From the NCBI GenBank assembly GCA_945881965.1, contig CAMCVS010000001.1, positions 415,402 through 479,401 of the forward strand: DNA of 64,000 bases. The letters run 5' to 3'. A model generated the notes under the pieces. The model ran no database searches. It saw only the letters and a program-made list of their open reading frames with translations, and was not told the origin of the DNA. Position 1 is the stretch's first letter; the number at the start of each line of letters is the position of its first letter. This document shows positions 1 through 64,000 of this stretch, one piece after another. The position numbers and the translations under genes are program-made. Source of the DNA: Paracoccus haematequi. Its GTDB lineage: Bacteria; Pseudomonadota; Alphaproteobacteria; Rhodobacterales; Rhodobacteraceae.

Positions 1-228
1 CAGTATTTCCCCGCCACCACTCAAGCCGAAGCCACCGCCGCACTGGTCGCCGCAGGGGCCCGCGCCACGCCCGATACGCCGCTCGCGTGGTTCGGGATGG
101 AGGCGGACGGGCACAGCCCCGGCGCGGCGCTGACGCTGCGGCTGTGGCCCGGTGATCTGACCATGTCGCTCGGCCGCGCCGATTTCCACGGCCGCTGGGT
201 GGACTGGCAGGCCCTCGCGCCTATGTGA
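1..228 (+). CDS. DUF2332-family protein, C-terminal end (5' end outside window)
   Basis: The reading frame is open from the first base and ends in TGA at 226-228, leaving 75 C-terminal residues. The tail has aromatic and acidic patches (LAWFGMEADG, LRLWPGD, DFHGRWVDW). These resemble the C-terminus of DUF2332 proteins, where a 'WF.ME' strand is followed by 'L..WPG' and a final 'HG.W..W' block. The function of the family is not known. A GGAG-led gene starts 20 bases later on the same strand, so the two could be co-transcribed. The family call rests on the tail only. Confidence 0.6.
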   Translation, partial: QYFPATTQAEATAALVAAGARATPDTPLAWFGMEADGHSPGAALTLRLWPGDLTMSLGRADFHGRWVDWQALAPM

Positions 229-247
229 CCCGTGAATGGAGGCCGTC

Positions 248-628
248 ATGCCCAACGCAACCACCCCCTACCCCAACCGCAACGTCCTTGGCGGCCCGTT
301 GGAGGGCTGTTCCACCGCGCCGATGACCGGCTTTTTCCGCGATGGCCAGTGCAGCACCTGCGCCGCCGATACCGGCAGCCACACCGTCTGCGCCGTGATG
401 ACCGCCGAATTTCTGGCGTTCTCGAAATACGTCGGCAACGACCTATCCACGCCGCACCCGGAATACCGCTTTCCGGGCCTGAAACCCGGCGACCGCTGGT
501 GCCTCTGCGCCGCAAGGTTCCTGCAAGCCCACGCCGAAGGCTGCGCCCCGCAAGTGCATCTGGCAGGCACACATGAACGCGCGCTCGATGTGGTGCCGCT
601 GGATGTGCTGCGGGAGTATGCGGTCTGA
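248..628 (+). CDS. DUF2237-family protein
   Basis: A 126-residue soluble protein. I chose the ATG at 248 over the in-frame ATG at 236 because GGAG at 238-241 sits at ribosome-binding distance from 248. The sequence begins NVLGGPLEGCS, continues with TGFFRDGQCSTCAADTGSH and has GDRWCLCAARF near residue 85. This is the cysteine-rich pattern of DUF2237, small bacterial proteins of unknown function. The conserved Cys residues suggest metal or redox binding, but that is inference. A strong hairpin terminator follows the stop codon. Confidence 0.85.
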   Translation: MPNATTPYPNRNVLGGPLEGCSTAPMTGFFRDGQCSTCAADTGSHTVCAVMTAEFLAFSKYVGNDLSTPHPEYRFPGLKPGDRWCLCAARFLQAHAEGCAPQVHLAGTHERALDVVPLDVLREYAV

Positions 629-639
629 TCGAAAAACCG

Positions 640-669
640 AAGGCCGGGATGATACCCCGGCCTTTGTTG
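640..669. terminator. Bidirectional rho-independent terminator
   Basis: A 9-bp perfect stem (640-648 AAGGCCGGG with 656-664 CCCGGCCTT) and a 7-base loop lie between the convergent DUF2237 gene and trpB. A-rich sequence precedes it and a T-rich stretch follows, so it can terminate transcription from both sides. Confidence 0.85.
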
Positions 670-690
670 TGATTGGCTGTCAGACCGTCC

Positions 691-1923
691 TCACACCTTC
701 ATGTCAAAGCCCAGATGCTTGGCGACGGTAACGATGTCTTTGTCGCCACGTCCGCACATGTTCATCACGATGATATGCTCGCGCGGCAGCGTCGGCGCGA
801 TTTTCATCACATGGGCCAATGCGTGGGCAGGCTCCAGCGCGGGAATGATGCCTTCCAGCTTGCACGATAGCTGGAACGCCTCCAGCGCTTCCTTGTCGGT
901 GATGCTGACATATTGCGCGCGGCCGATGTCGTGAAGCCAGGCGTGTTCGGGCCCAATGCCGGGGTAATCGAGGCCCGCCGAGATCGAATAGCCTTCGAGG
1001 ATCTGGCCGTCGTCATCCTGCAACAGGTAGGTGCGGTTGCCGTGCAGCACGCCGGGACGCCCACCGGTCAAGCTGGCGCAATGTTCCATCCGGTCATCGA
1101 CGCCACGGCCCCCGGCCTCGACCCCGATGATGTTCACGGTCGGGTCATCCAGGAACGGATAGAACAGCCCCATCGCGTTCGACCCGCCGCCGATTGCCGC
1201 GATCAGCGTGTCGGGCAGGCGGCCCGCGCCTTCTTGTTCGGCCAATTGCCAGCGCACCTCTTTTCCGATGATCGACTGGAAATCGCGCACCATCGCCGGA
1301 TAGGGGTGCGGACCCGCGACCGTGCCGATGCAATAGAACGTGTCGCGCACATTGGTGACCCAGTCGCGCAGCGCGTCGTTCATCGCATCCTTCAACGTGC
1401 CGCGCCCCGATGTCACGGGCACCACGGTGGCCCCCAGCAGCTTCATGCGGAACACGTTGGGCGCCTGACGTTCGACATCATGCGCGCCCATGTAGACCAC
1501 GCATTGCAGACCGAACTTGGCGCAGACGGTGGCGGTGGCCACGCCATGCTGGCCCGCGCCGGTTTCCGCGATGATCCGGGTCTTGCCCATGCGGCGCGCC
1601 AGAATGATCTGGCCCAGCACGTTGTTGATTTTGTGCGCGCCGGTGTGGTTCAGCTCGTCGCGCTTCAGATAAATCTTGGCACCGCCCAAGGCTTCCGTCA
1701 GCCGTTCGGCGTAATACAGAGGCGAGGGGCGGCCGACGTAATGCTGCCACAGCCAATCCATTTCCGCCCAGAAGGTCGGATCGGTCTTGGCGTGTTCATA
1801 GCGCTCTTCCAGTTCCAGGATCAGCGGCATCAGCGTTTCCGACACGAACCGCCCGCCGAATTGGCCGAACCGGCCCTTGTCGTCAGGTCCGGTCATGAAG
1901 CTGTTGATTCCGTCCTCGGCCAT
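691..1923 (-). CDS. trpB: Tryptophan synthase beta chain
   Basis: A 410-residue PLP enzyme that condenses indole with L-serine in the last step of tryptophan synthesis, as the beta subunit of the TrpAB tetramer. The start is the ATG at 1921-1923 with GGGGAG upstream; an upstream in-frame extension has no family similarity. The N-terminus [20 protein letters not shown] is typical of alphaproteobacterial TrpB. The PLP lysine is K98 in HTGAHKINN, followed by [11 protein letters not shown] and the glycine-rich phosphate loop GGGSNAMG. It is downstream of trpF on the same strand, with the divergent-facing DUF4394 gene between them. trpA is not in the window. Confidence 0.97.
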
Positions 1924-2090
1924 GCGCCTGTCTCCCCTGTTTACAGACCATGGGTGTAGCGCCCCGGCGGGGGCGGGGAAAGAGGGCGTTCTGACGCTTT
2001 CGTGATGTGGGCACGCGAAACTTCTGCGCGGGGCCTGCGTGGCTGGGTCACGGACGCCATCCGCTGCGTCCTGCAAAACTGGAGATTGGA

Positions 2091-2870
2091 ATGACACGCT
2101 TTGCTGCCCTTTGCCTTTCGACTGCCCTGCTGGCCGCGCCGGCGGTTGCTGACACCGCGCTGGCGCTGACCGGCGACAAGACCTTGCTGATGATCGACAC
2201 CGCCACCGGTGCCGTGACCGCCACGACCGACGTGCAGGGCGTGACCCGCCTGCACGGCATCGACTATCGCCCCGGCAACATGACCGTGATCGGCGTCACC
2301 GCAGATCAGGCCATCGTGGTGATCGACCCGAAAACCGGGGCCACCACGCCGCTGTCGACGATGAACACCAAGCTGGCGATTGCGGACGGTGCTGCCGTGA
2401 TCGTCGATGTGAACCCCGCCGCCGACCGGCTGCGGTTCATGTCGGGCACCACGAACCACCGCGTGAACATGGACAGCGGCGAGGTCACGGTGGATGGCGC
2501 GCTGAACTGGGATGCGGGCGACGCCAATACCGGCAAGCCGCTGATGGTGGGGGCTGCCGCCTATACCAACAGCTTTGCCAAACCGGAAAAGACCGCGATG
2601 TTCACGCTGGACACCGCGATGTCGGCGCTGCTGCAACAGGTGAAACCGAACGATGGCACCACCAAGACCATCGGCGCATTGGGTGTGACGCTGGCGGGTC
2701 CGGTGGCGATGGATGTCGCGACCAAGGCCGATGGCAGCAACACCGCTTGGCTGGTGGCGAATGGCGGGCTGCACACCGTTGACGTGGCCAGCGGCAAGGT
2801 GATGTCGAGCTTGGCGATCACCGGCACCGACGCGATGATCCGCGATGTGGCGGTTCTGCCCGCGATGTAA
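2091..2870 (+). CDS. Secreted DUF4394-domain protein
   Basis: A 259-residue exported protein. The ATG at 2091 follows GGAG and opens a classical signal peptide ([20 protein letters not shown], cleavage after AVA near residue 20). The mature part is one DUF4394 domain: short beta-strand repeats such as [17 protein letters not shown] and [12 protein letters not shown], then NHRVNMDSG and [11 protein letters not shown]4394 proteins look like irregular beta-propellers and have no assigned activity. It is divergent from trpB and convergent with trpF, so it is probably its own unit inserted in a trp neighbourhood. Confidence 0.85.
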
Positions 2871-2890
2871 TTTGCGCAGTGTTGCGGCGG

Positions 2891-3559
2891 TCAGCCCTTG
2901 GCCGCCGCGACGAACCTTGCGATCAGGTCTGCGTTCTTGATCCCCGGTGCGGATTCGACGCCCGACGACACATCGACCTGCTGCGCACCGGTCAGCCGCA
3001 CCGCGTCCGCGACATTCGCCGCTGTCAGCCCGCCCGCAAGCATCCAGGGCCGCGCCCATCTGCGCCCCGCAATCAGCCGCCAATCGAATGACAGCCCATT
3101 ACCCCCCGGCAAATCCGCGCCGCGCGGCGGCTTGGCGTCCACCAGAATCTGGTCCGCCACAGCCTCGTAATCCGCGATTTGCGCCAGATCCGCGCTGTCT
3201 GCCACGCCCACCGCCTTCATCACCGGCAATCCGTGCCGTGCGCGCAAATAGGCCACCCGCGCGGGCGTCTCGTGGCCATGCAGTTGCAGCATGTCCAGCG
3301 GCACCTGCGCCATGATCGCGTCCAGTGTGGCATCATCGGCGTCCACCACCAAGGCCACCTTGGCCAGACCGGGCGGCGCGGCCAAAGCCAGCGAGCGGGC
3401 CTGTTCCGGCGTCACGTTGCGCGGGGATTTGGCAAAGAACACAAAGCCCGCATAGGTCGCCCCTGCGTCTGCCACCCAGCCCACATGTTCCGGCGTGGTA
3501 AGCCCACAGACCTTGACGCGCACTGAAACCGGCGCAGGGCGGGTCAGCAAGACAGCCAT
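2891..3559 (-). CDS. trpF: Phosphoribosylanthranilate isomerase
   Basis: A 222-residue TIM-barrel enzyme that isomerises phosphoribosylanthranilate to CdRP in tryptophan synthesis. The family signature [12 protein letters not shown] begins near residue 15, with the catalytic Cys in VCGL. Other conserved blocks are [19 protein letters not shown], the strand LVDAKPPRG and the C-terminal phosphate site [10 protein letters not shown] with DVSSGVES. The catalytic Asp is probably in LVDAKP. It starts 11 bases after the lapA stop and has no strong ribosome-binding site of its own, suggesting coupling to lapA. An internal GTG near codon 12 is a less likely start. Confidence 0.95.
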
Positions 3560-3569
3560 GTCAGGTCAA

Positions 3570-3920
3570 TCAACGCCCGTCTTCCAGCAAGGCCAGCACG
3601 TCGTCGCGACCTTCGCCAGTGCGGCGGCGCACCTTGGCCAACTCGCGTTCCAGACGCGCGGCTTCGGCCCCCTTGGCGGCGGCTTCGGCGCGATGTTTAT
3701 ACTCGCGCAGCCATTCCCAGACGAACCCGATCAGCAAGCCCGACAGGATGCCGCCGAAAATCACCAGAAACAGCGGCAGTTCGATCTGCTGGTTCACGCC
3801 AACGATCCGCGCGATCCCTTCGGGCAACAGCGTCAGCGCCACCGCCTGCCGGTTGGCAAGCGCCACCGCGATCAGGAAAACCGCGAGTGTGAGCATAAAG
3901 GCGTAACGTACATAACGCAT
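3570..3920 (-). CDS. lapA: LapA-domain inner-membrane protein
   Basis: A 116-residue LapA/DUF1049 protein. There are two hydrophobic segments (about residues 5-22 and 47-68) and then a charged coiled-coil tail (REYKHRAEAAAKGAEAARLE, about 72-100). In E. coli, LapA works with LapB in LPS assembly and LpxC turnover. No lapB gene is in this window, so the role here is inferred from the family. It starts at an ATG preceded by AGGAC. It lies between ihfB and trpF, the usual alphaproteobacterial order rpsA-ihfB-lapA-trpF-trpB. Confidence 0.85.
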   Translation of the reverse strand: MRYVRYAFMLTLAVFLIAVALANRQAVALTLLPEGIARIVGVNQQIELPLFLVIFGGILSGLLIGFVWEWLREYKHRAEAAAKGAEAARLERELAKVRRRTGEGRDDVLALLEDGR

Positions 3921-4022
3921 GGAGAAGGTCCTTTAGGTTAAAGCCAGACCGGTGGCTGCGGCGTGGCTATCATCCGAAAAGATAGCGCTGTGTCATCTCA
4001 GGCCAGAAAAATCTGTGCCAGT

Positions 4023-4304
4023 CTACTTGCCGTTCAACCGGTCGCGCAACAATTTGCCGGTCTTGAAGAACGGCACGTTCTTTTCCTCGACCTCGACAGC
4101 GGCCCCGGTGCGCGGGTTGCGTCCGGTGCGGGCGTCACGTTTCTTGACCGAAAACGCGCCAAAGCCCCGCAATTCGACCCGGTCGCCGCGCGCCATGGCC
4201 TCGGTGATCTCGTCGAAGATGGTGTTGACGATCTTTTCAACGTCACGCTGGAACAGGTGCGGGTTTTCCTCCGCGATCTTCTGGATCAGTTCCGACCGGA
4301 TCAT
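4023..4304 (-). CDS. ihfB: Integration host factor beta subunit
   Basis: A 93-residue DNA-bending protein that pairs with IhfA. The start ([20 protein letters not shown]) is placed at 4304 because GGGGGAGG lies at ideal distance upstream; longer in-frame readings have no family support. The DNA-binding arm signature [20 protein letters not shown] sits at about residues 47-66, including the conserved NP tip that intercalates in the minor groove. It has its own promoter candidate and lies downstream of the rpsA terminator, so it is probably expressed partly independently of rpsA. Confidence 0.97.
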
Positions 4305-4358
4305 GCGACACCTCCCCCAAGGTGATGACGCGCCGCGCAAGCGAACGCAATTCCCAAG

Positions 4359-4387
4359 AGTATAGGAGCAATTCTGTGGTCTGGAAA
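4359..4387 (-). promoter_or_regulatory. Candidate sigma-70 promoter for ihfB
   Basis: Read on the minus strand, a TTTCCA -35-like box (4382-4387) is separated by 17 bases from a good -10 box TATACT (4359-4364), about 55 bases upstream of the ihfB start. The -35 is weak. The call rests on spacing and the -10 only. Confidence 0.45.
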
Positions 4388-4542
4388 CGCGAAAGGCGGG
4401 GTTTGGCGGCCCTAAGCACCTGAAAATGCGGCAATATGACCTGCACGGGCCTTCGCGGGCGCAGAATTTCAGCCTTGCCGTGGGTTTTGCAGGGACTCGC
4501 GGCCTGACCCGATTCGCGGAAACCGCCGCCGTCCGCCGACGC

Positions 4543-4578
4543 AAAAGGGGCCGCAGCAGATGCCGCGACCCCCGTTTT
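4543..4578 (-). terminator. Terminator after rpsA
   Basis: An imperfect GC-rich hairpin (arms about 4547-4558 and 4561-4572, two C/A mismatches) is flanked by AAAA on one side and TTTTT on the other. It lies 20-50 bases after the rpsA stop on the minus strand, so it probably ends most rpsA transcripts before ihfB. Confidence 0.65.
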
Positions 4579-4596
4579 TCATCGCAAAGCCTGCGA

Positions 4597-6276
4597 TCAA
4601 TCGCCGCGCTTCAGCGCCGCACCAAGGATATCACCCAGCGATGCACCGGAGTCAGACGAGCCATACTGTTCCACGGCTTCTTTCTCTTCGGCGATCTCGC
4701 GTGCCTTGATCGACAGACCTAGCTTGCGGGTCTTGGCGTCGATGTTGGTGACCCGCACATCGACCTTGTCGCCGACGCCGAAACGCTCGGGGCGCTGTTC
4801 GGCGCGGTCGCGCGACAGGTCAGAGCGGCGGATGAAGGACTTCATGCCCTCATACTCCACCTCGATGCCGCCTTCTTCGACCACGGTCACAGTGACGGTG
4901 ATCACCGAGCCACGCTTCACGCCGCCGGTTGCATCGGCAAAGCGGTCGCCGCCCACGGCCTTGATCGACAAGGAGATGCGTTCCTTTTCAATATCGACCT
5001 CGGACACCACGGCCTTGACCATGTCGCCCTTGCGATATTTCTGGATCGCGTCTTCGCCACGGTCGTCCCATGACAGGTCGGACAGGTGGACCATGCCGTC
5101 GATGTCGCCGGGCAGGCCGATGAACAGACCGAATTCGGTGATGTTCTTGACCTCGCCCTCGACCTCTGCGCCCTCGGGATGGGTTTCGGCGAACACTTCC
5201 CACGGGTTGCGCTGTGTCTGTTTCAGACCCAGCGACACGCGCCGCTTGGAGCCGTCGATTTCCAGCACCATGACGTCAACCTCTTGCGAAGTGGACACGA
5301 TCTTGCCGGGATGGACGTTCTTTTTGGTCCAGGACATTTCGCTGACATGGACCAGACCTTCGACACCCGGTTCCAGTTCCACGAACGCGCCGTAGTCGGT
5401 GATATTGGTCACGCGGCCATGATGCACCGATTCCAGCGGATACTTGGCAGCAACCAGATCCCACGGATCTTCCTGCAACTGCTTCATGCCCAAGGAAATG
5501 CGGTGGGTTTCCTTGTTGATCTTGATGACCTGAACCTTGATCGTTTCACCGATGTTCAGGATTTCCGACGGGTGGTTCACACGGCGCCACGCCATGTCGG
5601 TGACGTGCAGCAGGCCGTCAACGCCGCCCAGATCAACGAAGGCACCGTATTCGGTGATGTTCTTGACCACGCCATCGACGGTCGCACCCTCGACAAGGTT
5701 GCCCACCACTTCGGCGCGCTGTTCGGCACGCGATTCTTCGAGGATCGCGCGGCGCGACACGACGATGTTGCCACGGCGGCGGTCCATCTTCAGAATCTGG
5801 AACGGCTGTTTCAGACCCATCAGGGGACCGGCATCGCGCACGGGACGCACGTCAACCTGCGAACCCGGCAGGAACGCCACAGCGCCGCCCAGATCGACGG
5901 TGAACCCGCCCTTGACCCGGCCAAAGATCGCGCCATCAACGCGCTCTTCCTTGGCATAGGCCTGTTCCAGACGATCCCACGCCTCTTCACGGCGCGCCAT
6001 TTCGCGCGACAACACGGCCTCGCCACGCGAGTTTTCCGCCGACCGCAGGAACACCTCGACGGTATCGCCCACGGAAATATTCGGGGCTTCTCCGGGGTTT
6101 GCGAATTCCTTCAGATCAACGCGGCCTTCCATCTTGTAGCCGACGTCGATGATGGCCTGTCCCGCCTCGATGGCGATGACCTTGCCTTTGACCACGGACC
6201 CTTCATCGGGCGTGTCCATTTCAAAGCTCTCTTGCAGGAGGGCTTCAAATTCTTCCATTGCGTTCTTGGCGCACAT
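4597..6276 (-). CDS. rpsA: 30S ribosomal protein S1
   Basis: A 559-residue essential ribosomal protein that binds mRNA ahead of the start codon. Repeated S1 OB-folds are visible, each with a 'G.V..I..YGAFV.L' core (for example [20 protein letters not shown] and [20 protein letters not shown]) and 'RRVSLGLKQ' closures. The length fits the six-domain form. The start [19 protein letters not shown] matches relatives and has AAGGAA upstream. In most Proteobacteria rpsA follows aroA-cmk. Here glnD lies upstream instead, and aroA-cmk is 27 kb away. Confidence 0.98.
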
Positions 6277-6486
6277 GCAGATCAGTTCCTTTTCATGCGT
6301 TTTCCGGCCGCACGGTTGTCTCCGCGGGTCTTTATGAGGGTCAGTCAGGGCAACAAGAACGGTCGGGAAAATAGAAACAAGGGCCGGAGGTTCCGACCCT
6401 GCACCTTGCGTACCCGCGACCGCTCTGCCGCCGTGACTGCGGGGCGTATAGGCGAGAACGCGGCGCAGGGCAAGGTGGATGGCACC

Positions 6487-9252
6487 CTATGCCAACGCCC
6501 GATCAACACCCTTCTCAATCGCCTCGCGCAGCTTTTTCTCCAGCCGGTCACGCTTGATGCCGGGGAACAGTTTCAGCCCGAACATGTCCTTGACGTAGAA
6601 ACTGTCCACCACCTGTTCGCCATAAGTCGCGATCACGGCAGAGGCGATGTAGACGTTGTTCGCCGCCAGCGTCCGGGTCAGGTCGAACAGCAATCCGGGG
6701 CGGTCGCGGGTATCGACCTCGATGATGGTATAGATTTCCGACCCATCATTATCGAAGGTGATGGAGGTCGGCACCCGGAACGCACGTTCGCGTTTCTTGA
6801 TCTTGTCGCGGGGCTGGATCGCCTCGGTGGCCTTGACCTCGCCGCGCAGGATTTTCTGGATGGTCTGGGTCAGGCGCGGCAGGCGCGCGGCCTCGTAGGG
6901 GTGGCCGTCGCCGTCCTGCACCCAGAACACCGCCGTGGCATAGCCATCCTTGGACGTATAGGTGCGTGCATCGACCACGTTGGCCCCGACAATGGCCAGC
7001 GACCCGGCGAGGCGGGAAAAGATGCCGGGGTGATCTTCCAGCGCGAAACAGGCGCGGGTGGCGTCGCGGTCGATGTCGGGGTGCAGGTCGATGCGGATTT
7101 CGTCGTTGCCAAGCCCGCGCAGCAGCCGCGCGAACACGGCTTGCGTCGCGGTGTCCAGACCCTGCCAATAGGGCGGGTAATGCCGGGCGGTTTCCACCTT
7201 GATCTCGGCGGCATCCCATCCCGGCAGCGCGTCGCGCAAGAGGCGCTTTGCCTCGGTGCTGCGGTGTTCGCGGTTGACGGCCTCCAGCCCGTGCTCCAGC
7301 GCAGCGGCCGTTTCGCGGTGCAATTGCCGCAACAGCATCGCCTTCCAGTTGTTCCAGGTGGTCGGCCCGACGCCCCGGATATCGCAGACCGTCAGCACCG
7401 TCAGCAGGTCCAGCCGTTTGCGCGTTTTCACCGCCTTGGCGAAATCGCGCAGCGTACGGGGGTCGGACAGGTCACGTTTCTGCGCGATATCCGACATCAA
7501 CAGGTGATAGCGCACCAGCCATTCCACGGTTTCGCTGTCAAGTTTCGACAGGCCCAGCCGGGGCGCGACGCGCCGCGCGATCTGTGCGCCCAGCACAGAA
7601 TGATCCTCGTCGCGGCCCTTGCCGATATCATGCAGCAGCAGCGCGCAATACAGCACCTTGCGGTTGACGCCGTCAGACAAGATGCGGGACGCAACCGGCA
7701 ATTCCTCGGTCAACTCGCCATTCTCGATCTGCGACAGCACGCGGATACACTGGATGATATGCTCGTCCACCGTATAGCTGTGATACATGTTGAACTGCAT
7801 CATCGCGACGATGGGGGCAAATTCCGGGATGAAGGCGGCCAGCACGCCAAGCTCGTTCATCCGCCGCAGCGCGCGTTCCGGGTTGCCATGTTTCAGCAGC
7901 GTGTCAAAGAAGATGCGCTGCGCCTCGGCATCGGTGCGGACCTCATCCGTGATCAGCGCCAGATTGGCCTGCACCATCCGCATCGCGTCGGGGTGGATCA
8001 ACAGGCCGGTGCGCAGCGCCTCTTCGAACAGGCGCAACAGGTTCAAGGGATCGGCCAGAAACGCGCGCGGGTCCGCCACCATCAAGCGGCCATGCACCAC
8101 CCGGTAGTCGGGGCGCACCCGAGGCACCCGGCGGAACATGCGTTCCAACAGCGGCTCTGGCTTGGCGTGGCTGGCTTCGAGTTTGGTTAAAAAGATGCGG
8201 GTCAGATCGCCGACGGCGGTGGCCTGACGGAAATAATCCTGCATGAAATGCTCGACGCCGCGCCGCCCGCCGCGATCCGTGTATCCCATGCGATCGGCCA
8301 CCTGCACCTGCATGTCAAAGGACAACTGTTCCGCCGCGCGCCCCGCGATCACATGCAGGTGACAGCGCACGGTCCACAGGAAATCCTCGGCGCGGATGAA
8401 GGTGCGAAATTCATCCTGGCTGAATACGCCCAGCGGCACCAGCTCGGCGGCATCCTGCACCCCGTGCAGGTATTTCGCGATCCAGAACAGCGATTGCAGG
8501 TCGCGCAGACCGCCCTTGCCTTCCTTGACGTTCGGCTCGACGACGTAACGCTCGCCCTGTTTGATATGGCGCGCGTCGCGTTCGGCAAGTTTCGCGGCGA
8601 TAAAGGCGGGGCCGGTGCCCTTGAACACCTCGCGCCGCAGCCGCGCGTCAAGGTCTTGGGCCAGTGCGGCATCGCCCCCCAGAAACCGCTGTTCCAACAG
8701 CGCGGTGCGGATGGTGAAATCCGACCCGGCCAGCGTCAGGCAATCGCGGATGGTGCGCGTGGCGTGGCCGACCTTCAGCTTCAGATCCCACAGGATATAC
8801 AGCGTGGCCTCGATCCGCTGCCGCATCTGCGGGCTGGCGGATTGGTCTGTCAGGAACAACAGATCGACATCGGAATGGGGGGCCATCTCGCCCCGGCCAT
8901 AGCCGCCGACCGCCATGAGCGCCAACCGGTCCGGCGCAGCCCCGTCTGGCCCTGCTGTCAGCCGCGCCGCCGCATCGCAGGCCGCCAGCACCAGCCGGTC
9001 TGTCAGCCATGCAAACGCGCGGGTCACGGGCCGCGCAACGCGCGGGCGCGCGATCAAGGCGGCCTCCAGCGCCGCCGTGCCTCGCTTGCGCGCCTCGGCC
9101 AACACCGCCACCACGGCGGCGCGATCCCCCGGCGCGGCCTGCAACGCGGCCTCCAGATCGGCGGCCACGCGCGGCGCGTCAAAGATATCGGCCACCGGGC
9201 AGGGGAAATCCGCACCACCCCACAGGGATGGCAAAAACGCTGTATCCGTCAC
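6487..9252 (-). CDS. glnD: [Protein-PII] uridylyltransferase / uridylyl-removing enzyme
   Basis: A bifunctional nitrogen-status sensor that uridylylates PII when glutamine is low and removes UMP when it is high. Domain order: nucleotidyltransferase (GGYGRGEMAPHSDVDLLFL, about residues 116-134, with the catalytic DVD), a GlnE-like helical middle part, an HD phosphohydrolase site (LLHDIGKGRDEDHS, HD near residue 541) and two C-terminal ACT domains (FSRLAGSLAIVGANVVDART and DRPGLLFDLTRTLAANNV). No ATG fits the 5' end. I favour GTG at 9252, four bases after the upstream stop; TTG at 9276 would overlap that gene by 20 bases. In other alphaproteobacteria murJ follows glnD, but here rpsA does. Confidence 0.95.
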   Translation of the reverse strand: MTDTAFLPSLWGGADFPCPVADIFDAPRVAADLEAALQAAPGDRAAVVAVLAEARKRGTAALEAALIARPRVARPVTRAFAWLTDRLVLAACDAAARLTAGPDGAAPDRLALMAVGGYGRGEMAPHSDVDLLFLTDQSASPQMRQRIEATLYILWDLKLKVGHATRTIRDCLTLAGSDFTIRTALLEQRFLGGDAALAQDLDARLRREVFKGTGPAFIAAKLAERDARHIKQGERYVVEPNVKEGKGGLRDLQSLFWIAKYLHGVQDAAELVPLGVFSQDEFRTFIRAEDFLWTVRCHLHVIAGRAAEQLSFDMQVQVADRMGYTDRGGRRGVEHFMQDYFRQATAVGDLTRIFLTKLEASHAKPEPLLERMFRRVPRVRPDYRVVHGRLMVADPRAFLADPLNLLRLFEEALRTGLLIHPDAMRMVQANLALITDEVRTDAEAQRIFFDTLLKHGNPERALRRMNELGVLAAFIPEFAPIVAMMQFNMYHSYTVDEHIIQCIRVLSQIENGELTEELPVASRILSDGVNRKVLYCALLLHDIGKGRDEDHSVLGAQIARRVAPRLGLSKLDSETVEWLVRYHLLMSDIAQKRDLSDPRTLRDFAKAVKTRKRLDLLTVLTVCDIRGVGPTTWNNWKAMLLRQLHRETAAALEHGLEAVNREHRSTEAKRLLRDALPGWDAAEIKVETARHYPPYWQGLDTATQAVFARLLRGLGNDEIRIDLHPDIDRDATRACFALEDHPGIFSRLAGSLAIVGANVVDARTYTSKDGYATAVFWVQDGDGHPYEAARLPRLTQTIQKILRGEVKATEAIQPRDKIKKRERAFRVPTSITFDNDGSEIYTIIEVDTRDRPGLLFDLTRTLAANNVYIASAVIATYGEQVVDSFYVKDMFGLKLFPGIKRDRLEKKLREAIEKGVDRALA

Positions 9253-9256
9253 GTGA

Positions 9257-10474
9257 TCAGAAACCTGCCCCGCCAAAGGATTGCGGCGCGGGGTCGATCA
9301 CGACCACCTGGCGGTCGCGGATCTGTGCCACCGCCAGACCGCGTTCGTTGCTGCCATCGGCGCGCAGCCGGAACACGCCATTCGCGCCCTGAAACCCGGC
9401 CCCTTGCGTCAGCGCCGCCCCGGTCAGCGCGCCGGAACCGCGCTGTTTCACCAAGGCCCCGATGGCCGCCACCGCATCAAACGCCAGCCCGCCGATGGGG
9501 TGCGGCGCCGTGCCATAGGCCGCCTGATAGCGCGCCGAAAACGCCGCCGTGGCCGTCGGATCGGGCAGTGCGAACCAGCCGCCCTGCACGCCGGGCAGGT
9601 CCAGCGCTTGCGCCGGGATATCCCAGCGGGTCAGGCCGACGAACTGCGTCGTGGCGGTCGAAACGCCCTGTTCGGGCAGCATCTGCGCCAGAACCGGCAG
9701 CGCGCCTGCGGTATTCGCGGTCAGGAACAAGGTGTCGGCCTGCCCCGCCGCAATGCCCGCCTTGATCTGCGGCACGGCCGCGGCGACACCCGGCTGGCTC
9801 AGCTCATAGCCCAGCACACCCGTCACGGTGCCGCCCGCCCGCGCCACTGCGGCCTGAATCGCTTGCGCGCCCAGTTGCCCCGGCACGTTCTGGTCATGCG
9901 CAATGAACACCCGCTTCTTGCCCTGCCGCATGGCAAATCCGGCCAGCCGGTCGGCGGTATTGTCAAAAGTCGGCCCCAGCACGAACAGGTTGCCCCCCGC
10001 GATGGTGGTGTTGTTCGAGAATGACAGCACGTTGATGCCCTTGGGCGCGACCGCCACCGCCACCGCATTGGCGTTTTCGGCATAGACTGGCCCGATGATG
10101 ATCTTGGCCCCGTCTGCGACGGCCTGAAGGGCCGCCTGCTGCGCCAGTCCCGGCTGGGCGGCGGTGCCATAGACCCTGAGGTCGATCTTGACGCCATCAA
10201 GCCCTGCGACCGCCAGCCGCGCCGCCTTTTCCAGACTGTCGGACAGGGTGTCGTCCCCCGCATTGCCACTGCCGCGCGGCAGCAACAGCGCCACGGCGAC
10301 GGGCGCAGCCGGGTCAATCGTCGGACCGCCAGTCGGCGCGGTGTTCACCAAAGGCACCAGATCGCAGGCCGCAAGCCCGACCAGACCGACAAACGCCGTC
10401 GCGCGGCCCAAAAGGCGCAGGGGCAAACTGGCCGACAGGGCCATGAATCGACGCAGGAAAAACCGGGAAATCAT
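9257..10474 (-). CDS. Penicillin-binding protein activator lipoprotein (LpoA/YraM-like)
   Basis: A 405-residue lipoprotein with a periplasmic-binding-protein fold. The start is the second of two near ATGs (10474), which has GAGGAG 8 bases upstream. The signal peptide ends in the lipobox LVGLAAC, with lipidated Cys37. The mature part reads VAVALLLPRGSGNAGDDTLS, IIIGPVYAENA and VLSFSNNTTIAGGNLFVLGP, matching the ligand-binding-like domain of the YraM/LpoA group. In E. coli LpoA activates PBP1a; the same role here is inference. The neighbour set with rsmI, yraN and gshB is common in Rhodobacterales. It probably shares a transcript with glnD downstream. Confidence 0.85.
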   Translation of the reverse strand: MISRFFLRRFMALSASLPLRLLGRATAFVGLVGLAACDLVPLVNTAPTGGPTIDPAAPVAVALLLPRGSGNAGDDTLSDSLEKAARLAVAGLDGVKIDLRVYGTAAQPGLAQQAALQAVADGAKIIIGPVYAENANAVAVAVAPKGINVLSFSNNTTIAGGNLFVLGPTFDNTADRLAGFAMRQGKKRVFIAHDQNVPGQLGAQAIQAAVARAGGTVTGVLGYELSQPGVAAAVPQIKAGIAAGQADTLFLTANTAGALPVLAQMLPEQGVSTATTQFVGLTRWDIPAQALDLPGVQGGWFALPDPTATAAFSARYQAAYGTAPHPIGGLAFDAVAAIGALVKQRGSGALTGAALTQGAGFQGANGVFRLRADGSNERGLAVAQIRDRQVVVIDPAPQSFGGAGF

Positions 10475-10659
10475 GAACATTGCTCCTCTACGGGTCGGCG
10501 TGATGGCTTGGCAGCGAAACGTCTCGGCAAAGGCGCGCTTTTGTGCGCAGGACAGGCTTGGACCCAACAAGGCTTGCGGTGCGCGCGCCCTGCGCTAAGC
10601 AGGAACCACGACCTTGCCTCTGGCAGGGACGATCATAGACAGCCGGAAGGAAGGGTCCA

Positions 10660-11601
10660 GTGGGGAATGACACCAGCGCGCGACCTTTGACCGCGCAAAG
10701 CGGCGGGGATCGGCCACCGTCTGACCGCCTGACCCCCGGCCTCTATCTGATTGCCACACCGATCGGGGCGGCGCGCGATATCACGCTGCGGGCGCTGGAC
10801 CTGTTGCGCGCTGCGGATGTGCTGGTGGCCGAAGATACCCGCAGCCTGCGCCGCCTGATGGATATTCACGGTGTAGCGGTCGGTGAAAGGCCGCTGCTGG
10901 CCTATCACGACCATAACGGCGACCGGATGCGCCCGCGCCTGCTGGCGGATATGGCGGCAGGGCGCGTGGTGCTCTATGCGTCCGAGGCCGGGACGCCGAT
11001 GATTTCCGATCCCGGCTATGATCTGGCCCGCGCCGCGCGTGCCGATGGCCATGCGGTGATTTCCGCCCCTGGCGCGTCGGCGGTGATCACGGCGCTGACG
11101 CTGGCGGGCCTGCCGACCGACCGTTTTCTGTTCGCCGGTTTCCTTCCAGCCACCGCGCAGGCGCGGCGCGCGGCCTTGGAAGAGTTACGCGCCGTGCCCG
11201 CCACGCTGGTGTTTTTCGAATCACCCGCCCGCGTGGCCGCAATGCTGGACGATGCGGCCCGCGTGCTGGGCACGCGCGACGCAGCCCTTTGCCGCGAATT
11301 GACCAAGAAATTCGAGGAAATCCGCCGCGCGCCCCTGCCCGATCTGGCGCAAGACTGCCGCGACCGCCCGCCCAAGGGCGAGATCGTGATCGTGATTGAT
11401 CGCGGACGTTCGGAAAAAATTAGCTTGTCTGATTTAGACAAGAAGTTGCAGGAGGCGATGCAGGGGCTGTCCCTGCGCGATGCCGCCGATCTTGTCGCGG
11501 TCGAAACCGGGATGGCACGGCGACAGGTCTATCAACGCGCGCTGCAACTGGCCAATGGGGCGGCAGACGCGCCCCAGCAGGGGGATGAAGATGGCGCTTG
11601 A
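10660..11601 (+). CDS. rsmI: 16S rRNA (cytidine-1402-2'-O)-methyltransferase
   Basis: A 313-residue SAM-dependent tetrapyrrole-methylase-fold enzyme that 2'-O-methylates C1402 in the ribosomal decoding centre. Conserved blocks are LYLIATPIGAARDITLRALD, LVAEDTRSLRRLM, SEAGTPMISDPGYDL and FFESPARV. It starts at GTG (10660) with GGAAGGAAGG upstream. The C-terminus has the usual LSLRDAADLVAVETG-type helix. Its last 11 bases overlap yraN, and it is divergent from the LpoA-like gene. Confidence 0.95.
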   Translation: MGNDTSARPLTAQSGGDRPPSDRLTPGLYLIATPIGAARDITLRALDLLRAADVLVAEDTRSLRRLMDIHGVAVGERPLLAYHDHNGDRMRPRLLADMAAGRVVLYASEAGTPMISDPGYDLARAARADGHAVISAPGASAVITALTLAGLPTDRFLFAGFLPATAQARRAALEELRAVPATLVFFESPARVAAMLDDAARVLGTRDAALCRELTKKFEEIRRAPLPDLAQDCRDRPPKGEIVIVIDRGRSEKISLSDLDKKLQEAMQGLSLRDAADLVAVETGMARRQVYQRALQLANGAADAPQQGDEDGA

Positions 11602-12004
11602 TCTGATCGGGGATATCCACGCGCTTGCCCCGCGCCGTGCGCGCCAGAATCGCGGGCGCAATGCCTATCTCGCCGGGGCCGCCGCCGAAGATGCGGTGCA
11701 ACGGCATTATGAACGGCAAGGCCTTGTGTGCCGCGCGCGGCGCTGGCGCGGCGCGTCCGGCGAGATCGACCTGATCTTTGCTGATGGGGCCACCATCATC
11801 TTTGTCGAGGTGAAACAGGCCCCGACGCATGATCTTGCGGCACAGGCGCTTGCGCCCGCACAGGTGCGGCGGATTCTGGCGGCGGGCGAGGAATTCGTGG
11901 GCAGCGAACCCGCCGGATCACTGACCGACCGCCGCTATGATCTGGCGATGGTGGATGGCACGGGGCGGATTGCGGTGATCGAACAGGTGTTTTTTGAATT
12001 CTGA
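11591..12004 (+). CDS. yraN: UPF0102 family protein YraN (predicted nuclease fold)
   Basis: A 137-residue protein of the YraN/UPF0102 family, which has a Holliday-junction-resolvase-like nuclease fold. The core reads GRNAYLAGAAAEDAVQRHYE, then RWRGASGEIDLIFADGAT and FVEVKQAPTHD. The E-D and E-x-K residues correspond to the nuclease-fold active site. The activity is unproven in the family. The ATG at 11591 follows GGGGG; 11585 is an alternative. It overlaps the end of rsmI, so translation is probably coupled. In many bacteria this gene sits in the same rsmI/lpoA cluster. Confidence 0.9.
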   Translation: MALDLIGDIHALAPRRARQNRGRNAYLAGAAAEDAVQRHYERQGLVCRARRWRGASGEIDLIFADGATIIFVEVKQAPTHDLAAQALAPAQVRRILAAGEEFVGSEPAGSLTDRRYDLAMVDGTGRIAVIEQVFFEF

Positions 12005-12058
12005 TTTGCTGATCGGCTGGGCTTAGGCCATGTAGGGCGCAAAGCTTGGGAGCCCGCC

Positions 12059-12994
12059 ATGAAAGTCGCCATTCAGATGGACCCGATCGGTCCGATCAAT
12101 ATCGACGCTGATTCGACCTTTCGCATCGCGCTGGAGGCGCAGGCGCGGGGGCATGACCTGTTCTATTACACGCCCGAACGGCTGGCCTTTCAGGAAGGCC
12201 GCGTCACCGCGCGCGGCTGGCCGCTGACCGTGCAGCGCGTCAAAGGCGCGCATTACACGCTGGGGGCCGAGGCCGAGGTTGATCTGGCCGATTATGACGT
12301 CGTCTGGTTACGGCAGGACCCGCCGTTCGACATGTTCTACATCACCACCACACATCTGTTGCAACGCATCCACCCGAAGACGCTGGTGGTCAATGACCCG
12401 TTCTGGGTGCGCAACAGCCCGGAAAAGCTGATGGTGCTGGATTTCCCCGACCTGACGCCGCCCACCGCCATCGCCCGCGATCTGGACACCATCCGCGCCT
12501 TCCGCGCCCGGCATGGCGACGTGATCGTCAAGCCGCTTTATGGCAATGGCGGCGCGGGCGTGTTCCGCATCACGCCCGAGGACCGCAACTTGTCATCCTT
12601 GTTCGAGCTGTTCACCGGGTTCTCGCGCGAACCGCTGATCGTGCAGAAATTCCTGCCTGCCGTGGCCAAGGGCGACAAGCGGGTGATCCTTGTGGATGGC
12701 GAAGCCGTGGGGGCCATCAACCGCGTGCCCCAAGCCGGCGAAACCCGGTCCAACATGCATGTCGGCGGGCGGCCGGAACAGGTCGCGCTGACCGCCCGCG
12801 ATCTTGAGATCTGCGCGCGGATCGGGCCTGCGCTGCGCGACAAGGGCCTGATCTTTGTCGGTATCGACGTGATCGGCGACTGGCTGACCGAGATCAACGT
12901 GACCTCCCCCACCGGGATTCAGGAACTGGAACGGTTCGACGGCATCAACACCGCCGCCCGGATCTGGGAGGCAATCGAGGCGAAACGCGCATGA
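12059..12994 (+). CDS. gshB: Glutathione synthetase
   Basis: A 311-residue ATP-grasp ligase that joins gamma-glutamylcysteine and glycine to make glutathione. The N-terminus [20 protein letters not shown] is diagnostic. The ATP-grasp core shows [16 protein letters not shown] and [20 protein letters not shown], and the C-terminal metal-binding region [20 protein letters not shown]. Its end overlaps the following esterase by 4 bases (ATGA). Length and start agree with proteobacterial GshB. Confidence 0.97.
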
Positions 12995-13875
12995 GCGTGG
13001 TCGCCCGCCTGCTGAATTTCGGGCTGCGGCGGATCGAAAAGCCATATCTGGCCCGCGTCAAAGACCCCGCCGAGGTCCGGCGCGGGTTCGACACCAAGGC
13101 GCGGCTGTTCTTCGGGCCGCGTCGGGCATGGCGGCTGACGCCGCTGCGTCTTGGCGATATCGCTGCGCTCGAGATAGAGCCCTCCGAGGCCGCGCCGGAA
13201 CGTATTCTATTCTATGTCCATGGCGGGGCCTATGTCTTTGGCTCTTCGGTCAGCCATGCCGGGTTGGCGGGGGCATTGGCCCTGCGGCTGGGCTGCGCGG
13301 CGGTGGTGCCGGACTATCGGCTGGCCCCGGAACATCCCTTTCCCGCCGCCTTGCAGGACATGCTGACAGCGTGGCGCACAGTGGCCGCAGATGGCTCCAC
13401 GATGATCTTGGCCGGGGACAGCGCCGGGGGTGGATTGGCGCTGGCGCTGTGGGCGGCCTTGGGACCAGAGGACCGGCTGCCTGCGGCGGTGGTGCTGTTT
13501 TCACCGCTGACCGATCTGGCCTTTACCGGCCTGTCGGTAGCCACAAACCGCGACGCGGACCCGCTGTTGCCCGCGCAGCGTGCGCATGAACTGGCGGATA
13601 TGTATCTGGCGGGGCTGGATGCGCGCGATCCGGGGGCCTCGCCGCTGTTTGGTGCGCCCGGGCGCGGCGCGCGCGTCATCCTTTGCGTCGATGACACCGA
13701 AATCCTGCGCGATGACGGTCTGCGGATGGTGGATGTCCTGCGCGCGCATGGGACACGCGTCGATCTGATCCGCACCCGGGGCCTGCCGCATGTCTGGCCG
13801 TTCTTCTGGCGCTATCTGCCCGAGGCGCGCGCGACGCTGGATGCCATCGCCGCGCGGCTCAAGCGCGTTCCTTGA
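12991..13875 (+). CDS. Alpha/beta hydrolase, hormone-sensitive-lipase type
   Basis: A 294-residue esterase of the HSL (bacterial type IV) family. The oxyanion-hole motif is [15 protein letters not shown], the nucleophile elbow [10 protein letters not shown] has Ser144, the acid is probably in [11 protein letters not shown], and the His is in GLPHVWPFF near the end. [17 protein letters not shown] is the conserved HSL block. The natural substrate is unknown. It is coupled to gshB by an ATGA overlap, and its 3' end overlaps the convergent comM gene by 17 bases. Confidence 0.9.
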
Positions 13876-15370
13876 CGCCCACCAGCCGATAGCCCACGGC
13901 TTCGGCGACATGCGTGCGGCGCACCTGATCGGACCCGTCAAGGTCCGCAATCGTACGCGCCACCCGCATCACGCGGTGATAGCCGCGCGCCGACAGGCCG
14001 AAACGGTCCGCCGCGCGGATCAGCAGGTCGCGCCCTTCGGCATCGGGCGCGGCCACCTGTTCCAGCGCCGCGCCTTCAAGGTCCGCGTTCAGGCGTGGCT
14101 GACCGCCGGCGCGGGCGATCTGCACCGCGCGCGCCGCCGTCACGCGGGCGGCAATGGTCGCCGAAGTGTCGCCAGACGCAGGCAGGTCAAGGTCGGTATA
14201 GGCGACGGGCGGCACCTCGATCCGCAGATCGAACCGGTCCATCAGCGGGCCGGAAATGCGGCCAAGGTAATCGTCGCCGCACACGGGCGCGCGGTTGCAG
14301 GCCCGTCCGGGGTCGGTCAAATATCCGCAGCGGCAGGGGTTGGCAGCCGCGATCAGCAAGAACCGGCTGGGATAGGTGACATGGGCATTAGCGCGGGCGA
14401 CCATCACCTCGCCGGTCTCGATCGGTTGGCGCAGGGTTTCCAGAACGGGCCGCGCAAATTCCGGCAATTCGTCCAGAAACAGCACGCCATTATGCGCCAG
14501 GCTGACTTCGCCCGGTTTCGCCTGCCGCCCGCCGCCCACAATCGCGGCCATCGACGCGGTGTGATGCGGCGCGCGAAAGGGTCGCGTGCGGTTGATGCCG
14601 CCCTCGCCCAACAGCCCCGCCAGCGATTGGATCATCGAGGTTTCCAGCGCCTCGATCGGTGTCAAGGGCGGCAGGATCGTCGGCAACCGCGCCGCCAGCA
14701 TGGATTTGCCCGACCCCGGCGGGCCGGTCAGCAGCAGGTGGTGGCGTCCGGCAGCGGCGATTTCCAGCGCGCGCTTGGCGCGTTCCTGCCCCTTGACGTC
14801 ACGTAAGCAGCGGGGGCCGGGGTCCGAGATCACCTCGCCGGGTGTGGCAGGCGCCAGCACCGCCTGCCCGTTGAAATGCCGGATCGCGGCGGACAGCGAC
14901 ACCGGCGCGATGACCTCGGTCGCGCCGACCCATGCGGCCTCGGCCCCGGATGCGGCGGGGCACAACAGCGTGCGCTGCGATTCGGCAGCGGCCAGCGCGG
15001 CGGGCAGGGCGCCAGTGACGGGCATCAGCGTCCCGTCCAGCCCCAATTCGCCCAGCGCCACGATGCCCTCGACCCGGTCGGCAGGCAGGATATCCAGCGC
15101 GCATAGCAGCGCCAGCGCGATGGGCAGGTCGAAATGGCTGCCCTCCTTGGGCAGGTCGGCAGGGGCGAGGTTGACCGTGATGCGTTTCGACGGCAACGCG
15201 ATGCCCAATGCGGCAATCGCGGCACGGACGCGGTCGCGCGCCTCGGACACCGCCTTGTCGGGCAGGCCGACCACGGTGAAGGCGGGGTTTCCGGCAGTGA
15301 CGGCGCATTGCACCTCGACCAAGAGGGCACTGACGCCTTCGAAGGCCACGGTATAGGCGCGCACGGCCAT
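13859..15370 (-). CDS. comM: YifB/ComM-family Mg-chelatase-like AAA+ ATPase
   Basis: A 503-residue AAA+ protein. The N-terminal ChlI-like domain (YTVAFEGVSALLVEVQC to about residue 160) is followed by the ATPase core with Walker A GPPGSGKSMLAARLP, Walker B GVLFLDELPEF, and a C-terminal Mg-chelatase-type lid (LSARGYHRVMRVARTIADL). ComM homologues are helicases that promote branch migration during natural transformation. The ATG at 15370 has GGAG 5 bases upstream; a GTG two codons earlier is less likely. It lies 71 bases downstream of argC. Confidence 0.93.
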   Translation of the reverse strand: MAVRAYTVAFEGVSALLVEVQCAVTAGNPAFTVVGLPDKAVSEARDRVRAAIAALGIALPSKRITVNLAPADLPKEGSHFDLPIALALLCALDILPADRVEGIVALGELGLDGTLMPVTGALPAALAAAESQRTLLCPAASGAEAAWVGATEVIAPVSLSAAIRHFNGQAVLAPATPGEVISDPGPRCLRDVKGQERAKRALEIAAAGRHHLLLTGPPGSGKSMLAARLPTILPPLTPIEALETSMIQSLAGLLGEGGINRTRPFRAPHHTASMAAIVGGGRQAKPGEVSLAHNGVLFLDELPEFARPVLETLRQPIETGEVMVARANAHVTYPSRFLLIAAANPCRCGYLTDPGRACNRAPVCGDDYLGRISGPLMDRFDLRIEVPPVAYTDLDLPASGDTSATIAARVTAARAVQIARAGGQPRLNADLEGAALEQVAAPDAEGRDLLIRAADRFGLSARGYHRVMRVARTIADLDGSDQVRRTHVAEAVGYRLVGVKERA

Positions 15371-15441
15371 GATCACTCCTTCACACGTCCTAGCCTTAGG
15401 GAAAGGAAGGTGAAGAAATGGTTAACAGCACCAGGCGGGCG

Positions 15442-16350
15442 TTAAAGCCCCGCGCCCTCGTCGCAGCCCAGCATCAGGTTCAGGTTCTGCACCGCCGCGC
15501 CCGACGCGCCCTTGCCAAGGTTGTCCAGCACGGCAATCGCCACGCTGGCCCCGGTATCAGGGTTGCCATGCACCGACAATTCCAGCCGGTTGGTGCCGTT
15601 CAGCGCCTGCGGATTGACGCGCGGCGCGTGGGTCGCGGCATCCACAACGCTGACAAACCGTTCACCGGCATAGGCGTCGCGCAGGGCGGCCTCGGCTGCA
15701 TCGCGGTCCAGCCCCGGCAGGTGCAGCGCTACGGCCATGCCCTGCGCATAGTGGCCCACGGATGGCACGAACACCGGCGGGTGCGTCAGCGCGCCATACA
15801 TCGTCATCTCCGGCAGATGCTTGTGCGCCTGCCCCATGCCATACAGAAACGCGCCGGATGTCGCCCCGGTCTCAAACTCGGCGATCATCGCTTTGCCGCC
15901 GCCCGTGTAGCCCGACACGCCGGATATCGCCGGGGCGGCATCGGCGCGCAGCAAACCGGCGGCCACCAAGGGCCGGATCAGCGCGATGGCGCAGGTGGAC
16001 CAGCAGCCGGGGTTCGACACATGGCGCGCGCCTGCGATGGCCGCACGCTGGCCGGGGGCCATTTCGGCAAAGCCGAACACCCAGTCGGGATTCACCCGGT
16101 AAGCGGTCGAAGCGTCGATGATCCGCGTGCCATAAGGGGCGGCCAGCGCAACGGCCTCGATGGCGGCGTCATCGGGCAGGCACAGGATCGCCACGTCGGC
16201 CTGCGCATAGACGGCGGCGCGGGCGGCGGGGTCTTTGCGCAGGGCGGCGTCGATGGACAAGAGCGTGATATCCGCGCGCCGCGCCAGACGGTCGCGGATT
16301 TGCAGGCCGGTGGTGCCCGCCTCGCCGTCGATGAACACGTTATGCGTCAT
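15442..16350 (-). CDS. argC: N-acetyl-gamma-glutamyl-phosphate reductase (type 2)
   Basis: A 302-residue NADPH-dependent reductase in arginine synthesis that converts N-acetylglutamyl phosphate to the semialdehyde. It is the shorter type-2 form common in alphaproteobacteria: N-terminal nucleotide loop [17 protein letters not shown], catalytic Cys in [17 protein letters not shown], and [13 protein letters not shown]. The ATG follows GGAGG. It lies between the ZIP transporter gene upstream and comM downstream on the same strand. Confidence 0.95.
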
Positions 16351-16404
16351 GCCCGCCTCCTGTTTTCGGACGCGTCATACGGCGCGGACGTCCGCAACGC
16401 AAGG

Positions 16405-17181
16405 TCAGCCCAGGATCACATCCAGCAGCATCATCAGGATCAGCCCCACGATCAGCCCCATGGTGGCGCGATTCTGGTGGCCGTTGCGGTGGGTTTCAGG
16501 GATGATCTCGTGGCTGATGATATACAGCATCGCCCCCGCCGCGAAGGTCAGCCCGATGGGCAGCACCCAGACCGCCATATGGACCAGTGCCACACCCAAC
16601 AGCCCGCCGACGGGTTCCACCAGACCCGTCGCCGTGGCGATGCCGAACGCGCTCCAGCGGGAATAGTTCTGCCCGCGCAGCGCGACCGCGACCGCCAGCC
16701 CTTCGGGCGCGTTCTGCAACCCGATACCGGTGGCCAATGACAGCCCGTTGGCCATGTTGCCGCCGCCAAAGCCGACGCCGACCGCCATGCCTTCGGGAAA
16801 ATTGTGGATGGTGATGGCGATGATGAACAGCCAGATGCGCGGCAATGCACCCGGATCGGCCCCGTCCGGCCCGATGATGAAATGTTCATGCGGCAGCGAC
16901 GCGTTCAGCCATGCGACGAACCCCGCGCCCAACGCGATGCCCAGCCCCGCCAGCAGCGCGGCAGGCACTGTGCCGCCATAAACTGCCTCGCCCGCCTCGA
17001 TCCCCGGCAGGATCAGCGAGAAAAACGACGCCGAAATCATCACCCCGGCCGCAAAGCCCAGCATCATGTCGCTGGTGCGGCGGTCGATCTCGCGGCCAAA
17101 CAGCACCGGCAATGCGCCGACGCCGGTCATCAGACCAGCCCCCAGGCTGGCGGCGACGCCGATGATCAGGATGTTGTCCAT
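16405..17181 (-). CDS. ZIP-family divalent metal transporter
   Basis: A 258-residue polytopic membrane protein with about eight helices. The metal-binding helices carry the ZIP signatures HNFPEGMAVGVGFGGG and QNAPEGLAVAVAL, plus HEIIPETH near residue 228. These match ZupT/ZIP5-type zinc and iron importers. A soluble loop (SLPHEHFIIGPDGADPG) separates the two halves. Its start lies 1 base after the MaoC-like gene's stop, so the two are one transcript. Specific metal and direction cannot be read from sequence. Confidence 0.9.
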   Translation of the reverse strand: MDNILIIGVAASLGAGLMTGVGALPVLFGREIDRRTSDMMLGFAAGVMISASFFSLILPGIEAGEAVYGGTVPAALLAGLGIALGAGFVAWLNASLPHEHFIIGPDGADPGALPRIWLFIIAITIHNFPEGMAVGVGFGGGNMANGLSLATGIGLQNAPEGLAVAVALRGQNYSRWSAFGIATATGLVEPVGGLLGVALVHMAVWVLPIGLTFAAGAMLYIISHEIIPETHRNGHQNRATMGLIVGLILMMLLDVILG

Positions 17182-17182
17182 G

Positions 17183-17632
17183 TCACGCTTTCCGTTTCAG
17201 CAGATGGGTGGTGTGCCAGCGCATCACCTCGTCGCCCGCTTGGTTGAACACCTGATAGGTCATGTGGGTGCGGCCCATGTCGGGACGGGTTTTCGACGGG
17301 TCAGACCCCGTCACCTCGGCGCGCACGGTCAGCGTATCGCCGGGGCGGACGGGTTTGATCCATTTGACCTCTTGCATCCCCGGTGATCCCAGAGAGGCCG
17401 CAGCCCACAGCCCGGTTTCCAGCGACAGCGCAAAGGCTGTGGTCAGCGTGTGAAACCCCGATGCGATGATCCCGCCATAAAGCGATGTCGCCGCCGCCAC
17501 GGGGTCGATATGGAACGGCTGCGGGTCGTATTGGCGGGCGAAAGTGACGATGTCATCCTCGGTCAAGGTGCGGCTGGCGGTGGTAAACGTGAAACCAACG
17601 GTGAAATCATCGAAATACAGCGACTGGGTCAT
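17183..17632 (-). CDS. MaoC-like hotdog dehydratase
   Basis: A 149-residue MaoC-domain protein, single hotdog fold. The hydratase-2 motif region is visible as FARQYDPQPFHIDPVAAATS with GGIIASGFHT (catalytic Asp and His in the DPQPFHID segment), then VKWIKPVRPGDTLTV. MaoC proteins hydrate enoyl-CoA thioesters; the substrate here is unknown. I placed the start at 17632 with GGAG six bases upstream; two other in-frame ATGs lie 6 and 12 bases earlier. It is divergent from lldD and translationally close to the ZIP gene. Confidence 0.88.
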   Translation of the reverse strand: MTQSLYFDDFTVGFTFTTASRTLTEDDIVTFARQYDPQPFHIDPVAAATSLYGGIIASGFHTLTTAFALSLETGLWAAASLGSPGMQEVKWIKPVRPGDTLTVRAEVTGSDPSKTRPDMGRTHMTYQVFNQAGDEVMRWHTTHLLKRKA

Positions 17633-17703
17633 GCGCATCTCCATCGGTGGCACCGTGTCAGACCGGTGCTGCCGGCGCAAGCACGCGCCGATTGCGGCAG
17701 ATG

Positions 17704-17738
17704 GGCCGATTTGGTAAGCCGGATTTACCACTTCGGCC
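17704..17738. promoter_or_regulatory. Nested dyad operator upstream of lldD
   Basis: Two nested inverted repeats share one centre at base 17721: outer arms GGCCGA (17704-17709) and TCGGCC (17733-17738), inner arms TGGTAA (17712-17717) and TTACCA (17725-17730). The inner TGGT...ACCA form resembles sites of FadR/PdhR/LldR-type GntR regulators. It ends just before the AGGAG of lldD, where a bound protein or a hairpin could block expression. Confidence 0.6.
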
Positions 17739-17752
17739 AAAGGAGCCAGCTT

Positions 17753-18919
17753 ATGCCCGTCATCACCAGCATCGACGACCTGAAGGCAATCTATAAGCGC
17801 CGGGTGCCGAAGATGTTCTATGATTACTGCGAAAGCGGGTCGTGGACCGAACAGACCTTCCGCGAGAATGTCAGCGATTTTGACCTGATCCGCCTGCGTC
17901 AGCGCGTGGCGACCGACATGTCGGGGCGCAGCACGGCAACGACGATGATCGGACAGCCGGTTGCGATGCCGGTGGCGCTGGCGCCGGTCGGGCTGACGGG
18001 CATGCAGGACGCCGATGGCGAGATCAAGGCGGCGCGCGCGGCCGCCGATTTCGGGGTGCCCTTTACGCTGTCCACGATGTCGATCTGTTCGATCGAGGAC
18101 GTGGCTGCGAACACATCCAAGCCGTTCTGGTTCCAGCTTTACACCATGAAGGACGAAGATTACGTCAACCGCCTGATCCAGCGCGCCAAGGATGCCAAAT
18201 GTTCGGCGCTGGTGATCACGCTGGACCTGCAAATTCTGGGGCAGCGGCACAAAGACCTGAAGAACGGGTTGTCCGCGCCGCCCAAGCTGACGCTGAAAAC
18301 CATGGCGAACCTTGCGACCAAATGGTCCTGGGGTCTGAACATGCTGGGCACAAAGCGGCGGGCGTTCGGCAATATCGTCGGTCACGTCAAGGGCATCTCG
18401 GATACCTCGTCGCTGATGGCCTGGACGTCGGAACAGTTCGACCCGACGCTGGACTGGGACAAGATCAAGAAGATCAAGGATAAATGGGGCGGCCCGGTGA
18501 TCCTGAAGGGCATCCTTGACGCCGAAGATGCCCGCGCCGCGCTGAACGTAGGTGCCGATGCCATCGTGGTGTCGAACCACGGCGGGCGTCAGTTGGATGG
18601 GGCGATCTCGTCCATTCGCGCGCTGGACCCCATTCTTGACGCCGTGGGCGACAAGGTCGAGGTGCATCTGGACAGCGGCATCCGGTCCGGTCAGGACGTG
18701 CTGAAGGCCGTCGCGATGGGGGCCAAGGGCACCTATATCGGGCGCGCCTTTACCTATGGCTTGGGCGCAATGGGGCAGGCAGGCGTCACCCGCGCCTTGC
18801 AGGTCATCCACCGCGAGATGGACATCTCGATGGCGCTGTGCGGGCGGCGCACGATCCCCGATCTGGGCCGGGACATGCTGTTGATCCCCGAAGGCTTCTC
18901 GGGGCGCTGGCAGGTCTGA
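17753..18919 (+). CDS. lldD: FMN-dependent alpha-hydroxy acid dehydrogenase (L-lactate dehydrogenase type)
   Basis: A 388-residue FMN TIM-barrel enzyme of the glycolate oxidase/L-lactate dehydrogenase family. It shows YDYCESGSWTEQTFREN, VALAPVGLTGMQ, FTLSTMSICSIEDVA, and the catalytic His276 and substrate Arg in SNHGGRQLDG, then LDSGIRSGQDVLKAVAMGA (FMN phosphate site). The likely reaction is L-lactate to pyruvate, feeding the respiratory chain. The close family cannot fully exclude another 2-hydroxy acid. The ATG at 17753 follows AAAGGAG. A large dyad lies immediately upstream. The stop overlaps the next start (TGATG). Confidence 0.88.
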   Translation: MPVITSIDDLKAIYKRRVPKMFYDYCESGSWTEQTFRENVSDFDLIRLRQRVATDMSGRSTATTMIGQPVAMPVALAPVGLTGMQDADGEIKAARAAADFGVPFTLSTMSICSIEDVAANTSKPFWFQLYTMKDEDYVNRLIQRAKDAKCSALVITLDLQILGQRHKDLKNGLSAPPKLTLKTMANLATKWSWGLNMLGTKRRAFGNIVGHVKGISDTSSLMAWTSEQFDPTLDWDKIKKIKDKWGGPVILKGILDAEDARAALNVGADAIVVSNHGGRQLDGAISSIRALDPILDAVGDKVEVHLDSGIRSGQDVLKAVAMGAKGTYIGRAFTYGLGAMGQAGVTRALQVIHREMDISMALCGRRTIPDLGRDMLLIPEGFSGRWQV

Positions 18920-19539
18920 TGCTGGTCTTTGCATCGGCCAATCTGGCGGTGTTTGCGACGCCGAAAACCGGGTCAACCGCGCTGTATCTGGCGTTTCGCA
19001 AACATGCGCAGATCGCCATGGCGGGTCAGCCCCGGTTCAAGCACGTCAGCCTGTCAAAATACGAACGCCACATCGCGCCGATGCTGCGGGACGGGTTCAG
19101 CCTGACCCCGGACCGCGCGGCGGCGATCCGCGAACCGCTGGATTATCTGCGGTCGTGGTATCGCTATCGCCAACGCCCCGACATAGCGCGGGCGCATCAA
19201 TCCGCCGCCGGGGTCAGTTTCGAGGATTTCGCATTGGCCGCGATTTCCGACGCCCCGCCGCCCTATGCCGCCGTGGGGCGACAGGTGGAGTTTCTGTCTA
19301 CGTCGCAGGGCGTGGCGGTGGACCATCTGTTCACCCAAGAGGATGAATTGCTGCCCGCCTTCATCGCCGAAAAGCTGGGGCTGGAGACGCTGAAGCTGGG
19401 CCGTCAGAACGTGTCGCCCCCGGCGGACACCTTGCTGTCACCCGGTGCCGAGGCCCAAGTGCGCGCCGCTTGGGCCGCCGATTGCGATCTGTGGCAGCGG
19501 GTGGCCGATGCGGGCGGGTATCTGGACCTGCGGACCTAA
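18919..19539 (+). CDS. Sulfotransferase-like P-loop protein
   Basis: A 206-residue protein, start ATG 18919 overlapping the lldD stop. The N-terminus VFATPKTGSTALYLAFRK fits the 5'-phosphosulfate loop of sulfotransferases (PKTGST), here right after a strand. The segment RAAAIREPLDYLRSWYRYRQ resembles the 3'-phosphate-binding 'R.P..R..S.Y' motif. The C-terminus has FTQEDELLPAFIAEKLG. Substrate unknown; PAPS binding is inferred. It is translationally coupled to lldD and convergent, with a 4-base overlap, with the next gene. Confidence 0.65.
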   Translation: MLVFASANLAVFATPKTGSTALYLAFRKHAQIAMAGQPRFKHVSLSKYERHIAPMLRDGFSLTPDRAAAIREPLDYLRSWYRYRQRPDIARAHQSAAGVSFEDFALAAISDAPPPYAAVGRQVEFLSTSQGVAVDHLFTQEDELLPAFIAEKLGLETLKLGRQNVSPPADTLLSPGAEAQVRAAWAADCDLWQRVADAGGYLDLRT

Positions 19540-20354
19540 CCGCGCCACGCGCGCAGCAGGGTCAACCCGCTGTCCAAGAGATCAAAGGCGCGGGCGAACA
19601 GGTGTTCGCGGCTGGCAAAGGGGCGGTCCTCGCCCTGCGCCGCTGCCGTGACGCTGTCGATCAGGCGGAACAACCGGTTGCGGTGCAGCCCGGTCCAGAC
19701 CTGCACCGGATCGGCGATCACGCCCGCAAAGGCGGTGACAACCGCCCCCGCCATGACCAGCGCCACCAAGGCCGCCGCGATCATCCACGGCGGCGCACCG
19801 ACCGGGAACAGGCCATACCACAGCCCGCCAAGGCCTTGGCCCAAGGGAAATTCCTCAATCGCCCGCGTCTCGGCCATGCTCTGCGCCAGACCGGGGGCGA
19901 GCGAGGCTAACCCCGGTGTCAGTGCCTGAAACGCGATGCCCCCCAACACCAGCGTGGCCAGCGCCGTGGTGATTTCGCCTACGGCTGACCGGGTGGCGGT
20001 GTAGTCCGCGATCAAGCTGTCAATGCGCGCGGCCAGCGGATCGGGCAGATGCGTCGCGTCCATGCCCAGCAGATCGCGCCGTATCGCCGCCGCGACGCGC
20101 GCCGCCACAGCCGTGCGCAACAGAACCCGCCGCGTGGACAGCCAGCCGCCGAACCGCACCCACCCCACCCGCGCCACCAGCCACCCCAACCCGCGCACCA
20201 CCAATACCAGCGGGGCCAGCACGATGTTCAGCGGCGCGCGCAGCACATCCGCCCCCAGTGCCGCACCATGCAGCCGCAACGCCCCCGGCCACAGGAATTG
20301 CGCCCGGACAAAGCCGGGGACACGCGCGCGCAGGGTATCGACATCGGGCAACAT
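19536..20354 (-). CDS. Uncharacterised inner-membrane protein (possibly DUF6635-like)
   Basis: A 272-residue protein that I do not firmly recognise; it resembles conserved Rhodobacterales membrane proteins. The start is ATG 20354 with AGGA 8 bases upstream. The sequence has an amphipathic Arg-rich N-terminal third (VRFGGWLSTRRVLLRTAVAA), a hydrophobic segment near residues 125-150 (ITTALATLVLGGIAFQALTP), a second at about 185-225 (WMIAAALVALVMAGAVVTAF) and a soluble C-terminus (HRNRLFRLIDSVTAAAQGED). No catalytic motif is visible. It is transcribed alone, convergent with the sulfotransferase-like gene. Confidence 0.6.
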   Translation of the reverse strand: MLPDVDTLRARVPGFVRAQFLWPGALRLHGAALGADVLRAPLNIVLAPLVLVVRGLGWLVARVGWVRFGGWLSTRRVLLRTAVAARVAAAIRRDLLGMDATHLPDPLAARIDSLIADYTATRSAVGEITTALATLVLGGIAFQALTPGLASLAPGLAQSMAETRAIEEFPLGQGLGGLWYGLFPVGAPPWMIAAALVALVMAGAVVTAFAGVIADPVQVWTGLHRNRLFRLIDSVTAAAQGEDRPFASREHLFARAFDLLDSGLTLLRAWRG

Positions 20355-20472
20355 GACAGTGGTCCTCTGGGCTGTCCTGCATATCGCAACGATGTCCTGG
20401 CAGCGGAAGGGCTGCCGCAACATTGCCCCAGACCAACGCTCAAATTCAGACGCCGAAATCAATGCCCCCAGG

Positions 20473-21342
20473 TCAGAACCACTGCCCCGGCTCCATCAGG
20501 CCCAGATCCATCAACTGTCGCGAATGCCACTGGAACGGGATCGAATTGTGCCAGCGGAAGGTCGGGATATCGAAGGTGGACCCCGGATTGCTTTTCAGCG
20601 CCTTGGCGGTGCGGAATGAACACAGCGCTGCGGTGAGGTTGTGGTGCCACGGGCAGGCGTAGGTATTGTATTCCTCGTCGGAAAACGTGTGATCGGGGCG
20701 CAGGCGCAGACCCTTCTTGGCGCGGAAGATGCTGATGCGGTCGATCTTGCGCCGCGCGGACGGGATGTGCTCCTCGAACCGCCAGCGCAAGCCGCCAAAG
20801 AAATCCAGCTGGCGTTCCTTGGGGTAATTGTGGTTTGCCGGGTCGTTGCGGGCCAGCGCGTAATAGCCCGACTTGTCCAGCCACGCATTTTCCAGCGCCA
20901 CACCATCCGGGTGCGCGCCCAGATCGCCCGCATACAGGTCCACCACATAGGTCAGCATCGCGTCGCGGCGTTCCTCGGTGTGATAGGCCAACATCTCGCC
21001 CACGCTGCGCGTTTCCGAAAACGGATAGAACAGGTATTCGGCATTGAACCCGTAAAACATCCACAGCCCCGGCGCAGCGTCGATCAGGCGGTTGACGGTG
21101 TCGGTCACGCTGTTCGGCGTGGTCAGGTCCGCCCCGATGCGGTGGACCAGCGGGGCCACATCAGCGGCTAGGGAAAAAGCAGGCGGCATCACCGCCAGTG
21201 TGGCGGCGAAACCACAGCCAAGCGTGTGGCGCAGGGTGCTCGCAACCTCGGTTTCATCCTCGATGAAAATGATGGCGATCGGCCCCTTGGCCAGCACCTT
21301 TCCGGCGCGCGCAAGGAAATCGTTCAGATCGGCATAGGTCAT
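20473..21342 (-). CDS. Conserved protein of unknown function (possibly glycosyltransferase-related)
   Basis: A 289-residue soluble-looking protein. It opens with an alternating strand-helix region (GPIAIIFIEDETEVASTLRH, about 20-40) that recalls a nucleotide-binding fold. The C-terminal half is rich in aromatics and His: ETRSVGEMLAYHTEERRDAM, RQLDFFGGLRWRFEEH, EYNTYACPWHHNLTA, SIPFQWHSRQL. This pattern is strongly biased and looks conserved, but I cannot name a domain. The early IEDE could be a metal/nucleotide-binding acid pair as in family 2 glycosyltransferases; that is speculation. Divergent from miaB. Confidence 0.6.
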   Translation of the reverse strand: MTYADLNDFLARAGKVLAKGPIAIIFIEDETEVASTLRHTLGCGFAATLAVMPPAFSLAADVAPLVHRIGADLTTPNSVTDTVNRLIDAAPGLWMFYGFNAEYLFYPFSETRSVGEMLAYHTEERRDAMLTYVVDLYAGDLGAHPDGVALENAWLDKSGYYALARNDPANHNYPKERQLDFFGGLRWRFEEHIPSARRKIDRISIFRAKKGLRLRPDHTFSDEEYNTYACPWHHNLTAALCSFRTAKALKSNPGSTFDIPTFRWHNSIPFQWHSRQLMDLGLMEPGQWF

Positions 21343-21464
21343 GATGGCTGCCTGAAATTCATGGCTGAAATGCGCGTGCCGCAAATTCCGCGAAATCCCG
21401 CGCGATTGCAAGGCGGGGCGGTTGGCGGTATGACACGCGATGATCCGCGCAAAGGATACCCTGC

Positions 21465-22799
21465 ATGACCGGACCGACCGACACCGCGCCGAAAAAGCTG
21501 TTCATCAAGACCTATGGGTGCCAGATGAACGTCTATGACAGCGAGCGCATGGCCGAGGTCATGGGCGCCGAAGGCTATGTCGCGGCGGATGCGGCCGAGG
21601 ATGCCGATCTGATCCTGCTGAACACCTGCCATATCCGGGAACGGGCGGCTGAGAAAACCTATCACGAACTGGGCCGGATGCGGCAGTTGAAGGTGGACAA
21701 CCCCGATCTGAAAATCGGCGTGACCGGATGTGTGGCGCAGGCCGAGGGGGCGGAAATCCTGTCGCGCTCAGCGCTTGTCGATCTGGTGGTCGGCCCGCAG
21801 GCCTATCACCGCCTGCCCGCGCTGGAACGCGCGGCGCGGCGCGGCGAACGCGCGGTGGAAACCGAATTTCCCGCCGAGGACAAATTCGACCACCTGCCCG
21901 CGCGGCCCAAGGCACAGCGCGGCCCGGTAGCGTTTCTGACTGTCCAAGAGGGTTGCGACAAATTCTGCGCGTTTTGTGTCGTGCCCTATACCCGCGGGTC
22001 CGAGGTCAGCCGCCCGGTTGACCGCGTGCTGGCCGAGGCGCGCGACCTGGTGGAACGCGGGGTGCGCGACATCACCCTGCTGGGGCAGAACGTGAATGCG
22101 TATCACGGTGCCGGACCAGACGACGCATGGACACTGTCGCGGCTGATCCGCGAACTGGCGCGCGTCGACGGGTTGGAACGTATCCGCTACACCACCTCGC
22201 ACCCGCGCGACATGGATGACGACCTGATCGCCGCGCATGGCGAGGTGGCGAAACTGATGCCCTATCTGCATCTGCCGGTGCAATCGGGGTCGGACCGCAT
22301 CCTGAAACGCATGAACCGGGGCCATACCGCCGAAGATTACCTGCGGCTGGTGGACCGGCTGCGCGCGGCGCGGCCCGATCTGCTGCTGACATCGGATTTC
22401 ATCGTGGCGTTCCCCGAGGAAACCGAGGCTGATTTCACCGCCACGCTGGACCTGATCCGCGCGGTCGGGTTCGGCACCGCGTTCACGTTCAAATACTCGG
22501 CCCGCCCCGGCACCCCTGCCGCCGAACGCGCGGCGTTGCCCGATGACGTCGGCGATGACCGCCTGCACCAGTTGCAAACCCTGATCGCCACGCAGCAACG
22601 CGCCGCGCAAGAGGCGATGGTGGGGCGCACCGTCGGGGTGCTGTTCGAAAAGCCGGGGCGGATGCCCGGACAGATGGTCGGCAAGTCGGATCACCTGCAC
22701 GCCGTGCATGTCACCGCCGAGGGAATCGCCCCCGGCGATCTGCGCCAGATTCGGATCACAGAATCGGCGCGCAACTCTTTGGGCGGAACTCTGGCGTGA
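21465..22799 (+). CDS. miaB: tRNA-2-methylthio-N6-isopentenyladenosine synthase
   Basis: A 444-residue radical-SAM methylthiotransferase acting on i6A37 of tRNAs. The N-terminal UPF0004 domain has Cys19 in [12 protein letters not shown] and further Cys in LLNTCHIRE and [10 protein letters not shown] for one 4Fe-4S cluster. The radical-SAM motif GCDKFCAFC places Cys164, Cys168 and Cys171. A C-terminal TRAM-like domain follows ([20 protein letters not shown]). The start is the ATG at 21465. Confidence 0.97.
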
Positions 22800-22827
22800 A
22801 ACACCCCCCTGTGGATGGTTCCAGAGT

Positions 22828-22851
22828 GGAAACAAAACGCGAATTGTTTCC
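22828..22851. repeat. Inverted repeat between miaB and the OmpA-like gene
   Basis: Perfect 8-bp arms GGAAACAA (22828-22835) and TTGTTTCC (22844-22851) with an 8-base spacer lie in an unusually AT-richer 200-base gap. There is no T-run, so an operator is as likely as a terminator. The rest of 22800-23008 shows no gene. Confidence 0.4.
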
Positions 22852-23008
22852 GTCAAGGTAACATTTCCACACAGAATTTGCTTCACACCTCTGAAAATTT
22901 CCTTCAAACTCAAATGCATTCGAGGTGGGGCTGCACTTTCGGGCCGGGAAACAGTGCCGGTTACGGATGCCCATCTCAGGTTTGATACTGGGGGATAGGG
23001 TCGTAGCC

Positions 23009-23599
23009 GTGGCACAACACGCACATAACGCACGACGCATCACAGCGGGCGCTGCTGCGCTGGCGATGGTGTTGACAGCATTTACCGGAATGTCTGCGCA
23101 AGCGCAGGGCAATTTCTTTAACACACAGAACCAGCGGACCAATGAACGCTATGTGCCCACGATCTGGGTTGATCCGGATGGCTGCGAACATTGGGTGATG
23201 GATGACGGTGCCGAAGGGTTCATGTCGAACCACCTGACCCGTCAGGGTATTCCGGTCTGTAACCGCCAGAACGTCTGCGGCGTGTTGAACACGGACCAGT
23301 ATTTCGCCACCAACAGCTATCATCTGTCGCCCCATGGCAAACAGAACCTGGCGCAGTTCTTTCAGTCCAGCCCGGCGCGCGCGTTCGTCATCGCAGGCCA
23401 CACCGACAGCCGCGCGAGCGATGAATACAATATCCAACTCAGCTATAACCGCGCCAATGCGGTGGCTGCCGTTGCATCGTCTGTCGGGGCCAACGTGATC
23501 GACGTGCGCGGCTATGGCGAGCGGATTCCGAAGGTTGCGAACAACACGGCGCACGGCATGGCACAGAATCGCCGTGTCGAGATCATCTGCTTCCGCTGA
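23009..23599 (+). CDS. OmpA-like peptidoglycan-binding protein with N-terminal two-Cys module
   Basis: A 196-residue exported protein. I prefer GTG 23009, which gives a normal signal peptide (ITAGAAALAMVLTAFTGMSA, cleavage near AQA); ATG 22967 is an alternative with a long n-region. Residues about 52-84 form a small module WVDPDGCEHW...DDGAEG...PVC, with Cys59 and Cys84. The C-terminal OmpA domain (about 90-196) holds VIAGHTDSRASDEYNIQLSY and QNRRVEI, which contain the diaminopimelate-binding Asp and Arg. It probably tethers to peptidoglycan. The next gene encodes a lipoprotein with the same module. Confidence 0.85.
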   Translation: MAQHAHNARRITAGAAALAMVLTAFTGMSAQAQGNFFNTQNQRTNERYVPTIWVDPDGCEHWVMDDGAEGFMSNHLTRQGIPVCNRQNVCGVLNTDQYFATNSYHLSPHGKQNLAQFFQSSPARAFVIAGHTDSRASDEYNIQLSYNRANAVAAVASSVGANVIDVRGYGERIPKVANNTAHGMAQNRRVEIICFR

Positions 23600-23608
23600 G
23601 GACTGACC

Positions 23609-23905
23609 ATGCACAACATCATCCGTATTCTGGCGTTGTCCGGTCTGGCCTTTGTGGCAGCCTGCGATGACAAGCAAAACAAGACCGTGGACCGCGGCAT
23701 CGACAGCAAACACCTCAGCCAATTGGTGGCGGGTGTCTGGGTCGATCCGAATGGCTGCGACCACTGGATCATCGACGATGGCGTCGAAGGCTATCTGTCG
23801 ATGCGTCTGGACCCCTATGGCAAGCCGGTCTGTTCGGGCATCGCGCCGCCCAACACCGCCGTCGGTCCGTATAAAAAGGGCAGCCGGATCGGCGACCCGA
23901 TCTGA
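23609..23905 (+). CDS. Small lipoprotein with the same two-Cys module
   Basis: A 98-residue lipoprotein, lipobox FVAAC with lipidated Cys19. Residues 43-75 read WVDPNGCDHWIIDDGVEGYL...GKPVC, matching the upstream OmpA-like protein at most positions with identical Cys spacing (Cys50, Cys75). The remainder is short and polar (GPYKKGSRIGDPI). It starts 9 bases after the upstream stop, so the two are an operon. The pair suggests duplication of the module, with one copy anchored to peptidoglycan and one to a membrane. No known domain name. Confidence 0.75.
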   Translation: MHNIIRILALSGLAFVAACDDKQNKTVDRGIDSKHLSQLVAGVWVDPNGCDHWIIDDGVEGYLSMRLDPYGKPVCSGIAPPNTAVGPYKKGSRIGDPI

Positions 23906-23953
23906 CCCGCTTAAACGAGGCGCAACAGGCCGTGGGGGCAACCCTGCGGCCAT

Positions 23954-24001
23954 TGTGTTTTCCGGCGTTTGTGTTTTCCGGCCTTTGTGTCTTCTGGCTG
24001 T
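23954..24001 (+). repeat. Three 16-base tandem repeats
   Basis: Three imperfect copies of TGTGTTTTCCGGCGTT (copy 3 diverged) lie in the 229-base gap before phoH. The same gap contains a GC-rich hairpin (about 24001-24024) and no gene. Confidence 0.7.
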
Positions 24002-24134
24002 CGCGGGACGGCCCGCGAATCGCGGCCCAAGTCATCGCAGGACCGGAAATACAGGGCTGTCATCGGGATGTGATATTGCCAGTGTCCAACGGATAGGACA
24101 CCATATCTGGACATGCCGGTAGAAGGAGCGCTGA

Positions 24135-25148
24135 TTGACCGCCACCACCCTGCCCCCGCCCACGGATCCCGCGCTGCTGACCGAAGCGCGCATCGAATTT
24201 CCCGACAACCGCCTGCTGATCGACCTTTGCGGGCAGTTCGACCGGAACCTTGCTGCGGTGGAACAGAAGCTGGGGGTGCAAATCCTGCGGCGCGGCAATC
24301 AACTGGCGGTGTTGGGCGAAGAGCGCCCGGTGTCCGAGGCGAAGGCGGTGCTGGAATCGCTGTATGACCGGCTCGAGGCGGGTCGTGCCCTGGAACAGGG
24401 CGATGTGGACCGGGAATTGCGCATGGGCGGATCGGAACGCGGCACGGGCATCCAACCCGGCGACCAGATCGAGATGTTCAAGGGCGGCCCGATCGAGATC
24501 AAGACCCGCCGCAAGATCGTCGAACCGCGCACCGAGGCGCAAAAAGCCTATGCGCAGAACCTGTTCAAGCATGAGCTGTGCTTTGGCATCGGGCCTGCGG
24601 GCACCGGAAAGACCTATCTGGCCGTGGCGGTCGGGGTGTCGATGTTCCTGACGGGCGAAGTCGAGAAGATCATCCTGTCGCGTCCGGCGGTCGAAGCCGG
24701 CGAAAGGCTGGGCTTTCTGCCCGGCGACATGAAAGAGAAAATCGACCCCTACATGCAGCCGCTCTATGACGCGCTGAACGATTGCCTGCCGGGCAAACAG
24801 GTCGCCAAGCTGATGGAAGAGAAAAAGATCGAAATCGCGCCGCTGGCCTTCATGCGCGGGCGGACGCTGTCCAGCGCCTATATCGTGCTGGACGAAGCGC
24901 AGAATGCCACGTCCATGCAGATGAAGATGTTCCTGACCCGGTTGGGTCAAGGCTCGCGCATGGTGATCACCGGCGACCGCACCCAGGTCGATCTGCCGCG
25001 CGGCGTGGCGTCCGGTCTGGCAGATGCGGAACGCCTGCTGAAGGGCATCCCCAAGATCAGCTTCAACTATTTCACGTCGAAAGACGTGGTGCGTCACCCG
25101 CTGGTCGCCGCCATCATCGAGGCCTACGAGGCGGAAGGCAGCGTATAA
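24135..25148 (+). CDS. phoH: PhoH-like ATPase
   Basis: A 337-residue PhoH-family P-loop ATPase (YbeZ type). The start is TTG 24135 because AAGGAG lies about 6 bases upstream; no ATG fits. A KH-like N-terminal region (FDRNLAAVEQKLGVQILRRG) precedes the ATPase with Walker A GPAGTGKTYLAVAVG and Walker B YIVLDEAQNATSMQMKM, then VITGDRTQVDLPRG. YbeZ partners YbeY in rRNA maturation, and ybeY follows 3 bases later. Confidence 0.95.
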   Translation: MTATTLPPPTDPALLTEARIEFPDNRLLIDLCGQFDRNLAAVEQKLGVQILRRGNQLAVLGEERPVSEAKAVLESLYDRLEAGRALEQGDVDRELRMGGSERGTGIQPGDQIEMFKGGPIEIKTRRKIVEPRTEAQKAYAQNLFKHELCFGIGPAGTGKTYLAVAVGVSMFLTGEVEKIILSRPAVEAGERLGFLPGDMKEKIDPYMQPLYDALNDCLPGKQVAKLMEEKKIEIAPLAFMRGRTLSSAYIVLDEAQNATSMQMKMFLTRLGQGSRMVITGDRTQVDLPRGVASGLADAERLLKGIPKISFNYFTSKDVVRHPLVAAIIEAYEAEGSV

Positions 25149-25151
25149 GCC

Positions 25152-25736
25152 ATGCCGCCCGTGCCGGAATTTGGGACCGCAGCGCTTGGCGATCAGGATG
25201 CGGCCGACGGCCTTGTCGAGACGGCGATCGAAGACCCGCGTTGGGATGGGCTTGACCTGACCGCGCTGGCAGACCGCGCCGCGCGCGCCACATTTGCGCA
25301 TCTGGATATGCCTACGGACGGTTTTACCCTGTGTCTGATGGGCTGCGACGATGCCCGCATCGCGGTGCTGAATGCCGAATTTCGTGGCAAGCCCACGCCC
25401 ACCAACGTGCTGTCATGGCCATCTGAGGATTTGGCCGATGACGCCGACGGTGCCCCCCCCGCCCGCCCGCTGCCCTGGGATGGCGATGATCCGTGGTCGC
25501 TGGGGGATATCGCGTTGGCCTATGACACCTGCGCGCGCGAAGCCGCCGAGGCGGGGCTTGTCATGGCGGATCATGTGACGCATCTGGTTGTTCACGGGCT
25601 GTTGCATCTGTTGGGCTATGACCATCAGCGTGACGCGGATGCCACCCTGATGGAAGGTTTGGAAACCGAGATACTTGGCAAGATGGGTCTGGCTGACCCA
25701 TACAGAGACGCGCAACACACGGCAGACGGCGCGTAA
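25152..25736 (+). CDS. ybeY: Endoribonuclease YbeY, rRNA maturation factor
   Basis: A 194-residue metal-dependent endoribonuclease that processes 16S rRNA 3' ends and takes part in ribosome quality control. The zinc motif HxxxHxxxxxH is seen as HGLLHLLGYDH (about residues 146-156). The conserved NVLSWPSED with the preceding FRGKPTPT is also present. An acidic, Pro-rich insert (DADGAPPARPLPWDGDD) separates these blocks. Operon with phoH and corC. Confidence 0.95.
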   Translation: MPPVPEFGTAALGDQDAADGLVETAIEDPRWDGLDLTALADRAARATFAHLDMPTDGFTLCLMGCDDARIAVLNAEFRGKPTPTNVLSWPSEDLADDADGAPPARPLPWDGDDPWSLGDIALAYDTCAREAAEAGLVMADHVTHLVVHGLLHLLGYDHQRDADATLMEGLETEILGKMGLADPYRDAQHTADGA

Positions 25737-25754
25737 CACAGACGGAAAGGGACA

Positions 25755-26678
25755 ATGGGCGACACCGTAGAAGGCTCGTCCGGGGCGGCGCAAGGCGCGC
25801 AACCGGACAGTATGTTACAAAGCGACACAAACGGCGATACGCAGGATACGCCACGAACCGGCATCCTGCGGCGCATTTTCGGGGCCTTTGGCGGGTCGGA
25901 ACCCGCCCCGCCCGCCACCACGGCGGAAACGCCGCGCACTCTTGGCCTTGGGGCGGTGCATGGCATGGTCAACCTGCGCCGGATGCGGGTCGACGACGTG
26001 GCGATCCCGAAATCCGATATCGTGGCGGTGCCGCTGACCATCACCAAGGACGAGCTGGTCGAGGTGTTCCGCGAATCCGGCATGACCCGCCTGCCGGTCT
26101 ACAAGGGCACGCTGGACAGCCCGCAGGGCATGATCCACCTCAAGGATTTCGCCCTGAAACACGGGTTCAACGGCACGGGCAGCCCGCGTTATCTGCTGAA
26201 ATCCATGCTGCGCCCGCTGCTCTATGTGCCCGCGTCGATGTCGATCGGCGTCCTGCTGCAAAAGATGCAGACGGAACGGCGGCACATGGCGCTGGTGATC
26301 GACGAATATGGCGGTGTGGACGGGTTGTTGACCATCGAGGATCTGATCGAACAGGTCATCGGTGAAATCGAAGACGAACATGACGAGGATGACGCAAGCT
26401 ATTGGACGGCGGAAAAGCCCGGACAATGGCTGGCGCTGGCCAAGACCCCGCTGGAAGATTTCGAAGAGGAAATCGGCCTTGACCTGACCGAACACGAAGA
26501 CGTGGACGGCGAGGAAATCGACACGCTGGGCGGGCTGGTCTTCATGCTGGCGGGGCGGATTCCCGCGCGCGGCGAGGTGGTGCAGCATCCGTCGGGGCCG
26601 GAATTCGAGGTGGTGGATGCCGACCCGCGCCGGATCAAACGCCTGCGGGTGCGGCTGACCGCGAAACGCGATGCCTGA
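25755..26678 (+). CDS. corC: CorC/HlyC-type CBS-domain protein
   Basis: A 307-residue soluble CBS-pair protein. The acidic N-terminal tail is followed by the CBS pair (MVNLRRMRVDDVAIPKSDIV, VPASMSIGVLLQKMQTERRH, VIDEYGGVDGLLTIEDLIEQ) and a C-terminal CorC/HlyC transporter-associated domain (EEIDTLGGLVFMLAGRIPAR). In E. coli CorC assists magnesium and cobalt efflux; the precise role here is inferred. In many alphaproteobacteria it sits between ybeY and lnt, as here, with an 8-base overlap into lnt. Confidence 0.92.
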   Translation: MGDTVEGSSGAAQGAQPDSMLQSDTNGDTQDTPRTGILRRIFGAFGGSEPAPPATTAETPRTLGLGAVHGMVNLRRMRVDDVAIPKSDIVAVPLTITKDELVEVFRESGMTRLPVYKGTLDSPQGMIHLKDFALKHGFNGTGSPRYLLKSMLRPLLYVPASMSIGVLLQKMQTERRHMALVIDEYGGVDGLLTIEDLIEQVIGEIEDEHDEDDASYWTAEKPGQWLALAKTPLEDFEEEIGLDLTEHEDVDGEEIDTLGGLVFMLAGRIPARGEVVQHPSGPEFEVVDADPRRIKRLRVRLTAKRDA

Positions 26679-28173
26679 AGCCGTCCCCGCGCTGCGCACA
26701 TGGCCCGCGCGCGGGCTAGCCTTTGGCGCGGGCGCGGTGGCGGCGCTGGGGCAGGCACCTTTGCTGTGGTCGCCTGCGATCATCCTGGGCCTTGCGGCGG
26801 CGATCTGGCTTTGGGCGTGCGCGGAAACGGTGCGGGGCGCGGCCTGGATCGGCTGGGCCTTTGGGGCAGGGCATTTCGCCGTGGCACTGGTCTGGATCGT
26901 CGAGCCGTTCCTGATCGAGCCGGACCGTCACGGCTGGATGGCCCCATTCGCGTTGATATTCTTGGCGGGCGGGTTGGCGTTGTTCTGGGCGCTGGCGTTT
27001 GGCGTGGCGCGGTGGCTGGCGCTGACGGGTGCGCGCGCTGCGCTGGCGCTGGTGGGGGCTTATGCCGCCGTGGAACTGCTGCGCGCCTATGTGTTCACCG
27101 GGTTTCCTTGGGCGATGCTGGTGCATGGCCTGATTGAGGGCCGCGCGGCGCAAAGCGCGGCGGTGATCGGCCCGCATGGCCTGACCTTGGGCCTTGTCCT
27201 GCTGGTGGCGGTTCCGGTGTTGCTGCGCCGCCCTGTGGGGCTGATCCTGCCGCTGGCGCTGGTGATCTGGCCGCTGTCGCCGCAGGGGGTGGCCCCTGCT
27301 CCCGATGCGCCGTTGATCCGGCTGGTGCAGCCCAACGCGACGCAGGCGTTGAAATGGGATCCGGAAATGGCCCGCGTGTTCTATCAGCGCCAGATCAGTT
27401 TTTCCGCCGCCGGAACCGCCGCGGGAACTGCGACAGGGGACGCGCGCCCTGCGCTTGTGGTCTGGCCGGAAACCGCGATCCCGGTCTGGTTGGACGATGC
27501 GGGCGATCTGTTGGCGCAGATCGGCAGCGCCGCCGCCGCCCCCGTGTTGCTGGGCATCCAACGCTATGCGGGCGAGAAAATCTATAATTCCGCCGTGCTG
27601 ATCGGCCCCGACGGTGCGCAGCGCGCGCTGTATGACAAGCATCATCTGGTGCCGTTCGGCGAATATGTTCCGTTCGGCAACCTGATGGCGCGCTTTGGCA
27701 TCTATGGTTTTGCTGCCAATGACGGGCAGGGCTTTTCGGCGGGCCCCGGTCCGGCGCTGATCGACCTTGGGCCGGGTTTGGGCCGCGCCCTGCCGCTGAT
27801 CTGCTATGAGGCGGTGTTCCCACAGGATGTGAACGGCGCGCCCGAACGGCCCAACCTTCTGATCGCGCTGACGAATGACGCCTGGTTCGGCGAGATTTCC
27901 GGCCCCTATCAGCATCTGGTGCAGGCCCGGTTCCGCGCCATCGAACAGGGCCTGCCGATGGTGCGCGTGGCCAATACCGGGGTGTCTGCGATGATCGACG
28001 CCGAGGGGCGGGTGACGGCAAGCGTGGCGCTGAATACTGCTGGCTGGGTGGATGCGCCGCTGCCGCCTGCGCGCGCGATCACGCCCTATGCCCGTTTTGG
28101 CGACGGGCCTGCGGCGATTGTGGCGCTTTTGCTGCTAGCGGGGCTGATTGTAACACGGCGGCGATTGACGTAA
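26671..28173 (+). CDS. lnt: Apolipoprotein N-acyltransferase
   Basis: A 500-residue inner-membrane enzyme that adds the third acyl chain to lipoproteins. About six N-terminal helices (residues 10-210) are followed by a nitrilase-fold periplasmic domain. The catalytic triad is visible: Glu in VVWPETAIPVW, Lys in YDKHHLVPFGEYVPFG, Cys in LPLICYEAVFPQD. A final hydrophobic segment ends the protein. The lipoproteins in this window are its expected substrates. The ATG overlaps the corC end (ATGCCTGA). Confidence 0.96.
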   Translation: MPEAVPALRTWPARGLAFGAGAVAALGQAPLLWSPAIILGLAAAIWLWACAETVRGAAWIGWAFGAGHFAVALVWIVEPFLIEPDRHGWMAPFALIFLAGGLALFWALAFGVARWLALTGARAALALVGAYAAVELLRAYVFTGFPWAMLVHGLIEGRAAQSAAVIGPHGLTLGLVLLVAVPVLLRRPVGLILPLALVIWPLSPQGVAPAPDAPLIRLVQPNATQALKWDPEMARVFYQRQISFSAAGTAAGTATGDARPALVVWPETAIPVWLDDAGDLLAQIGSAAAAPVLLGIQRYAGEKIYNSAVLIGPDGAQRALYDKHHLVPFGEYVPFGNLMARFGIYGFAANDGQGFSAGPGPALIDLGPGLGRALPLICYEAVFPQDVNGAPERPNLLIALTNDAWFGEISGPYQHLVQARFRAIEQGLPMVRVANTGVSAMIDAEGRVTASVALNTAGWVDAPLPPARAITPYARFGDGPAAIVALLLLAGLIVTRRRLT

Positions 28174-28201
28174 GCGCGGCAGAGGCATAGGCCGGTCCAG
28201 A

Positions 28202-28247
28202 CCTGTCACAACGGCTTCCTGGCGTGGCGGGGTAACCCAATGGAGCA
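28202..28247 (+). promoter_or_regulatory. SAM/SAH riboswitch controlling metK
   Basis: Stem P1 pairs 28202-28209 with 28224-28231 (8 bp, two G-U). The loop AACGGCTTCCTGGC (28210-28223) is the conserved core of SAM/SAH riboswitches. Loop bases 28214-28218 (GCTTC) pair with GGAGC at 28242-28246, forming the class H-type pseudoknot. That GGAG is also the metK ribosome-binding site, so ligand binding should mask it and reduce translation. Confidence 0.93.
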
Positions 28248-28254
28248 CTTCCCC

Positions 28255-29421
28255 ATGTCCCGAATGAATTATGTCTTTACCTCGGAATCCGTGTCCGAGG
28301 GACATCCCGACAAGGTCTGCGACCGCGTTTCGGATGCCGTTCTTGACGCCTTCCTGTCCGAAGAACCCAACGCCCGCGTCGCTTGCGAAACCTTTGCCAC
28401 CACCAACCGCGTGGTTGTCGGCGGCGAGGTCGGCCTGTCGTCCAAGGAAAAAACCAAGGCCATGGTTGCCAAGGTCGAAGCCATCGTGCGCGACTGCGTG
28501 CGCGACATCGGCTATGAGCAAAAGAAATTTCACTGGGAAAACATCCGGGTTCACAACTATCTGCATGAACAGTCCGCGCATATAGCGCAGGGCGTGGATC
28601 GTGACGGTGCGGGTGATCAGGGTATCATGTTTGGCTATGCCACGACCGAAACGCCCGAATTGATGCCCGCCCCGATCCAGTTTTCCCACGCCATCCTGCG
28701 CCGTCTGGCCGAGGTGCGGAAATCCGGCAAGGAACCGACACTTGGTCCCGACGCCAAGTCGCAGATCAGCCTGCGCTATGCGGATGGCAAGCCGGTCGAA
28801 GTGACCTCGATCGTGCTGTCCACACAGCACACCTCGAAAAAGCAAACCTCCAAGCACATCCGCGACATCGTGGAACCCTATATCCGCGAGATCATCCCCG
28901 CCGAATGGCTGACGGACGCCACCGAATGGTGGGTGAACCCGACCGGCACTTTCGTGATCGGCGGACCGGATGGGGACGCGGGCCTGACGGGCCGCAAGAT
29001 CATCGTGGACACCTATGGTGGTGCGGCCCCGCATGGCGGCGGCGCGTTCTCGGGCAAGGATCCAACAAAGGTTGACCGTTCGGCCGCCTATGCCGCGCGC
29101 TATCTGGCCAAGAACATCGTTGCGGCCGGTCTGGCCGGGCGTTGCACCATCCAGGTCAGCTATGCCATCGGCGTGGCCAAGCCCTTGTCGATCTATGTCG
29201 ATACCCACGGCACCGGCACGGTCGAGGCTTCGGCCATCGAAGCCGCGATCCCGCATGTGATGGACCTGACGCCGCGCGGTATCCGCACGCATCTGGACCT
29301 GAACAAGCCGATCTATGCTCGCACCTCGGCCTACGGCCATTTCGGGCGCGCGCCCGAGGCGGATGGCGGGTTCTCGTGGGAACGCACCGACCTGATCGAG
29401 GCGCTGAAAAAGGCGCTGTGA
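28255..29421 (+). CDS. metK: S-adenosylmethionine synthetase
   Basis: A 388-residue enzyme making SAM from methionine and ATP. The start is the ATG at 28255, nine bases after the GGAG held in the riboswitch; ATG 28240 lies inside the riboswitch pseudoknot and is rejected. Motifs: [16 protein letters not shown] (methionine/ATP site), [35 protein letters not shown] and [16 protein letters not shown]. It probably begins its own transcript after lnt and is controlled by the riboswitch. Its stop overlaps the next start (TGATG). Confidence 0.98.
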
Positions 29422-30206
29422 TGGGGGTGCTGCGCTGGTTGTTTGGCGCAGGACGTGACGCGGGCGGGCGGGGGAAACCCCGACCCGCCCTTGTTCCGCC
29501 GCGCATCTCCGAACCTGTGCTGACGCGCAATCTGTCAACCGCACCGACGCCGCTGCCGGACGACACCAAAAACATCCGTCTGGCCGCGCTGCGCGACTGG
29601 CAGGCCGAACTGGCGCGGTTGGGCGGCGTCGCCCCTAAACCCGTCACACGCGGCGATCTGACGGCAGTGCTGCGGGCGCGCGGCTGGGATCGGATTATTC
29701 AGGATGGCGAAACGCTGTTCCTGCGTAACGATGACCGGGGCGCGGCGTCAATTTCGTTTCAGTTGAAAACCTTTCCCGGCACGGCGTTGAACGCGCCGGA
29801 TCAACGGCTGACGATGTCGTGCTTTTTGTCGCCGCACGACTATCTGGCCGTGGCCAGCGCACTCGCATCCCCGCATGAGCCCCCGCCTTTGGTGCATCGC
29901 ATCACCGTGAAACGGCAAGGCTTTGTGCTGACCCGCGCCGATCTGGACAGCGCCGCATCCGAGGCCGAGGCGAAACTGGCGGGCACTGACTTCGCCATGT
30001 ATCTGGATCAGGCGGCGGGATGGGCGCCGTCGCGGCCCGGATCGGCGGGTCTGGTGCATCTGGCGGCCCTTGTGCTGCGCGGCGATCAGGCGCGGCTGGA
30101 CCAATACGCCGCACAGGGCGCGGCGGCGGGGTTTGTGCCGTTCATCACGCCCGACATGCTGCGCCGCGCCGCGCAATTGGGGCGGGATCGCCCGCCTGTG
30201 GCCTGA
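29421..30206 (+). CDS. Hypothetical protein coupled to metK
   Basis: A 261-residue protein. The ATG at 29421 shares one base with the metK stop, so translation is probably coupled to metK. A short hydrophobic start ([11 protein letters not shown]) is followed by a basic, Pro-rich stretch (about 10-45). A mostly soluble domain follows, with RAALRDWQAELARLGGVA-like helical sequence, FLRNDDRGAASISFQLKTF, CFLSPHDYLAVASAL and DFAMYLDQAAGWA. No family recognised; it does not look like a methyltransferase or other SAM enzyme. Confidence 0.65.
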   Translation: MGVLRWLFGAGRDAGGRGKPRPALVPPRISEPVLTRNLSTAPTPLPDDTKNIRLAALRDWQAELARLGGVAPKPVTRGDLTAVLRARGWDRIIQDGETLFLRNDDRGAASISFQLKTFPGTALNAPDQRLTMSCFLSPHDYLAVASALASPHEPPPLVHRITVKRQGFVLTRADLDSAASEAEAKLAGTDFAMYLDQAAGWAPSRPGSAGLVHLAALVLRGDQARLDQYAAQGAAAGFVPFITPDMLRRAAQLGRDRPPVA

Positions 30207-30272
30207 TAAACCGTTTGGCCGGACGGGGTATTGCAGGGTATTCTTCCACTATTGCAGAGATTCGGATTGGTC

Positions 30273-31244
30273 ATGGTTTTCCCTGGTTTTCGTATTGCAG
30301 CCCTGATGCTGGCGCTGTCGGGTTGTGTGGTCGCCCCTGACACCTTGTCGAAATCCGCGCCCTTGCCGCCCGGTGTGCCTTGCGCAGGCGGCGGGTCGGC
30401 GGCGTGTTTCTTTCGCAATGCCCCGGTGCGCCTCAGCGCGGACAGCCAACGCCTGCCGCAGCGGCTGTTACCCTATTTCACCACCATTGAACCGCTGTCC
30501 TTTGTCGATGGCGCAAGGCGGCAGTTCGAGGCCCCGCGCGGCACGCTGACCGATGGGGCGTCGATCCCGATCCTGTTCCAGCCGCTCTTGGGCAATCCGC
30601 GCGACCCGCTGTTTCTGAACGCAGGCGTGCTGCATGACGCGTATTGCGGCATCGGCAATGAAGGCGGCCCGCGCTGGCACGCCGACACCTGGCAGAACGT
30701 GCATGTGATGTTCTTTGATGCGCTGGTCGTGGCCGGGACGCCCGAGGTGAAGGCGAAGGTGATGTTTGCCGCGGTCTGGCTGGGCGGGCCACGCTGGGAT
30801 GACCATGACCGCAGTCTGGAACATGTGCCGGACAACGCGCTTTACGCCACGTTCGCGTCGGTCAAGACCATGATCGAACGGGAAAATCCGTCGTTGGATG
30901 ATCTGATCGCCCGTCTGGACCAGATCGAGGAACAGCGCCTGCGCAAGCTGGCCTTGCAGGCGTTGCAGGTCGATGGCGGTGCCGCAGGGGTGGGTGCGCT
31001 ACAGGGAAACGTGACTGCCATCACCGCGCCATCCCCCGAGGTCGTGCCGATTAATATCGGTCCCGCCGTCACCCAGGGGGCAATTGCGACCGAGGCACCC
31101 GTCAGCCCGCCGAAAACCGAGGTGCCCGATACCGGCGTTGTCACCGATCCCAATACGCCCCCGGATCCGGGCGAGGTGACCGACCCGACCAAGGGCAAAC
31201 CCGGCGGTTCCAGCGGCGGGTCGGGTGCGGTGCAAACCCCGTGA
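30273..31244 (+). CDS. DUF1353-domain lipoprotein
   Basis: A 323-residue lipoprotein. The signal peptide ends in the lipobox LALSGC. Residues about 60-170 match DUF1353: FVDGARRQFEAPRGTLTDGASIPI, GNPRDPLFLNAGVLHDAYC and RWHADTWQNVHVMFFDALVV. Such proteins resemble phage-type domains of unknown function with conserved His-Asp and Trp-His. A helical stretch (PSLDDLIARLDQIEEQRLRK) and a Pro/Thr/Gly-rich tail (about 255-323) follow. No strong ribosome-binding site is visible. It lies in a three-gene accessory block between metK and trmB. Confidence 0.75.
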   Translation: MVFPGFRIAALMLALSGCVVAPDTLSKSAPLPPGVPCAGGGSAACFFRNAPVRLSADSQRLPQRLLPYFTTIEPLSFVDGARRQFEAPRGTLTDGASIPILFQPLLGNPRDPLFLNAGVLHDAYCGIGNEGGPRWHADTWQNVHVMFFDALVVAGTPEVKAKVMFAAVWLGGPRWDDHDRSLEHVPDNALYATFASVKTMIERENPSLDDLIARLDQIEEQRLRKLALQALQVDGGAAGVGALQGNVTAITAPSPEVVPINIGPAVTQGAIATEAPVSPPKTEVPDTGVVTDPNTPPDPGEVTDPTKGKPGGSSGGSGAVQTP

Positions 31245-31313
31245 TCTGGTCTTGCCGGCGGGCCGGGTGACTGTTGCCCTGCCCTGCAATCTTCACGTCC
31301 CCCGGAGCACACC

Positions 31314-31964
31314 ATGTTGAATAGACCAATTTTCGCCCTCATCCTCATGCTGGGATCAGCCCTGAGTGTCGCCGCAGAGGGCGCGCAACGCTACCGGCTC
31401 ACGCTGCACTATGCGTGGAGCGCGGCCTCGCATCCGGTGGATTTCCCGGCGGATGCGCATATGGCGGGGCTGTTCGGGGTCACGCATGATGCCCGTTACG
31501 TGCTGTTTCGGGACGGGAACACAGCGTCGAGCGGCGTCATCCTGATGGCGGAAAACGGGCGCAACACGGTGTTGCTGGCCGAATGGTCCGAGGCGGCACG
31601 GCGCAAGCGCGTGGGCGTGGTGTTCGAGGCCCCCGGCACCTCTACGCAGCCCGGTAGCGTGGTTGTCGAATTTGACGCTCTGCCGGAATTTCCCTTTGTG
31701 TCATTTGCCGCGATGATCGCGCCAAGCCCGGACTGGTTCACCGGCGCGGCCAGCGTGGCCCTGCGCGATGGGGCCGTCTGGCGCGACCGGATCACCGTGC
31801 CGCTTTGGGCCTGGGATGCGGGCAGCGCGGGCGGCGAAAGTTACACCGCCGACCGGGTGGACATGCAGCCGCGTCAATCGGTGCGCCTGCTGGCGGGGCC
31901 GCAGTTTCTGGATCAGGATGGATTGCGGTCGATGGGTCAGGCCGTGCTGACGCGGCTGCCCTGA
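31314..31964 (+). CDS. Secreted spondin-domain protein
   Basis: A 216-residue exported protein. The signal peptide (LILMLGSALSVAA) is followed by one Spondin_N (F-spondin N-terminal-like) domain: LTLHYAWSAASHPVDFPADA, HMAGLFGVTHD, then FVSFAAMIAPSPDWFTGA (the most diagnostic block), LRDGAVWRDRITVPLWAWDA and GGESYTADR. In animals this fold is extracellular-matrix linked; bacterial copies are secreted and uncharacterised. No other domain is present. Confidence 0.82.
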   Translation: MLNRPIFALILMLGSALSVAAEGAQRYRLTLHYAWSAASHPVDFPADAHMAGLFGVTHDARYVLFRDGNTASSGVILMAENGRNTVLLAEWSEAARRKRVGVVFEAPGTSTQPGSVVVEFDALPEFPFVSFAAMIAPSPDWFTGAASVALRDGAVWRDRITVPLWAWDAGSAGGESYTADRVDMQPRQSVRLLAGPQFLDQDGLRSMGQAVLTRLP

Positions 31965-32031
31965 GGCCCCGACGCGCCGCTCTTGACGGCTGCCGGGTGG
32001 CTGGTTACGCGCGGGGCAAAAAGGCTGTCCG

Positions 32032-32757
32032 ATGACCGATGACCCCGCAGACCCCACGCTTGATCCGGCCTCTGAAACTGAACGGCGCAATTTCTATGGC
32101 CGCATCCACGGCAAAACGCTGCGCCCGCGCCAGAAACAACTGCTGGCCGACCTGTTGCCGCGCCTGTCGCCGGGGGCGGTGTCGGTCTTTGACAATCCCG
32201 ACCGCATGCCCGTCGATCTGACCGCCCTGTTTCCGGGGCGCCCCGTCTGGCTGGAGGTTGGCTTTGGCGGCGGCGAGCATATGGTGCATCTGGCCCAAGC
32301 GAACCCTGACGTGGCGATTGTGGGTTGCGAGCCGTTCCTGAATGCGGTCGCAATGGCGCTGGCCAAGATCGAGGACGGCGGCTTGATCGACCGCTTTCGT
32401 ATCCACCCCTGGGACGCGCGCGAATTGTTCGAGGTGATGCCCGCCCCGGTCTTTGCCCGCGCCTATCTGTTGTATCCCGATCCCTGGCCGAAATCGCGCC
32501 ACCATCGCCGCCGCTTTGTCACGCCCGAACATCTGGTGCCGCTGCATGGCGCGATGCAGCCGGGGGCGGTGCTGCATGTGGCCACAGACATCCCGGATTA
32601 TGTGCGCCAGACGCTGGACGAGGTGCCGCGCGCCGGGTTCACGCGGCTGGCGGGCGATATCCATACGCCGTGGGATGGCTGGCACAGCACCCGCTATGAG
32701 AAAAAGGCCCTGCGCGAAGGCCGCCGCCCGCATTACATGCGGTTCAGGCGCGATTGA
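32032..32757 (+). CDS. trmB: tRNA (guanine-N7-)-methyltransferase
   Basis: A 241-residue SAM enzyme that makes m7G46 in tRNA. Motif I is WLEVGFGGGEHMVHLAQ, followed by VGCEPFLNAVAMALAKIE and the TrmB catalytic signature LYPDPWPKSRHHRRRFV. C-terminal FTRLAGDIHTPWDGW and EKKALREGRRPHYMRF are conserved. It normally follows metK in Rhodobacterales; here three accessory genes separate them. Convergent with the next gene. Confidence 0.96.
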   Translation: MTDDPADPTLDPASETERRNFYGRIHGKTLRPRQKQLLADLLPRLSPGAVSVFDNPDRMPVDLTALFPGRPVWLEVGFGGGEHMVHLAQANPDVAIVGCEPFLNAVAMALAKIEDGGLIDRFRIHPWDARELFEVMPAPVFARAYLLYPDPWPKSRHHRRRFVTPEHLVPLHGAMQPGAVLHVATDIPDYVRQTLDEVPRAGFTRLAGDIHTPWDGWHSTRYEKKALREGRRPHYMRFRRD

Positions 32758-32778
32758 ACGGGCGCGACTGGGACGCGT

Positions 32779-33591
32779 TCACTCTGGGTCGTTCAGCGCC
32801 GGAAACTGCCGCCCCTTGGCCAGCCACGCCACCGCAAATGCCCAAAGCGCCAGCGTTTCCACCCAGAACGTCAGGTTCCACAGGTTCCAGCCCGCCAGAA
32901 AATCCGCCCCGCCCAGCGTTTTCAGCCCCAGGGCCGCAATGCACAGCGCGATGGTCAGGCTGCAAATCGAATACAGGATGTTGCGCTTGCGCTTGGTCGG
33001 GATGATCTGCCCGTCGACCATGTGCCGCGCAGGCACCACGCGGCGCAGCACGACCCCCACGAACAGCGCCAGAAACCCGAACACGATGGCCGCCGAAATC
33101 CCGTGCAGGTTCTCGACCCCAGCAAACAGCGTGAAGGCGTTGGGGTCGGGCATCAATGTGCCATCCGGCTGGGCCGCCACGAACACCCGCGAGGTTATTC
33201 CTGCGATCTTTTCGCACCCCGCCCCGGTCGTCGGCAGCACCGCCACGCCAAAGGCCCCCAGCCCCGCCAGCGAGGCGCCGAAATTCTCGGCCCAATGGTC
33301 GCCGCGATAGGCGATCAGGAACCCGCCGATAAAGCTCAGCATCCCGACAAAGACCGGGCCGAACAGCGGCTCATAGTAATGGTGGCTGATCGAATCGCGG
33401 AAACAGCCGCCGAAATAGGGCGTGAGCAGCAGCGCCACCGGCAGGCCCAATGCGACCAGCCCGACCAATGTGGCCAGCCGCGCATCCATGCCGGTTTCGG
33501 GTTCATTATCAGCCCCGAACGCCTTGATCGACGCCGGGGGCTGAAAGTAGTGAGTGGTGCCTTTGGCAAACGCATCGGCAATCATGGACAT
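32779..33591 (-). CDS. Uncharacterised polytopic membrane protein
   Basis: A 270-residue protein with about six hydrophobic segments (around residues 38-58, 75-97, 105-125, 160-185, 210-230, 240-260). It shows a conserved-looking DSISHHYYEPLFGPVFVGML motif and a periplasmic loop with a Cys (TTGAGCEKIAGITSR). The layout is like DUF998/Frag1-type membrane families, but I cannot assign one. The start ATG 33591 has AGG upstream; ATG 33585 is an alternative. Divergent from aroA. Confidence 0.6.
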   Translation of the reverse strand: MSMIADAFAKGTTHYFQPPASIKAFGADNEPETGMDARLATLVGLVALGLPVALLLTPYFGGCFRDSISHHYYEPLFGPVFVGMLSFIGGFLIAYRGDHWAENFGASLAGLGAFGVAVLPTTGAGCEKIAGITSRVFVAAQPDGTLMPDPNAFTLFAGVENLHGISAAIVFGFLALFVGVVLRRVVPARHMVDGQIIPTKRKRNILYSICSLTIALCIAALGLKTLGGADFLAGWNLWNLTFWVETLALWAFAVAWLAKGRQFPALNDPE

Positions 33592-33748
33592 CGCAACACC
33601 TCGGAGAAAATTATTCGACTCTAATGCGCGTCAGGGTAGCAGCGTTTCGCCGGCTTGGGAAGCCATTCGTCGCGGAAAGCCGCGGGGAACCCGGTAGACG
33701 GGCCAAACGGCTTGGGCTAATCCGGGGCCACCCAACAGGAGTATCCGC

Positions 33749-35092
33749 ATGTCCGCCCATGGTGCCGCCCGTCCGATGATCGCCCGCGCCGGGGGGGCCC
33801 TGACGGGCCGCGCCGATGTGCCCGGCGACAAGTCGATCAGCCACCGGTCGCTGATCCTTGGCGCGATGGCTGTCGGAGAGACGCGGATCACCGGCCTGTT
33901 GGAAGGGCAGGATGTGCTGGACACCGCCACCGCGATGCGGGCCTTTGGCGCGACCGTGGAACAGCGGGACGGCACATGGCATGTCCACGGCGTGGGCGTC
34001 GGCGGATTTGGCGAACCCGAACAGGTGATTGATTGCGGCAATTCCGGCACCGGGGTGCGGCTGATCATGGGGGCAATGGCGACCTCGCCCATCACGGCGA
34101 CGTTTACCGGCGACGCCAGCTTGCGCAAACGCCCGATGGCGCGGGTGAACGATCCGCTGGCGCTGTTCGGCGCGCGGTCTTACGGGCGGGACGGTGGGCG
34201 GCTGCCGATGACCGTGGTGGGGGCCGCCGATCCGGTGCCGGTGCGTTACACGGTGCCGGTGCCGTCCGCGCAGGTGAAATCGGCCGTGCTGCTGGCCGGG
34301 CTGAACGCGCCAGGGCAGACCGTGGTGATCGAACGCGAACCGACGCGCGATCATTCGGAACGGATGCTGGCGGGGTTTGGCGCGGAAATCGTGACGCGCC
34401 ACACCCCTGAGGGCCGCGAGATTACCCTGACCGGGCGGCCCGAATTGCGCCCGCAAGTCATTGCCGTGCCGCGCGATCCGTCCTCTGCCGCCTTCCCGGT
34501 CTGTGCGGCGCTGATCGTGCCGGGATCAGATGTGCTGGTGCCGAATATTGGCCTGAACCCGACGCGCGCCGGCCTGTTCACAACGCTGCAAGAGATGGGC
34601 GCGGACCTGACATTCGAAAACCTGCGCGACGAGGGCGGCGAACCGGCGGCAGACCTGCGCGCGCGGTTCTCGCCCGATCTGCGCGGCGTGACCGTGCCCC
34701 CCGACCGCGCCGCCAGCATGATCGACGAATACCCGATCCTGTCGGTCGTCGCGGCCTTTGCCGAAGGGCAGACCGTGATGCGGGGCGTCCGCGAACTGCG
34801 CGTCAAGGAAAGCGACCGTATCGCCGCGATGGTGGCCGGTTTGCAGGCGGCGGGCGTCAGCGTCGAAGACGGCCCGGACTGGATGATCGTGCACGGCTTG
34901 GGCCATGGCAATGTTCCGGGCGGGGCAATGGCGGCCACCCATCTGGACCACCGCATCGCAATGTCTTTCCTTGTCATGGGGCTGGCCACCCGCGCGCCGA
35001 TGCGGATCGACGACGGCGGCGCGATTGCCACATCCTTCCCGATTTTCGGCGCGCTGATGACCGGCTTGGGTGCCGATATCAGCCATGCCTGA
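33749..35092 (+). CDS. aroA: 3-phosphoshikimate 1-carboxyvinyltransferase (EPSP synthase)
   Basis: A 447-residue shikimate-pathway enzyme joining PEP to shikimate-3-phosphate. The signature blocks are [50 protein letters not shown] and the C-terminal [20 protein letters not shown] lies upstream of ATG 33749. It overlaps cmk by 8 bases. Its usual next partner after cmk, rpsA, is not here. Confidence 0.97.
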
Positions 35093-35684
35093 CTCCGCCC
35101 CGTTCACCGTCGCCATCGACGGCCCCGCGGCAGCGGGCAAGGGCACGATCAGCCGCGCGGTGGCCGCGCGCTTTGGGTTCGCGCATCTGGACACCGGGCT
35201 CTTGTATCGCGCGGTCGGTGCAAAAGGCGGCGATCCGGTTACGGCCGCCGCCACACTGACCCCCGACGACCTGTCCCGCCCCGACTTGCGCAGCCCCGAA
35301 GCCGCCCAAGCCGCCAGCCGCGTTGCCGCGATTCCAGAGGTGCGCGCGGCGCTGACCGCGTTTCAACGCGATTTCGCCCGCCGCGCCGGTGGCGCGGTGC
35401 TGGACGGGCGCGATATCGGCACGGTGATCTGCCCCGAGGCCGAGGTAAAGCTGTATATCACCGCCAGCGCCGCAATCCGCGCCGAACGCCGCTGGCGCGA
35501 AGACGGACAGGCGCAGACCCTGGAAGACGTGCTGTGCGACGTGCAGGCCCGCGATGCCCGCGACATGGGTCGCACGGACGCCCCGCTGCGCGCCGCCGAT
35601 GACGCAGTGCAGATCGACACCTCGGCCATGACCATCGCCGCCGCGATCAGCGCCGCTATCCGCGAAGTGGAGAAACGCCTGTGA
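35085..35684 (+). CDS. cmk: Cytidylate kinase
   Basis: A 199-residue CMP/dCMP kinase. The P-loop [20 protein letters not shown] opens the protein, followed by [11 protein letters not shown] (CMP-binding region), [20 protein letters not shown] and the LID-like [11 protein letters not shown] use the ATG at 35085 rather than the upstream GTG. It starts inside the end of aroA and its stop overlaps the GTG of the next gene (GTGA). Confidence 0.96.
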
Positions 35685-36685
35685 ACCAGACCCTGACCCT
35701 GCGCCAGCTTGGCCGCGCCGGACCCTCCGTTTCGCCCATTGGCGTGGGGGCGATGTCGTTTTCCGATGTCTACGGCCCCACGACCGAGGACAACAGCCGT
35801 GCCATCCTTGATCTGGCGCTTGAAACCGGCGTGACGCTGATCGACACGGCGGATATCTATGGCATGGGGCGGTCGGAACTGGCCATCGGGGCGTTTCTGC
35901 GCGACCGGCCCGGTGTGCGCGACGATCTGGTGATCTGCACCAAGGGCGGCATCATCCCCGGCCCACCGCGCCGCTTTGACAATGCGCCCGACTATCTGGA
36001 AACGGCGCTGGACGCGTCCCTGACCCGGCTGGGGATCGACTGCGTCGACCTGTATTATGTCCACCGCCGCGACTTTGCCCGCCCGATCGAAGAGGTGACG
36101 GACACGCTCACGCGTCTGGTTGCCAAGGGCAAGACGCGTGCTATCGGGTTCTCGGAAATCGCGCCCGCAGAGCTGCACCGCGCCATGGCGATTGCGCCGG
36201 TTGCCGCCGTGCAATCGGAATATTCGCTGGCCAGCCGCGCGCCCGATCTGGGCATGGTGCAGGCCACGGCCGATCTTGGCGCGGCGCTGGTCGCGTTCTC
36301 GCCTTTGGGCCGGTCGCTGCTGACAGATCATCCGATCCCGCAGGCGGTAGCGGCAACGCTGCAATTCCTGGGCCAGAATCCGCGGTTTCAGGCCGACGCC
36401 TATCACGCCAACCGCACCATCACCGACCGCTTCCGGAGGCTGGCCGCCGAGATGGGCCTGCCCGCCGCGAGCCTGGCCATCGCCTGGGTGTTACAGCGCG
36501 GGGCACATGTGCTGCCGATCCCCGGCACGCGGTCGGTGGCGCATTTCCGCGAATTGCTGCGCGGCTGCGAGGTGCGGCTGGGGGCGGACGATCTGGCCCG
36601 CATCGACGCGGTATTGCCGGTCGGCTGGGCCCATGGCGACCGCTATAGCGAGGCACAATGGGGCGGCATCGCGCGTTACTGCTGA
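35681..36685 (+). CDS. Aldo/keto reductase
   Basis: A 334-residue NADP-dependent (beta/alpha)8 aldo/keto reductase. The catalytic set is visible: Asp and Tyr in [14 protein letters not shown], Lys in VICTKGG, His in DLYYVHRRD. The nucleotide site is near [12 protein letters not shown] and [13 protein letters not shown]. The start is GTG 35681, sharing GTGA with the cmk stop. Substrate unknown. In most relatives rpsA would follow cmk; this gene occupies part of that place. Confidence 0.9.
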
Positions 36686-36757
36686 TCCAGCGGAGCGGCT
36701 GCGCCGCGCTTTCATATCTCGTTGGCGGCCATGCCGCCGCCTCGGGGTGCCTCCGGC

Positions 36758-36825
36758 GGGGATATTTGGAAACCAGAGAAGCCCGAAGCGCCGCGTCCCT
36801 GCTTCTCTGGTTTCTAACTATCCCG
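36758..36825. repeat. Long interrupted inverted repeat (Rhodobacterales-type intergenic element)
   Basis: A 13-bp perfect stem (36769-36781 GAAACCAGAGAAG with 36802-36814) is extended by GGGATA (36759-36764) and TATCCC (36819-36824). It contains the GGGGATATTT box also seen, in variant form, in other gaps of this window. It fills much of the 229-base gap before murJ, which otherwise shows no gene. Confidence 0.75.
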
Positions 36826-36845
36826 GGGGTCAGGCCGCAGGCCGA

Positions 36846-36863
36846 GGGGGCAGAGCCCCCTTT
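36846..36863. terminator. Terminator-like GGGGGC/GCCCCC hairpin
   Basis: A 6-bp GC stem (36846-36851 with 36855-36860), 3-base loop, then TTT. Similar GGGGGC...GCCCCC hairpins sit at 46308-46325 and 59565-59579 beside related boxes. The short T-run makes termination uncertain. Confidence 0.5.
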
Positions 36864-36914
36864 CGCGCCGCATCCGCTTGCGCTAGGGCTGCGGCGGTTC
36901 TGAGAGGAAGCATC

Positions 36915-38456
36915 ATGAAACCCATTCGCCTGATGTCCGGTTTTCTGACGGTGGGGTTCTGGACGCTGGCGTCCCGTATCCTTGGCTTTGTCCGCGATGC
37001 CATGATCCTGGGCTGGTTGGGCACGGGGCCTGCCTATGAGGCCTTTGTCGTGGCGTTCCGGCTGCCCAACATGTTTCGCCGGTTTTTTGCCGAAGGCGCG
37101 TTCAACACGTCGTTTGTGCCGATATTCGCCAAGAAGCTGCAAGGCGGTCAGGATGCGCAGGGCTTTGCATCCGAAGCGTTTTCCGGTCTGGTCGCGGTGC
37201 TGATCGCGCTGACGCTGCTGGCGCAGGCGGCGATGCCCTGGCTGATCTGGGGGTTGGCGTCGGGGTTTGCGGGGCAGGAGAAGTTCGACCTGTCGGTCGA
37301 ATTCGGGCGGATCGCCTTTCCCTATATCCTGTTCATCTCATTGGCGGCGCTGTTGTCGGGGGTGCTGAATGCGCTGGGGCATTTTGCGGCGGCCGCGGCC
37401 GCGCCGATCCTGCTGAACGTTGTTCTGGTTGGCAGCATGGGGGTGGTGGCCTGGCTGGGCGGCGATGTGGCCCGCGCGCTGGTCTGGGGCATCCCGGTGG
37501 CGGGGGTGGCGCAGATGGCGCTGGTTTGGGTGGCGGCACAGCGGGCGGGGTTCCGGCTGATCCCCGGGCGGCCGCGCTGGACGCCCGAGATGCGCCATCT
37601 GGTGTCTGTGGCGGTGCCTGCGGCCTTGGCGGGGGGCGTGGTGCAGGTGAACCTGTTGGTGGGCCAGCAGGTCGCCAGTTACTTTGACCGCGCGGTGGGC
37701 TGGCTTTATGCCGCCGACCGGCTGTATCAACTGCCGCTGGGGGTGGTCGCGATTGCGGTGGGCGTCGTGTTGTTGCCCGAACTGGCGCGGCGGTTGCAGG
37801 CGAATGACCCGGCAGGCGCGCGCGATGCGCTGTCGCGCGGCACCGAGGTCAGCCTTGCGCTGACAATTCCTGCCGCCGTGGCGCTGGTGGTGATCCCGCT
37901 GCCCTTGGTGTCTGTCATGTTCGAGCGCGGCGCGACCACCGCAACCGACAGTGCGGCGATTGCTATGGCGGTGCTGGTCTATGGCCTCGGCCTGCCGGCG
38001 TTCGTGTTGCAGAAACTGTATCAGCCGCTGTTTTATGCCCGCGAGGATACCCGCGCGCCGTTCCGTTACGCGGTCGCCGCCATGGTGGTCAATGCGGTGC
38101 TGGCCATCGGGCTGGCCCCCGTCATTGGCTGGATCGCCTGCGCGATTGCCACCACGGTCGCGGCCTGGGGCATGGTGGGGTTGCTGTATGTCGGGTCTCG
38201 CAAAATGGGCGATGCGGTGCGGCTTGATGCGCGCTGCACCTATCGCCTGCCCCGGATCGTGCTGGCGTCGGCGCTGATGGGCGCGGTGTTGGCGGCGGTC
38301 AACCTGGGGCTGGGCGATTGGCTTTACACCGGCGGGGTGCGTTATATTGCACTGACGGTGCTGGTCGCGGCGGGGATGGTGGCCTATGGGCTGATCGGGC
38401 AGGCCATCGGCGCGTTCCGGCTGTCCGAGTTCCGGGCCGTGCTACGCCGCCGCTAG
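36915..38456 (+). CDS. murJ: Lipid II flippase MurJ
   Basis: A 513-residue MviN/MurJ family flippase that moves lipid II across the inner membrane for peptidoglycan synthesis. It has about 14 predicted helices. The N-terminal signature is TLASRILGFVRDAMILGWLG, then FRLPNMFRRFFAEGAFNTSF (conserved RR and EGAF) and, later, YAADRLYQLPLGVVAIAVG. ATG 36915 has GGAAG upstream. In other alphaproteobacteria glnD directly precedes it; in this window glnD is 27 kb away. Its end overlaps the convergent MATE gene by 15 bases. Confidence 0.96.
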   Translation: MKPIRLMSGFLTVGFWTLASRILGFVRDAMILGWLGTGPAYEAFVVAFRLPNMFRRFFAEGAFNTSFVPIFAKKLQGGQDAQGFASEAFSGLVAVLIALTLLAQAAMPWLIWGLASGFAGQEKFDLSVEFGRIAFPYILFISLAALLSGVLNALGHFAAAAAAPILLNVVLVGSMGVVAWLGGDVARALVWGIPVAGVAQMALVWVAAQRAGFRLIPGRPRWTPEMRHLVSVAVPAALAGGVVQVNLLVGQQVASYFDRAVGWLYAADRLYQLPLGVVAIAVGVVLLPELARRLQANDPAGARDALSRGTEVSLALTIPAAVALVVIPLPLVSVMFERGATTATDSAAIAMAVLVYGLGLPAFVLQKLYQPLFYAREDTRAPFRYAVAAMVVNAVLAIGLAPVIGWIACAIATTVAAWGMVGLLYVGSRKMGDAVRLDARCTYRLPRIVLASALMGAVLAAVNLGLGDWLYTGGVRYIALTVLVAAGMVAYGLIGQAIGAFRLSEFRAVLRRR

Positions 38457-39773
38457 GCTGCGTTCCAAGGCAGGATAGCGCAGGCCAAGCGTGATCCCGC
38501 GCAGGACGAAACTGCCGACCAGCGCGATCCAGAGGCCGTGATTGCCAAAGGCGGGCAGCAGGATCGGCAGGCTGGCGAAATACAGCGCTGCCGACAGCGC
38601 CGTCATGTTGCGCATGTCGGCCCCGCGCGTTGCGCCGATGAACACGCCATCCAGCACCCAGGCCGCCACGCCCAACAGCGGCACCGCCACCATGTAGGGC
38701 AGAAAGGCGCGCACCTCGGCCTGGACGGCGGGCACCTTGGCCATCACATCGACCAAGGGTCCGCCCAGCACCGCAAATGTCAGCGCCAGCAGCATCGCCC
38801 CCACCCCGGACCAGACCGCCGCCAACCAGATCGACCGCCGCAGCGCCGCGATATTGCGCGCCCCCACGGCCTGCGCCACCAGCGCCTCGGCGGCAAAGGC
38901 GAAACCGTCCAACGCATAGGCGGTGATGTCGATGAATTGCAGCAAGATGTGATTGGCCGCCAGCGTGACATCGCCGAACCCCGCGCCAAGGAACAGGAAG
39001 GACACAAACACCGCCATCAGGCAGATGGTGCGCAGCGCGATGTTGCCATTCACCGCCACCATCCGACCCAGCATGGCACGGTTCGTGACCCGCGCCCAAT
39101 CGCGCCATGCCGGCGTGATTAGCGCATCGCGGCAGAACCACAGCGCAAGGCCCAGCCCCGACACCTCGGCGATCAGCGAGGCTACCGCGACGCCAGGGAT
39201 GCCCCAGCCAAGGCCAAGCACGAACCACAGATCCAGCGCCGCGTTCACCCCGGTGATCCAGACCTGAATGACGAACACCGCCCGCGTGCGTTCCCGCGCG
39301 ATCAGCCAGCCGTTCAGGCCGAACACCGCAATCGTTGCGGGCGCGCCCCAGATGCGGATAGACAGGTATTGCCGCGCCAGTGCCTCGACTTCGGCGCTGG
39401 CAGGCGCAGTGCGGAAGGCGGCCCAGATCAGCGGGGCCTGCACTGCGATGATCAGCGCGCCCGCCGCCAGCCCGATCATGACCGCGCGCGTCAGATGCGC
39501 CACCATTTCGGCCTGGTCCCCCGCGCCGATGGCCTGCCCGGTCAGCCCGGTCGTCCCCATGCGCAGAAAGCCGAACACCCAATAGATCGTGGCAAGGATG
39601 ACCGCGCCCAGCCCCACCGCGCCGATGGCCGCCGCCGATCCCATCTGCCCGATCACGCCGGTATCGACCGCGCCGATGATGGGCACGGTCGCATTCGACA
39701 GCACGATGGGCAGCGCGATGCGCAACACGCGCGCATGTGTCAGGGGGGCTTGGGTCAGGTCTGTGTCAGCCAT
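38442..39773 (-). CDS. MATE-family efflux transporter (DinF-like)
   Basis: A 443-residue multidrug/organic cation antiporter with about 12 helices in two halves. The DinF-like start reads VLRIALPIVLSNATVPIIGA, followed by VDTGVIGQMGSAAAIGAVGL and YWVFGFLRMGTTGLTGQAIG. The second half includes LDGFAFAAEALVAQAVGARN. Substrate unknown. Its start overlaps the end of the hotdog gene upstream by 8 bases, so the two are probably co-transcribed. Confidence 0.92.
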   Translation of the reverse strand: MADTDLTQAPLTHARVLRIALPIVLSNATVPIIGAVDTGVIGQMGSAAAIGAVGLGAVILATIYWVFGFLRMGTTGLTGQAIGAGDQAEMVAHLTRAVMIGLAAGALIIAVQAPLIWAAFRTAPASAEVEALARQYLSIRIWGAPATIAVFGLNGWLIARERTRAVFVIQVWITGVNAALDLWFVLGLGWGIPGVAVASLIAEVSGLGLALWFCRDALITPAWRDWARVTNRAMLGRMVAVNGNIALRTICLMAVFVSFLFLGAGFGDVTLAANHILLQFIDITAYALDGFAFAAEALVAQAVGARNIAALRRSIWLAAVWSGVGAMLLALTFAVLGGPLVDVMAKVPAVQAEVRAFLPYMVAVPLLGVAAWVLDGVFIGATRGADMRNMTALSAALYFASLPILLPAFGNHGLWIALVGSFVLRGITLGLRYPALERSLAAA

Positions 39774-40278
39774 CGCGGCGGGGCATCAGGAAATGCCCGG
39801 TCGCCTGCGCAAAGGGGCGGGCGTGATTGTCCTGCCACGCCTCGACATGCACCGACGCATAGCGCCGCCCGGACCGGTTCACCTGCGCGCGGGCATAGGC
39901 ATCGCGCGGCAGGCCGGTGCGCAGGTAATCCACTGTGAAGGTGATGGTTTTCGGCAGGCGCGGCATCTGCCCGGTCACCAGCGCATCGGGGTTGAACGCG
40001 CCCTGTTCGATTTCTTCCCACAGGGTTGCCCATGACAGGCAGATCACGGCGGTAATCTCTAGAAACGCCGCCGTCACGCCGCCGTGGATCGCGGGCAACA
40101 TCGGGTTCCCGATGAGCTTGTCGTCAAAGGGCAGCAGCGCGGTCAGTTCGTCGCCGCGCCGATCGAACTGCGCCCCCAGAAACTGGATGTAAGGCACGCC
40201 CTGCACCAGCGCGGCCAAGGCGGCATCGCGGCGCTGTTTCACCACCTGCACGGGTTCGGGGCGTTTGCGCAGCGTCAT
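39766..40278 (-). CDS. PaaI-family hotdog thioesterase A
   Basis: A 170-residue hotdog-fold acyl-CoA thioesterase. The catalytic block is [20 protein letters not shown], in which the acid on the long helix is Glu, preceded by a Gly-Pro-rich turn (LIGNPMLPA). A paralogue with [15 protein letters not shown] lies just upstream and overlaps by 4 bases (ATGA). Substrate unknown. Operon with the paralogue and the MATE exporter. Confidence 0.85.
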
Positions 40279-40712
40279 GACGACCCCTCGGCCACGCCTT
40301 CAACGGTGAAACTGCCCGTCGCGGTGGCCACGGGCAAGCCGTCATCATCATCGCTGGCAGTCGCGCGCACAAAGGCCACGTTGCGGGTGACGTGGTAACA
40401 TTCGGCACGCGCGCGGATCGCCTGACCGGGGGTGGCGGCGCGCATGTAATCAATGCGCAGGTCGATGGTCGCGGTGCCGCCGGGGTTTCTGGGATGGCTC
40501 ATCACCGCCGCCCCGCAACAGGTGTCCAGCAAAGCCGACACCGCCCCGCCATGGATCACGCCGGTTTCCGGGTCGCCGATCATCCGCGTGTCATAGGGCA
40601 TCGACATCGACGCCACCCCATCGGTCAACCCATCCACCTGCATCCCCAACATGCGGGCATGCGGGATGGCGGCGATGAACTGCCGCGCCAGTTTCACCTT
40701 GTCGATGGCCAT
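40275..40712 (-). CDS. PaaI-family hotdog thioesterase B
   Basis: A 145-residue hotdog-fold thioesterase, start ATG 40712 after GGAG. The motif [20 protein letters not shown] carries the acid as Asp. [20 protein letters not shown] is the typical second strand pair. It is the first gene of a minus-strand unit (thioesterase B, thioesterase A, MATE). It is divergent from the metal transporter and shares an intergenic gap with a Fur-like box. Confidence 0.87.
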
Positions 40713-40778
40713 GGCGGCTCCTGTCATTTGCGTGATGTTGTTATTTGCTCTTGCAAAGGCTTTGCCAAGGCTTACGTT

Positions 40779-40802
40779 GATATGCGAATGGTTCTCAATA
40801 TC
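40779..40802. promoter_or_regulatory. Fur/Mur-like box
   Basis: GATAT and ATATC flank a 15-base dyad TGCGAA-TGG-TTCTCA (40783-40797). The form matches the TG-GAA...TTC-CA pattern of Fur-family sites. It ends 11 bases before the transporter's ATG, a repressing position. Confidence 0.6.
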
Positions 40803-40812
40803 AGGTAGACAC

Positions 40813-41946
40813 ATGCCCGCAGAGTCCGCGTCCGTCCTGGAACAGCAACAGATCGGCCCGCTGCGCCCGCGCCGCCTGGTCGTGGCACTGGTTCTGCTGG
40901 CGTTGGCCATCGCGCCGAACGGGCTGGGCGCGCTCACGCGGGAATTGATGCTGGATGCGTGGTTCGCGGTTTCGGCCTTTGTCGCTGCAACGCTGCTGCT
41001 GTTTTACGGCGGCGAACGGCTGTTCAAAGCCGATATCGGGGCGATGTTGTCGCGCGCGCGCGGCTGGCAGGTGCCGGTCGCGGCGTTGCTCGGCGCGACG
41101 CCAGGCTGCGGCGGGGCGGTGATCGTGGTCGCGGCCTATGCAAGCGGGCGGGTCGGGTTCGGTGCGGTTGTGGCAACGCTGACCGCAACAATGGGCGACG
41201 CGGCGTTTCTATTGATTGCGACGCGGCCCGATGCGGCCGTCGTGCTGCTGCCGCTGTGCTTTGCGGTGGGCACCTTGTCGGGGTGGGTGGTGGACGCGCT
41301 GCGCTATGCCCCGGCGCGCGATGGCAGCAACTGCGGCACGGATACGCCGCGCATCGGCGCGCTGCGCCGGCAGGATCGCGCCTTTGTCGCACTGGCGCTG
41401 CCGGGGCTGGCCATCGGTCTGACCGATCTGATCGCGCCCGACCTGCTGGACCGTCTGCCGTCAGGACTGGCTGCAACGCTGGGGTTGGCGGGTGTGGCGT
41501 TGATGGCGGCAATCTGGGCCACCTCGCCCGTATCGACCATGACCAACCCCACAGACCCTCCCGCTACCCGTGCCGCCGAAGAAACCGCATTCATCACAAT
41601 CTGGGTGCTGGGGGCCTTTCTTGGTTATGAATATGCCGTGGAATATCTTGGGCTTGATCTGGCGGGGCTGTTCGGGTCCATCGCGGTGCTGCTGCCGCTG
41701 ATGGGGGTGCTGGTCGGGCTGATCCCCGGATGTGGCCCGCAGATTCTGGTCACCACATTGTTCATCAATGGCACGGTGCCTTTCGCCGCGCTGGTAGGCA
41801 ACGCGATTTCCAATGATGGCGACGCGCTGTTTCCGGCGCTGGCAGTCAATCCGCGTGCGGCCCTGCTGGCAACGCTGGTGTCAGCGGTGCCTGCGGTGAT
41901 CGTGGCCTATGGGTTCTATCTGCTGGTGCCCGGTTTCCTGAACTGA
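40813..41946 (+). CDS. Putative 10-TM metal transporter (PF11449-like)
   Basis: A 377-residue polytopic membrane protein with two similar halves. Each half carries a PGCG element: [19 protein letters not shown] (half 1) followed by [13 protein letters not shown], and [20 protein letters not shown] (half 2) followed by [12 protein letters not shown]. This matches the 'putative 10TM heavy-metal exporter / manganese transporter' family as I recall it. A Fur-like box sits at the start codon, so expression is probably tied to iron or manganese. Substrate and direction are not known. Confidence 0.7.
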
Positions 41947-42028
41947 CCAGTCTGAAAGGTGCCCATTCGGCTCTGGCCACCGCCGCCCGCTTGCGTCACA
42001 CTGTGCGCAACGCAGGGAGGCGGAACCG

Positions 42029-42421
42029 ATGACCGACAGGAAGCTGTCCTTCAAGGACATGTGCGCCAGGTTCGACGTCACACCGCGCACGCTGCGGTAT
42101 TACGAATACATCGAACTGTTGTCGCCTGAACGCGACGGGCGGCTGCGCTGGTATGGTCCGCGCGAAACCGCGCGAATGACGTTGATCCTGCGCGGGCGCA
42201 AATTCGGCTTTGCGCTGGAGGATATCCGGCAATGGCTGCTGATCTATGAACGCGAGGGCACCGATGCGCAGAATCGCGCCTGGATCGCGATGGCGGACCG
42301 GCAGTTGCGCGAATTGACCGAACAACAGCGTCAGATCACCGAAGCGCTGGTCGAATTGCAGGCGCTGCGCGACCGCACGGCGGCCGAACTGGCCGCGCAA
42401 CCGGACGTCGCGGGGGCCTGA
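42029..42421 (+). CDS. MerR-family regulator 1
   Basis: A 130-residue MerR regulator. The winged helix reads [20 protein letters not shown], with ILRGRKFGFALEDIRQWL after it and a C-terminal coiled coil (LRELTEQQRQITEALVELQA). There is no Cys metal site and no effector domain, so it is not a metal sensor of the CueR/ZntR type. ATG 42029 follows AGGGAGG. It lies ahead of a second, similar MerR gene and the beta-oxidation cluster. Confidence 0.88.
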   Translation: MTDRKLSFKDMCARFDVTPRTLRYYEYIELLSPERDGRLRWYGPRETARMTLILRGRKFGFALEDIRQWLLIYEREGTDAQNRAWIAMADRQLRELTEQQRQITEALVELQALRDRTAAELAAQPDVAGA

Positions 42422-42450
42422 TCGCGCCCTGATCGCGCCCTGATCGCGCC
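42418..42450 (+). repeat. Three 11-base tandem repeats over a stop codon
   Basis: Three copies of CTGATCGCGCC, the first containing the TGA of the MerR gene, so repeat-number changes would not alter the protein. An 8-base palindrome TTGCGCAA follows at 42451-42458. Confidence 0.75.
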
Positions 42451-42481
42451 TTGCGCAAGATCGAAAATTGCGCGACATTCA

Positions 42482-42539
42482 GTTGACGCGACGTGATCTT
42501 ACGTCAACATTAAAGTGACGTGACGTATCGCTAACGTCA
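42482..42539. promoter_or_regulatory. Paired TGACG/CGTCA dyads upstream of MerR 2
   Basis: Dyad 1 has GTTGACG (42482-42488) and CGTCAAC (42502-42508), centre 42495. Dyad 2 has TGACGT (42516-42521) and ACGTCA (42534-42539), centre 42527.5. The centres are 32.5 bases apart, about three helical turns. TTGACG also fits a -35, with AT-rich CATTAA 19 bases on, the long spacing typical of MerR promoters. Confidence 0.55.
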
Positions 42540-42612
42540 ATCGCAAAGCCCGTTGTATCGTCGGTCAGCGGCGGTCATTTGGCGCTTTGGTTGTGATGCC
42601 GAGGGTAAAGAC

Positions 42613-43014
42613 ATGTCCGAGAAATTGATGACGATCCGCGAAACCTGCGAAGCGTTCGATGTGACGCCGCGCACCTTGCGGTTCTACGAGGCAAAGGAGC
42701 TGCTGTTCCCGATCCGCGATGGCCAGAAGCGGCTGTTCACCCAGCGCGACCGCGCGCGGCTGAAACTGATCCTGCGCGGCAAGCGGTTCGGGTTCACGCT
42801 GGAAGAAATCCGGCAATTGCTGGACCTGTACAAACGCGGCGACGAACAGGTGCTGCAACTGGAAAAGACCTACGAACTGGCTCAGGGCCGGATGGATGAT
42901 CTGGTGCGCCAACGCGACGAATTGAATTTGGCCATCGCCGATCTGGCCGAACAGATGAAATGGGGCGAACGCATGATCGCCTCGATGAAAACCGCCCGCA
43001 ACGCCGCCGAATAA
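42613..43014 (+). CDS. MerR-family regulator 2
   Basis: A 133-residue MerR regulator similar to the gene before it: [20 protein letters not shown] and [20 protein letters not shown], then a coiled coil ([20 protein letters not shown]). ATG 42613 follows AGGG. It sits 32 bases before the first acyl-CoA dehydrogenase and behind paired dyads, so it is the best candidate regulator of the operon. MerR regulators of acyl-CoA catabolism (LiuR type) are known; identity with LiuR is not shown. Confidence 0.88.
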
Positions 43015-43046
43015 GCGCTGCCGCAACGACCCTGAGGGAGACAGAA

Positions 43047-44825
43047 ATGCCCAGCTATACCGCCCCCGTCAAAGATACCCAGTTCGTGCTGCATGACGTG
43101 CTGGCCGTGACCGCATCCGACATTCCGGGCTATGCCGACCTTGAAGCTGATTTTACCGGCCCGGTTCTGGAAGAAGCCGGCAAGATCTGTTCCGAAGTGC
43201 TGTCGCCGCTGAACCCCGTCGGCGACCGCGAGGGCTGCCGGTTGGAAAACGGCGTGGTGCGCACGCCCACGGGGTTCAAGGACGCGTTCGACCGCGTCCG
43301 CGATGGCGGCTGGACCGCGCTGGACATGCCCGAGGAATTCGGCGGCCAGGGTCTGCCGCATGTGATGGGCACGGCTGTTGGCGAATATTTCTCGGCCGCC
43401 AATCAGGCGTTCACCATGTATCAGGGCCTGACCCATGGTGCGGCCTCGGCCATTCTGGCGCATGGCACGCAGGCGCAGAAAGACACCTATCTGCCCAAGA
43501 TGACGTCCTGCGACTGGACCGGCACGATGAACCTGACCGAGCCGCATTGCGGCACCGATCTGGGCCTGATGCGCACCCGCGCGGTGCCGCAGGGCGACGG
43601 CAGCTATCATGTGACCGGGCAGAAGATTTTCATCTCGGCCGGTGAGCACGACATGGCCGACAACATCATCCATCTGGTGCTGGCCAAGATCCCCGGCGGA
43701 CCCGAAGGCATCAAGGGCGTGTCGCTGTTCATCGTGCCCAAGTTCATCGTGAATGCGGATGGATCTTTGGGCGCGCGCAACGGCGTGTCCTGCGGCAAGA
43801 TCGAAGAAAAGATGGGCATCCACGGCAATTCCACCTGCGTCATGAATTATGACGACGCCGTGGGGTATCTGCTGGGCGAAGAACACAAGGGCATGCGCGC
43901 CATGTTCACCATGATGAACGAGGCCCGTCTGGGCGTCGGCATGCAGGGTCTGGCGCAGGCCGATGTCGCCTATCAGAACGCGGTCGCCTATGCCAAGGAC
44001 CGCCTGCAGGGCCGCGATGTGACCGGCACCAAGAACCCCAACGGCCCCGCCGACCCGCTGATCGTGCACCCCGATATCCGCCGCGCGCTCTTGGATCAGA
44101 AAAGTTTCGTCGAGGGCGCGCGCGCCTTCATGCTGTGGGGCGCGTCGCTGATCGACCGCGCGCAGCGCAACGATGATGCGGCCGCCGATGGCCTGATCTC
44201 GTTGATGACGCCGGTGATCAAGGGCTTCCTGACCGACGAAGGCTATGACATGACCGTGCGCGCCCAGCAGGTCTATGGCGGGCATGGCTATATCGAGGAA
44301 TGGGGCATGTCGCAGTTCACCCGCGATGCCCGTATCGCGATGATCTACGAAGGCGCGAATGGCGTGCAGGCGCTCGATCTGGTGGGCCGCAAGCTGGCGC
44401 AAGACGGCGGGCGGCATGTGATGGCGTTCTTCGAGATGGTGAAGACCTTTATCAAGGACAACGAAGACGACGCGCGGCTGAAAAAGGATTTCCTGGACCC
44501 GCTAAAGGCCGCCTCGAAAGACCTGCAAACGGCTGGCATGTTCTTCATGCAGAACGGGATGAAGAACCCCAATGCGGCCCTGTCGGGGTCCTATGATTTC
44601 ATGCACCTGTTCGGGCATGTCTGTCTGGGGCTGATGTGGGCACGGATGGCCAAGGCGGCGCTGGCGGCACTGGACGCGGGCAAGCCCGACGTGGCGTTCT
44701 ACGAGACGAAGCTTGCGACCGGGCGCTATTACATGACACGCCGCTTGCCCGCGACGGCGCTGCATCTGGCGCGCATCAATTCGGGGGCGGCCCCGGTGAT
44801 GACGCTGGAAGCGGCGAATTTCTGA
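43047..44825 (+). CDS. Acyl-CoA dehydrogenase, large C-terminally extended type
   Basis: A 592-residue FAD enzyme, longer than the usual ~385-residue ACADs. The FAD/acyl-CoA core runs to about residue 465 ([72 protein letters not shown]), and a C-terminal extra domain follows ([20 protein letters not shown]). This architecture matches the DmdC/large ACAD group, but the context (thiolase, FadB) fits general fatty-acid oxidation. I do not assign DmdC. ATG 43047 follows GAGGGAG. Confidence 0.88.
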
Positions 44826-44832
44826 TGGGAAA

Positions 44833-44853
44833 GATGGGTGCACAGCACCCATC
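44833..44853. repeat. REP-like perfect hairpin between the two dehydrogenase genes
   Basis: Arms GATGGGTGC (44833-44841) and GCACCCATC (44845-44853) are perfect, with a 3-base loop and CTACGG after. It resembles the dispersed GGTG...CACC-CATCCTACG elements of Rhodobacterales genomes. It may tune the ratio of the two genes. Confidence 0.7.
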
Positions 44854-44890
44854 CTACGGCACCGCGACAGCCAGGAGGGGAGGCCCGGCG

Positions 44891-46054
44891 ATGACGATCC
44901 ACCGATCAACCTGGATGACCGACGACCACGTCATGCTGGCCGAGATGACCGCCCGCTTTATTGCCACGGAATGGGTGCAGCACATCCCCCGCTGGCGCAA
45001 GGCGGGCATCATGGACCGCGCGGCCTGGACCCAGGCGGGCACGCAGGGGCTGTTGTGCCCGTCCATCCCCGAGGAATACGGCGGCGCGGGCGGGGATTTC
45101 GGCCATGAGGCGGTGATCTATATGGAACACCCGCGCCAGAACCTTGCCAGCTGGGGCGTGCCGATCCATTCCGGCATCGTTGCGCATTACATTCTGGCCT
45201 ATGGCACCGAGGATCAGAAACGCCGCTGGCTGCCGCAGATGGCGTCAGGCGCGATGGTCGGCGCGCTGGCGATGACTGAACCCGGCACCGGGTCCGATGT
45301 ACAGGCGATCACGACGCGGGCAGTGCGCGATGGCAATGTCTATCGCCTGACGGGGCAAAAGACGTTCATTTCCAACGGCCAGCATGCCGATCTGGTCATC
45401 GTCGCGGCCAAGACCGACCCGACACAGGGCGCGCGCGGTATCTCATTGGTGGTGGTGGAAACCGCCAACGCGCCGGGATTTGCGCGCGGGCGCAACCTTG
45501 ACAAGATCGGGATGCATGCGGCGGACACGTCGGAGCTGTTCTTCGACAATGTCCCGGTGCCGCCCGAAAACATCCTGGGGCTGGACGAAGGCAAGGGCTT
45601 TGCCCAGATGATGAGCCAACTGCCGCAGGAACGCCTGATCATCGCCTGCGGCGCGGTTGGCGCGATGGAGGGCGCGGTGGCGCTGACCACAGCCTATTGC
45701 CAGGAACGTCACGCCTTTGGCGGGCCGCTGACGCAATTCCAGAACACACGGTTTGTGCTGGCGGAATGCCAGACCAAGACAGCGGTAGCGCGCGCTTTCC
45801 TCGATGAATGCATCGTCGAACATTTGCAGGGCCGCCTCAGCGTCGAGAAGGCGGCAATGGCGAAGTACTGGACGACGGATACGCAGGGCGAGGTGCTGGA
45901 CGCCTGCCTGCAACTACACGGCGGTTACGGCTTCATGCAGGATTACGCAATTGGCGAGATGTGGGCCGATGCGCGGGTGCAACGGATTTATGGCGGCACC
46001 AACGAGATCATGAAGGAATTGATCGCGCGGCCGTTCAGCGGGGCGCGCAAATGA
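44891..46054 (+). CDS. Acyl-CoA dehydrogenase, standard length
   Basis: A 387-residue FAD acyl-CoA dehydrogenase. Conserved blocks are [20 protein letters not shown] (FAD contact), [14 protein letters not shown] and [20 protein letters not shown]. The catalytic-base region is [17 protein letters not shown], with Glu in TNEI. ATG 44891 has GGAGGGGAGG upstream. Neighbours point to straight-chain acyl-CoA beta-oxidation; chain length is not readable. Confidence 0.92.
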
Positions 46055-46093
46055 GCGGCGGTGCGCGGGTGGCGGGTGCAGGAGCCTCCGGCG

Positions 46094-46300
46094 GGGGTAT
46101 TTCGCGCAAGATGAATGTGGAACGCGGCGCATGTTCCACCCCGTCCCGCTCCACCGGATTGGCTACCAGATATGTCGGAACGGGGCTTCACCTTGCACGG
46201 TCATCGGCTCCCCAGCCTGTACCGTGATGAAAGCTTGGCAGGACAAGGTTAACCGCGCGTGAAGAGAATACATTCCCATTCATCTTGCTGAAAATACCCC
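46094..46300. repeat. Element bounded by 24-base inverted repeats
   Basis: The end arms 46094-46117 and 46277-46300 match at about 21 of 24 positions when inverted (GGGGTATTT, then a 3-base variable gap, then GCAAGATGAATG). They bracket 160 bases containing a TGGAAC/GTTCCA hairpin (46117-46138). A GGGGGC...GCCCCC hairpin lies just outside. It fills the 298-base gap before the GST gene; no gene is visible. Confidence 0.7.
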
Positions 46301-46352
46301 GGGGGGTCCGGGGGGCTGGCCCCCCGGCCTCGGCTGAAACAAGGAGCGACCG

Positions 46353-46991
46353 ATGACCATGAAACTGCATTGCTTTGGCGAAAGCGGCAATTCTTACAAG
46401 GCGGCACTGGCGCTGCAACTGGCGGGGCTGGACTGGGTGCCGGTGTTCGTGGATTTCTTTGGCGGCGCGACGCGTAGCCCGGATTACCGTTCCAAGAACG
46501 TGATGGGCGAGGCGCCGATGCTGGAAGACGGCGATCTGGTGCTGACGCAATCGGGCGTGATCCAGATGTATGTCACCGAGAAAACCGGCAAACTTGGTGG
46601 GCGCGATTCGCAGGAGGCGCGCGAGGTGATGCGGTGGCTGTTCTGGGACAACCACAAGATGTCGTCGCAGGCGGGCATGCAGCGGTTCCTGATGAATTTC
46701 CTGCCCGAGGACAAGCGCCCGAAAGAGGTGATCGGCTTTACTGCGGGCCGGTTGAAGGCCGCGTTCACCACGCTGAATGCGGCGCTGGACGGGCGCGACT
46801 GGCTGGTGGGCGACGGCATCACCAATGCTGATATCGCTTGCTGTGGTTATCTGTATTACCCTGAACCCTTTGGGTTCACGCGCGCGGATTGGCCGCACAT
46901 CGACCGCTGGCTGGACCGCATCGCGGCCCAGCCCCACTGGAAACACCCCTATGATTTGATGCCCGGCAACCCGTCTGACCGGGCGAAATGA
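46353..46991 (+). CDS. Glutathione S-transferase family protein
   Basis: A 212-residue two-domain GST. The N-terminal thioredoxin-like domain (MKLHCFGESGNSYKAALALQ) has EAPMLEDGDLVLTQSGVIQM, the glutathione gamma-glutamyl site (Pro and QS). The helical C-terminal domain ends LVGDGITNADIACCGYLYYP. ATG 46353 follows AAGGAG. It lies between dehydrogenases and thiolase, only 11 bases before the thiolase start, so it is probably co-transcribed. Its role in the pathway is not known. Confidence 0.9.
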   Translation: MTMKLHCFGESGNSYKAALALQLAGLDWVPVFVDFFGGATRSPDYRSKNVMGEAPMLEDGDLVLTQSGVIQMYVTEKTGKLGGRDSQEAREVMRWLFWDNHKMSSQAGMQRFLMNFLPEDKRPKEVIGFTAGRLKAAFTTLNAALDGRDWLVGDGITNADIACCGYLYYPEPFGFTRADWPHIDRWLDRIAAQPHWKHPYDLMPGNPSDRAK

Positions 46992-47002
46992 AGGAGACCC
47001 CC

Positions 47003-48214
47003 ATGACCGATGCCTATATCTATGACGCCATCCGCACCCCGCGCGGCAAGGGCCGCGCCGACGGTAGCCTGCACGAGGTGACAGCCGTGCGCCTGTCCGC
47101 GCAGGTGTTGGACGCGCTGGCCGAGCGCAACAATCTGACCGGTCACGCGGTCGAGGATGTGATCTGGGGCAATGCCACGCAGGTGATGGAACAGGGCGCC
47201 TGCCTTGCGCGGTCTGCCGTGCTGGCGTCGAACCTTGACGAATCCATCCCCGGCCTGTCGATCAACCGCTTTTGCGCCAGCGGCATGGAGGCGGTGAACC
47301 TGGCCGCCAACCAGGTGCGCGGCGGTGCGGGCATGGCCTATATCGCGGGTGGGGTCGAGATGATGAGCCGCGTGCCGATGGGGTCGGATGGCGCGGCGAT
47401 TGCCGTTGATCCCAGTCTGGCAATGGATCGCTATTTCGTGCCGCAAGGCATTTCCGCCGACCTTATCGCCACCAAATACGGCTTTAGCCGCGATCAGGCC
47501 GATGCGCTGGCCGTCGAAAGCCAAAAACGCGCCAAGGCGGCCTGGGATGACAAGCGCTTTGGCAAATCGGTCATCACGGTGCGCGACATCAACGGGCTGG
47601 AAATCCTGTCCTATGACGAGTTTATCCGCCCCGGCACCGACATGCAGACCTTGGGCGCGCTGAAGCCGTCATTCAAGGACATGGGCGAGGTGATGCCCGG
47701 TTTCGACAAGGTCGCGCTGCTGAAATATCCGCAGTTTGAACGCATCAACCATATCCACCACGCGGGCAATTCGTCGGGCATCGTCGATGGTGCGGCCGGT
47801 GTGCTGATCGGCAACAAGGAGTTTGGCGAACGCATGGGGATCAAGCCCCGCGCCCGCATCCGCGCCACCGCCAAGATCGGCACCGACCCCACCATCATGC
47901 TGACCGGGCCGGTGCCTGCGACGCAAAAGATCCTTGCCGATAGCGGCATCACGATTGGTGACATCGACCTGTTCGAGGTCAACGAGGCCTTCGCCGCCGT
48001 CGTCCTGCTGTTCCAGCAGGCGTTTGATGTCGACCCTAGCTTGGTCAACGTCAACGGCGGGTCGATCGCGATGGGGCACCCGCTGGGGGCGACTGGCGCG
48101 ATCATCATCGGCACGCTGTTGGACGAGCTGGAGCGGCAGGACAAGGAAATGGGTCTGGCCACACTTTGCATCGCGTCCGGCATGGGCGCGGCCACCATCA
48201 TCGAGCGCGTGTGA
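47003..48214 (+). CDS. fadA: Acetyl-CoA C-acyltransferase (3-ketoacyl-CoA thiolase)
   Basis: A 403-residue thiolase that cleaves 3-ketoacyl-CoA. The nucleophile is Cys91 in SINRFCASGMEAV, NEAFAAVVLLFQQAFD holds the NEAF motif, GHPLGATGAIIIGTLLDELE the GHP motif, and the second Cys is in CIASGMGAA. GAAGGAG precedes ATG 47003. Directly followed by the FadB-type gene, the standard beta-oxidation pair. A biosynthetic thiolase is less likely given the neighbours. Confidence 0.92.
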   Translation: MTDAYIYDAIRTPRGKGRADGSLHEVTAVRLSAQVLDALAERNNLTGHAVEDVIWGNATQVMEQGACLARSAVLASNLDESIPGLSINRFCASGMEAVNLAANQVRGGAGMAYIAGGVEMMSRVPMGSDGAAIAVDPSLAMDRYFVPQGISADLIATKYGFSRDQADALAVESQKRAKAAWDDKRFGKSVITVRDINGLEILSYDEFIRPGTDMQTLGALKPSFKDMGEVMPGFDKVALLKYPQFERINHIHHAGNSSGIVDGAAGVLIGNKEFGERMGIKPRARIRATAKIGTDPTIMLTGPVPATQKILADSGITIGDIDLFEVNEAFAAVVLLFQQAFDVDPSLVNVNGGSIAMGHPLGATGAIIIGTLLDELERQDKEMGLATLCIASGMGAATIIERV

Positions 48215-48224
48215 GGAGAGACAA

Positions 48225-50417
48225 ATGACCGATTTCACCCTGACGACCGATGCCGATGGCGTGGGCACCATCACCTGGGACTGCCCCGGTAAATCCATGA
48301 ATGTGATGTCGGCGGCGGCTTTGCTGGAACTGTCCGACTGTTTCGACGCGGCGCTGGCGGACCCTGCCGTGAAAGGCATCGTGATTACCTCGGGCAAGAA
48401 GGATTTCGCCGGGGGCATGGACCTGAACGTGCTGGCGCAGATGCGGGCAGACGCGGGCGATGAACCCGCAAAGGGCCTGTTCGACGGCATCATGGCGATG
48501 CATGCGCTGCTGCGCAAAATCGAACGCGCGGGGATGGACCCCAAGACGCTGAAGGGCGCGAAACCTGTGGCGGCGGCCCTGCCCGGCACGGCGGCGGGCA
48601 TCGGGTTCGAACTGCCGCTGGCCTGTCACCGCATTTTCGCCGCCGATAATCCCAAGGCCAAGATCGGCCTGCCGGAAATCCTGGTCGGCATTTTCCCCGG
48701 CGCGGGCGGCACCACGCGGATGGTGCGGAAACTCGGCGCGATGATGGCCGCCCCCATGCTCTTGGAAGGCAAGATGCTGGAGCCGAAAAAGGCCAAGGCG
48801 GCGGGCATCATCGATGAGGTGGTGGCCGATCCGGTCGCTGCCGCGCGCGACTGGGTGCTGAAGGCGACGGATGCCGATTGCGTCAAGCCGTGGGACAAGA
48901 AGGACTACAAGATGCCGGGCGGCACGCCCTATCATCCGATGGGGTTCCAGACCTTTGTCGGCGCGTCCGCCATGCTGAACGGCCGCACCGCCGGGGCCTA
49001 TCCCGCGCCGCGCGCGATGCTGTCGGCGGTCTATGAAGGCGCGATGGTGCCATTTGACACCGCGCTGAAGATCGAGGCGCGGTGGTTCACCCATGTGCTG
49101 ATGAACCCGTCGGCGGCGGCGATGATCCGGTCCTTGTTCCTGAACAAGGAGGCGCTGGAAAAAGGCGCGGTGCGCCCCGCCAACGTGGATGATCAGCGGG
49201 TGGCCAAGGTCGGTGTGCTGGGCGCGGGCATGATGGGGGCTGGCATCGCGCTGGTGTCGGCGCAGGCGGGCATCGACGTGGTGCTGATTGATGCGACGCA
49301 AGAGGCGGCGGATCGCGGCAAGGCCTATTCCGAGAAATACGCCGATGACGGCATCAAGAAGGGGCGGTCCACGCCCGAGAAGAAGGCCGAACTGCTGGGC
49401 CGCATCCACGCCACCGCCGATTACGCGGCGCTGGCCGGTTGCGACCTGATCATCGAGGCGGTGTTCGAGGATACAGCCGTCAAGGCCGAGGTGACCGCGA
49501 AAGCCGAAGCCGTGATCCCCGACACCTGCATCTATGCGTCGAACACCTCGACCCTGCCGATTTCGGACCTTGCCAAGGCGTCAACGCGGCCTGGGCAATT
49601 CATCGGCATCCACTTCTTCAGCCCGGTGGAAAAGATGAACCTTGTGGAAATCATCCGCGGCGCGGAAACCGGCGACCGCGCGGTGGCCAAGGCGCTGGAT
49701 TACGTCCGGCAAATCCGCAAGACGCCCATCGTGGTGAACGATGCGCGGTTCTTCTATGCCAACCGCTGTATCATCCCTTATGTCAACGAAGGCGTGCGGA
49801 TGGTGGGCGAAGGCGTGGAACCCGCGCTGGTGGAAAATGCCGCGCGGATGCTGGGGTTCCCGGTGGGGCCGCTGCAACTCAACGACGAGACGTCGATTGA
49901 TCTGGGCGTGAAAATCGCCAAGGCGACCAAGGCGGCGCTTGGCAATGCCTATGACGCGGGGGCGGCGGATGACGTGCTGTTCTGGTTGTTCGATCAGGGG
50001 CGGATGGGGCGGAAGTCGAAATCCGGCTATTACGCTTATGACGATGCCGGCAAGCGGGTCGGTATCTGGGAAGGGCTGCGAGACAAATACACGCGTGGCG
50101 ACCAGCCCACGCTGATCGACGTGCAGCACCGGCTGATGTTCGCCCAGGTGCTGGAGGCGGTGCGCGCCCTGGAAGACGGTGTGTTGATGGACATCCGCGA
50201 AGGCGACGTGGGCGCGATACTGGGCTGGGGCTTTGCGCCGTGGTCGGGCGGGCCGTTTGCCTGGCTGGACATGCTGGGCGCGGAATATGCCGCCGCGCGT
50301 TGTGACGAGCTGGAAGCGGCGTTTGGCGCACGGTTCAAATGCCCTGCCCTGCTGCGCGAAATGGCCGACAAGGGCCAGACTTTCTATGGCCGGTTTGGGT
50401 CGAAAAAGGTCGCATGA
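48225..50417 (+). CDS. fadB: Multifunctional enoyl-CoA hydratase / 3-hydroxyacyl-CoA dehydrogenase
   Basis: A 730-residue beta-oxidation enzyme. The N-terminal crotonase domain has both expected Glu residues (GIGFELPLACHRIF and GLPEILVGIFPGAGG). The 3-hydroxyacyl-CoA dehydrogenase domain begins near residue 328 (VGVLGAGMMGAGIALVSAQA), with FIGIHFFSPVEKMNLVEII carrying the catalytic His and a following NDARFFYANR block. GAGGAG precedes ATG 48225. It forms a functional complex with thiolase and ends at a strong terminator. Confidence 0.95.
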   Translation: MTDFTLTTDADGVGTITWDCPGKSMNVMSAAALLELSDCFDAALADPAVKGIVITSGKKDFAGGMDLNVLAQMRADAGDEPAKGLFDGIMAMHALLRKIERAGMDPKTLKGAKPVAAALPGTAAGIGFELPLACHRIFAADNPKAKIGLPEILVGIFPGAGGTTRMVRKLGAMMAAPMLLEGKMLEPKKAKAAGIIDEVVADPVAAARDWVLKATDADCVKPWDKKDYKMPGGTPYHPMGFQTFVGASAMLNGRTAGAYPAPRAMLSAVYEGAMVPFDTALKIEARWFTHVLMNPSAAAMIRSLFLNKEALEKGAVRPANVDDQRVAKVGVLGAGMMGAGIALVSAQAGIDVVLIDATQEAADRGKAYSEKYADDGIKKGRSTPEKKAELLGRIHATADYAALAGCDLIIEAVFEDTAVKAEVTAKAEAVIPDTCIYASNTSTLPISDLAKASTRPGQFIGIHFFSPVEKMNLVEIIRGAETGDRAVAKALDYVRQIRKTPIVVNDARFFYANRCIIPYVNEGVRMVGEGVEPALVENAARMLGFPVGPLQLNDETSIDLGVKIAKATKAALGNAYDAGAADDVLFWLFDQGRMGRKSKSGYYAYDDAGKRVGIWEGLRDKYTRGDQPTLIDVQHRLMFAQVLEAVRALEDGVLMDIREGDVGAILGWGFAPWSGGPFAWLDMLGAEYAAARCDELEAAFGARFKCPALLREMADKGQTFYGRFGSKKVA

Positions 50418-50421
50418 CGCA

Positions 50422-50449
50422 AAACGGGCGGGGTCACCCCCGCCCGTTT
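50422..50449. terminator. Bidirectional terminator after fadB
   Basis: Perfect 12-bp stem (50422-50433 with 50438-50449), 4-base loop, AAA at one end and TTT at the other. It separates fadB from the convergent Hint gene. Confidence 0.9.
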
Positions 50450-50469
50450 CATATGATGCCGGATGCGGA

Positions 50470-51111
50470 TCAGGCGGCGGCGGCGATGCCTGCGGCTGCG
50501 TATTCGGTCGCAACGGCTGCTGCGATATGGGCGGCCACCGGCGCGGGAACGCGGTTATACGACCGGCGTTCCACAGCACGGAACAGATCGACCACCAGAT
50601 CGGACATCGCGGGGCAATGCAGCATCGCACCGGAATTGGTGAACACCATCTGCTCGTCTTCGAAATACAGCGTGATGATCTCGATCTCGCCCGCCGGAAT
50701 GGCGCGTTCGATGCCCAGCAGGCCTTCCAGCGCCGAGGCCGGGATCGCGGCAAAGGCATCGCCCACCAGCGTTTCGGCGGCGTTGTTTTCGATCACCACG
50801 GCCTGATCGGGCATCAGCCACAGTTCGGTGCGGTTGCCAAGGGCGTTGACCGGCACACACAGCGGCAGGTGCTTGCGCAGGCAGCGGGTCATGCGGGTGC
50901 GGGTGATGCGCGACACACGCTGCAGGCCGTCGTCAAAGGTCAGCACCTCGTCGCCCTCGGCGACCGCTTCGACCGGACGCCAGCCCTGACGGGTGGCGAC
51001 GCGCGTTCCGGCGATCAGGCCGGTGGTGACCGTCGACGCACCATCGGTGGCGCCCGACACGTCGGCCATGCGGGTGGTGATTTCCGTCTTTCCGAATGCA
51101 CGTCCGAACAT
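50470..51111 (-). CDS. Hint-domain protein, nucleophile apparently lost
   Basis: A 213-residue protein of the Hint (hedgehog/intein) type common in Rhodobacterales. GLIAGTRVATRQGWRPVEAV and GDEVLTFDDGLQ fit the Hint start (normally C-x-x-x-G-T), but the position of the autoprocessing Cys is Gly. A later block reads LPLCVPVNALGNRTELWLMP with DQAVVIENNAAE. Ala-rich C-terminus (VATEYAAAGIAAAA). With no Cys, self-cleavage is unlikely. The start at 51111 has GGAAG upstream. Confidence 0.75.
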   Translation of the reverse strand: MFGRAFGKTEITTRMADVSGATDGASTVTTGLIAGTRVATRQGWRPVEAVAEGDEVLTFDDGLQRVSRITRTRMTRCLRKHLPLCVPVNALGNRTELWLMPDQAVVIENNAAETLVGDAFAAIPASALEGLLGIERAIPAGEIEIITLYFEDEQMVFTNSGAMLHCPAMSDLVVDLFRAVERRSYNRVPAPVAAHIAAAVATEYAAAGIAAAA

Positions 51112-51424
51112 TTGGTCTTCCCCTCGGTCTGGCCCGGCAGCTTTGCCCCGGTGTGTTTCTGTTGGGACCAAATGACGTGATTCTTCGGACAGGGATTGGT
51201 CCGGAAAATGGTTTGATTTGGGCAAGACTGCCGTTTTATCGACAATTCACCGCCACAGGGGCGACTGTTTCGCGATCTGTGCCGCAATCTGGCGCTTGCG
51301 GGGCGGGGTTTCGACAGGCTGCGCCATATTCCGGCAGTTTGTGGCGGGGCCGCGAATGGCCCGATCAGGGTGATTCCGTGGCGCGCCCTGATCGGCGGTA
51401 GAGGGGCAATGCGAAGCTGTCACC
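51112..51424. other. Intergenic gap with a 10-bp inverted repeat
   Basis: A 313-base stretch with no gene. It should hold the promoter of the Hint gene. The only clear structure is CCGATCAGGG (51361-51370) with CCCTGATCGG (51386-51395), perfect 10-bp arms with a 15-base spacer and no T-run, possibly ending the sulfotransferase transcript. Confidence 0.6.
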
Positions 51425-52081
51425 TCAGTCCGGATCGAACCGATAGCCAAAGCGCGCGATATCCTCGACACAAGCTTGTGCGACGGCGTCAACGCTGGCG
51501 GCATGGTAATAGCCGCGCCAATCCGCCGCCCGCTCTGATGCATTGGCGCGCGGCAGGTCGAACTGGAATCCCAGATGGTCAAAGAACGGCTTGGCATCAT
51601 CCGCGAAATGTTCCAGCCGGATATACAGCGCGCGGCCTTCGGACCCGGTGGCATCCGTCAGATAGTGCCGCGCCGGAAGGGCCGCGAGGGCGCTGCGCGT
51701 GCTGGGGTGGGTCACGAAACCGGCGAAATCGGTGGATTTGGCCAAGTCCACCTGCGGATGCGGAAAGCGTTGCACCCGCAGCCAGTGGTAATAGCTGACA
51801 ACGCGATCCCACGGGTTGCGCACCAGCGTGACCCGCAGCGCCGCCGCGATCAGATCATCCGGCACCGCCCCCGCGATATCGGCGAGCGAGGAATGTTTCC
51901 ACAACCGGCCCTGTGCGGGTGGCAACGCATCCCACCGACCCCGCCGCCGCCGCGCTTTCGGCGTATCCCCCAGCATCAGGTCATCGGCCATCGCGCGGGC
52001 CTCCAGCGCCAGCGCCATCGCGGTGCCGCCGGTTTTCGGGATATGCGCAAAGATGAAGTTGCGGCGGGGGGATACAATCAT
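51425..52081 (-). CDS. Sulfotransferase family protein
   Basis: A 218-residue sulfotransferase of the bacterial 'sulfotransfer_2' type. The 5'-PSB loop is FIFAHIPKTGGTAMALAL at the N-terminus, and the 3'-phosphate site is RVTLVRNPWDRVVSYYHWLR. The start at 52081 opens directly with the P-loop strand. Substrate unknown; surface polysaccharide is typical for the family. Divergent from the FadL-type porin gene. Confidence 0.85.
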   Translation of the reverse strand: MIVSPRRNFIFAHIPKTGGTAMALALEARAMADDLMLGDTPKARRRRGRWDALPPAQGRLWKHSSLADIAGAVPDDLIAAALRVTLVRNPWDRVVSYYHWLRVQRFPHPQVDLAKSTDFAGFVTHPSTRSALAALPARHYLTDATGSEGRALYIRLEHFADDAKPFFDHLGFQFDLPRANASERAADWRGYYHAASVDAVAQACVEDIARFGYRFDPD

Positions 52082-52201
52082 TGCGGATATGCTGTGCTGC
52101 TCTGATGCGGCAACGTTACGACGGCGCGAGCGCGCAGGCCAGAAACCTGTTTGACGGCCCGTCTGCGCCATTTATTCAGGGCCTCTAAAGAGGAGCCTCA
52201 C

Positions 52202-53320
52202 ATGTCATTTAACAAATCATTGGTTTTGGTAGCGGGTCTGGTCAGCCTGGGCAGCGGGGCAGCAGCCGGGGGCATCGACCGGTCCGGTCAGGGTGTCGGC
52301 ATCCTGTTCGAGTCGGGAACGGTGGCCGAGCTTGGCTTTGGTCGCTCTGACCCGACCATCAAGGGTGTATCGGTGCCGTTGCTGGGGAACCGGCCATCGG
52401 GTGATATGGCCAAGTCCGTGACAACCTTTGGCCTTGGCTACAAGCAACAGGTGTCAGACCGGCTTGCGCTGGCCGTGATCCTTGATGCGCCGTTCGGGGC
52501 CGACATCGCCTATCCGACCGCCACAGGGTTTTACGCCGCCGGTTGGACGTCTGAATTTTCGTCGCGCGCGGTGACGGCGCTGGGGCGGTATGCATTGGGG
52601 GATGGGTTCAGCGTCCATGGCGGGATGAGCTATCAGGATGTGTCGGCAAGGATCGCCTTGCCGAATGTCGGCGGCACAGGCGTCAACTATACGTCGGTGG
52701 GCAAACAGACGGGCGGCTTTGGCGCGATCGCGGGGGCGGCCTATGAACGCCCCGAGGTCGGATTGCGCGTCGCGCTGACATGGCGGTCGGCCATCGACTA
52801 TGACGTGGCCACGACCGAAACCCTGACCGGCCTGCCCGGTGCCATTCAGTCCACGACGTCGATCAGCACGCCGCAATCGGTCAATCTGGATGTGCAGACC
52901 GGGATTGCGCCGGACACGCTGCTGATCGCCTCGGCCCGCTGGGTGGAATGGACCGCTTTTTCCATCAGCCCGCAGGTGTTCAACGCGGCGATTTCTCCGG
53001 CTCCGCTGGTGTCCTATGCCAATGACACGATCACCTACAACCTTGGCATCGCGCGGAAATTCAACGAGGCGTGGTCGGCGTCGGCCTCACTTGGGTTTGA
53101 GGCGGGCAGCGGGCTTGCGGCGTCGATCCTTGGGCCGACAGACGGCAACCGGTCGATTTCACTTGGCGCGCAATATACCGACGGCCCGGTCAAGGTGGCG
53201 TTTGGCCTGCGCTATGCGCAGTTTGGCGATACCTTTACCAATGCCATCCTGTCGCCTGCCGCGAACTTCCGTGACAATGATGCGGTGGCCTTCGGGGTCA
53301 AGCTGACCTACAGCTTCTGA
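52202..53320 (+). CDS. Outer-membrane FadL/TodX-type long-chain fatty acid porin
   Basis: A 372-residue outer-membrane beta-barrel. The signal peptide (LVLVAGLVSLGSGAAA) is followed by FadL-type strands: GFGRSDPTIKGVSVPLLG, VTTFGLGYKQQVSDRLALAV, and the strand-turn pattern to the terminal aromatic FGVKLTYSF, a BAM recognition end. FadL imports fatty acids, which fits the beta-oxidation genes nearby. Shorter than E. coli FadL, so substrate range is uncertain. GAGGAG precedes ATG 52202. Confidence 0.85.
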   Translation: MSFNKSLVLVAGLVSLGSGAAAGGIDRSGQGVGILFESGTVAELGFGRSDPTIKGVSVPLLGNRPSGDMAKSVTTFGLGYKQQVSDRLALAVILDAPFGADIAYPTATGFYAAGWTSEFSSRAVTALGRYALGDGFSVHGGMSYQDVSARIALPNVGGTGVNYTSVGKQTGGFGAIAGAAYERPEVGLRVALTWRSAIDYDVATTETLTGLPGAIQSTTSISTPQSVNLDVQTGIAPDTLLIASARWVEWTAFSISPQVFNAAISPAPLVSYANDTITYNLGIARKFNEAWSASASLGFEAGSGLAASILGPTDGNRSISLGAQYTDGPVKVAFGLRYAQFGDTFTNAILSPAANFRDNDAVAFGVKLTYSF

Positions 53321-53335
53321 CCGCTGCGCGGGGGG

Positions 53336-54253
53336 TCAGTCGGCCACCCGCGCCGCCACCCGCGCCGCGACTCTGGCGCGCCAGGCGATCACCAGCCCCG
53401 CCGTCACGATCAAGGCGATGCCCGCCCCCTGCATCGGCGAAATCACGTCGCCGAACAGCCACAGCGCAAACAGCGGGCCGAACACCATCACCGAATATTC
53501 GATGACCGACACAAGGCTGGGTTCCGCCAGTTGATAGGCGCGCACAATGCCGTAAACCGCCATCAGCGACCCCAACCCCTGCACCACGATCACCCCCCAA
53601 GACGCGGGCGACACCGGCCAGACCCAGCCGCGCGTCAGGTATTCGGTGCCCGCCGTGTCGGTCACCGCCATGGCGATCAGCACACAGGCCGACAGCGCGC
53701 CCTGCAAACCCATCACCGCCAACAACAGCGCGACCGGGCTTTCGCCTGCGCAATGTGACCGCGTGACCATCGCGCCCAAGGCATACAGCGCCCCGCCCAG
53801 CACCGGCAGCAGCACCAACCCCGTCAGCCCGCCACCCCCAAGTTGCAGCACCAACAGCACGCCCGCAAACCCCATACCCACCGCCAATGCGCGCCACGGC
53901 CCGAACCCCTGCCCCGCCACCAGCCCGAACAACAGGATAAAGATCGGCGCGGTATAAAGCCCCGCCAGCGCCTCGGCGATCGACATCAGACCCAGCGCGC
54001 CGAAATAGCACAGCATCGCCGACGCCGACAGCAGGCTGCGCAGCGCCACCCAGCGCCAGCGCACCACCCGCAACGCGCCCAACCCGACAAGCGGCATCAG
54101 AAGGATCACCGGCACCGCCACCGCCGTGCGCATGACGAAAAACTGCCACAGCCCGATTTCCGCCGCCATCGCCCCGATCAGGTTGTCGATGAACCCGATG
54201 ATCAGCATCGCGCCCAGCATCCACAGCGTCGCGGCAAGAGGATTGGTCTGCAT
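53336..54253 (-). CDS. EamA-family (DMT) transporter
   Basis: A 305-residue ten-helix drug/metabolite transporter with two EamA halves: WMLGAMLIIGFIDNLIGAMA, then LLSASAMLCYFGALGLMSIA and AEALAGLYTAPIFILLFGLV, and a second half with VIEYSVMVFGPLFALWLFGD. ATG 54253 follows GGAG. The C-terminus is Arg/Ala-rich. Substrate unknown. Divergent from the acyl-CoA synthetase. Confidence 0.9.
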   Translation of the reverse strand: MQTNPLAATLWMLGAMLIIGFIDNLIGAMAAEIGLWQFFVMRTAVAVPVILLMPLVGLGALRVVRWRWVALRSLLSASAMLCYFGALGLMSIAEALAGLYTAPIFILLFGLVAGQGFGPWRALAVGMGFAGVLLVLQLGGGGLTGLVLLPVLGGALYALGAMVTRSHCAGESPVALLLAVMGLQGALSACVLIAMAVTDTAGTEYLTRGWVWPVSPASWGVIVVQGLGSLMAVYGIVRAYQLAEPSLVSVIEYSVMVFGPLFALWLFGDVISPMQGAGIALIVTAGLVIAWRARVAARVAARVAD

Positions 54254-54340
54254 CGCGGGGCCTCCTTGGTCTTTCTTCGCCCGACGCTGCGGGCTAGTCT
54301 CGGCCAAAAGCGGCAACGGCGTGACGCAAGGGAGAAACCG

Positions 54341-55969
54341 ATGGGCTGGATGGCAGACGAAACCGGGCTTGGCAAGACGGCGGCGAATTATGCCGCGCTG
54401 ACACCGCTGTCATTTTTGGCCCGCGCCGCCACGATCTATGCGAATGAACTGGCCGTGGTCTATGGCCCGCATCGCGTGACCTATGCGCAGTATCACGCGC
54501 GGGTGACGCGGCTGGCGTCCGCGCTGGTCAAGCTGGGGGTGCAGAGCGGTGATGTGGTGGCAACGCTGCTGCCGAACCTGCCCGCACAGGCCGAAGCGCA
54601 TTTTGGCGTGCCCGCCTGTGGCGCGGTGCTGAATGCGATCAACACAAGGCTGGAAGCCGATACGGTGGCGTATATTCTGGATCACGGCGGGGCCAAGGTG
54701 CTGCTGGTCGATCCGCAATTCCTGCCGATGGCGGCCACCGCGATGGACCGCATGACCGGCCCCCGCCCCATCGTGATCGAAGTGGCGGATGATCATGCGG
54801 GCGTTCACGCGCATGGCCATTACATGGGATACGAGGCGCTGCTGGAAACGGGCGATGCGGATTTCGAGTGGATCATGCCTGCCGATGAATGGGAAAGCAT
54901 CGCGCTGAATTACACGTCGGGCACCACGGGGCGGCCCAAGGGCGTGGTCTATCATCATCGCGGCGCTTACCTGAACGCGATGGGACAGGTGGTGTCATGG
55001 CGGATGGTGCTGCGGCCGCGTTACCTGACCATTGTGCCGCTGTTTCACTGCAACGGCTGGTGCCACACGTGGATGATGCCGCTGTTGGGCGGCACCGTTG
55101 TCTGCTGCCGCGACATCACCGCGAAGGCGATCTTTGACGCCATCGCGGATGAGGGGGCCACGCATTTCGGCGGTGCGCCCATCGTGCTGAACATGCTGAT
55201 CAACGCCCCTGCTGATCAGCGCCGTGAATTTTCGCATATCGTCGAGGTGTTTACCGCCGGCGCGCCCCCTGCCCCCGCGACCTTGGCCAAGATCGAGCCG
55301 ATGGGGTTCAACGTCACGCAGGTCTATGGGCTGACCGAAACCTATGGCCCCGCCACGGAATGCACCTGGGGGCCGCAATGGGATCACCTGACGGGCGACG
55401 ACCGCGCTGCGATCAAGGCGCGGCAGGGTGTGGCGATGCCGTTCATGGACGGGGTGGCCGTGATGGACCCCGCCACCATGACGCCCATCCCGATGGATGG
55501 CCGCGCGCAGGGCGAGGTGATGTTTCGCGGCAATGGCGTGATGAAGGGCTATCTGAAAAACCCCGAAGCCACCGCCGAGGCGTTTCGCGGCGGTTGGTTC
55601 CATTCCGGCGATATCGCGGTGCAATTCCCTGACACGTTTCTGCAAATCGCGGACCGCGCCAAGGACATCATCATATCGGGCGGCGAGAACATCAGTTCGG
55701 TCGAGGTCGAAGGCGTGTTGATGGCGCATCCCGATGTGCTGCTGTGCGCCGTGGTGGCAAAACCCGATGACACCTGGGGCGAGGTGCCCTGTGCCTTTGT
55801 CGAATTGAAGGACGGCCACAGCGCAACGGCGGCTGACCTGATCGCCTTTGCGCGCACCCGGCTGGCGGGGTTCAAATGCCCCAAGGCGGTGGTGTTTCAG
55901 GAATTGCCGAAAACCTCGACCGGCAAGATCCAGAAATTCGAACTGCGCCAGATCGCCAAGGCGCTGTGA
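54341..55969 (+). CDS. Acyl-CoA synthetase (AMP-binding)
   Basis: A 542-residue adenylate-forming ligase. The AMP motif is YTSGTTGRPKGVVYHHRGAY, followed by the A5 block VTQVYGLTETYGPATE, the A7-A8 blocks WFHSGDIAVQF and DRAKDIIISGGENISSVEVE and the catalytic Lys in LPKTSTGKIQKFEL. It activates a fatty or other acid to acyl-CoA and would feed the beta-oxidation operon. ATG 54341 has GGGAG upstream. Confidence 0.92.
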   Translation: MGWMADETGLGKTAANYAALTPLSFLARAATIYANELAVVYGPHRVTYAQYHARVTRLASALVKLGVQSGDVVATLLPNLPAQAEAHFGVPACGAVLNAINTRLEADTVAYILDHGGAKVLLVDPQFLPMAATAMDRMTGPRPIVIEVADDHAGVHAHGHYMGYEALLETGDADFEWIMPADEWESIALNYTSGTTGRPKGVVYHHRGAYLNAMGQVVSWRMVLRPRYLTIVPLFHCNGWCHTWMMPLLGGTVVCCRDITAKAIFDAIADEGATHFGGAPIVLNMLINAPADQRREFSHIVEVFTAGAPPAPATLAKIEPMGFNVTQVYGLTETYGPATECTWGPQWDHLTGDDRAAIKARQGVAMPFMDGVAVMDPATMTPIPMDGRAQGEVMFRGNGVMKGYLKNPEATAEAFRGGWFHSGDIAVQFPDTFLQIADRAKDIIISGGENISSVEVEGVLMAHPDVLLCAVVAKPDDTWGEVPCAFVELKDGHSATAADLIAFARTRLAGFKCPKAVVFQELPKTSTGKIQKFELRQIAKAL

Positions 55970-56038
55970 CGGGCGGAACGATTGCCCGCGCGGGGCGGGA
56001 CTGTTAGGCTGACGCAGACCAGAGGCAGAGCAGCCCAG

Positions 56039-57070
56039 ATGACCGCGCTTGACCAGTATCAACGGCTTGAATCGCCCGGCCTGTGGCGGCTGGCCCCGGA
56101 TGCACAACGCCGCGAGGTGGTGGTGTCGCTGGGCGAGGCGACGCTGGTGATATCCGATCTGTCGGACCGGGCGCTGGCGCATTGGTCTTTGGCCGCCGTG
56201 GCACGCGCCAATCCGGGCGAGGTGCCCGCGCTGTTTCACCCCGATGGCGACCCGGACGAGGTGCTGGAAATCGGTCCTGACGGGATCGAGATGATCGAGG
56301 CCATCGAAAAGCTGCGCGCCGCGATCCGCCGCCGCCGTCCGCGCAAGGGCCGGGTGCGGCTGGTGGTGGGCAGTCTGACGGCGCTGGCGGTAGCGGCGGC
56401 GGCGGTGTTCTGGGCCCCCGAAGCGCTGATCCGCCATGCGCTGAACGTGGTGCCGCCCGCGCAGCGCGGTGTCATCGGCGAGGCGATCCTGACCCGGATG
56501 CAGCGGATCACCGGCGCCCCCTGCACCGAGATCGCCGGGCTTCCGGCGCTGGCGCGTCTTGCGGATCGGTTGCCGGGGGCGGACGGGCAATCGCCCCGGC
56601 TGGTGGTGCTGTCGCAGGGGCTGACAGGGGCGCGGCAATTGCCGGGGCGGATCGTGATCGTGGACCGCCTGCTGATCGAAGAAGAGGAAGGCCCGGATGT
56701 GCTGGCAGGCCATATCCTTGGCGTGGCGACCCAGCCCGATCCGCTGGACGCAGTGCTGCGCGCGGCGGGCACGTTTGGCACCCTGCGGCTGCTGACCACC
56801 GGCGCGTTGACCGATGCGGTGCTGCTGCGGCAGGCGCAGACCTTGCTGACGGACACACCGCCCTTGCCGCAGGCCCCCGCGCTGTTGGCGGCATTCCAGC
56901 GCGCCGAGGTCCGGGCGACACCCTATGCGCGGTCCCTGTCCGAGGACGAGGTGGCAAGTGCCACGCTGGCGGATACGTTGATCCGGCGCGACCCCTGGCC
57001 GGAACTGGCCCCCCGCGCGGTGTTGTCAGACGCGGATTGGGTGCGCCTGCAAGGGATTTGCGGCGGCTAG
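56039..57070 (+). CDS. Uncharacterised membrane-anchored protein
   Basis: A 343-residue protein that I do not recognise. Residues 1-100 look soluble (YQRLESPGLWRLAPDAQRRE, LFHPDGDPDEVLEIG). A basic patch (AAIRRRRPRKGRVR) precedes one membrane span (LVVGSLTALAVAAAAVFWA, about 108-126). The remainder is soluble, with helical stretches (ILTRMQRITGAPCTEI, LAGHILGVATQPDPLDAV). The layout is loosely like membrane-bound M48 peptidases, but no HExxH is present. Convergent with the SPOR gene. Confidence 0.6.
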   Translation: MTALDQYQRLESPGLWRLAPDAQRREVVVSLGEATLVISDLSDRALAHWSLAAVARANPGEVPALFHPDGDPDEVLEIGPDGIEMIEAIEKLRAAIRRRRPRKGRVRLVVGSLTALAVAAAAVFWAPEALIRHALNVVPPAQRGVIGEAILTRMQRITGAPCTEIAGLPALARLADRLPGADGQSPRLVVLSQGLTGARQLPGRIVIVDRLLIEEEEGPDVLAGHILGVATQPDPLDAVLRAAGTFGTLRLLTTGALTDAVLLRQAQTLLTDTPPLPQAPALLAAFQRAEVRATPYARSLSEDEVASATLADTLIRRDPWPELAPRAVLSDADWVRLQGICGG

Positions 57071-57085
57071 GCGTCCGCGCCTATC

Positions 57086-58756
57086 TTAGCGCCGGACGAA
57101 GGCGTCCGAAAACCCCGCCGCGCGCGCCCGCGCCATGGCGCTGTTGACTGCGGCATCCGACGTGAACGGCCCCGCCAGCACCACGGCCAGGGCCTGTCCG
57201 CCGCGTGTCAACCGCCCCTGCGCCACCGGCAATCCGATGTTGCGCAGCCGTGCCGACGCGGCGGCGGCGTTGCCTGCGCTGGCAAAGCTGCCAACCTGCA
57301 CATACATCGCCTGCCCGCGTTGCGGCTGCGGAGCGGAGGTGCTGACACGCGGCTGATGCGCCTGCTGTTGATAGGCGGGTTGCGCAGAAGGTTGGTCTGC
57401 GGCGATCTGTTGGCGCGACTGCGACGACACCACCACGACGCGCTGGCCCCTGGACGCGGCAGCCTGGGCGGCACGCTGTGCATCGAGGCTGACGAAGGGA
57501 TAGACAAGGTCCGGGTTGAACGCCGTCACATCGGCCCCGGTGCGAATATCCACAAGCCGCTGCGGCACGTCACGGGTCCAGCGCAGATACATCTGGGCGC
57601 GCCCGTCAAGGGTCTGATGCGCGCGCTGCGGGTTCAGGCGGTCATCCTCCCAGACGGTGCGATAGCCCTTGGGCGGACCTGTCAGATCGGCGGATTGCGC
57701 CTGCTGCGCAATGACATGGCGGGGGGCGACACGGGTCTGGCCCGTGATGGCGTAGGACGGTTCGGCATAGCTGGGGGCGGCATAGGTCTGCGCCTGCCGC
57801 TGCGGCGCGGCATAGACCGGGGCGCGCGGTGCCGCGTAGACAGGCGCGGAATAAGGAGGCGCGGCATAGGTCGGGGCTGCGATCTGCGTCCGGGGCGCAT
57901 AGGCCGCGCCATCGACCAATGGCTGGGTCTGCGGGCCACAGCGCACCCCGGCTCCGGGTTGCACATAGGCCTGACCGACCGCCGACAGGTTGCTACAGGC
58001 CGACGCACCGGTAATGGGTCCAGCCACCTGATAGGGCGCTGCAAGACGCGGGGCTGCAACGCGCGGGACGGCAATCTGCGGCGCAGGATATTGCGCCGCG
58101 CCATAGGTCTGCCCGCCATAGGGCTGCGCCGCAACACGCCGTGACGCCGGAACCACCACGCGTGGGGCCGGGGCGGGTTGTGTCACGATCTGGGGGGCCA
58201 TCGCGCGCGGCACGGTTCTGGGCACCGTTCTGGGAGCAACGGCTGCCACGCGCGGAGCCTGTTCGCGGGTCTGGACCTGCTGCGCGCGGGCGGGGGCCGC
58301 GACGCTTGGCACGACCACGTTGCGCGGTGCAGCGGTGGCAACCGTTGTGGCACCCGTTGCGGCACCGGGGGGGGCAATCGCTGCTTCGGTGGTGGCGGGG
58401 TTCACGTCACGCGCAGGCGGCAGCACGACCGGCGCAGGCCCGCGCGCAGGTGCGGCGGCGCGGGGGGCGGCACCGGTGGCGGCAACCTGCGTCGGCGCGG
58501 CCCCGCACAGCTGCTGGCGTGACCGCGACACGCGCGGCACCCAATTCACCGCCCCGTCAACGCCGGCGCGGATAAAGACGCAGCCCTTGCTGTCCACATA
58601 CTGCCGCCCGGTATAGGACGCAGGCGGGATTTCCGCCGGGCCATTGCCGATGGGCCCGGATTGCGCCCAGACGGGCGCAGCCTGCCATGACAAGGCGCTT
58701 GTCGCCAGCAGAACGGCCAGCGACAGCAATCGGATCGGTTTCAGCACCAGCAGCAT
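57086..58756 (-). CDS. SPOR-domain envelope protein with N-terminal two-Cys module
   Basis: A 556-residue exported protein. The start is ATG 58756 (a GTG 15 bases earlier lacks a ribosome-binding site), giving a signal peptide ([14 protein letters not shown], cut near VWA). Residues 53-84 form YVDSKGC...LCG with Cys59 and Cys84, the same spacing as in the OmpA-like protein. A long Ala/Pro/Val-rich linker follows, with repeated YAAP-type units (about 290-345). The C-terminal SPOR domain (about 480-556, [28 protein letters not shown]) binds denuded peptidoglycan at division sites. Confidence 0.85.
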
Positions 58757-58859
58757 CCTTTGTGCCCCCACACAAAATACAATCGGACTGTTACAGAATC
58801 GCAGACGCGGTGCAAGCCATCATGCCGCGACTTGCAGCGGCAAAATCCTGATTTATCGG

Positions 58860-59498
58860 CTATTTTGTGCCGAACATCCGGTCACCCGCATCCCCTAGAC
58901 CGGGCAGGATGTAGCCCTTGTCGTTCAACCGGTCATCCAGGGACGCCGTGACCACCGGAACATCGGGGTGCGCCTCGGCCATCCGCGCCACGCCTTCTGG
59001 GGCGGCCAACAGGCACAGGAACCGGATCCGCTTGGCCCCCGCCGCTTTCAGCAGATCCACGGCGGCCACGGACGAATTGCCGGTGGCCAGCATCGGGTCC
59101 AGCACGATCACCAGCCGGTCATGCAGCGTGTCGGGCAGTTTGCAGTAATACTGCACCGGTTTCAGCGTGACCTCATCGCGGTAGAGCCCGACATAGCCCA
59201 CCCGCGCCGAGGGCACCAATTCCAGCACCCCATCCAAGAGGCCATTGCCCGCGCGCAGGATCGACACCAGCGCAAGTTTCTTGCCCTTGAGCACCGGCGC
59301 CTCCATCTCGGTCATCGGGGTTTCGATCAGCTTGGTGGTCATTTCCAGATCGCGGGTGATCTCATAGGCCAGCAACTGGCTGATTTCGCGCAACAACTTG
59401 CGGAAATCCGACGTGGACGCGGTCTTGTCGCGCATCAGGGTCAGCTTGTGCTGGATCAGCGGATGGGTGACGACGGTAAGGGTGGGGTAATCGGTCAT
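58860..59498 (-). CDS. upp: Uracil phosphoribosyltransferase
   Basis: A 212-residue type-I PRTase that makes UMP from uracil and PRPP. The conserved [18 protein letters not shown], the PRPP loop [20 protein letters not shown] and the C-terminal [18 protein letters not shown], which covers the uracil site, are present. GGAGG precedes ATG 59498. It follows the deo/add salvage operon, separated by a hairpin-containing gap. Confidence 0.97.
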
Positions 59499-59564
59499 GG
59501 CAGCCTCCGGGGTTGCGGCCATGTGGCGCAAAAACGCGGGCGCGTGCAAGATGGCAAGGCCGGA

Positions 59565-59620
59565 GGGGGCGCTGCCCCCGCCCTGACGGGCCCCCCGGAG
59601 TATTTGCGGCAATATGAAAG
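59565..59620. repeat. Intergenic hairpin plus GGAGTATTT box
   Basis: GGGGGC...GCCCCC hairpin (59565-59579) with GGAGTATTT (59597-59605) and GCAATATGAAAG (59609-59620), the same arrangement as the arms around 46094-46300. It lies between add and upp. Confidence 0.7.
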
Positions 59621-59624
59621 CGGA

Positions 59625-60656
59625 TCAGGGCAAGTGTTTCAGCAGCCGGTCCTTGGTGGCCGCGTCGCAGAATGCGGCGTCAAGGCTGTCGCGGGTGATG
59701 GCGGCAAAAGTGGCACGGTCCCAGCCAAAGGCCTGTTCCAGCGCGGCAAATTCCTGCGTCATCGTGGTGTGCCAGAACGGGGGGTCGTCGGTGCTGATCG
59801 ACACCCGCACGCCGTGGTCGCGCAATTTGGCGATCGGATGCGCGGCCATGTCGGGGAAGATGCCCAGCGTGACGTTCGAGATCGGGCAGACCTCCAGCAT
59901 CACGCATGTTTCGGCGAGGCGATCCAGAAGTGCCGGATCAGTATGGCCGCGCACGCCATGGCCGATGCGTTCGACGCGCAGCGCGTCCAGCGTGGCGCGC
60001 ACCTCGTCCGGCCCCTGCCATTCGGCAGCGTGGCTGGTCAGGCGCAGCCCTGCCTCACGCGCGCAATCGAAGGACCAGGCGAAATCAGCGGGCGTCAGCA
60101 CCGATTCGTTGCCCGCCATGCCAAAGCCGGTGATGAAATCGCCCGCCGTTTCCGCCGCGCAGCGGGCGGTCTGACGCGCGGCATCCGGGCCGAAATGCCG
60201 GATGCAGGTGATGATGCCGCGCGCGGCAATCGCAAAATCGCGTTCGGCCTGTCGGGCGGCGTCGTGAATCGCGGCAAGGTAATCGGCCCATGCGATGGGG
60301 TCACGGCCGCCGCAGAAATCCGGGCACAGGAAAACCTCAGTGTATATCACGCCGTTCTCGGCGCTGCTTTCCAGCACGGCGCGGGTCAGGCGGGCGTAAT
60401 CCTCGGGCGATTGCAGGACAGAGGTGGCTGCCTCATAGACCTGCAGGAAATGCGGGAAATCGGTCCAGGCATAGCCGCCGTCGGGGGCGAAGATGCCGCC
60501 GATGTCGATGCGGCGCGCGCGCGCCATGTCGCGGATCAGGCCGGGGGGGGCCGCGCCTTCGAGGTGCAGGTGCAATTCGACCTTGGGGAAGGCTTGCCAA
60601 TAGCTTTTGTCATCCGGGTCGCGGTCGCGGTCGGGGTCATGTCCTTGGCGGGTCAC
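59625..60656 (-). CDS. add: Adenosine deaminase family protein
   Basis: A 343-residue metal-dependent deaminase. The metal motif is KVELHLHLEGA, the catalytic Glu is in LTSHAAEWQGPDEV, and further ligands are in ERIGHGVRG and SISTDDPPFWHTTM. It makes inosine (or hypoxanthine, if an adenine deaminase; the two are close). The start is GTG 60656, overlapping the deoB stop (GTGA), preceded by AAGGAA. Salvage-operon context supports a nucleoside substrate. Confidence 0.88.
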   Translation of the reverse strand: MTRQGHDPDRDRDPDDKSYWQAFPKVELHLHLEGAAPPGLIRDMARARRIDIGGIFAPDGGYAWTDFPHFLQVYEAATSVLQSPEDYARLTRAVLESSAENGVIYTEVFLCPDFCGGRDPIAWADYLAAIHDAARQAERDFAIAARGIITCIRHFGPDAARQTARCAAETAGDFITGFGMAGNESVLTPADFAWSFDCAREAGLRLTSHAAEWQGPDEVRATLDALRVERIGHGVRGHTDPALLDRLAETCVMLEVCPISNVTLGIFPDMAAHPIAKLRDHGVRVSISTDDPPFWHTTMTQEFAALEQAFGWDRATFAAITRDSLDAAFCDAATKDRLLKHLP

Positions 60657-61846
60657 AGGAAATTCCTTCCGGGGCCGCGTTGGCCCAATCCCAGATGCGC
60701 GGCGATGGATGCCCCGACGTCGGCGAAACTGATGCGCCCGACGGCGCGGGGGCCTGCGCCCCAGCCCAGCACGGGAACACATTCGCGGGTGTGGTCGGTG
60801 CCCGTCCAGGTCGGGTCATTGCCGTGATCCGCCGTCAGGATCATCAGATCGCCGGGGCGAAGGGCTGCAATGACGGGCGCGATGGCGGCGTCGAACCATT
60901 CAAGTGCTGCGGCATAGCCCATCGCATCGCGGCGGTGGCCATACAGGCTGTCGAATTCGACGAAATTGGCAAAGGTCAGGCTGTTGTCGCGGGCGTTTGC
61001 CGCCGCGTGGGCCAGATGGTCCATCAGCGCAGCATCGCTGCCTTTTACCACGTCGGTGATGCCGCGCATGGAAAAGATGTCGCCGATCTTGCCGATGGCG
61101 TGCACGTCGCGGCCCATGTCATGGGCGCGGTCAAGGAGCGTCTCGCCGGGCGGCGCGATGGCGTAATCGTGGCGGTTCGCGGTGCGGGTGAAAGCGCCGG
61201 GGGTGCCCGTGAAAGGGCGCGCGATGACGCGGCCCACGCGCATCATATGCAGCCTCGGCGCGATGGCAGCACACAGCGCCAGCAGGCGGTCCAGCCCGAA
61301 CGCGCCCTCATGCGCGGCGATCTGGAACACGCTGTCGGCAGAGGTATAGCAGATCGGCCAGCCGGTCCGGATGTGTTCTTCCCCAAGCCGGTCGATGATG
61401 TCGGTGCCGCTGGCGTGGCAATTGCCGAGCGTGTCGTCTGTTCCCGCAATGTCTGCGACCCGTGCCATCAGGGCGGGCTGGAAAGCGGGCGTGGTGTCGG
61501 GGAAATAGTGCCAGTCCCAGGGCACCGGCACACCGGCGAGTTCCCAATGGCCGGACGGCGTGTCCTTGCCCCGGCTGATTTCCGTGGCGACACCCCAGAG
61601 GCCCTCAGGCTCCGCGTCCAGCGACGGCAGGTGCAGGCCAGTCGCCAGATGCACCGCCGCGCCCAGCCCCAGCCGCGCCAGATTGGGCAGGCGCAAGGGG
61701 CCTTCGGCGCGCGCAGCGCAGGCCTGCGCGATATGGCCCAGCGTGTTGGCCCCGGTATCGGGCCGGTCGCCGTTGAAGAATGTCGCGGCATCGGGTGCGC
61801 CGCCGATGCCGACGCTGTCCATCACCACCAGAAACGCGCGCGGCAT
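60653..61846 (-). CDS. deoB: Phosphopentomutase
   Basis: A 397-residue metalloenzyme of the alkaline-phosphatase fold that converts deoxyribose-1-P and ribose-1-P to the 5-phosphates. The start MPRAFLVVMDSVGIGGAPDA holds the metal-binding Asp, followed by the phospho-Thr region (DTGANTLGHIAQAC). Later FVEFDSLYGHRRDAMGYAAA and LTADHGNDPTW hold further metal ligands. It sits between deoA and add. Confidence 0.96.
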   Translation of the reverse strand: MPRAFLVVMDSVGIGGAPDAATFFNGDRPDTGANTLGHIAQACAARAEGPLRLPNLARLGLGAAVHLATGLHLPSLDAEPEGLWGVATEISRGKDTPSGHWELAGVPVPWDWHYFPDTTPAFQPALMARVADIAGTDDTLGNCHASGTDIIDRLGEEHIRTGWPICYTSADSVFQIAAHEGAFGLDRLLALCAAIAPRLHMMRVGRVIARPFTGTPGAFTRTANRHDYAIAPPGETLLDRAHDMGRDVHAIGKIGDIFSMRGITDVVKGSDAALMDHLAHAAANARDNSLTFANFVEFDSLYGHRRDAMGYAAALEWFDAAIAPVIAALRPGDLMILTADHGNDPTWTGTDHTRECVPVLGWGAGPRAVGRISFADVGASIAAHLGLGQRGPGRNFL

Positions 61847-61865
61847 CAGCCCCCCCTTTGCGGCA

Positions 61866-63170
61866 TCAGCCGACCCGTTCGCGGATCAGGGACGGCAGGG
61901 TCGGCGCGGCATCCGCCAACGTGATCGCGGCGCGCAGCGCGGTCATTGCATCCGCCGCTGCCGCTTCGCGCGCGGCGTGGACGCGGGCCAGCGGCTGGCC
62001 CTTTTCGACCCATGTCCCCAAGGGCGCAATATCGGACAGGCCCACCGACGGGTTGACCTTGTCGCCTTCGACCTGCCGCCCGCCGCCAAGACGCACCACG
62101 ATCAGGCCCAGCGCGTGGGTGTCCATCGCGGTCACATATCCGGCGCGGTCGGCGGCGATTTCGCGGATCACGCTGGCCTCGGGCAGGAAGCGCGCCCAAT
62201 CCTCGACGAACCGCAGCGGGCCACCTTGGGCCGCGACCATGCGGGCAAAGGTTTCGGCGGCGCTACCATCGGCGATGGCGTCCGCAATCGCGGCTGCACC
62301 GGTTTCGATGTCGCTGGCCAGCCCCGCCTCGGCCAGAGCCAGCCCGCCCAGCACCGCCGTCAGGTCATGCAAGGGGCCACGCGCGGCCCCTGTCAGCACC
62401 TGCATGGATGCGGCAACCTCCAACGCATTGCCCGCCGCCGGGGCCAGCGGCTGGTTCATGTCGGTGATCAGGGCCGATGTGCGGCACCCCGCCGCGCGCG
62501 CGGTTTCCACGAGGGCCACCGCCAGCGCGCGGGCGTCCGCGTCACTGGCCATGAACGCGCCTGAGCCGGTTTTGACGTCCAGCACCAGCCCGTCCAGCCC
62601 CGCCGCCAGTTTCTTGGACAGGATCGACGCGGTGATCAGGTCGATGCTTTCGACCGTGCCGGTCACGTCGCGGATGGCATACAGCCGCTTGTCGGCGGGG
62701 GCGATGTCGGCAGTGGCTGAGACAATGGCGCAGCCGACCGAGGCCACCACATCGCGGAACCGCGCCGGGTCCAGCCCGGTCTGGAAACCGGGGATCGATT
62801 CCAGCTTGTCCAGTGTGCCGCCGGTATGGCCCAACCCGCGCCCGGATATCATCGGCACCGCCGCGCCACAGGCCGCCAGCGCGGGCGCAAGGATCAGCGA
62901 CACGCAATCCCCCACGCCCCCCGTCGAATGCTTGTCCAACACCGGGCGATCCAGCGACCAATCCAGCATCCGGCCCGAATCGCGCATCGCCAGCGTCAGC
63001 GCGACGCGGCCCTGATCGCCCAGCCCCTTCAGCACCACGGCCATCGCAAAGGCGCCCGCCTGCGCGGCGCTGACACCGCCATCGGCAAGGCCCTGCGCGA
63101 ACCAGCGGAGTTCGTCCCGCGACGGCATTTGCCCGTCACGCAGCCGGGTCAGGATCGTGCGCGCATCCAT
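61866..63170 (-). CDS. deoA: Thymidine phosphorylase
   Basis: A 434-residue pyrimidine nucleoside phosphorylase. The family signature is SGRGLGHTGGTLDKLESIPG, and KHSTGGVGDCVSLILAPAL is the phosphate-binding region. The VKTGSGAFM block follows. It releases thymine or uracil and (deoxy)ribose-1-phosphate, the substrate for DeoB. Its ATG shares one base with the cdd stop, so they are coupled. Confidence 0.95.
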   Translation of the reverse strand: MDARTILTRLRDGQMPSRDELRWFAQGLADGGVSAAQAGAFAMAVVLKGLGDQGRVALTLAMRDSGRMLDWSLDRPVLDKHSTGGVGDCVSLILAPALAACGAAVPMISGRGLGHTGGTLDKLESIPGFQTGLDPARFRDVVASVGCAIVSATADIAPADKRLYAIRDVTGTVESIDLITASILSKKLAAGLDGLVLDVKTGSGAFMASDADARALAVALVETARAAGCRTSALITDMNQPLAPAAGNALEVAASMQVLTGAARGPLHDLTAVLGGLALAEAGLASDIETGAAAIADAIADGSAAETFARMVAAQGGPLRFVEDWARFLPEASVIREIAADRAGYVTAMDTHALGLIVVRLGGGRQVEGDKVNPSVGLSDIAPLGTWVEKGQPLARVHAAREAAAADAMTALRAAITLADAAPTLPSLIRERVG

Positions 63171-63562
63171 CAGGCGCGGTCCATCTGCGCTTGGTCAAAG
63201 GCACCGGGCAGCATCTCGCCCACCGTCGTCCGGCGCGTCAGCCCATCGGTGGTGGCGAGCGTGACAGGCACATCTGCAGCGGCAAATTCCGCCAGCTTTT
63301 GCCGACACCCGCCGCAGGGCGTGACGGGCACCGGGCTGTCGGCGATCACGCAGACCTCGGTGATGACGGTTTCGCCAGCGGCGACCATCGCGGCAATCGC
63401 GCCCGCCTCGGCGCAGGTGCCTTCGGGATAGGCCACGTTTTCGACGTTACAGCCAACATGCACCGCGCCGGATGCCCCCCGGATCGCCGCGCCGACCTTG
63501 AACCGGGAATAGGGCACATAGGCATTTTCACGCACCGCACGGGCGGATTCCAGCAAACTCAT
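63170..63562 (-). CDS. cdd: Cytidine deaminase
   Basis: A 130-residue zinc deaminase, homotetrameric type. The zinc-binding residues are in EGTCAEAGAIAAMV and TPCGGCRQKLAEF. YSRFKVGAAIRG is the substrate region. ATG 63562 has GGAGG upstream. Its start overlaps the upstream cupin gene by ATGA. It feeds uridine to DeoA. Confidence 0.97.
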   Translation of the reverse strand: MSLLESARAVRENAYVPYSRFKVGAAIRGASGAVHVGCNVENVAYPEGTCAEAGAIAAMVAAGETVITEVCVIADSPVPVTPCGGCRQKLAEFAAADVPVTLATTDGLTRRTTVGEMLPGAFDQAQMDRA

Positions 63563-63990
63563 GACGCCTCCTCTTGGGTCTCGACACGGCCCGGCAGGGC
63601 GACTTCCAGCAGTTCCAGATCGGGGGATGGGGCGGCATAGCGTATCCGCAGCCCCGGCGGGATGACAAAGGCGTCGCCTTGTTCCACGGCCATGTCGGGT
63701 TGGCCGTCCGCCTGTAAGACCATCCCGCCTGCCATCACATAGGTGAACAGGATATCGCCGCTGTGGGTATGCCAACGCGGGGCCGCGCCATCGGGGCGCA
63801 CCACCAGCACCCCCGCGACGCCCTGCGTATTTGCGGCAATCGTGGTGTCGCGGGCGACATAGCCCGTCAGGCGATGCGGCTGCCATACGGCGCCGTCGGG
63901 CGTATTCCAGACAAACCGCTGGCCATCCCATTCCCGGTCCGGGCGCAGATGCGGCGTGGGCAGGGTCATCGCATGGTCGATTTCGGTCAC
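63559..63990 (-). CDS. Cupin-domain protein (start possibly beyond window)
   Basis: A cupin of about 143 residues. PRWHTHSGDILFTYVMAG gives the two-His metal motif with a later Glu-rich strand, and GDAFVIPPGLRIRYAAPS the second motif. The start is uncertain: GTG 63990, ATG 63969, or further upstream outside the window. It is the first visible gene of the salvage operon, coupled to cdd by ATGA. Function unknown. Confidence 0.75.
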   Translation of the reverse strand: MTEIDHAMTLPTPHLRPDREWDGQRFVWNTPDGAVWQPHRLTGYVARDTTIAANTQGVAGVLVVRPDGAAPRWHTHSGDILFTYVMAGGMVLQADGQPDMAVEQGDAFVIPPGLRIRYAAPSPDLELLEVALPGRVETQEEAS

Positions 63991-64000
63991 GTGGTCGGCG

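Follow-up and report, generated by a model that had tools for sequence, protein, structure and literature searches.

The DNA analysed here, called the window throughout, is a stretch of 64,000 nucleotides from Paracoccus haematequi, a member of the Rhodobacteraceae. It encodes three exported proteins that carry near their N-terminus a two-cysteine module of the form VDxxGC-x24-C (Table 1). Two of them, an OmpA-like protein and a lipoprotein with little beyond the module, are encoded by neighbouring genes, the lipoprotein start lying 9 bases past the stop codon of the OmpA-like gene; the third, which ends in a SPOR domain, is encoded about 33 kb from this pair. In all three proteins VD is found about 21–26 residues past the presumed cleavage site, as read from the sequence. 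The occurrence of VDxxGC-x24-C in these three proteins was pointed out in an earlier note on this DNA, and its coordinates and residues were all confirmed.

Table 1. Genes and domains that carry or accompany the two-cysteine module, in window positions.
Feature	Position	Strand	Description
OmpA-like exported protein	23009..23599	+	196 aa, GTG start; signal peptide, module, C-terminal OmpA-like domain
Module of OmpA-like protein	23150..23260	+	residues 48-84, Cys 59 and Cys 84, VDPDGC-x24-C
OmpA-like peptidoglycan-binding domain	23300..23572	+	residues 98-188 of OmpA-like protein
Module-only lipoprotein	23609..23905	+	98 aa; lipobox VAAC, Cys 19
Module of lipoprotein	23729..23833	+	residues 41-75, Cys 50 and Cys 75
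SPOR-domain exported protein	57086..58756	-	556 aa; N-terminal module, low-complexity linker, C-terminal SPOR domain
Module of SPOR protein	58505..58639	-	residues 40-84, Cys 59 and Cys 84, VDSKGC-x24-C
SPOR domain of SPOR protein	57089..57307	-	Pfam PF05036

When all open frames of at least 60 codons in the window were scanned (89,698 residues), VDxxGC-x24-C was matched by exactly these three. No match was obtained when residues were shuffled within frames (0/300), and a chance origin of the three-fold occurrence was rejected on this basis; as the motif was picked after the fact, the shuffles are a rarity check and give no clean p-value. Searches of the whole genome of the organism (3.2 Mb) revealed no further clear copy of the module. 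Weak matches of the OmpA/lipoprotein profile in this genome (L142–L144, E 0.05–0.6) were discarded as chance-like frames devoid of a signal peptide.

The partner domains are peptidoglycan related, as the earlier note had it: the OmpA-like protein matched PF00691 with 49.9 bits (Pfam cut-off 27.2) and the SPOR protein matched PF05036 with 42.5 bits (cut-off 21). We take the aspartate of GHTD and the arginine of LSxxRA in the OmpA-like domain to be the residues that bind diaminopimelate; both were invariant in 30/30 relatives. OmpA-like domains bind diaminopimelate via an Asp and an Arg, Asp271 and Arg286 in Acinetobacter (PMC5974059). No N-terminal membrane beta-barrel was found in the OmpA-like protein, whose 196 residues have an above-cut-off Pfam match at the C-terminus only, and the protein has no lipobox of its own. 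It resembles Pal and other OmpA-like proteins (PF00691, TIGR02802) in its C-terminal OmpA-like domain with conserved Asp and Arg, and differs from them in two respects: it has an additional N-terminal two-cysteine module, and the outer-membrane lipid anchor, which is on Pal itself, is here on a separate neighbouring protein. Its match to Pal (TIGR02802, 58.9 bits) did not reach the equivalog cut-off of 125.35, and that of YiaD was not reached either. Similarly, the SPOR protein shares with FtsN and other SPOR-domain proteins (PF05036) a C-terminal SPOR domain past a long linker, and differs from them by its N-terminal two-cysteine module; its score against FtsN (TIGR02223) was 17.2 bits, the equivalog cut-off of 107.65 not being reached. 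The target of SPOR domains is peptidoglycan from which the stem peptides have been removed, a form enriched at the septum (PMC6895207).

Cysteines outside the module were also observed. Cys 90 and Cys 194 of the OmpA-like protein (window 23276–23278 and 23588–23590) are an invariant pair that brackets the OmpA domain in 30/30 relatives, which suggests a second, putative disulfide. The linker of the SPOR protein contains a second pair as well, Cys 254 and Cys 273, in a C-x18-C that ends in VRC (window 57938–57997, minus strand); motifs of the type C-x10..30-[RK]C were present in 21/30 of its relatives.

The OmpA and lipoprotein genes are genetically linked as a pair. A module lipoprotein adjoins the OmpA gene in all 30 loci that were fetched from 34 OmpA matches (26 lipoproteins were recognised by the motif, and four deeper-branching ones by profile). 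The named loci are the best 80 of 556, with titles that designate Rhodobacteraceae genera or bins and, in two cases, Alphaproteobacteria only; both genes are present in 80/80 of them (77 by the motif and three by eye). A lipobox-like motif, searched as a loose pattern, precedes the lipoprotein module in 30/30 fetched loci and was found in 78/78 parsed lipoproteins (78 parsed of the best 80 of 556 loci). Only 3/110 OmpA proteins have such a motif, sited inside the signal region and in no case convincing. The genes flanking the pair in 63/63 full-length loci are, judging from motifs, presumably miaB and phoH, and a script found the order and strand miaB-ompA-lipoprotein-phoH in 59/60 loci, the exception (L262) being a frame-boundary artefact. 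Lipoprotein and OmpA distances, compared in 75/80 loci, are correlated beyond miaB and phoH (partial r 0.26 for the module and 0.43 for the domain, permutation p 0.001), and comparison correlations with miaB, phoH alone removed were 0.05 to 0.22; in these correlations, as in the co-occurrence described below, ancestry is corrected through miaB and phoH only, and adjacent genes can transfer jointly. In the window, the region downstream of the pair (24135–28173) contains genes resembling phoH, ybeY, a CBS-domain CorC-like gene and lnt (apolipoprotein N-acyltransferase), which are our assignments by sequence recognition. In another locus (L160, from G358), a large part of the OmpA domain signature is missing from the OmpA-type protein (no GHTD, no NRRV), while the module and the neighbouring lipoprotein are kept.

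The SPOR gene has a neighbour of its own: a gene that we take, from a motif, to be upp lies directly upstream on the same strand in 57/58 loci (some genomes are twice in the set). In one genome (G433, locus L192), the neighbours match the SPOR locus of the window, with what we assume from sequence recognition to be adenosine-deaminase-like and upp genes. Three frames are found there: the first encodes a module-only protein of 75 aa with a lipoprotein signal (LPAM_1, 25.9 bits), and the second and third encode lipoproteins made of the module and a SPOR domain (17.2 bits, just below the cut-off of 21, and 52.2 bits, respectively). This order repeats the arrangement of the OmpA locus, a module-only lipoprotein beside a module-plus-wall-binder.

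Relationships between modules were analysed with three profiles, constructed from 56 OmpA and lipoprotein modules (A1), from 30 SPOR modules (A2), and from SPOR-type and small proteins (A6, 41 rows, bridging row included). On sequence comparison, the OmpA and lipoprotein copies are homologous beyond doubt: they are about 50% identical and their alignment by hhalign gave 99.8, so the two adjacent genes said by the earlier note to have a module in common are clear paralogues in this respect. For the SPOR protein, which the same note had included, the outcome depended on the relatives used. Early comparisons with close SPOR modules gave hhalign values of 42.0 and 49.4, with one of the 30 SPOR sequences taken in a wrong frame, and clean rows gave 65.4 with a score of 23.8. 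Permutation of the SPOR columns (A2, n=300) gave a mean score of 9.5 and a maximum of 19.8, and when V, D, G, C and C were kept fixed the mean was 15.0 and the 95% point 24.0. As the real score is lower than this last value, the likeness among close relatives is mostly that of the five anchors, and the window and its close relatives alone make membership of the SPOR module only suggestive.

Membership became firm with divergent members. Following the weak A2 matches brought in divergent proteins of the SPOR type as well as small exported ones, and addition of 14 divergent SPOR-type rows gave an in-register hhalign value of 95.5 (score 38.0), equalled by 0/200 anchored permutations. The same comparison without the bridging row L192c gave 92.7 (score 32.0), again with 0/200 anchored permutations equal. 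Used on 61 genomes, A6 detected seven OmpA/lipoprotein modules at E values from 4e-4 to 0.02, with no other match in that range. Without the bridge it detected, among 20,563 frames and at E 0.01–1, 81 OmpA/lipoprotein modules of about 264 found by A1, together with four unrelated frames (classes were assigned from simple motifs). The reverse search was weak: A1 gave E=0.002 for the divergent SPOR lipoprotein from G433, the unrelated frames L164, L165 and L182 scored in the same band, and a typical SPOR module (L063) scored only 0.86. In an A1 search of 15 genomes, picked partly for weak matches, the matches at 3e-4 to 0.02 were mixed and included two frames that resemble divergent module lipoproteins (L163 and L180) and a SPOR lipoprotein (L181).

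The low score among close relatives, just below the anchored 95% point, and the poor detection of SPOR modules by the OmpA/lipoprotein profile are what would be expected if the SPOR module were unrelated, its VDxxGC-x24-C being convergent and a common module existing only in the OmpA and lipoprotein genes. This is quite improbable in view of the anchored permutations, none of which matches the comparison that includes divergent members with the bridging row in or out, of the cross-detection of OmpA/lipoprotein modules by the SPOR-type profile, and of a predicted strand register that is alike in SPOR and lipoprotein modules (see below). A homologous module shared by the OmpA-like protein, the lipoprotein and the SPOR protein is thus very probable from these alignments, and the shared-module reading of the earlier note is supported.

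Of 61 family genomes, 34 have the OmpA-like protein at E<=1e-20 and 39 have the SPOR module at E<=0.01. In a set of 198 family genomes, A1 and A2 matched 126 and 141 genomes, respectively, at E<=0.1. After removal of genomes with weak A1 matches (G024, G390, G405, G454 and G455) or weak A2 matches (G380, G414, G423 and G481), and with G353 and G366 counted as SPOR-type from the module alone, five of the 198 genomes had A1 only, 21 had A2 only and 56 had neither. A profile search had been proposed as a check in the earlier note, and its hits are not limited to the three window proteins: the module is present in most sampled family genomes and in further architectures. The OmpA/lipoprotein and SPOR kinds are found together in 116/198 family genomes (the Fisher p of 1e-25 ignores ancestry and was not used as a probability). 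Among 289 alphaproteobacterial genomes, A1 matched four and A2 five. All four A1 matches and three of the A2 matches are in the family of the window, and the two remaining A2 matches, both weak, were considered chance-like, one being a frame with stops (G162) and the other having no signal sequence that could be seen (G064). Convincing copies were seen only in Rhodobacteraceae among the 289 alphaproteobacteria sampled; these searches scored the best first-look candidates, 23–24 per genome in the set of 289 and 34–36 per genome in the set of 198, so that a genome without a match may still carry the module.

A variant of the module is carried by small exported proteins of the form PPxxFxGQ...GCxYSRAGRPGE...W...C, which are present in some family genomes (L145–L148, L152, L276 and L277) and were not found in the genome of the window with the A6 profile. 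Their comparison with SPOR-type modules gave 97.4, versus only 41.0 with OmpA/lipoprotein modules. L180 in G456 and L163 in G390 are lipoprotein-like frames whose sequences (DGCYWYRYDGPVETTMLPLRTRNGNPIC; DGCWFIVIEDGLSGVMRPLKDRNGKLVC) look like a divergent module; both are possible additional paralogues. L180 sits away from the module pair in G456, and no such pair was found in G390.

The structure prediction suggested in the earlier note gave strands at matching offsets in the lipoprotein and SPOR modules, although the alignments behind the two models have zero rows in common. The AlphaFold model of the SPOR module had a pLDDT of 94, and that of the lipoprotein a pLDDT of 73.6 overall, which is moderate confidence, and of 74–89 over the module. 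Counting from the V of VD, strands are predicted at -2 to 0, +6 to +12 and +15 to +20 in the SPOR module, and at -4 to 0, +6 to +10 and +17 to +20 in the lipoprotein module; both models have single bridge residues at +22 and +28, and Cys at +5 and +30. The module is, in these models, a small (about 40 residues) three-stranded beta unit with a conserved Cys pair. A Foldseek search with both models identified no solved fold at E<=0.001. A second look with VIA-align gave best Z values of 3.1 and 2.7, and the weak likeness of both models to vaccinia L5 (Z 2.0 and 2.7) was not trusted. For a module of this size, such a lack of fold matches is weak evidence either way. A sequence search of the PDB with two profiles gave best E values of only 1.3 and 1.1.

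In the OmpA family, four Cys columns account for 120/121 Cys, each being occupied in 30/30 proteins; both Cys of the lipoprotein module are kept in 26/26, and SPOR proteins have an even number of Cys in 30/30. Because the Cys are invariant and even-numbered, which fits the oxidising periplasm, the two of the module most probably form a disulfide after export. The earlier note described their spacing as exactly 24. This is correct for the three modules of the window, and 24 was also found in 77/77 OmpA and 80/80 lipoprotein modules caught by the motif in the best 80 of 556 loci (the motif missed three OmpA modules, which were read by eye). As a rule for the family it was rejected, since 25 residues separate the two Cys in the deeper-branching OmpA and lipoprotein genes, and the gap is shorter in some of the divergent members of the SPOR type. 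Across the 56 OmpA and lipoprotein modules nine columns are invariant, among them D12, D22 and E26; the acidic set is not retained in SPOR-type modules. The mean net charge is -4.6 for OmpA modules and -3.8 for lipoprotein modules, none being positive, and SPOR modules are neutral or basic in close members (+2.5) and mixed in divergent ones (+0.6).

The earlier note had proposed a new domain, and no Pfam or NCBIfam model reached its curated cut-off over the module, either in the window proteins or in the member scans. The nearest catalogued domain is DUF6440 (PF20037), a Pfam family of unknown function with sub-threshold likeness over the whole OmpA/lipoprotein module. In the lipoprotein of the window it matched residues 42–76 with 12.8 bits (E 0.11), compared with a cut-off of 26.5, and it matched 20/56 OmpA/lipoprotein modules at E<=10 (best E 0.0056); as these 56 are close relatives, the 20 matches are not independent ones. 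It matched 0/41 SPOR-type and small modules. DUF6440 may be a distant relative of the module. That the module is a branch of a catalogued domain, either DUF6440, whose match in the window's lipoprotein spans the full module, or one outside the two libraries scanned, is very improbable given the sub-threshold score, the non-independent matches and their absence from SPOR-type and small modules. In the two libraries scanned, Pfam and NCBIfam, the module is probably not a member of any catalogued domain.

Known lipoproteins were also compared. Omp10 (NCBIfam NF041251), a small alphaproteobacterial lipoprotein, matches weakly over the signal peptide and the start of the module; the score of the window's lipoprotein was 19.2 bits, the equivalog cut-off of 100 not being reached, and 2/26 mature lipoproteins were matched (best E 0.048). 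DalA (RSP_1200) of Rhodobacter sphaeroides is an outer-membrane lipoprotein of Rhodobacterales, about 18 kDa in size; it is reported to bind peptidoglycan and to co-precipitate with proteins of the divisome, and the gene downstream of it, RSP_1201, is predicted to encode an L,D-transpeptidase (PMC10470522). The window's lipoprotein differs from it, being about 10 kDa and encoded between the ompA-like gene and phoH; As a candidate for this lipoprotein, DalA was set aside on its size and neighbours. In vesicles of D. shibae, a SPOR protein (Dshi_0924) and OmpA-domain proteins are abundant (PMC7901474), a likeness to the module proteins by domain only. In the literature searched on Rhodobacterales SPOR, OmpA, Tol-Pal and outer-membrane lipoproteins, no description of the module was found.

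The best explanation, which we hold tentatively and rate somewhat below an even chance, is that the module is reused at the N-terminus of Rhodobacteraceae envelope proteins as a protein docking domain; that it is a docking domain of some kind comes very close to an even chance. The soluble OmpA-like protein would grip peptidoglycan through its OmpA domain, and the lipoprotein, which has little beyond the module on its lipid anchor, would offer the module at the membrane. Together they would be a two-piece unit tying the outer membrane to the wall, a 'split Pal'. The SPOR protein, presumed to bind the septal wall and endowed with a more basic version of the module, would probably dock to the same set. 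Docking is favoured because the lipoprotein has no evident task other than presenting the module, because the adjacency of the pair is strict, and because lipoprotein and OmpA distances remain correlated. The joint presence of both kinds of module in 116/198 family genomes and the G433 locus, where a module-only lipoprotein adjoins two module-plus-SPOR lipoproteins, also speak for it. Other observations weigh on the other side. The family genomes with neither kind (56/198) count against docking, as does G015, in which the OmpA protein has its own lipobox and the neighbouring lipoprotein is nevertheless retained. In G311, which has a module lipoprotein, the 3 kb fetched showed no OmpA-like gene, and a match of the SPOR type was not found; this counts against the OmpA-lipoprotein pair. 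Furthermore, since OmpA and lipoprotein modules are both acidic, a charge-driven contact between them is not favoured, and the natural contact might instead be that of an acidic with a basic module. The OmpA-lipoprotein tether in particular is a doubtful, if possible, form of the docking explanation.

The strongest competitor, itself unlikely, is that the module binds the wall or a ligand (peptidoglycan, a metal or a glycan), so that each protein would have an additional binding site and no protein partner would be involved. Its companion domains come from peptidoglycan-binding families, the invariant D12, D22 and E26 of OmpA and lipoprotein modules could belong to such a site, and binding the wall directly would still give a module-only lipoprotein a use; however, with the acidic set absent from SPOR-type modules, and close members neutral or basic, a ligand site common to all modules is not evident. 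It is more improbable still that the module is a Cys-closed structural cap or spacer, which protects the N-terminus and binds nothing, the OmpA and lipoprotein genes being a simple tandem duplication. The shortness of the module, the adjacency of the genes and their approximately 50% identical modules agree with this view, but a nearly module-only lipoprotein persists beside the OmpA gene in 30/30 loci and nine invariant columns over 56 modules are more than a spacer requires.

Docking could also take a more specific form, that of a Rhodobacteraceae-specific clamp in which acidic OmpA/lipoprotein modules and basic SPOR modules bind each other, an idea that we regard as improbable, marginally more so than the cap. 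If it were true, one interchangeable disulfide-closed plug would tie together the outer membrane, the side wall and the septal wall, and part of the work of Lpp, Pal and FtsN-type proteins would be done by module proteins.

Most Alphaproteobacteria, including R. sphaeroides, are without Lpp and other outer-membrane lipoproteins that hold the E. coli envelope together (PMC10470522), which raises the question of what replaces them. The small domain described here, present in most sampled genomes of the family, is common to a wall binder of the OmpA type, a lipoprotein with little beyond the module and a protein with a SPOR domain. This two-cysteine module is without a firm name, and it offers three concrete genes for experimental study of this question.
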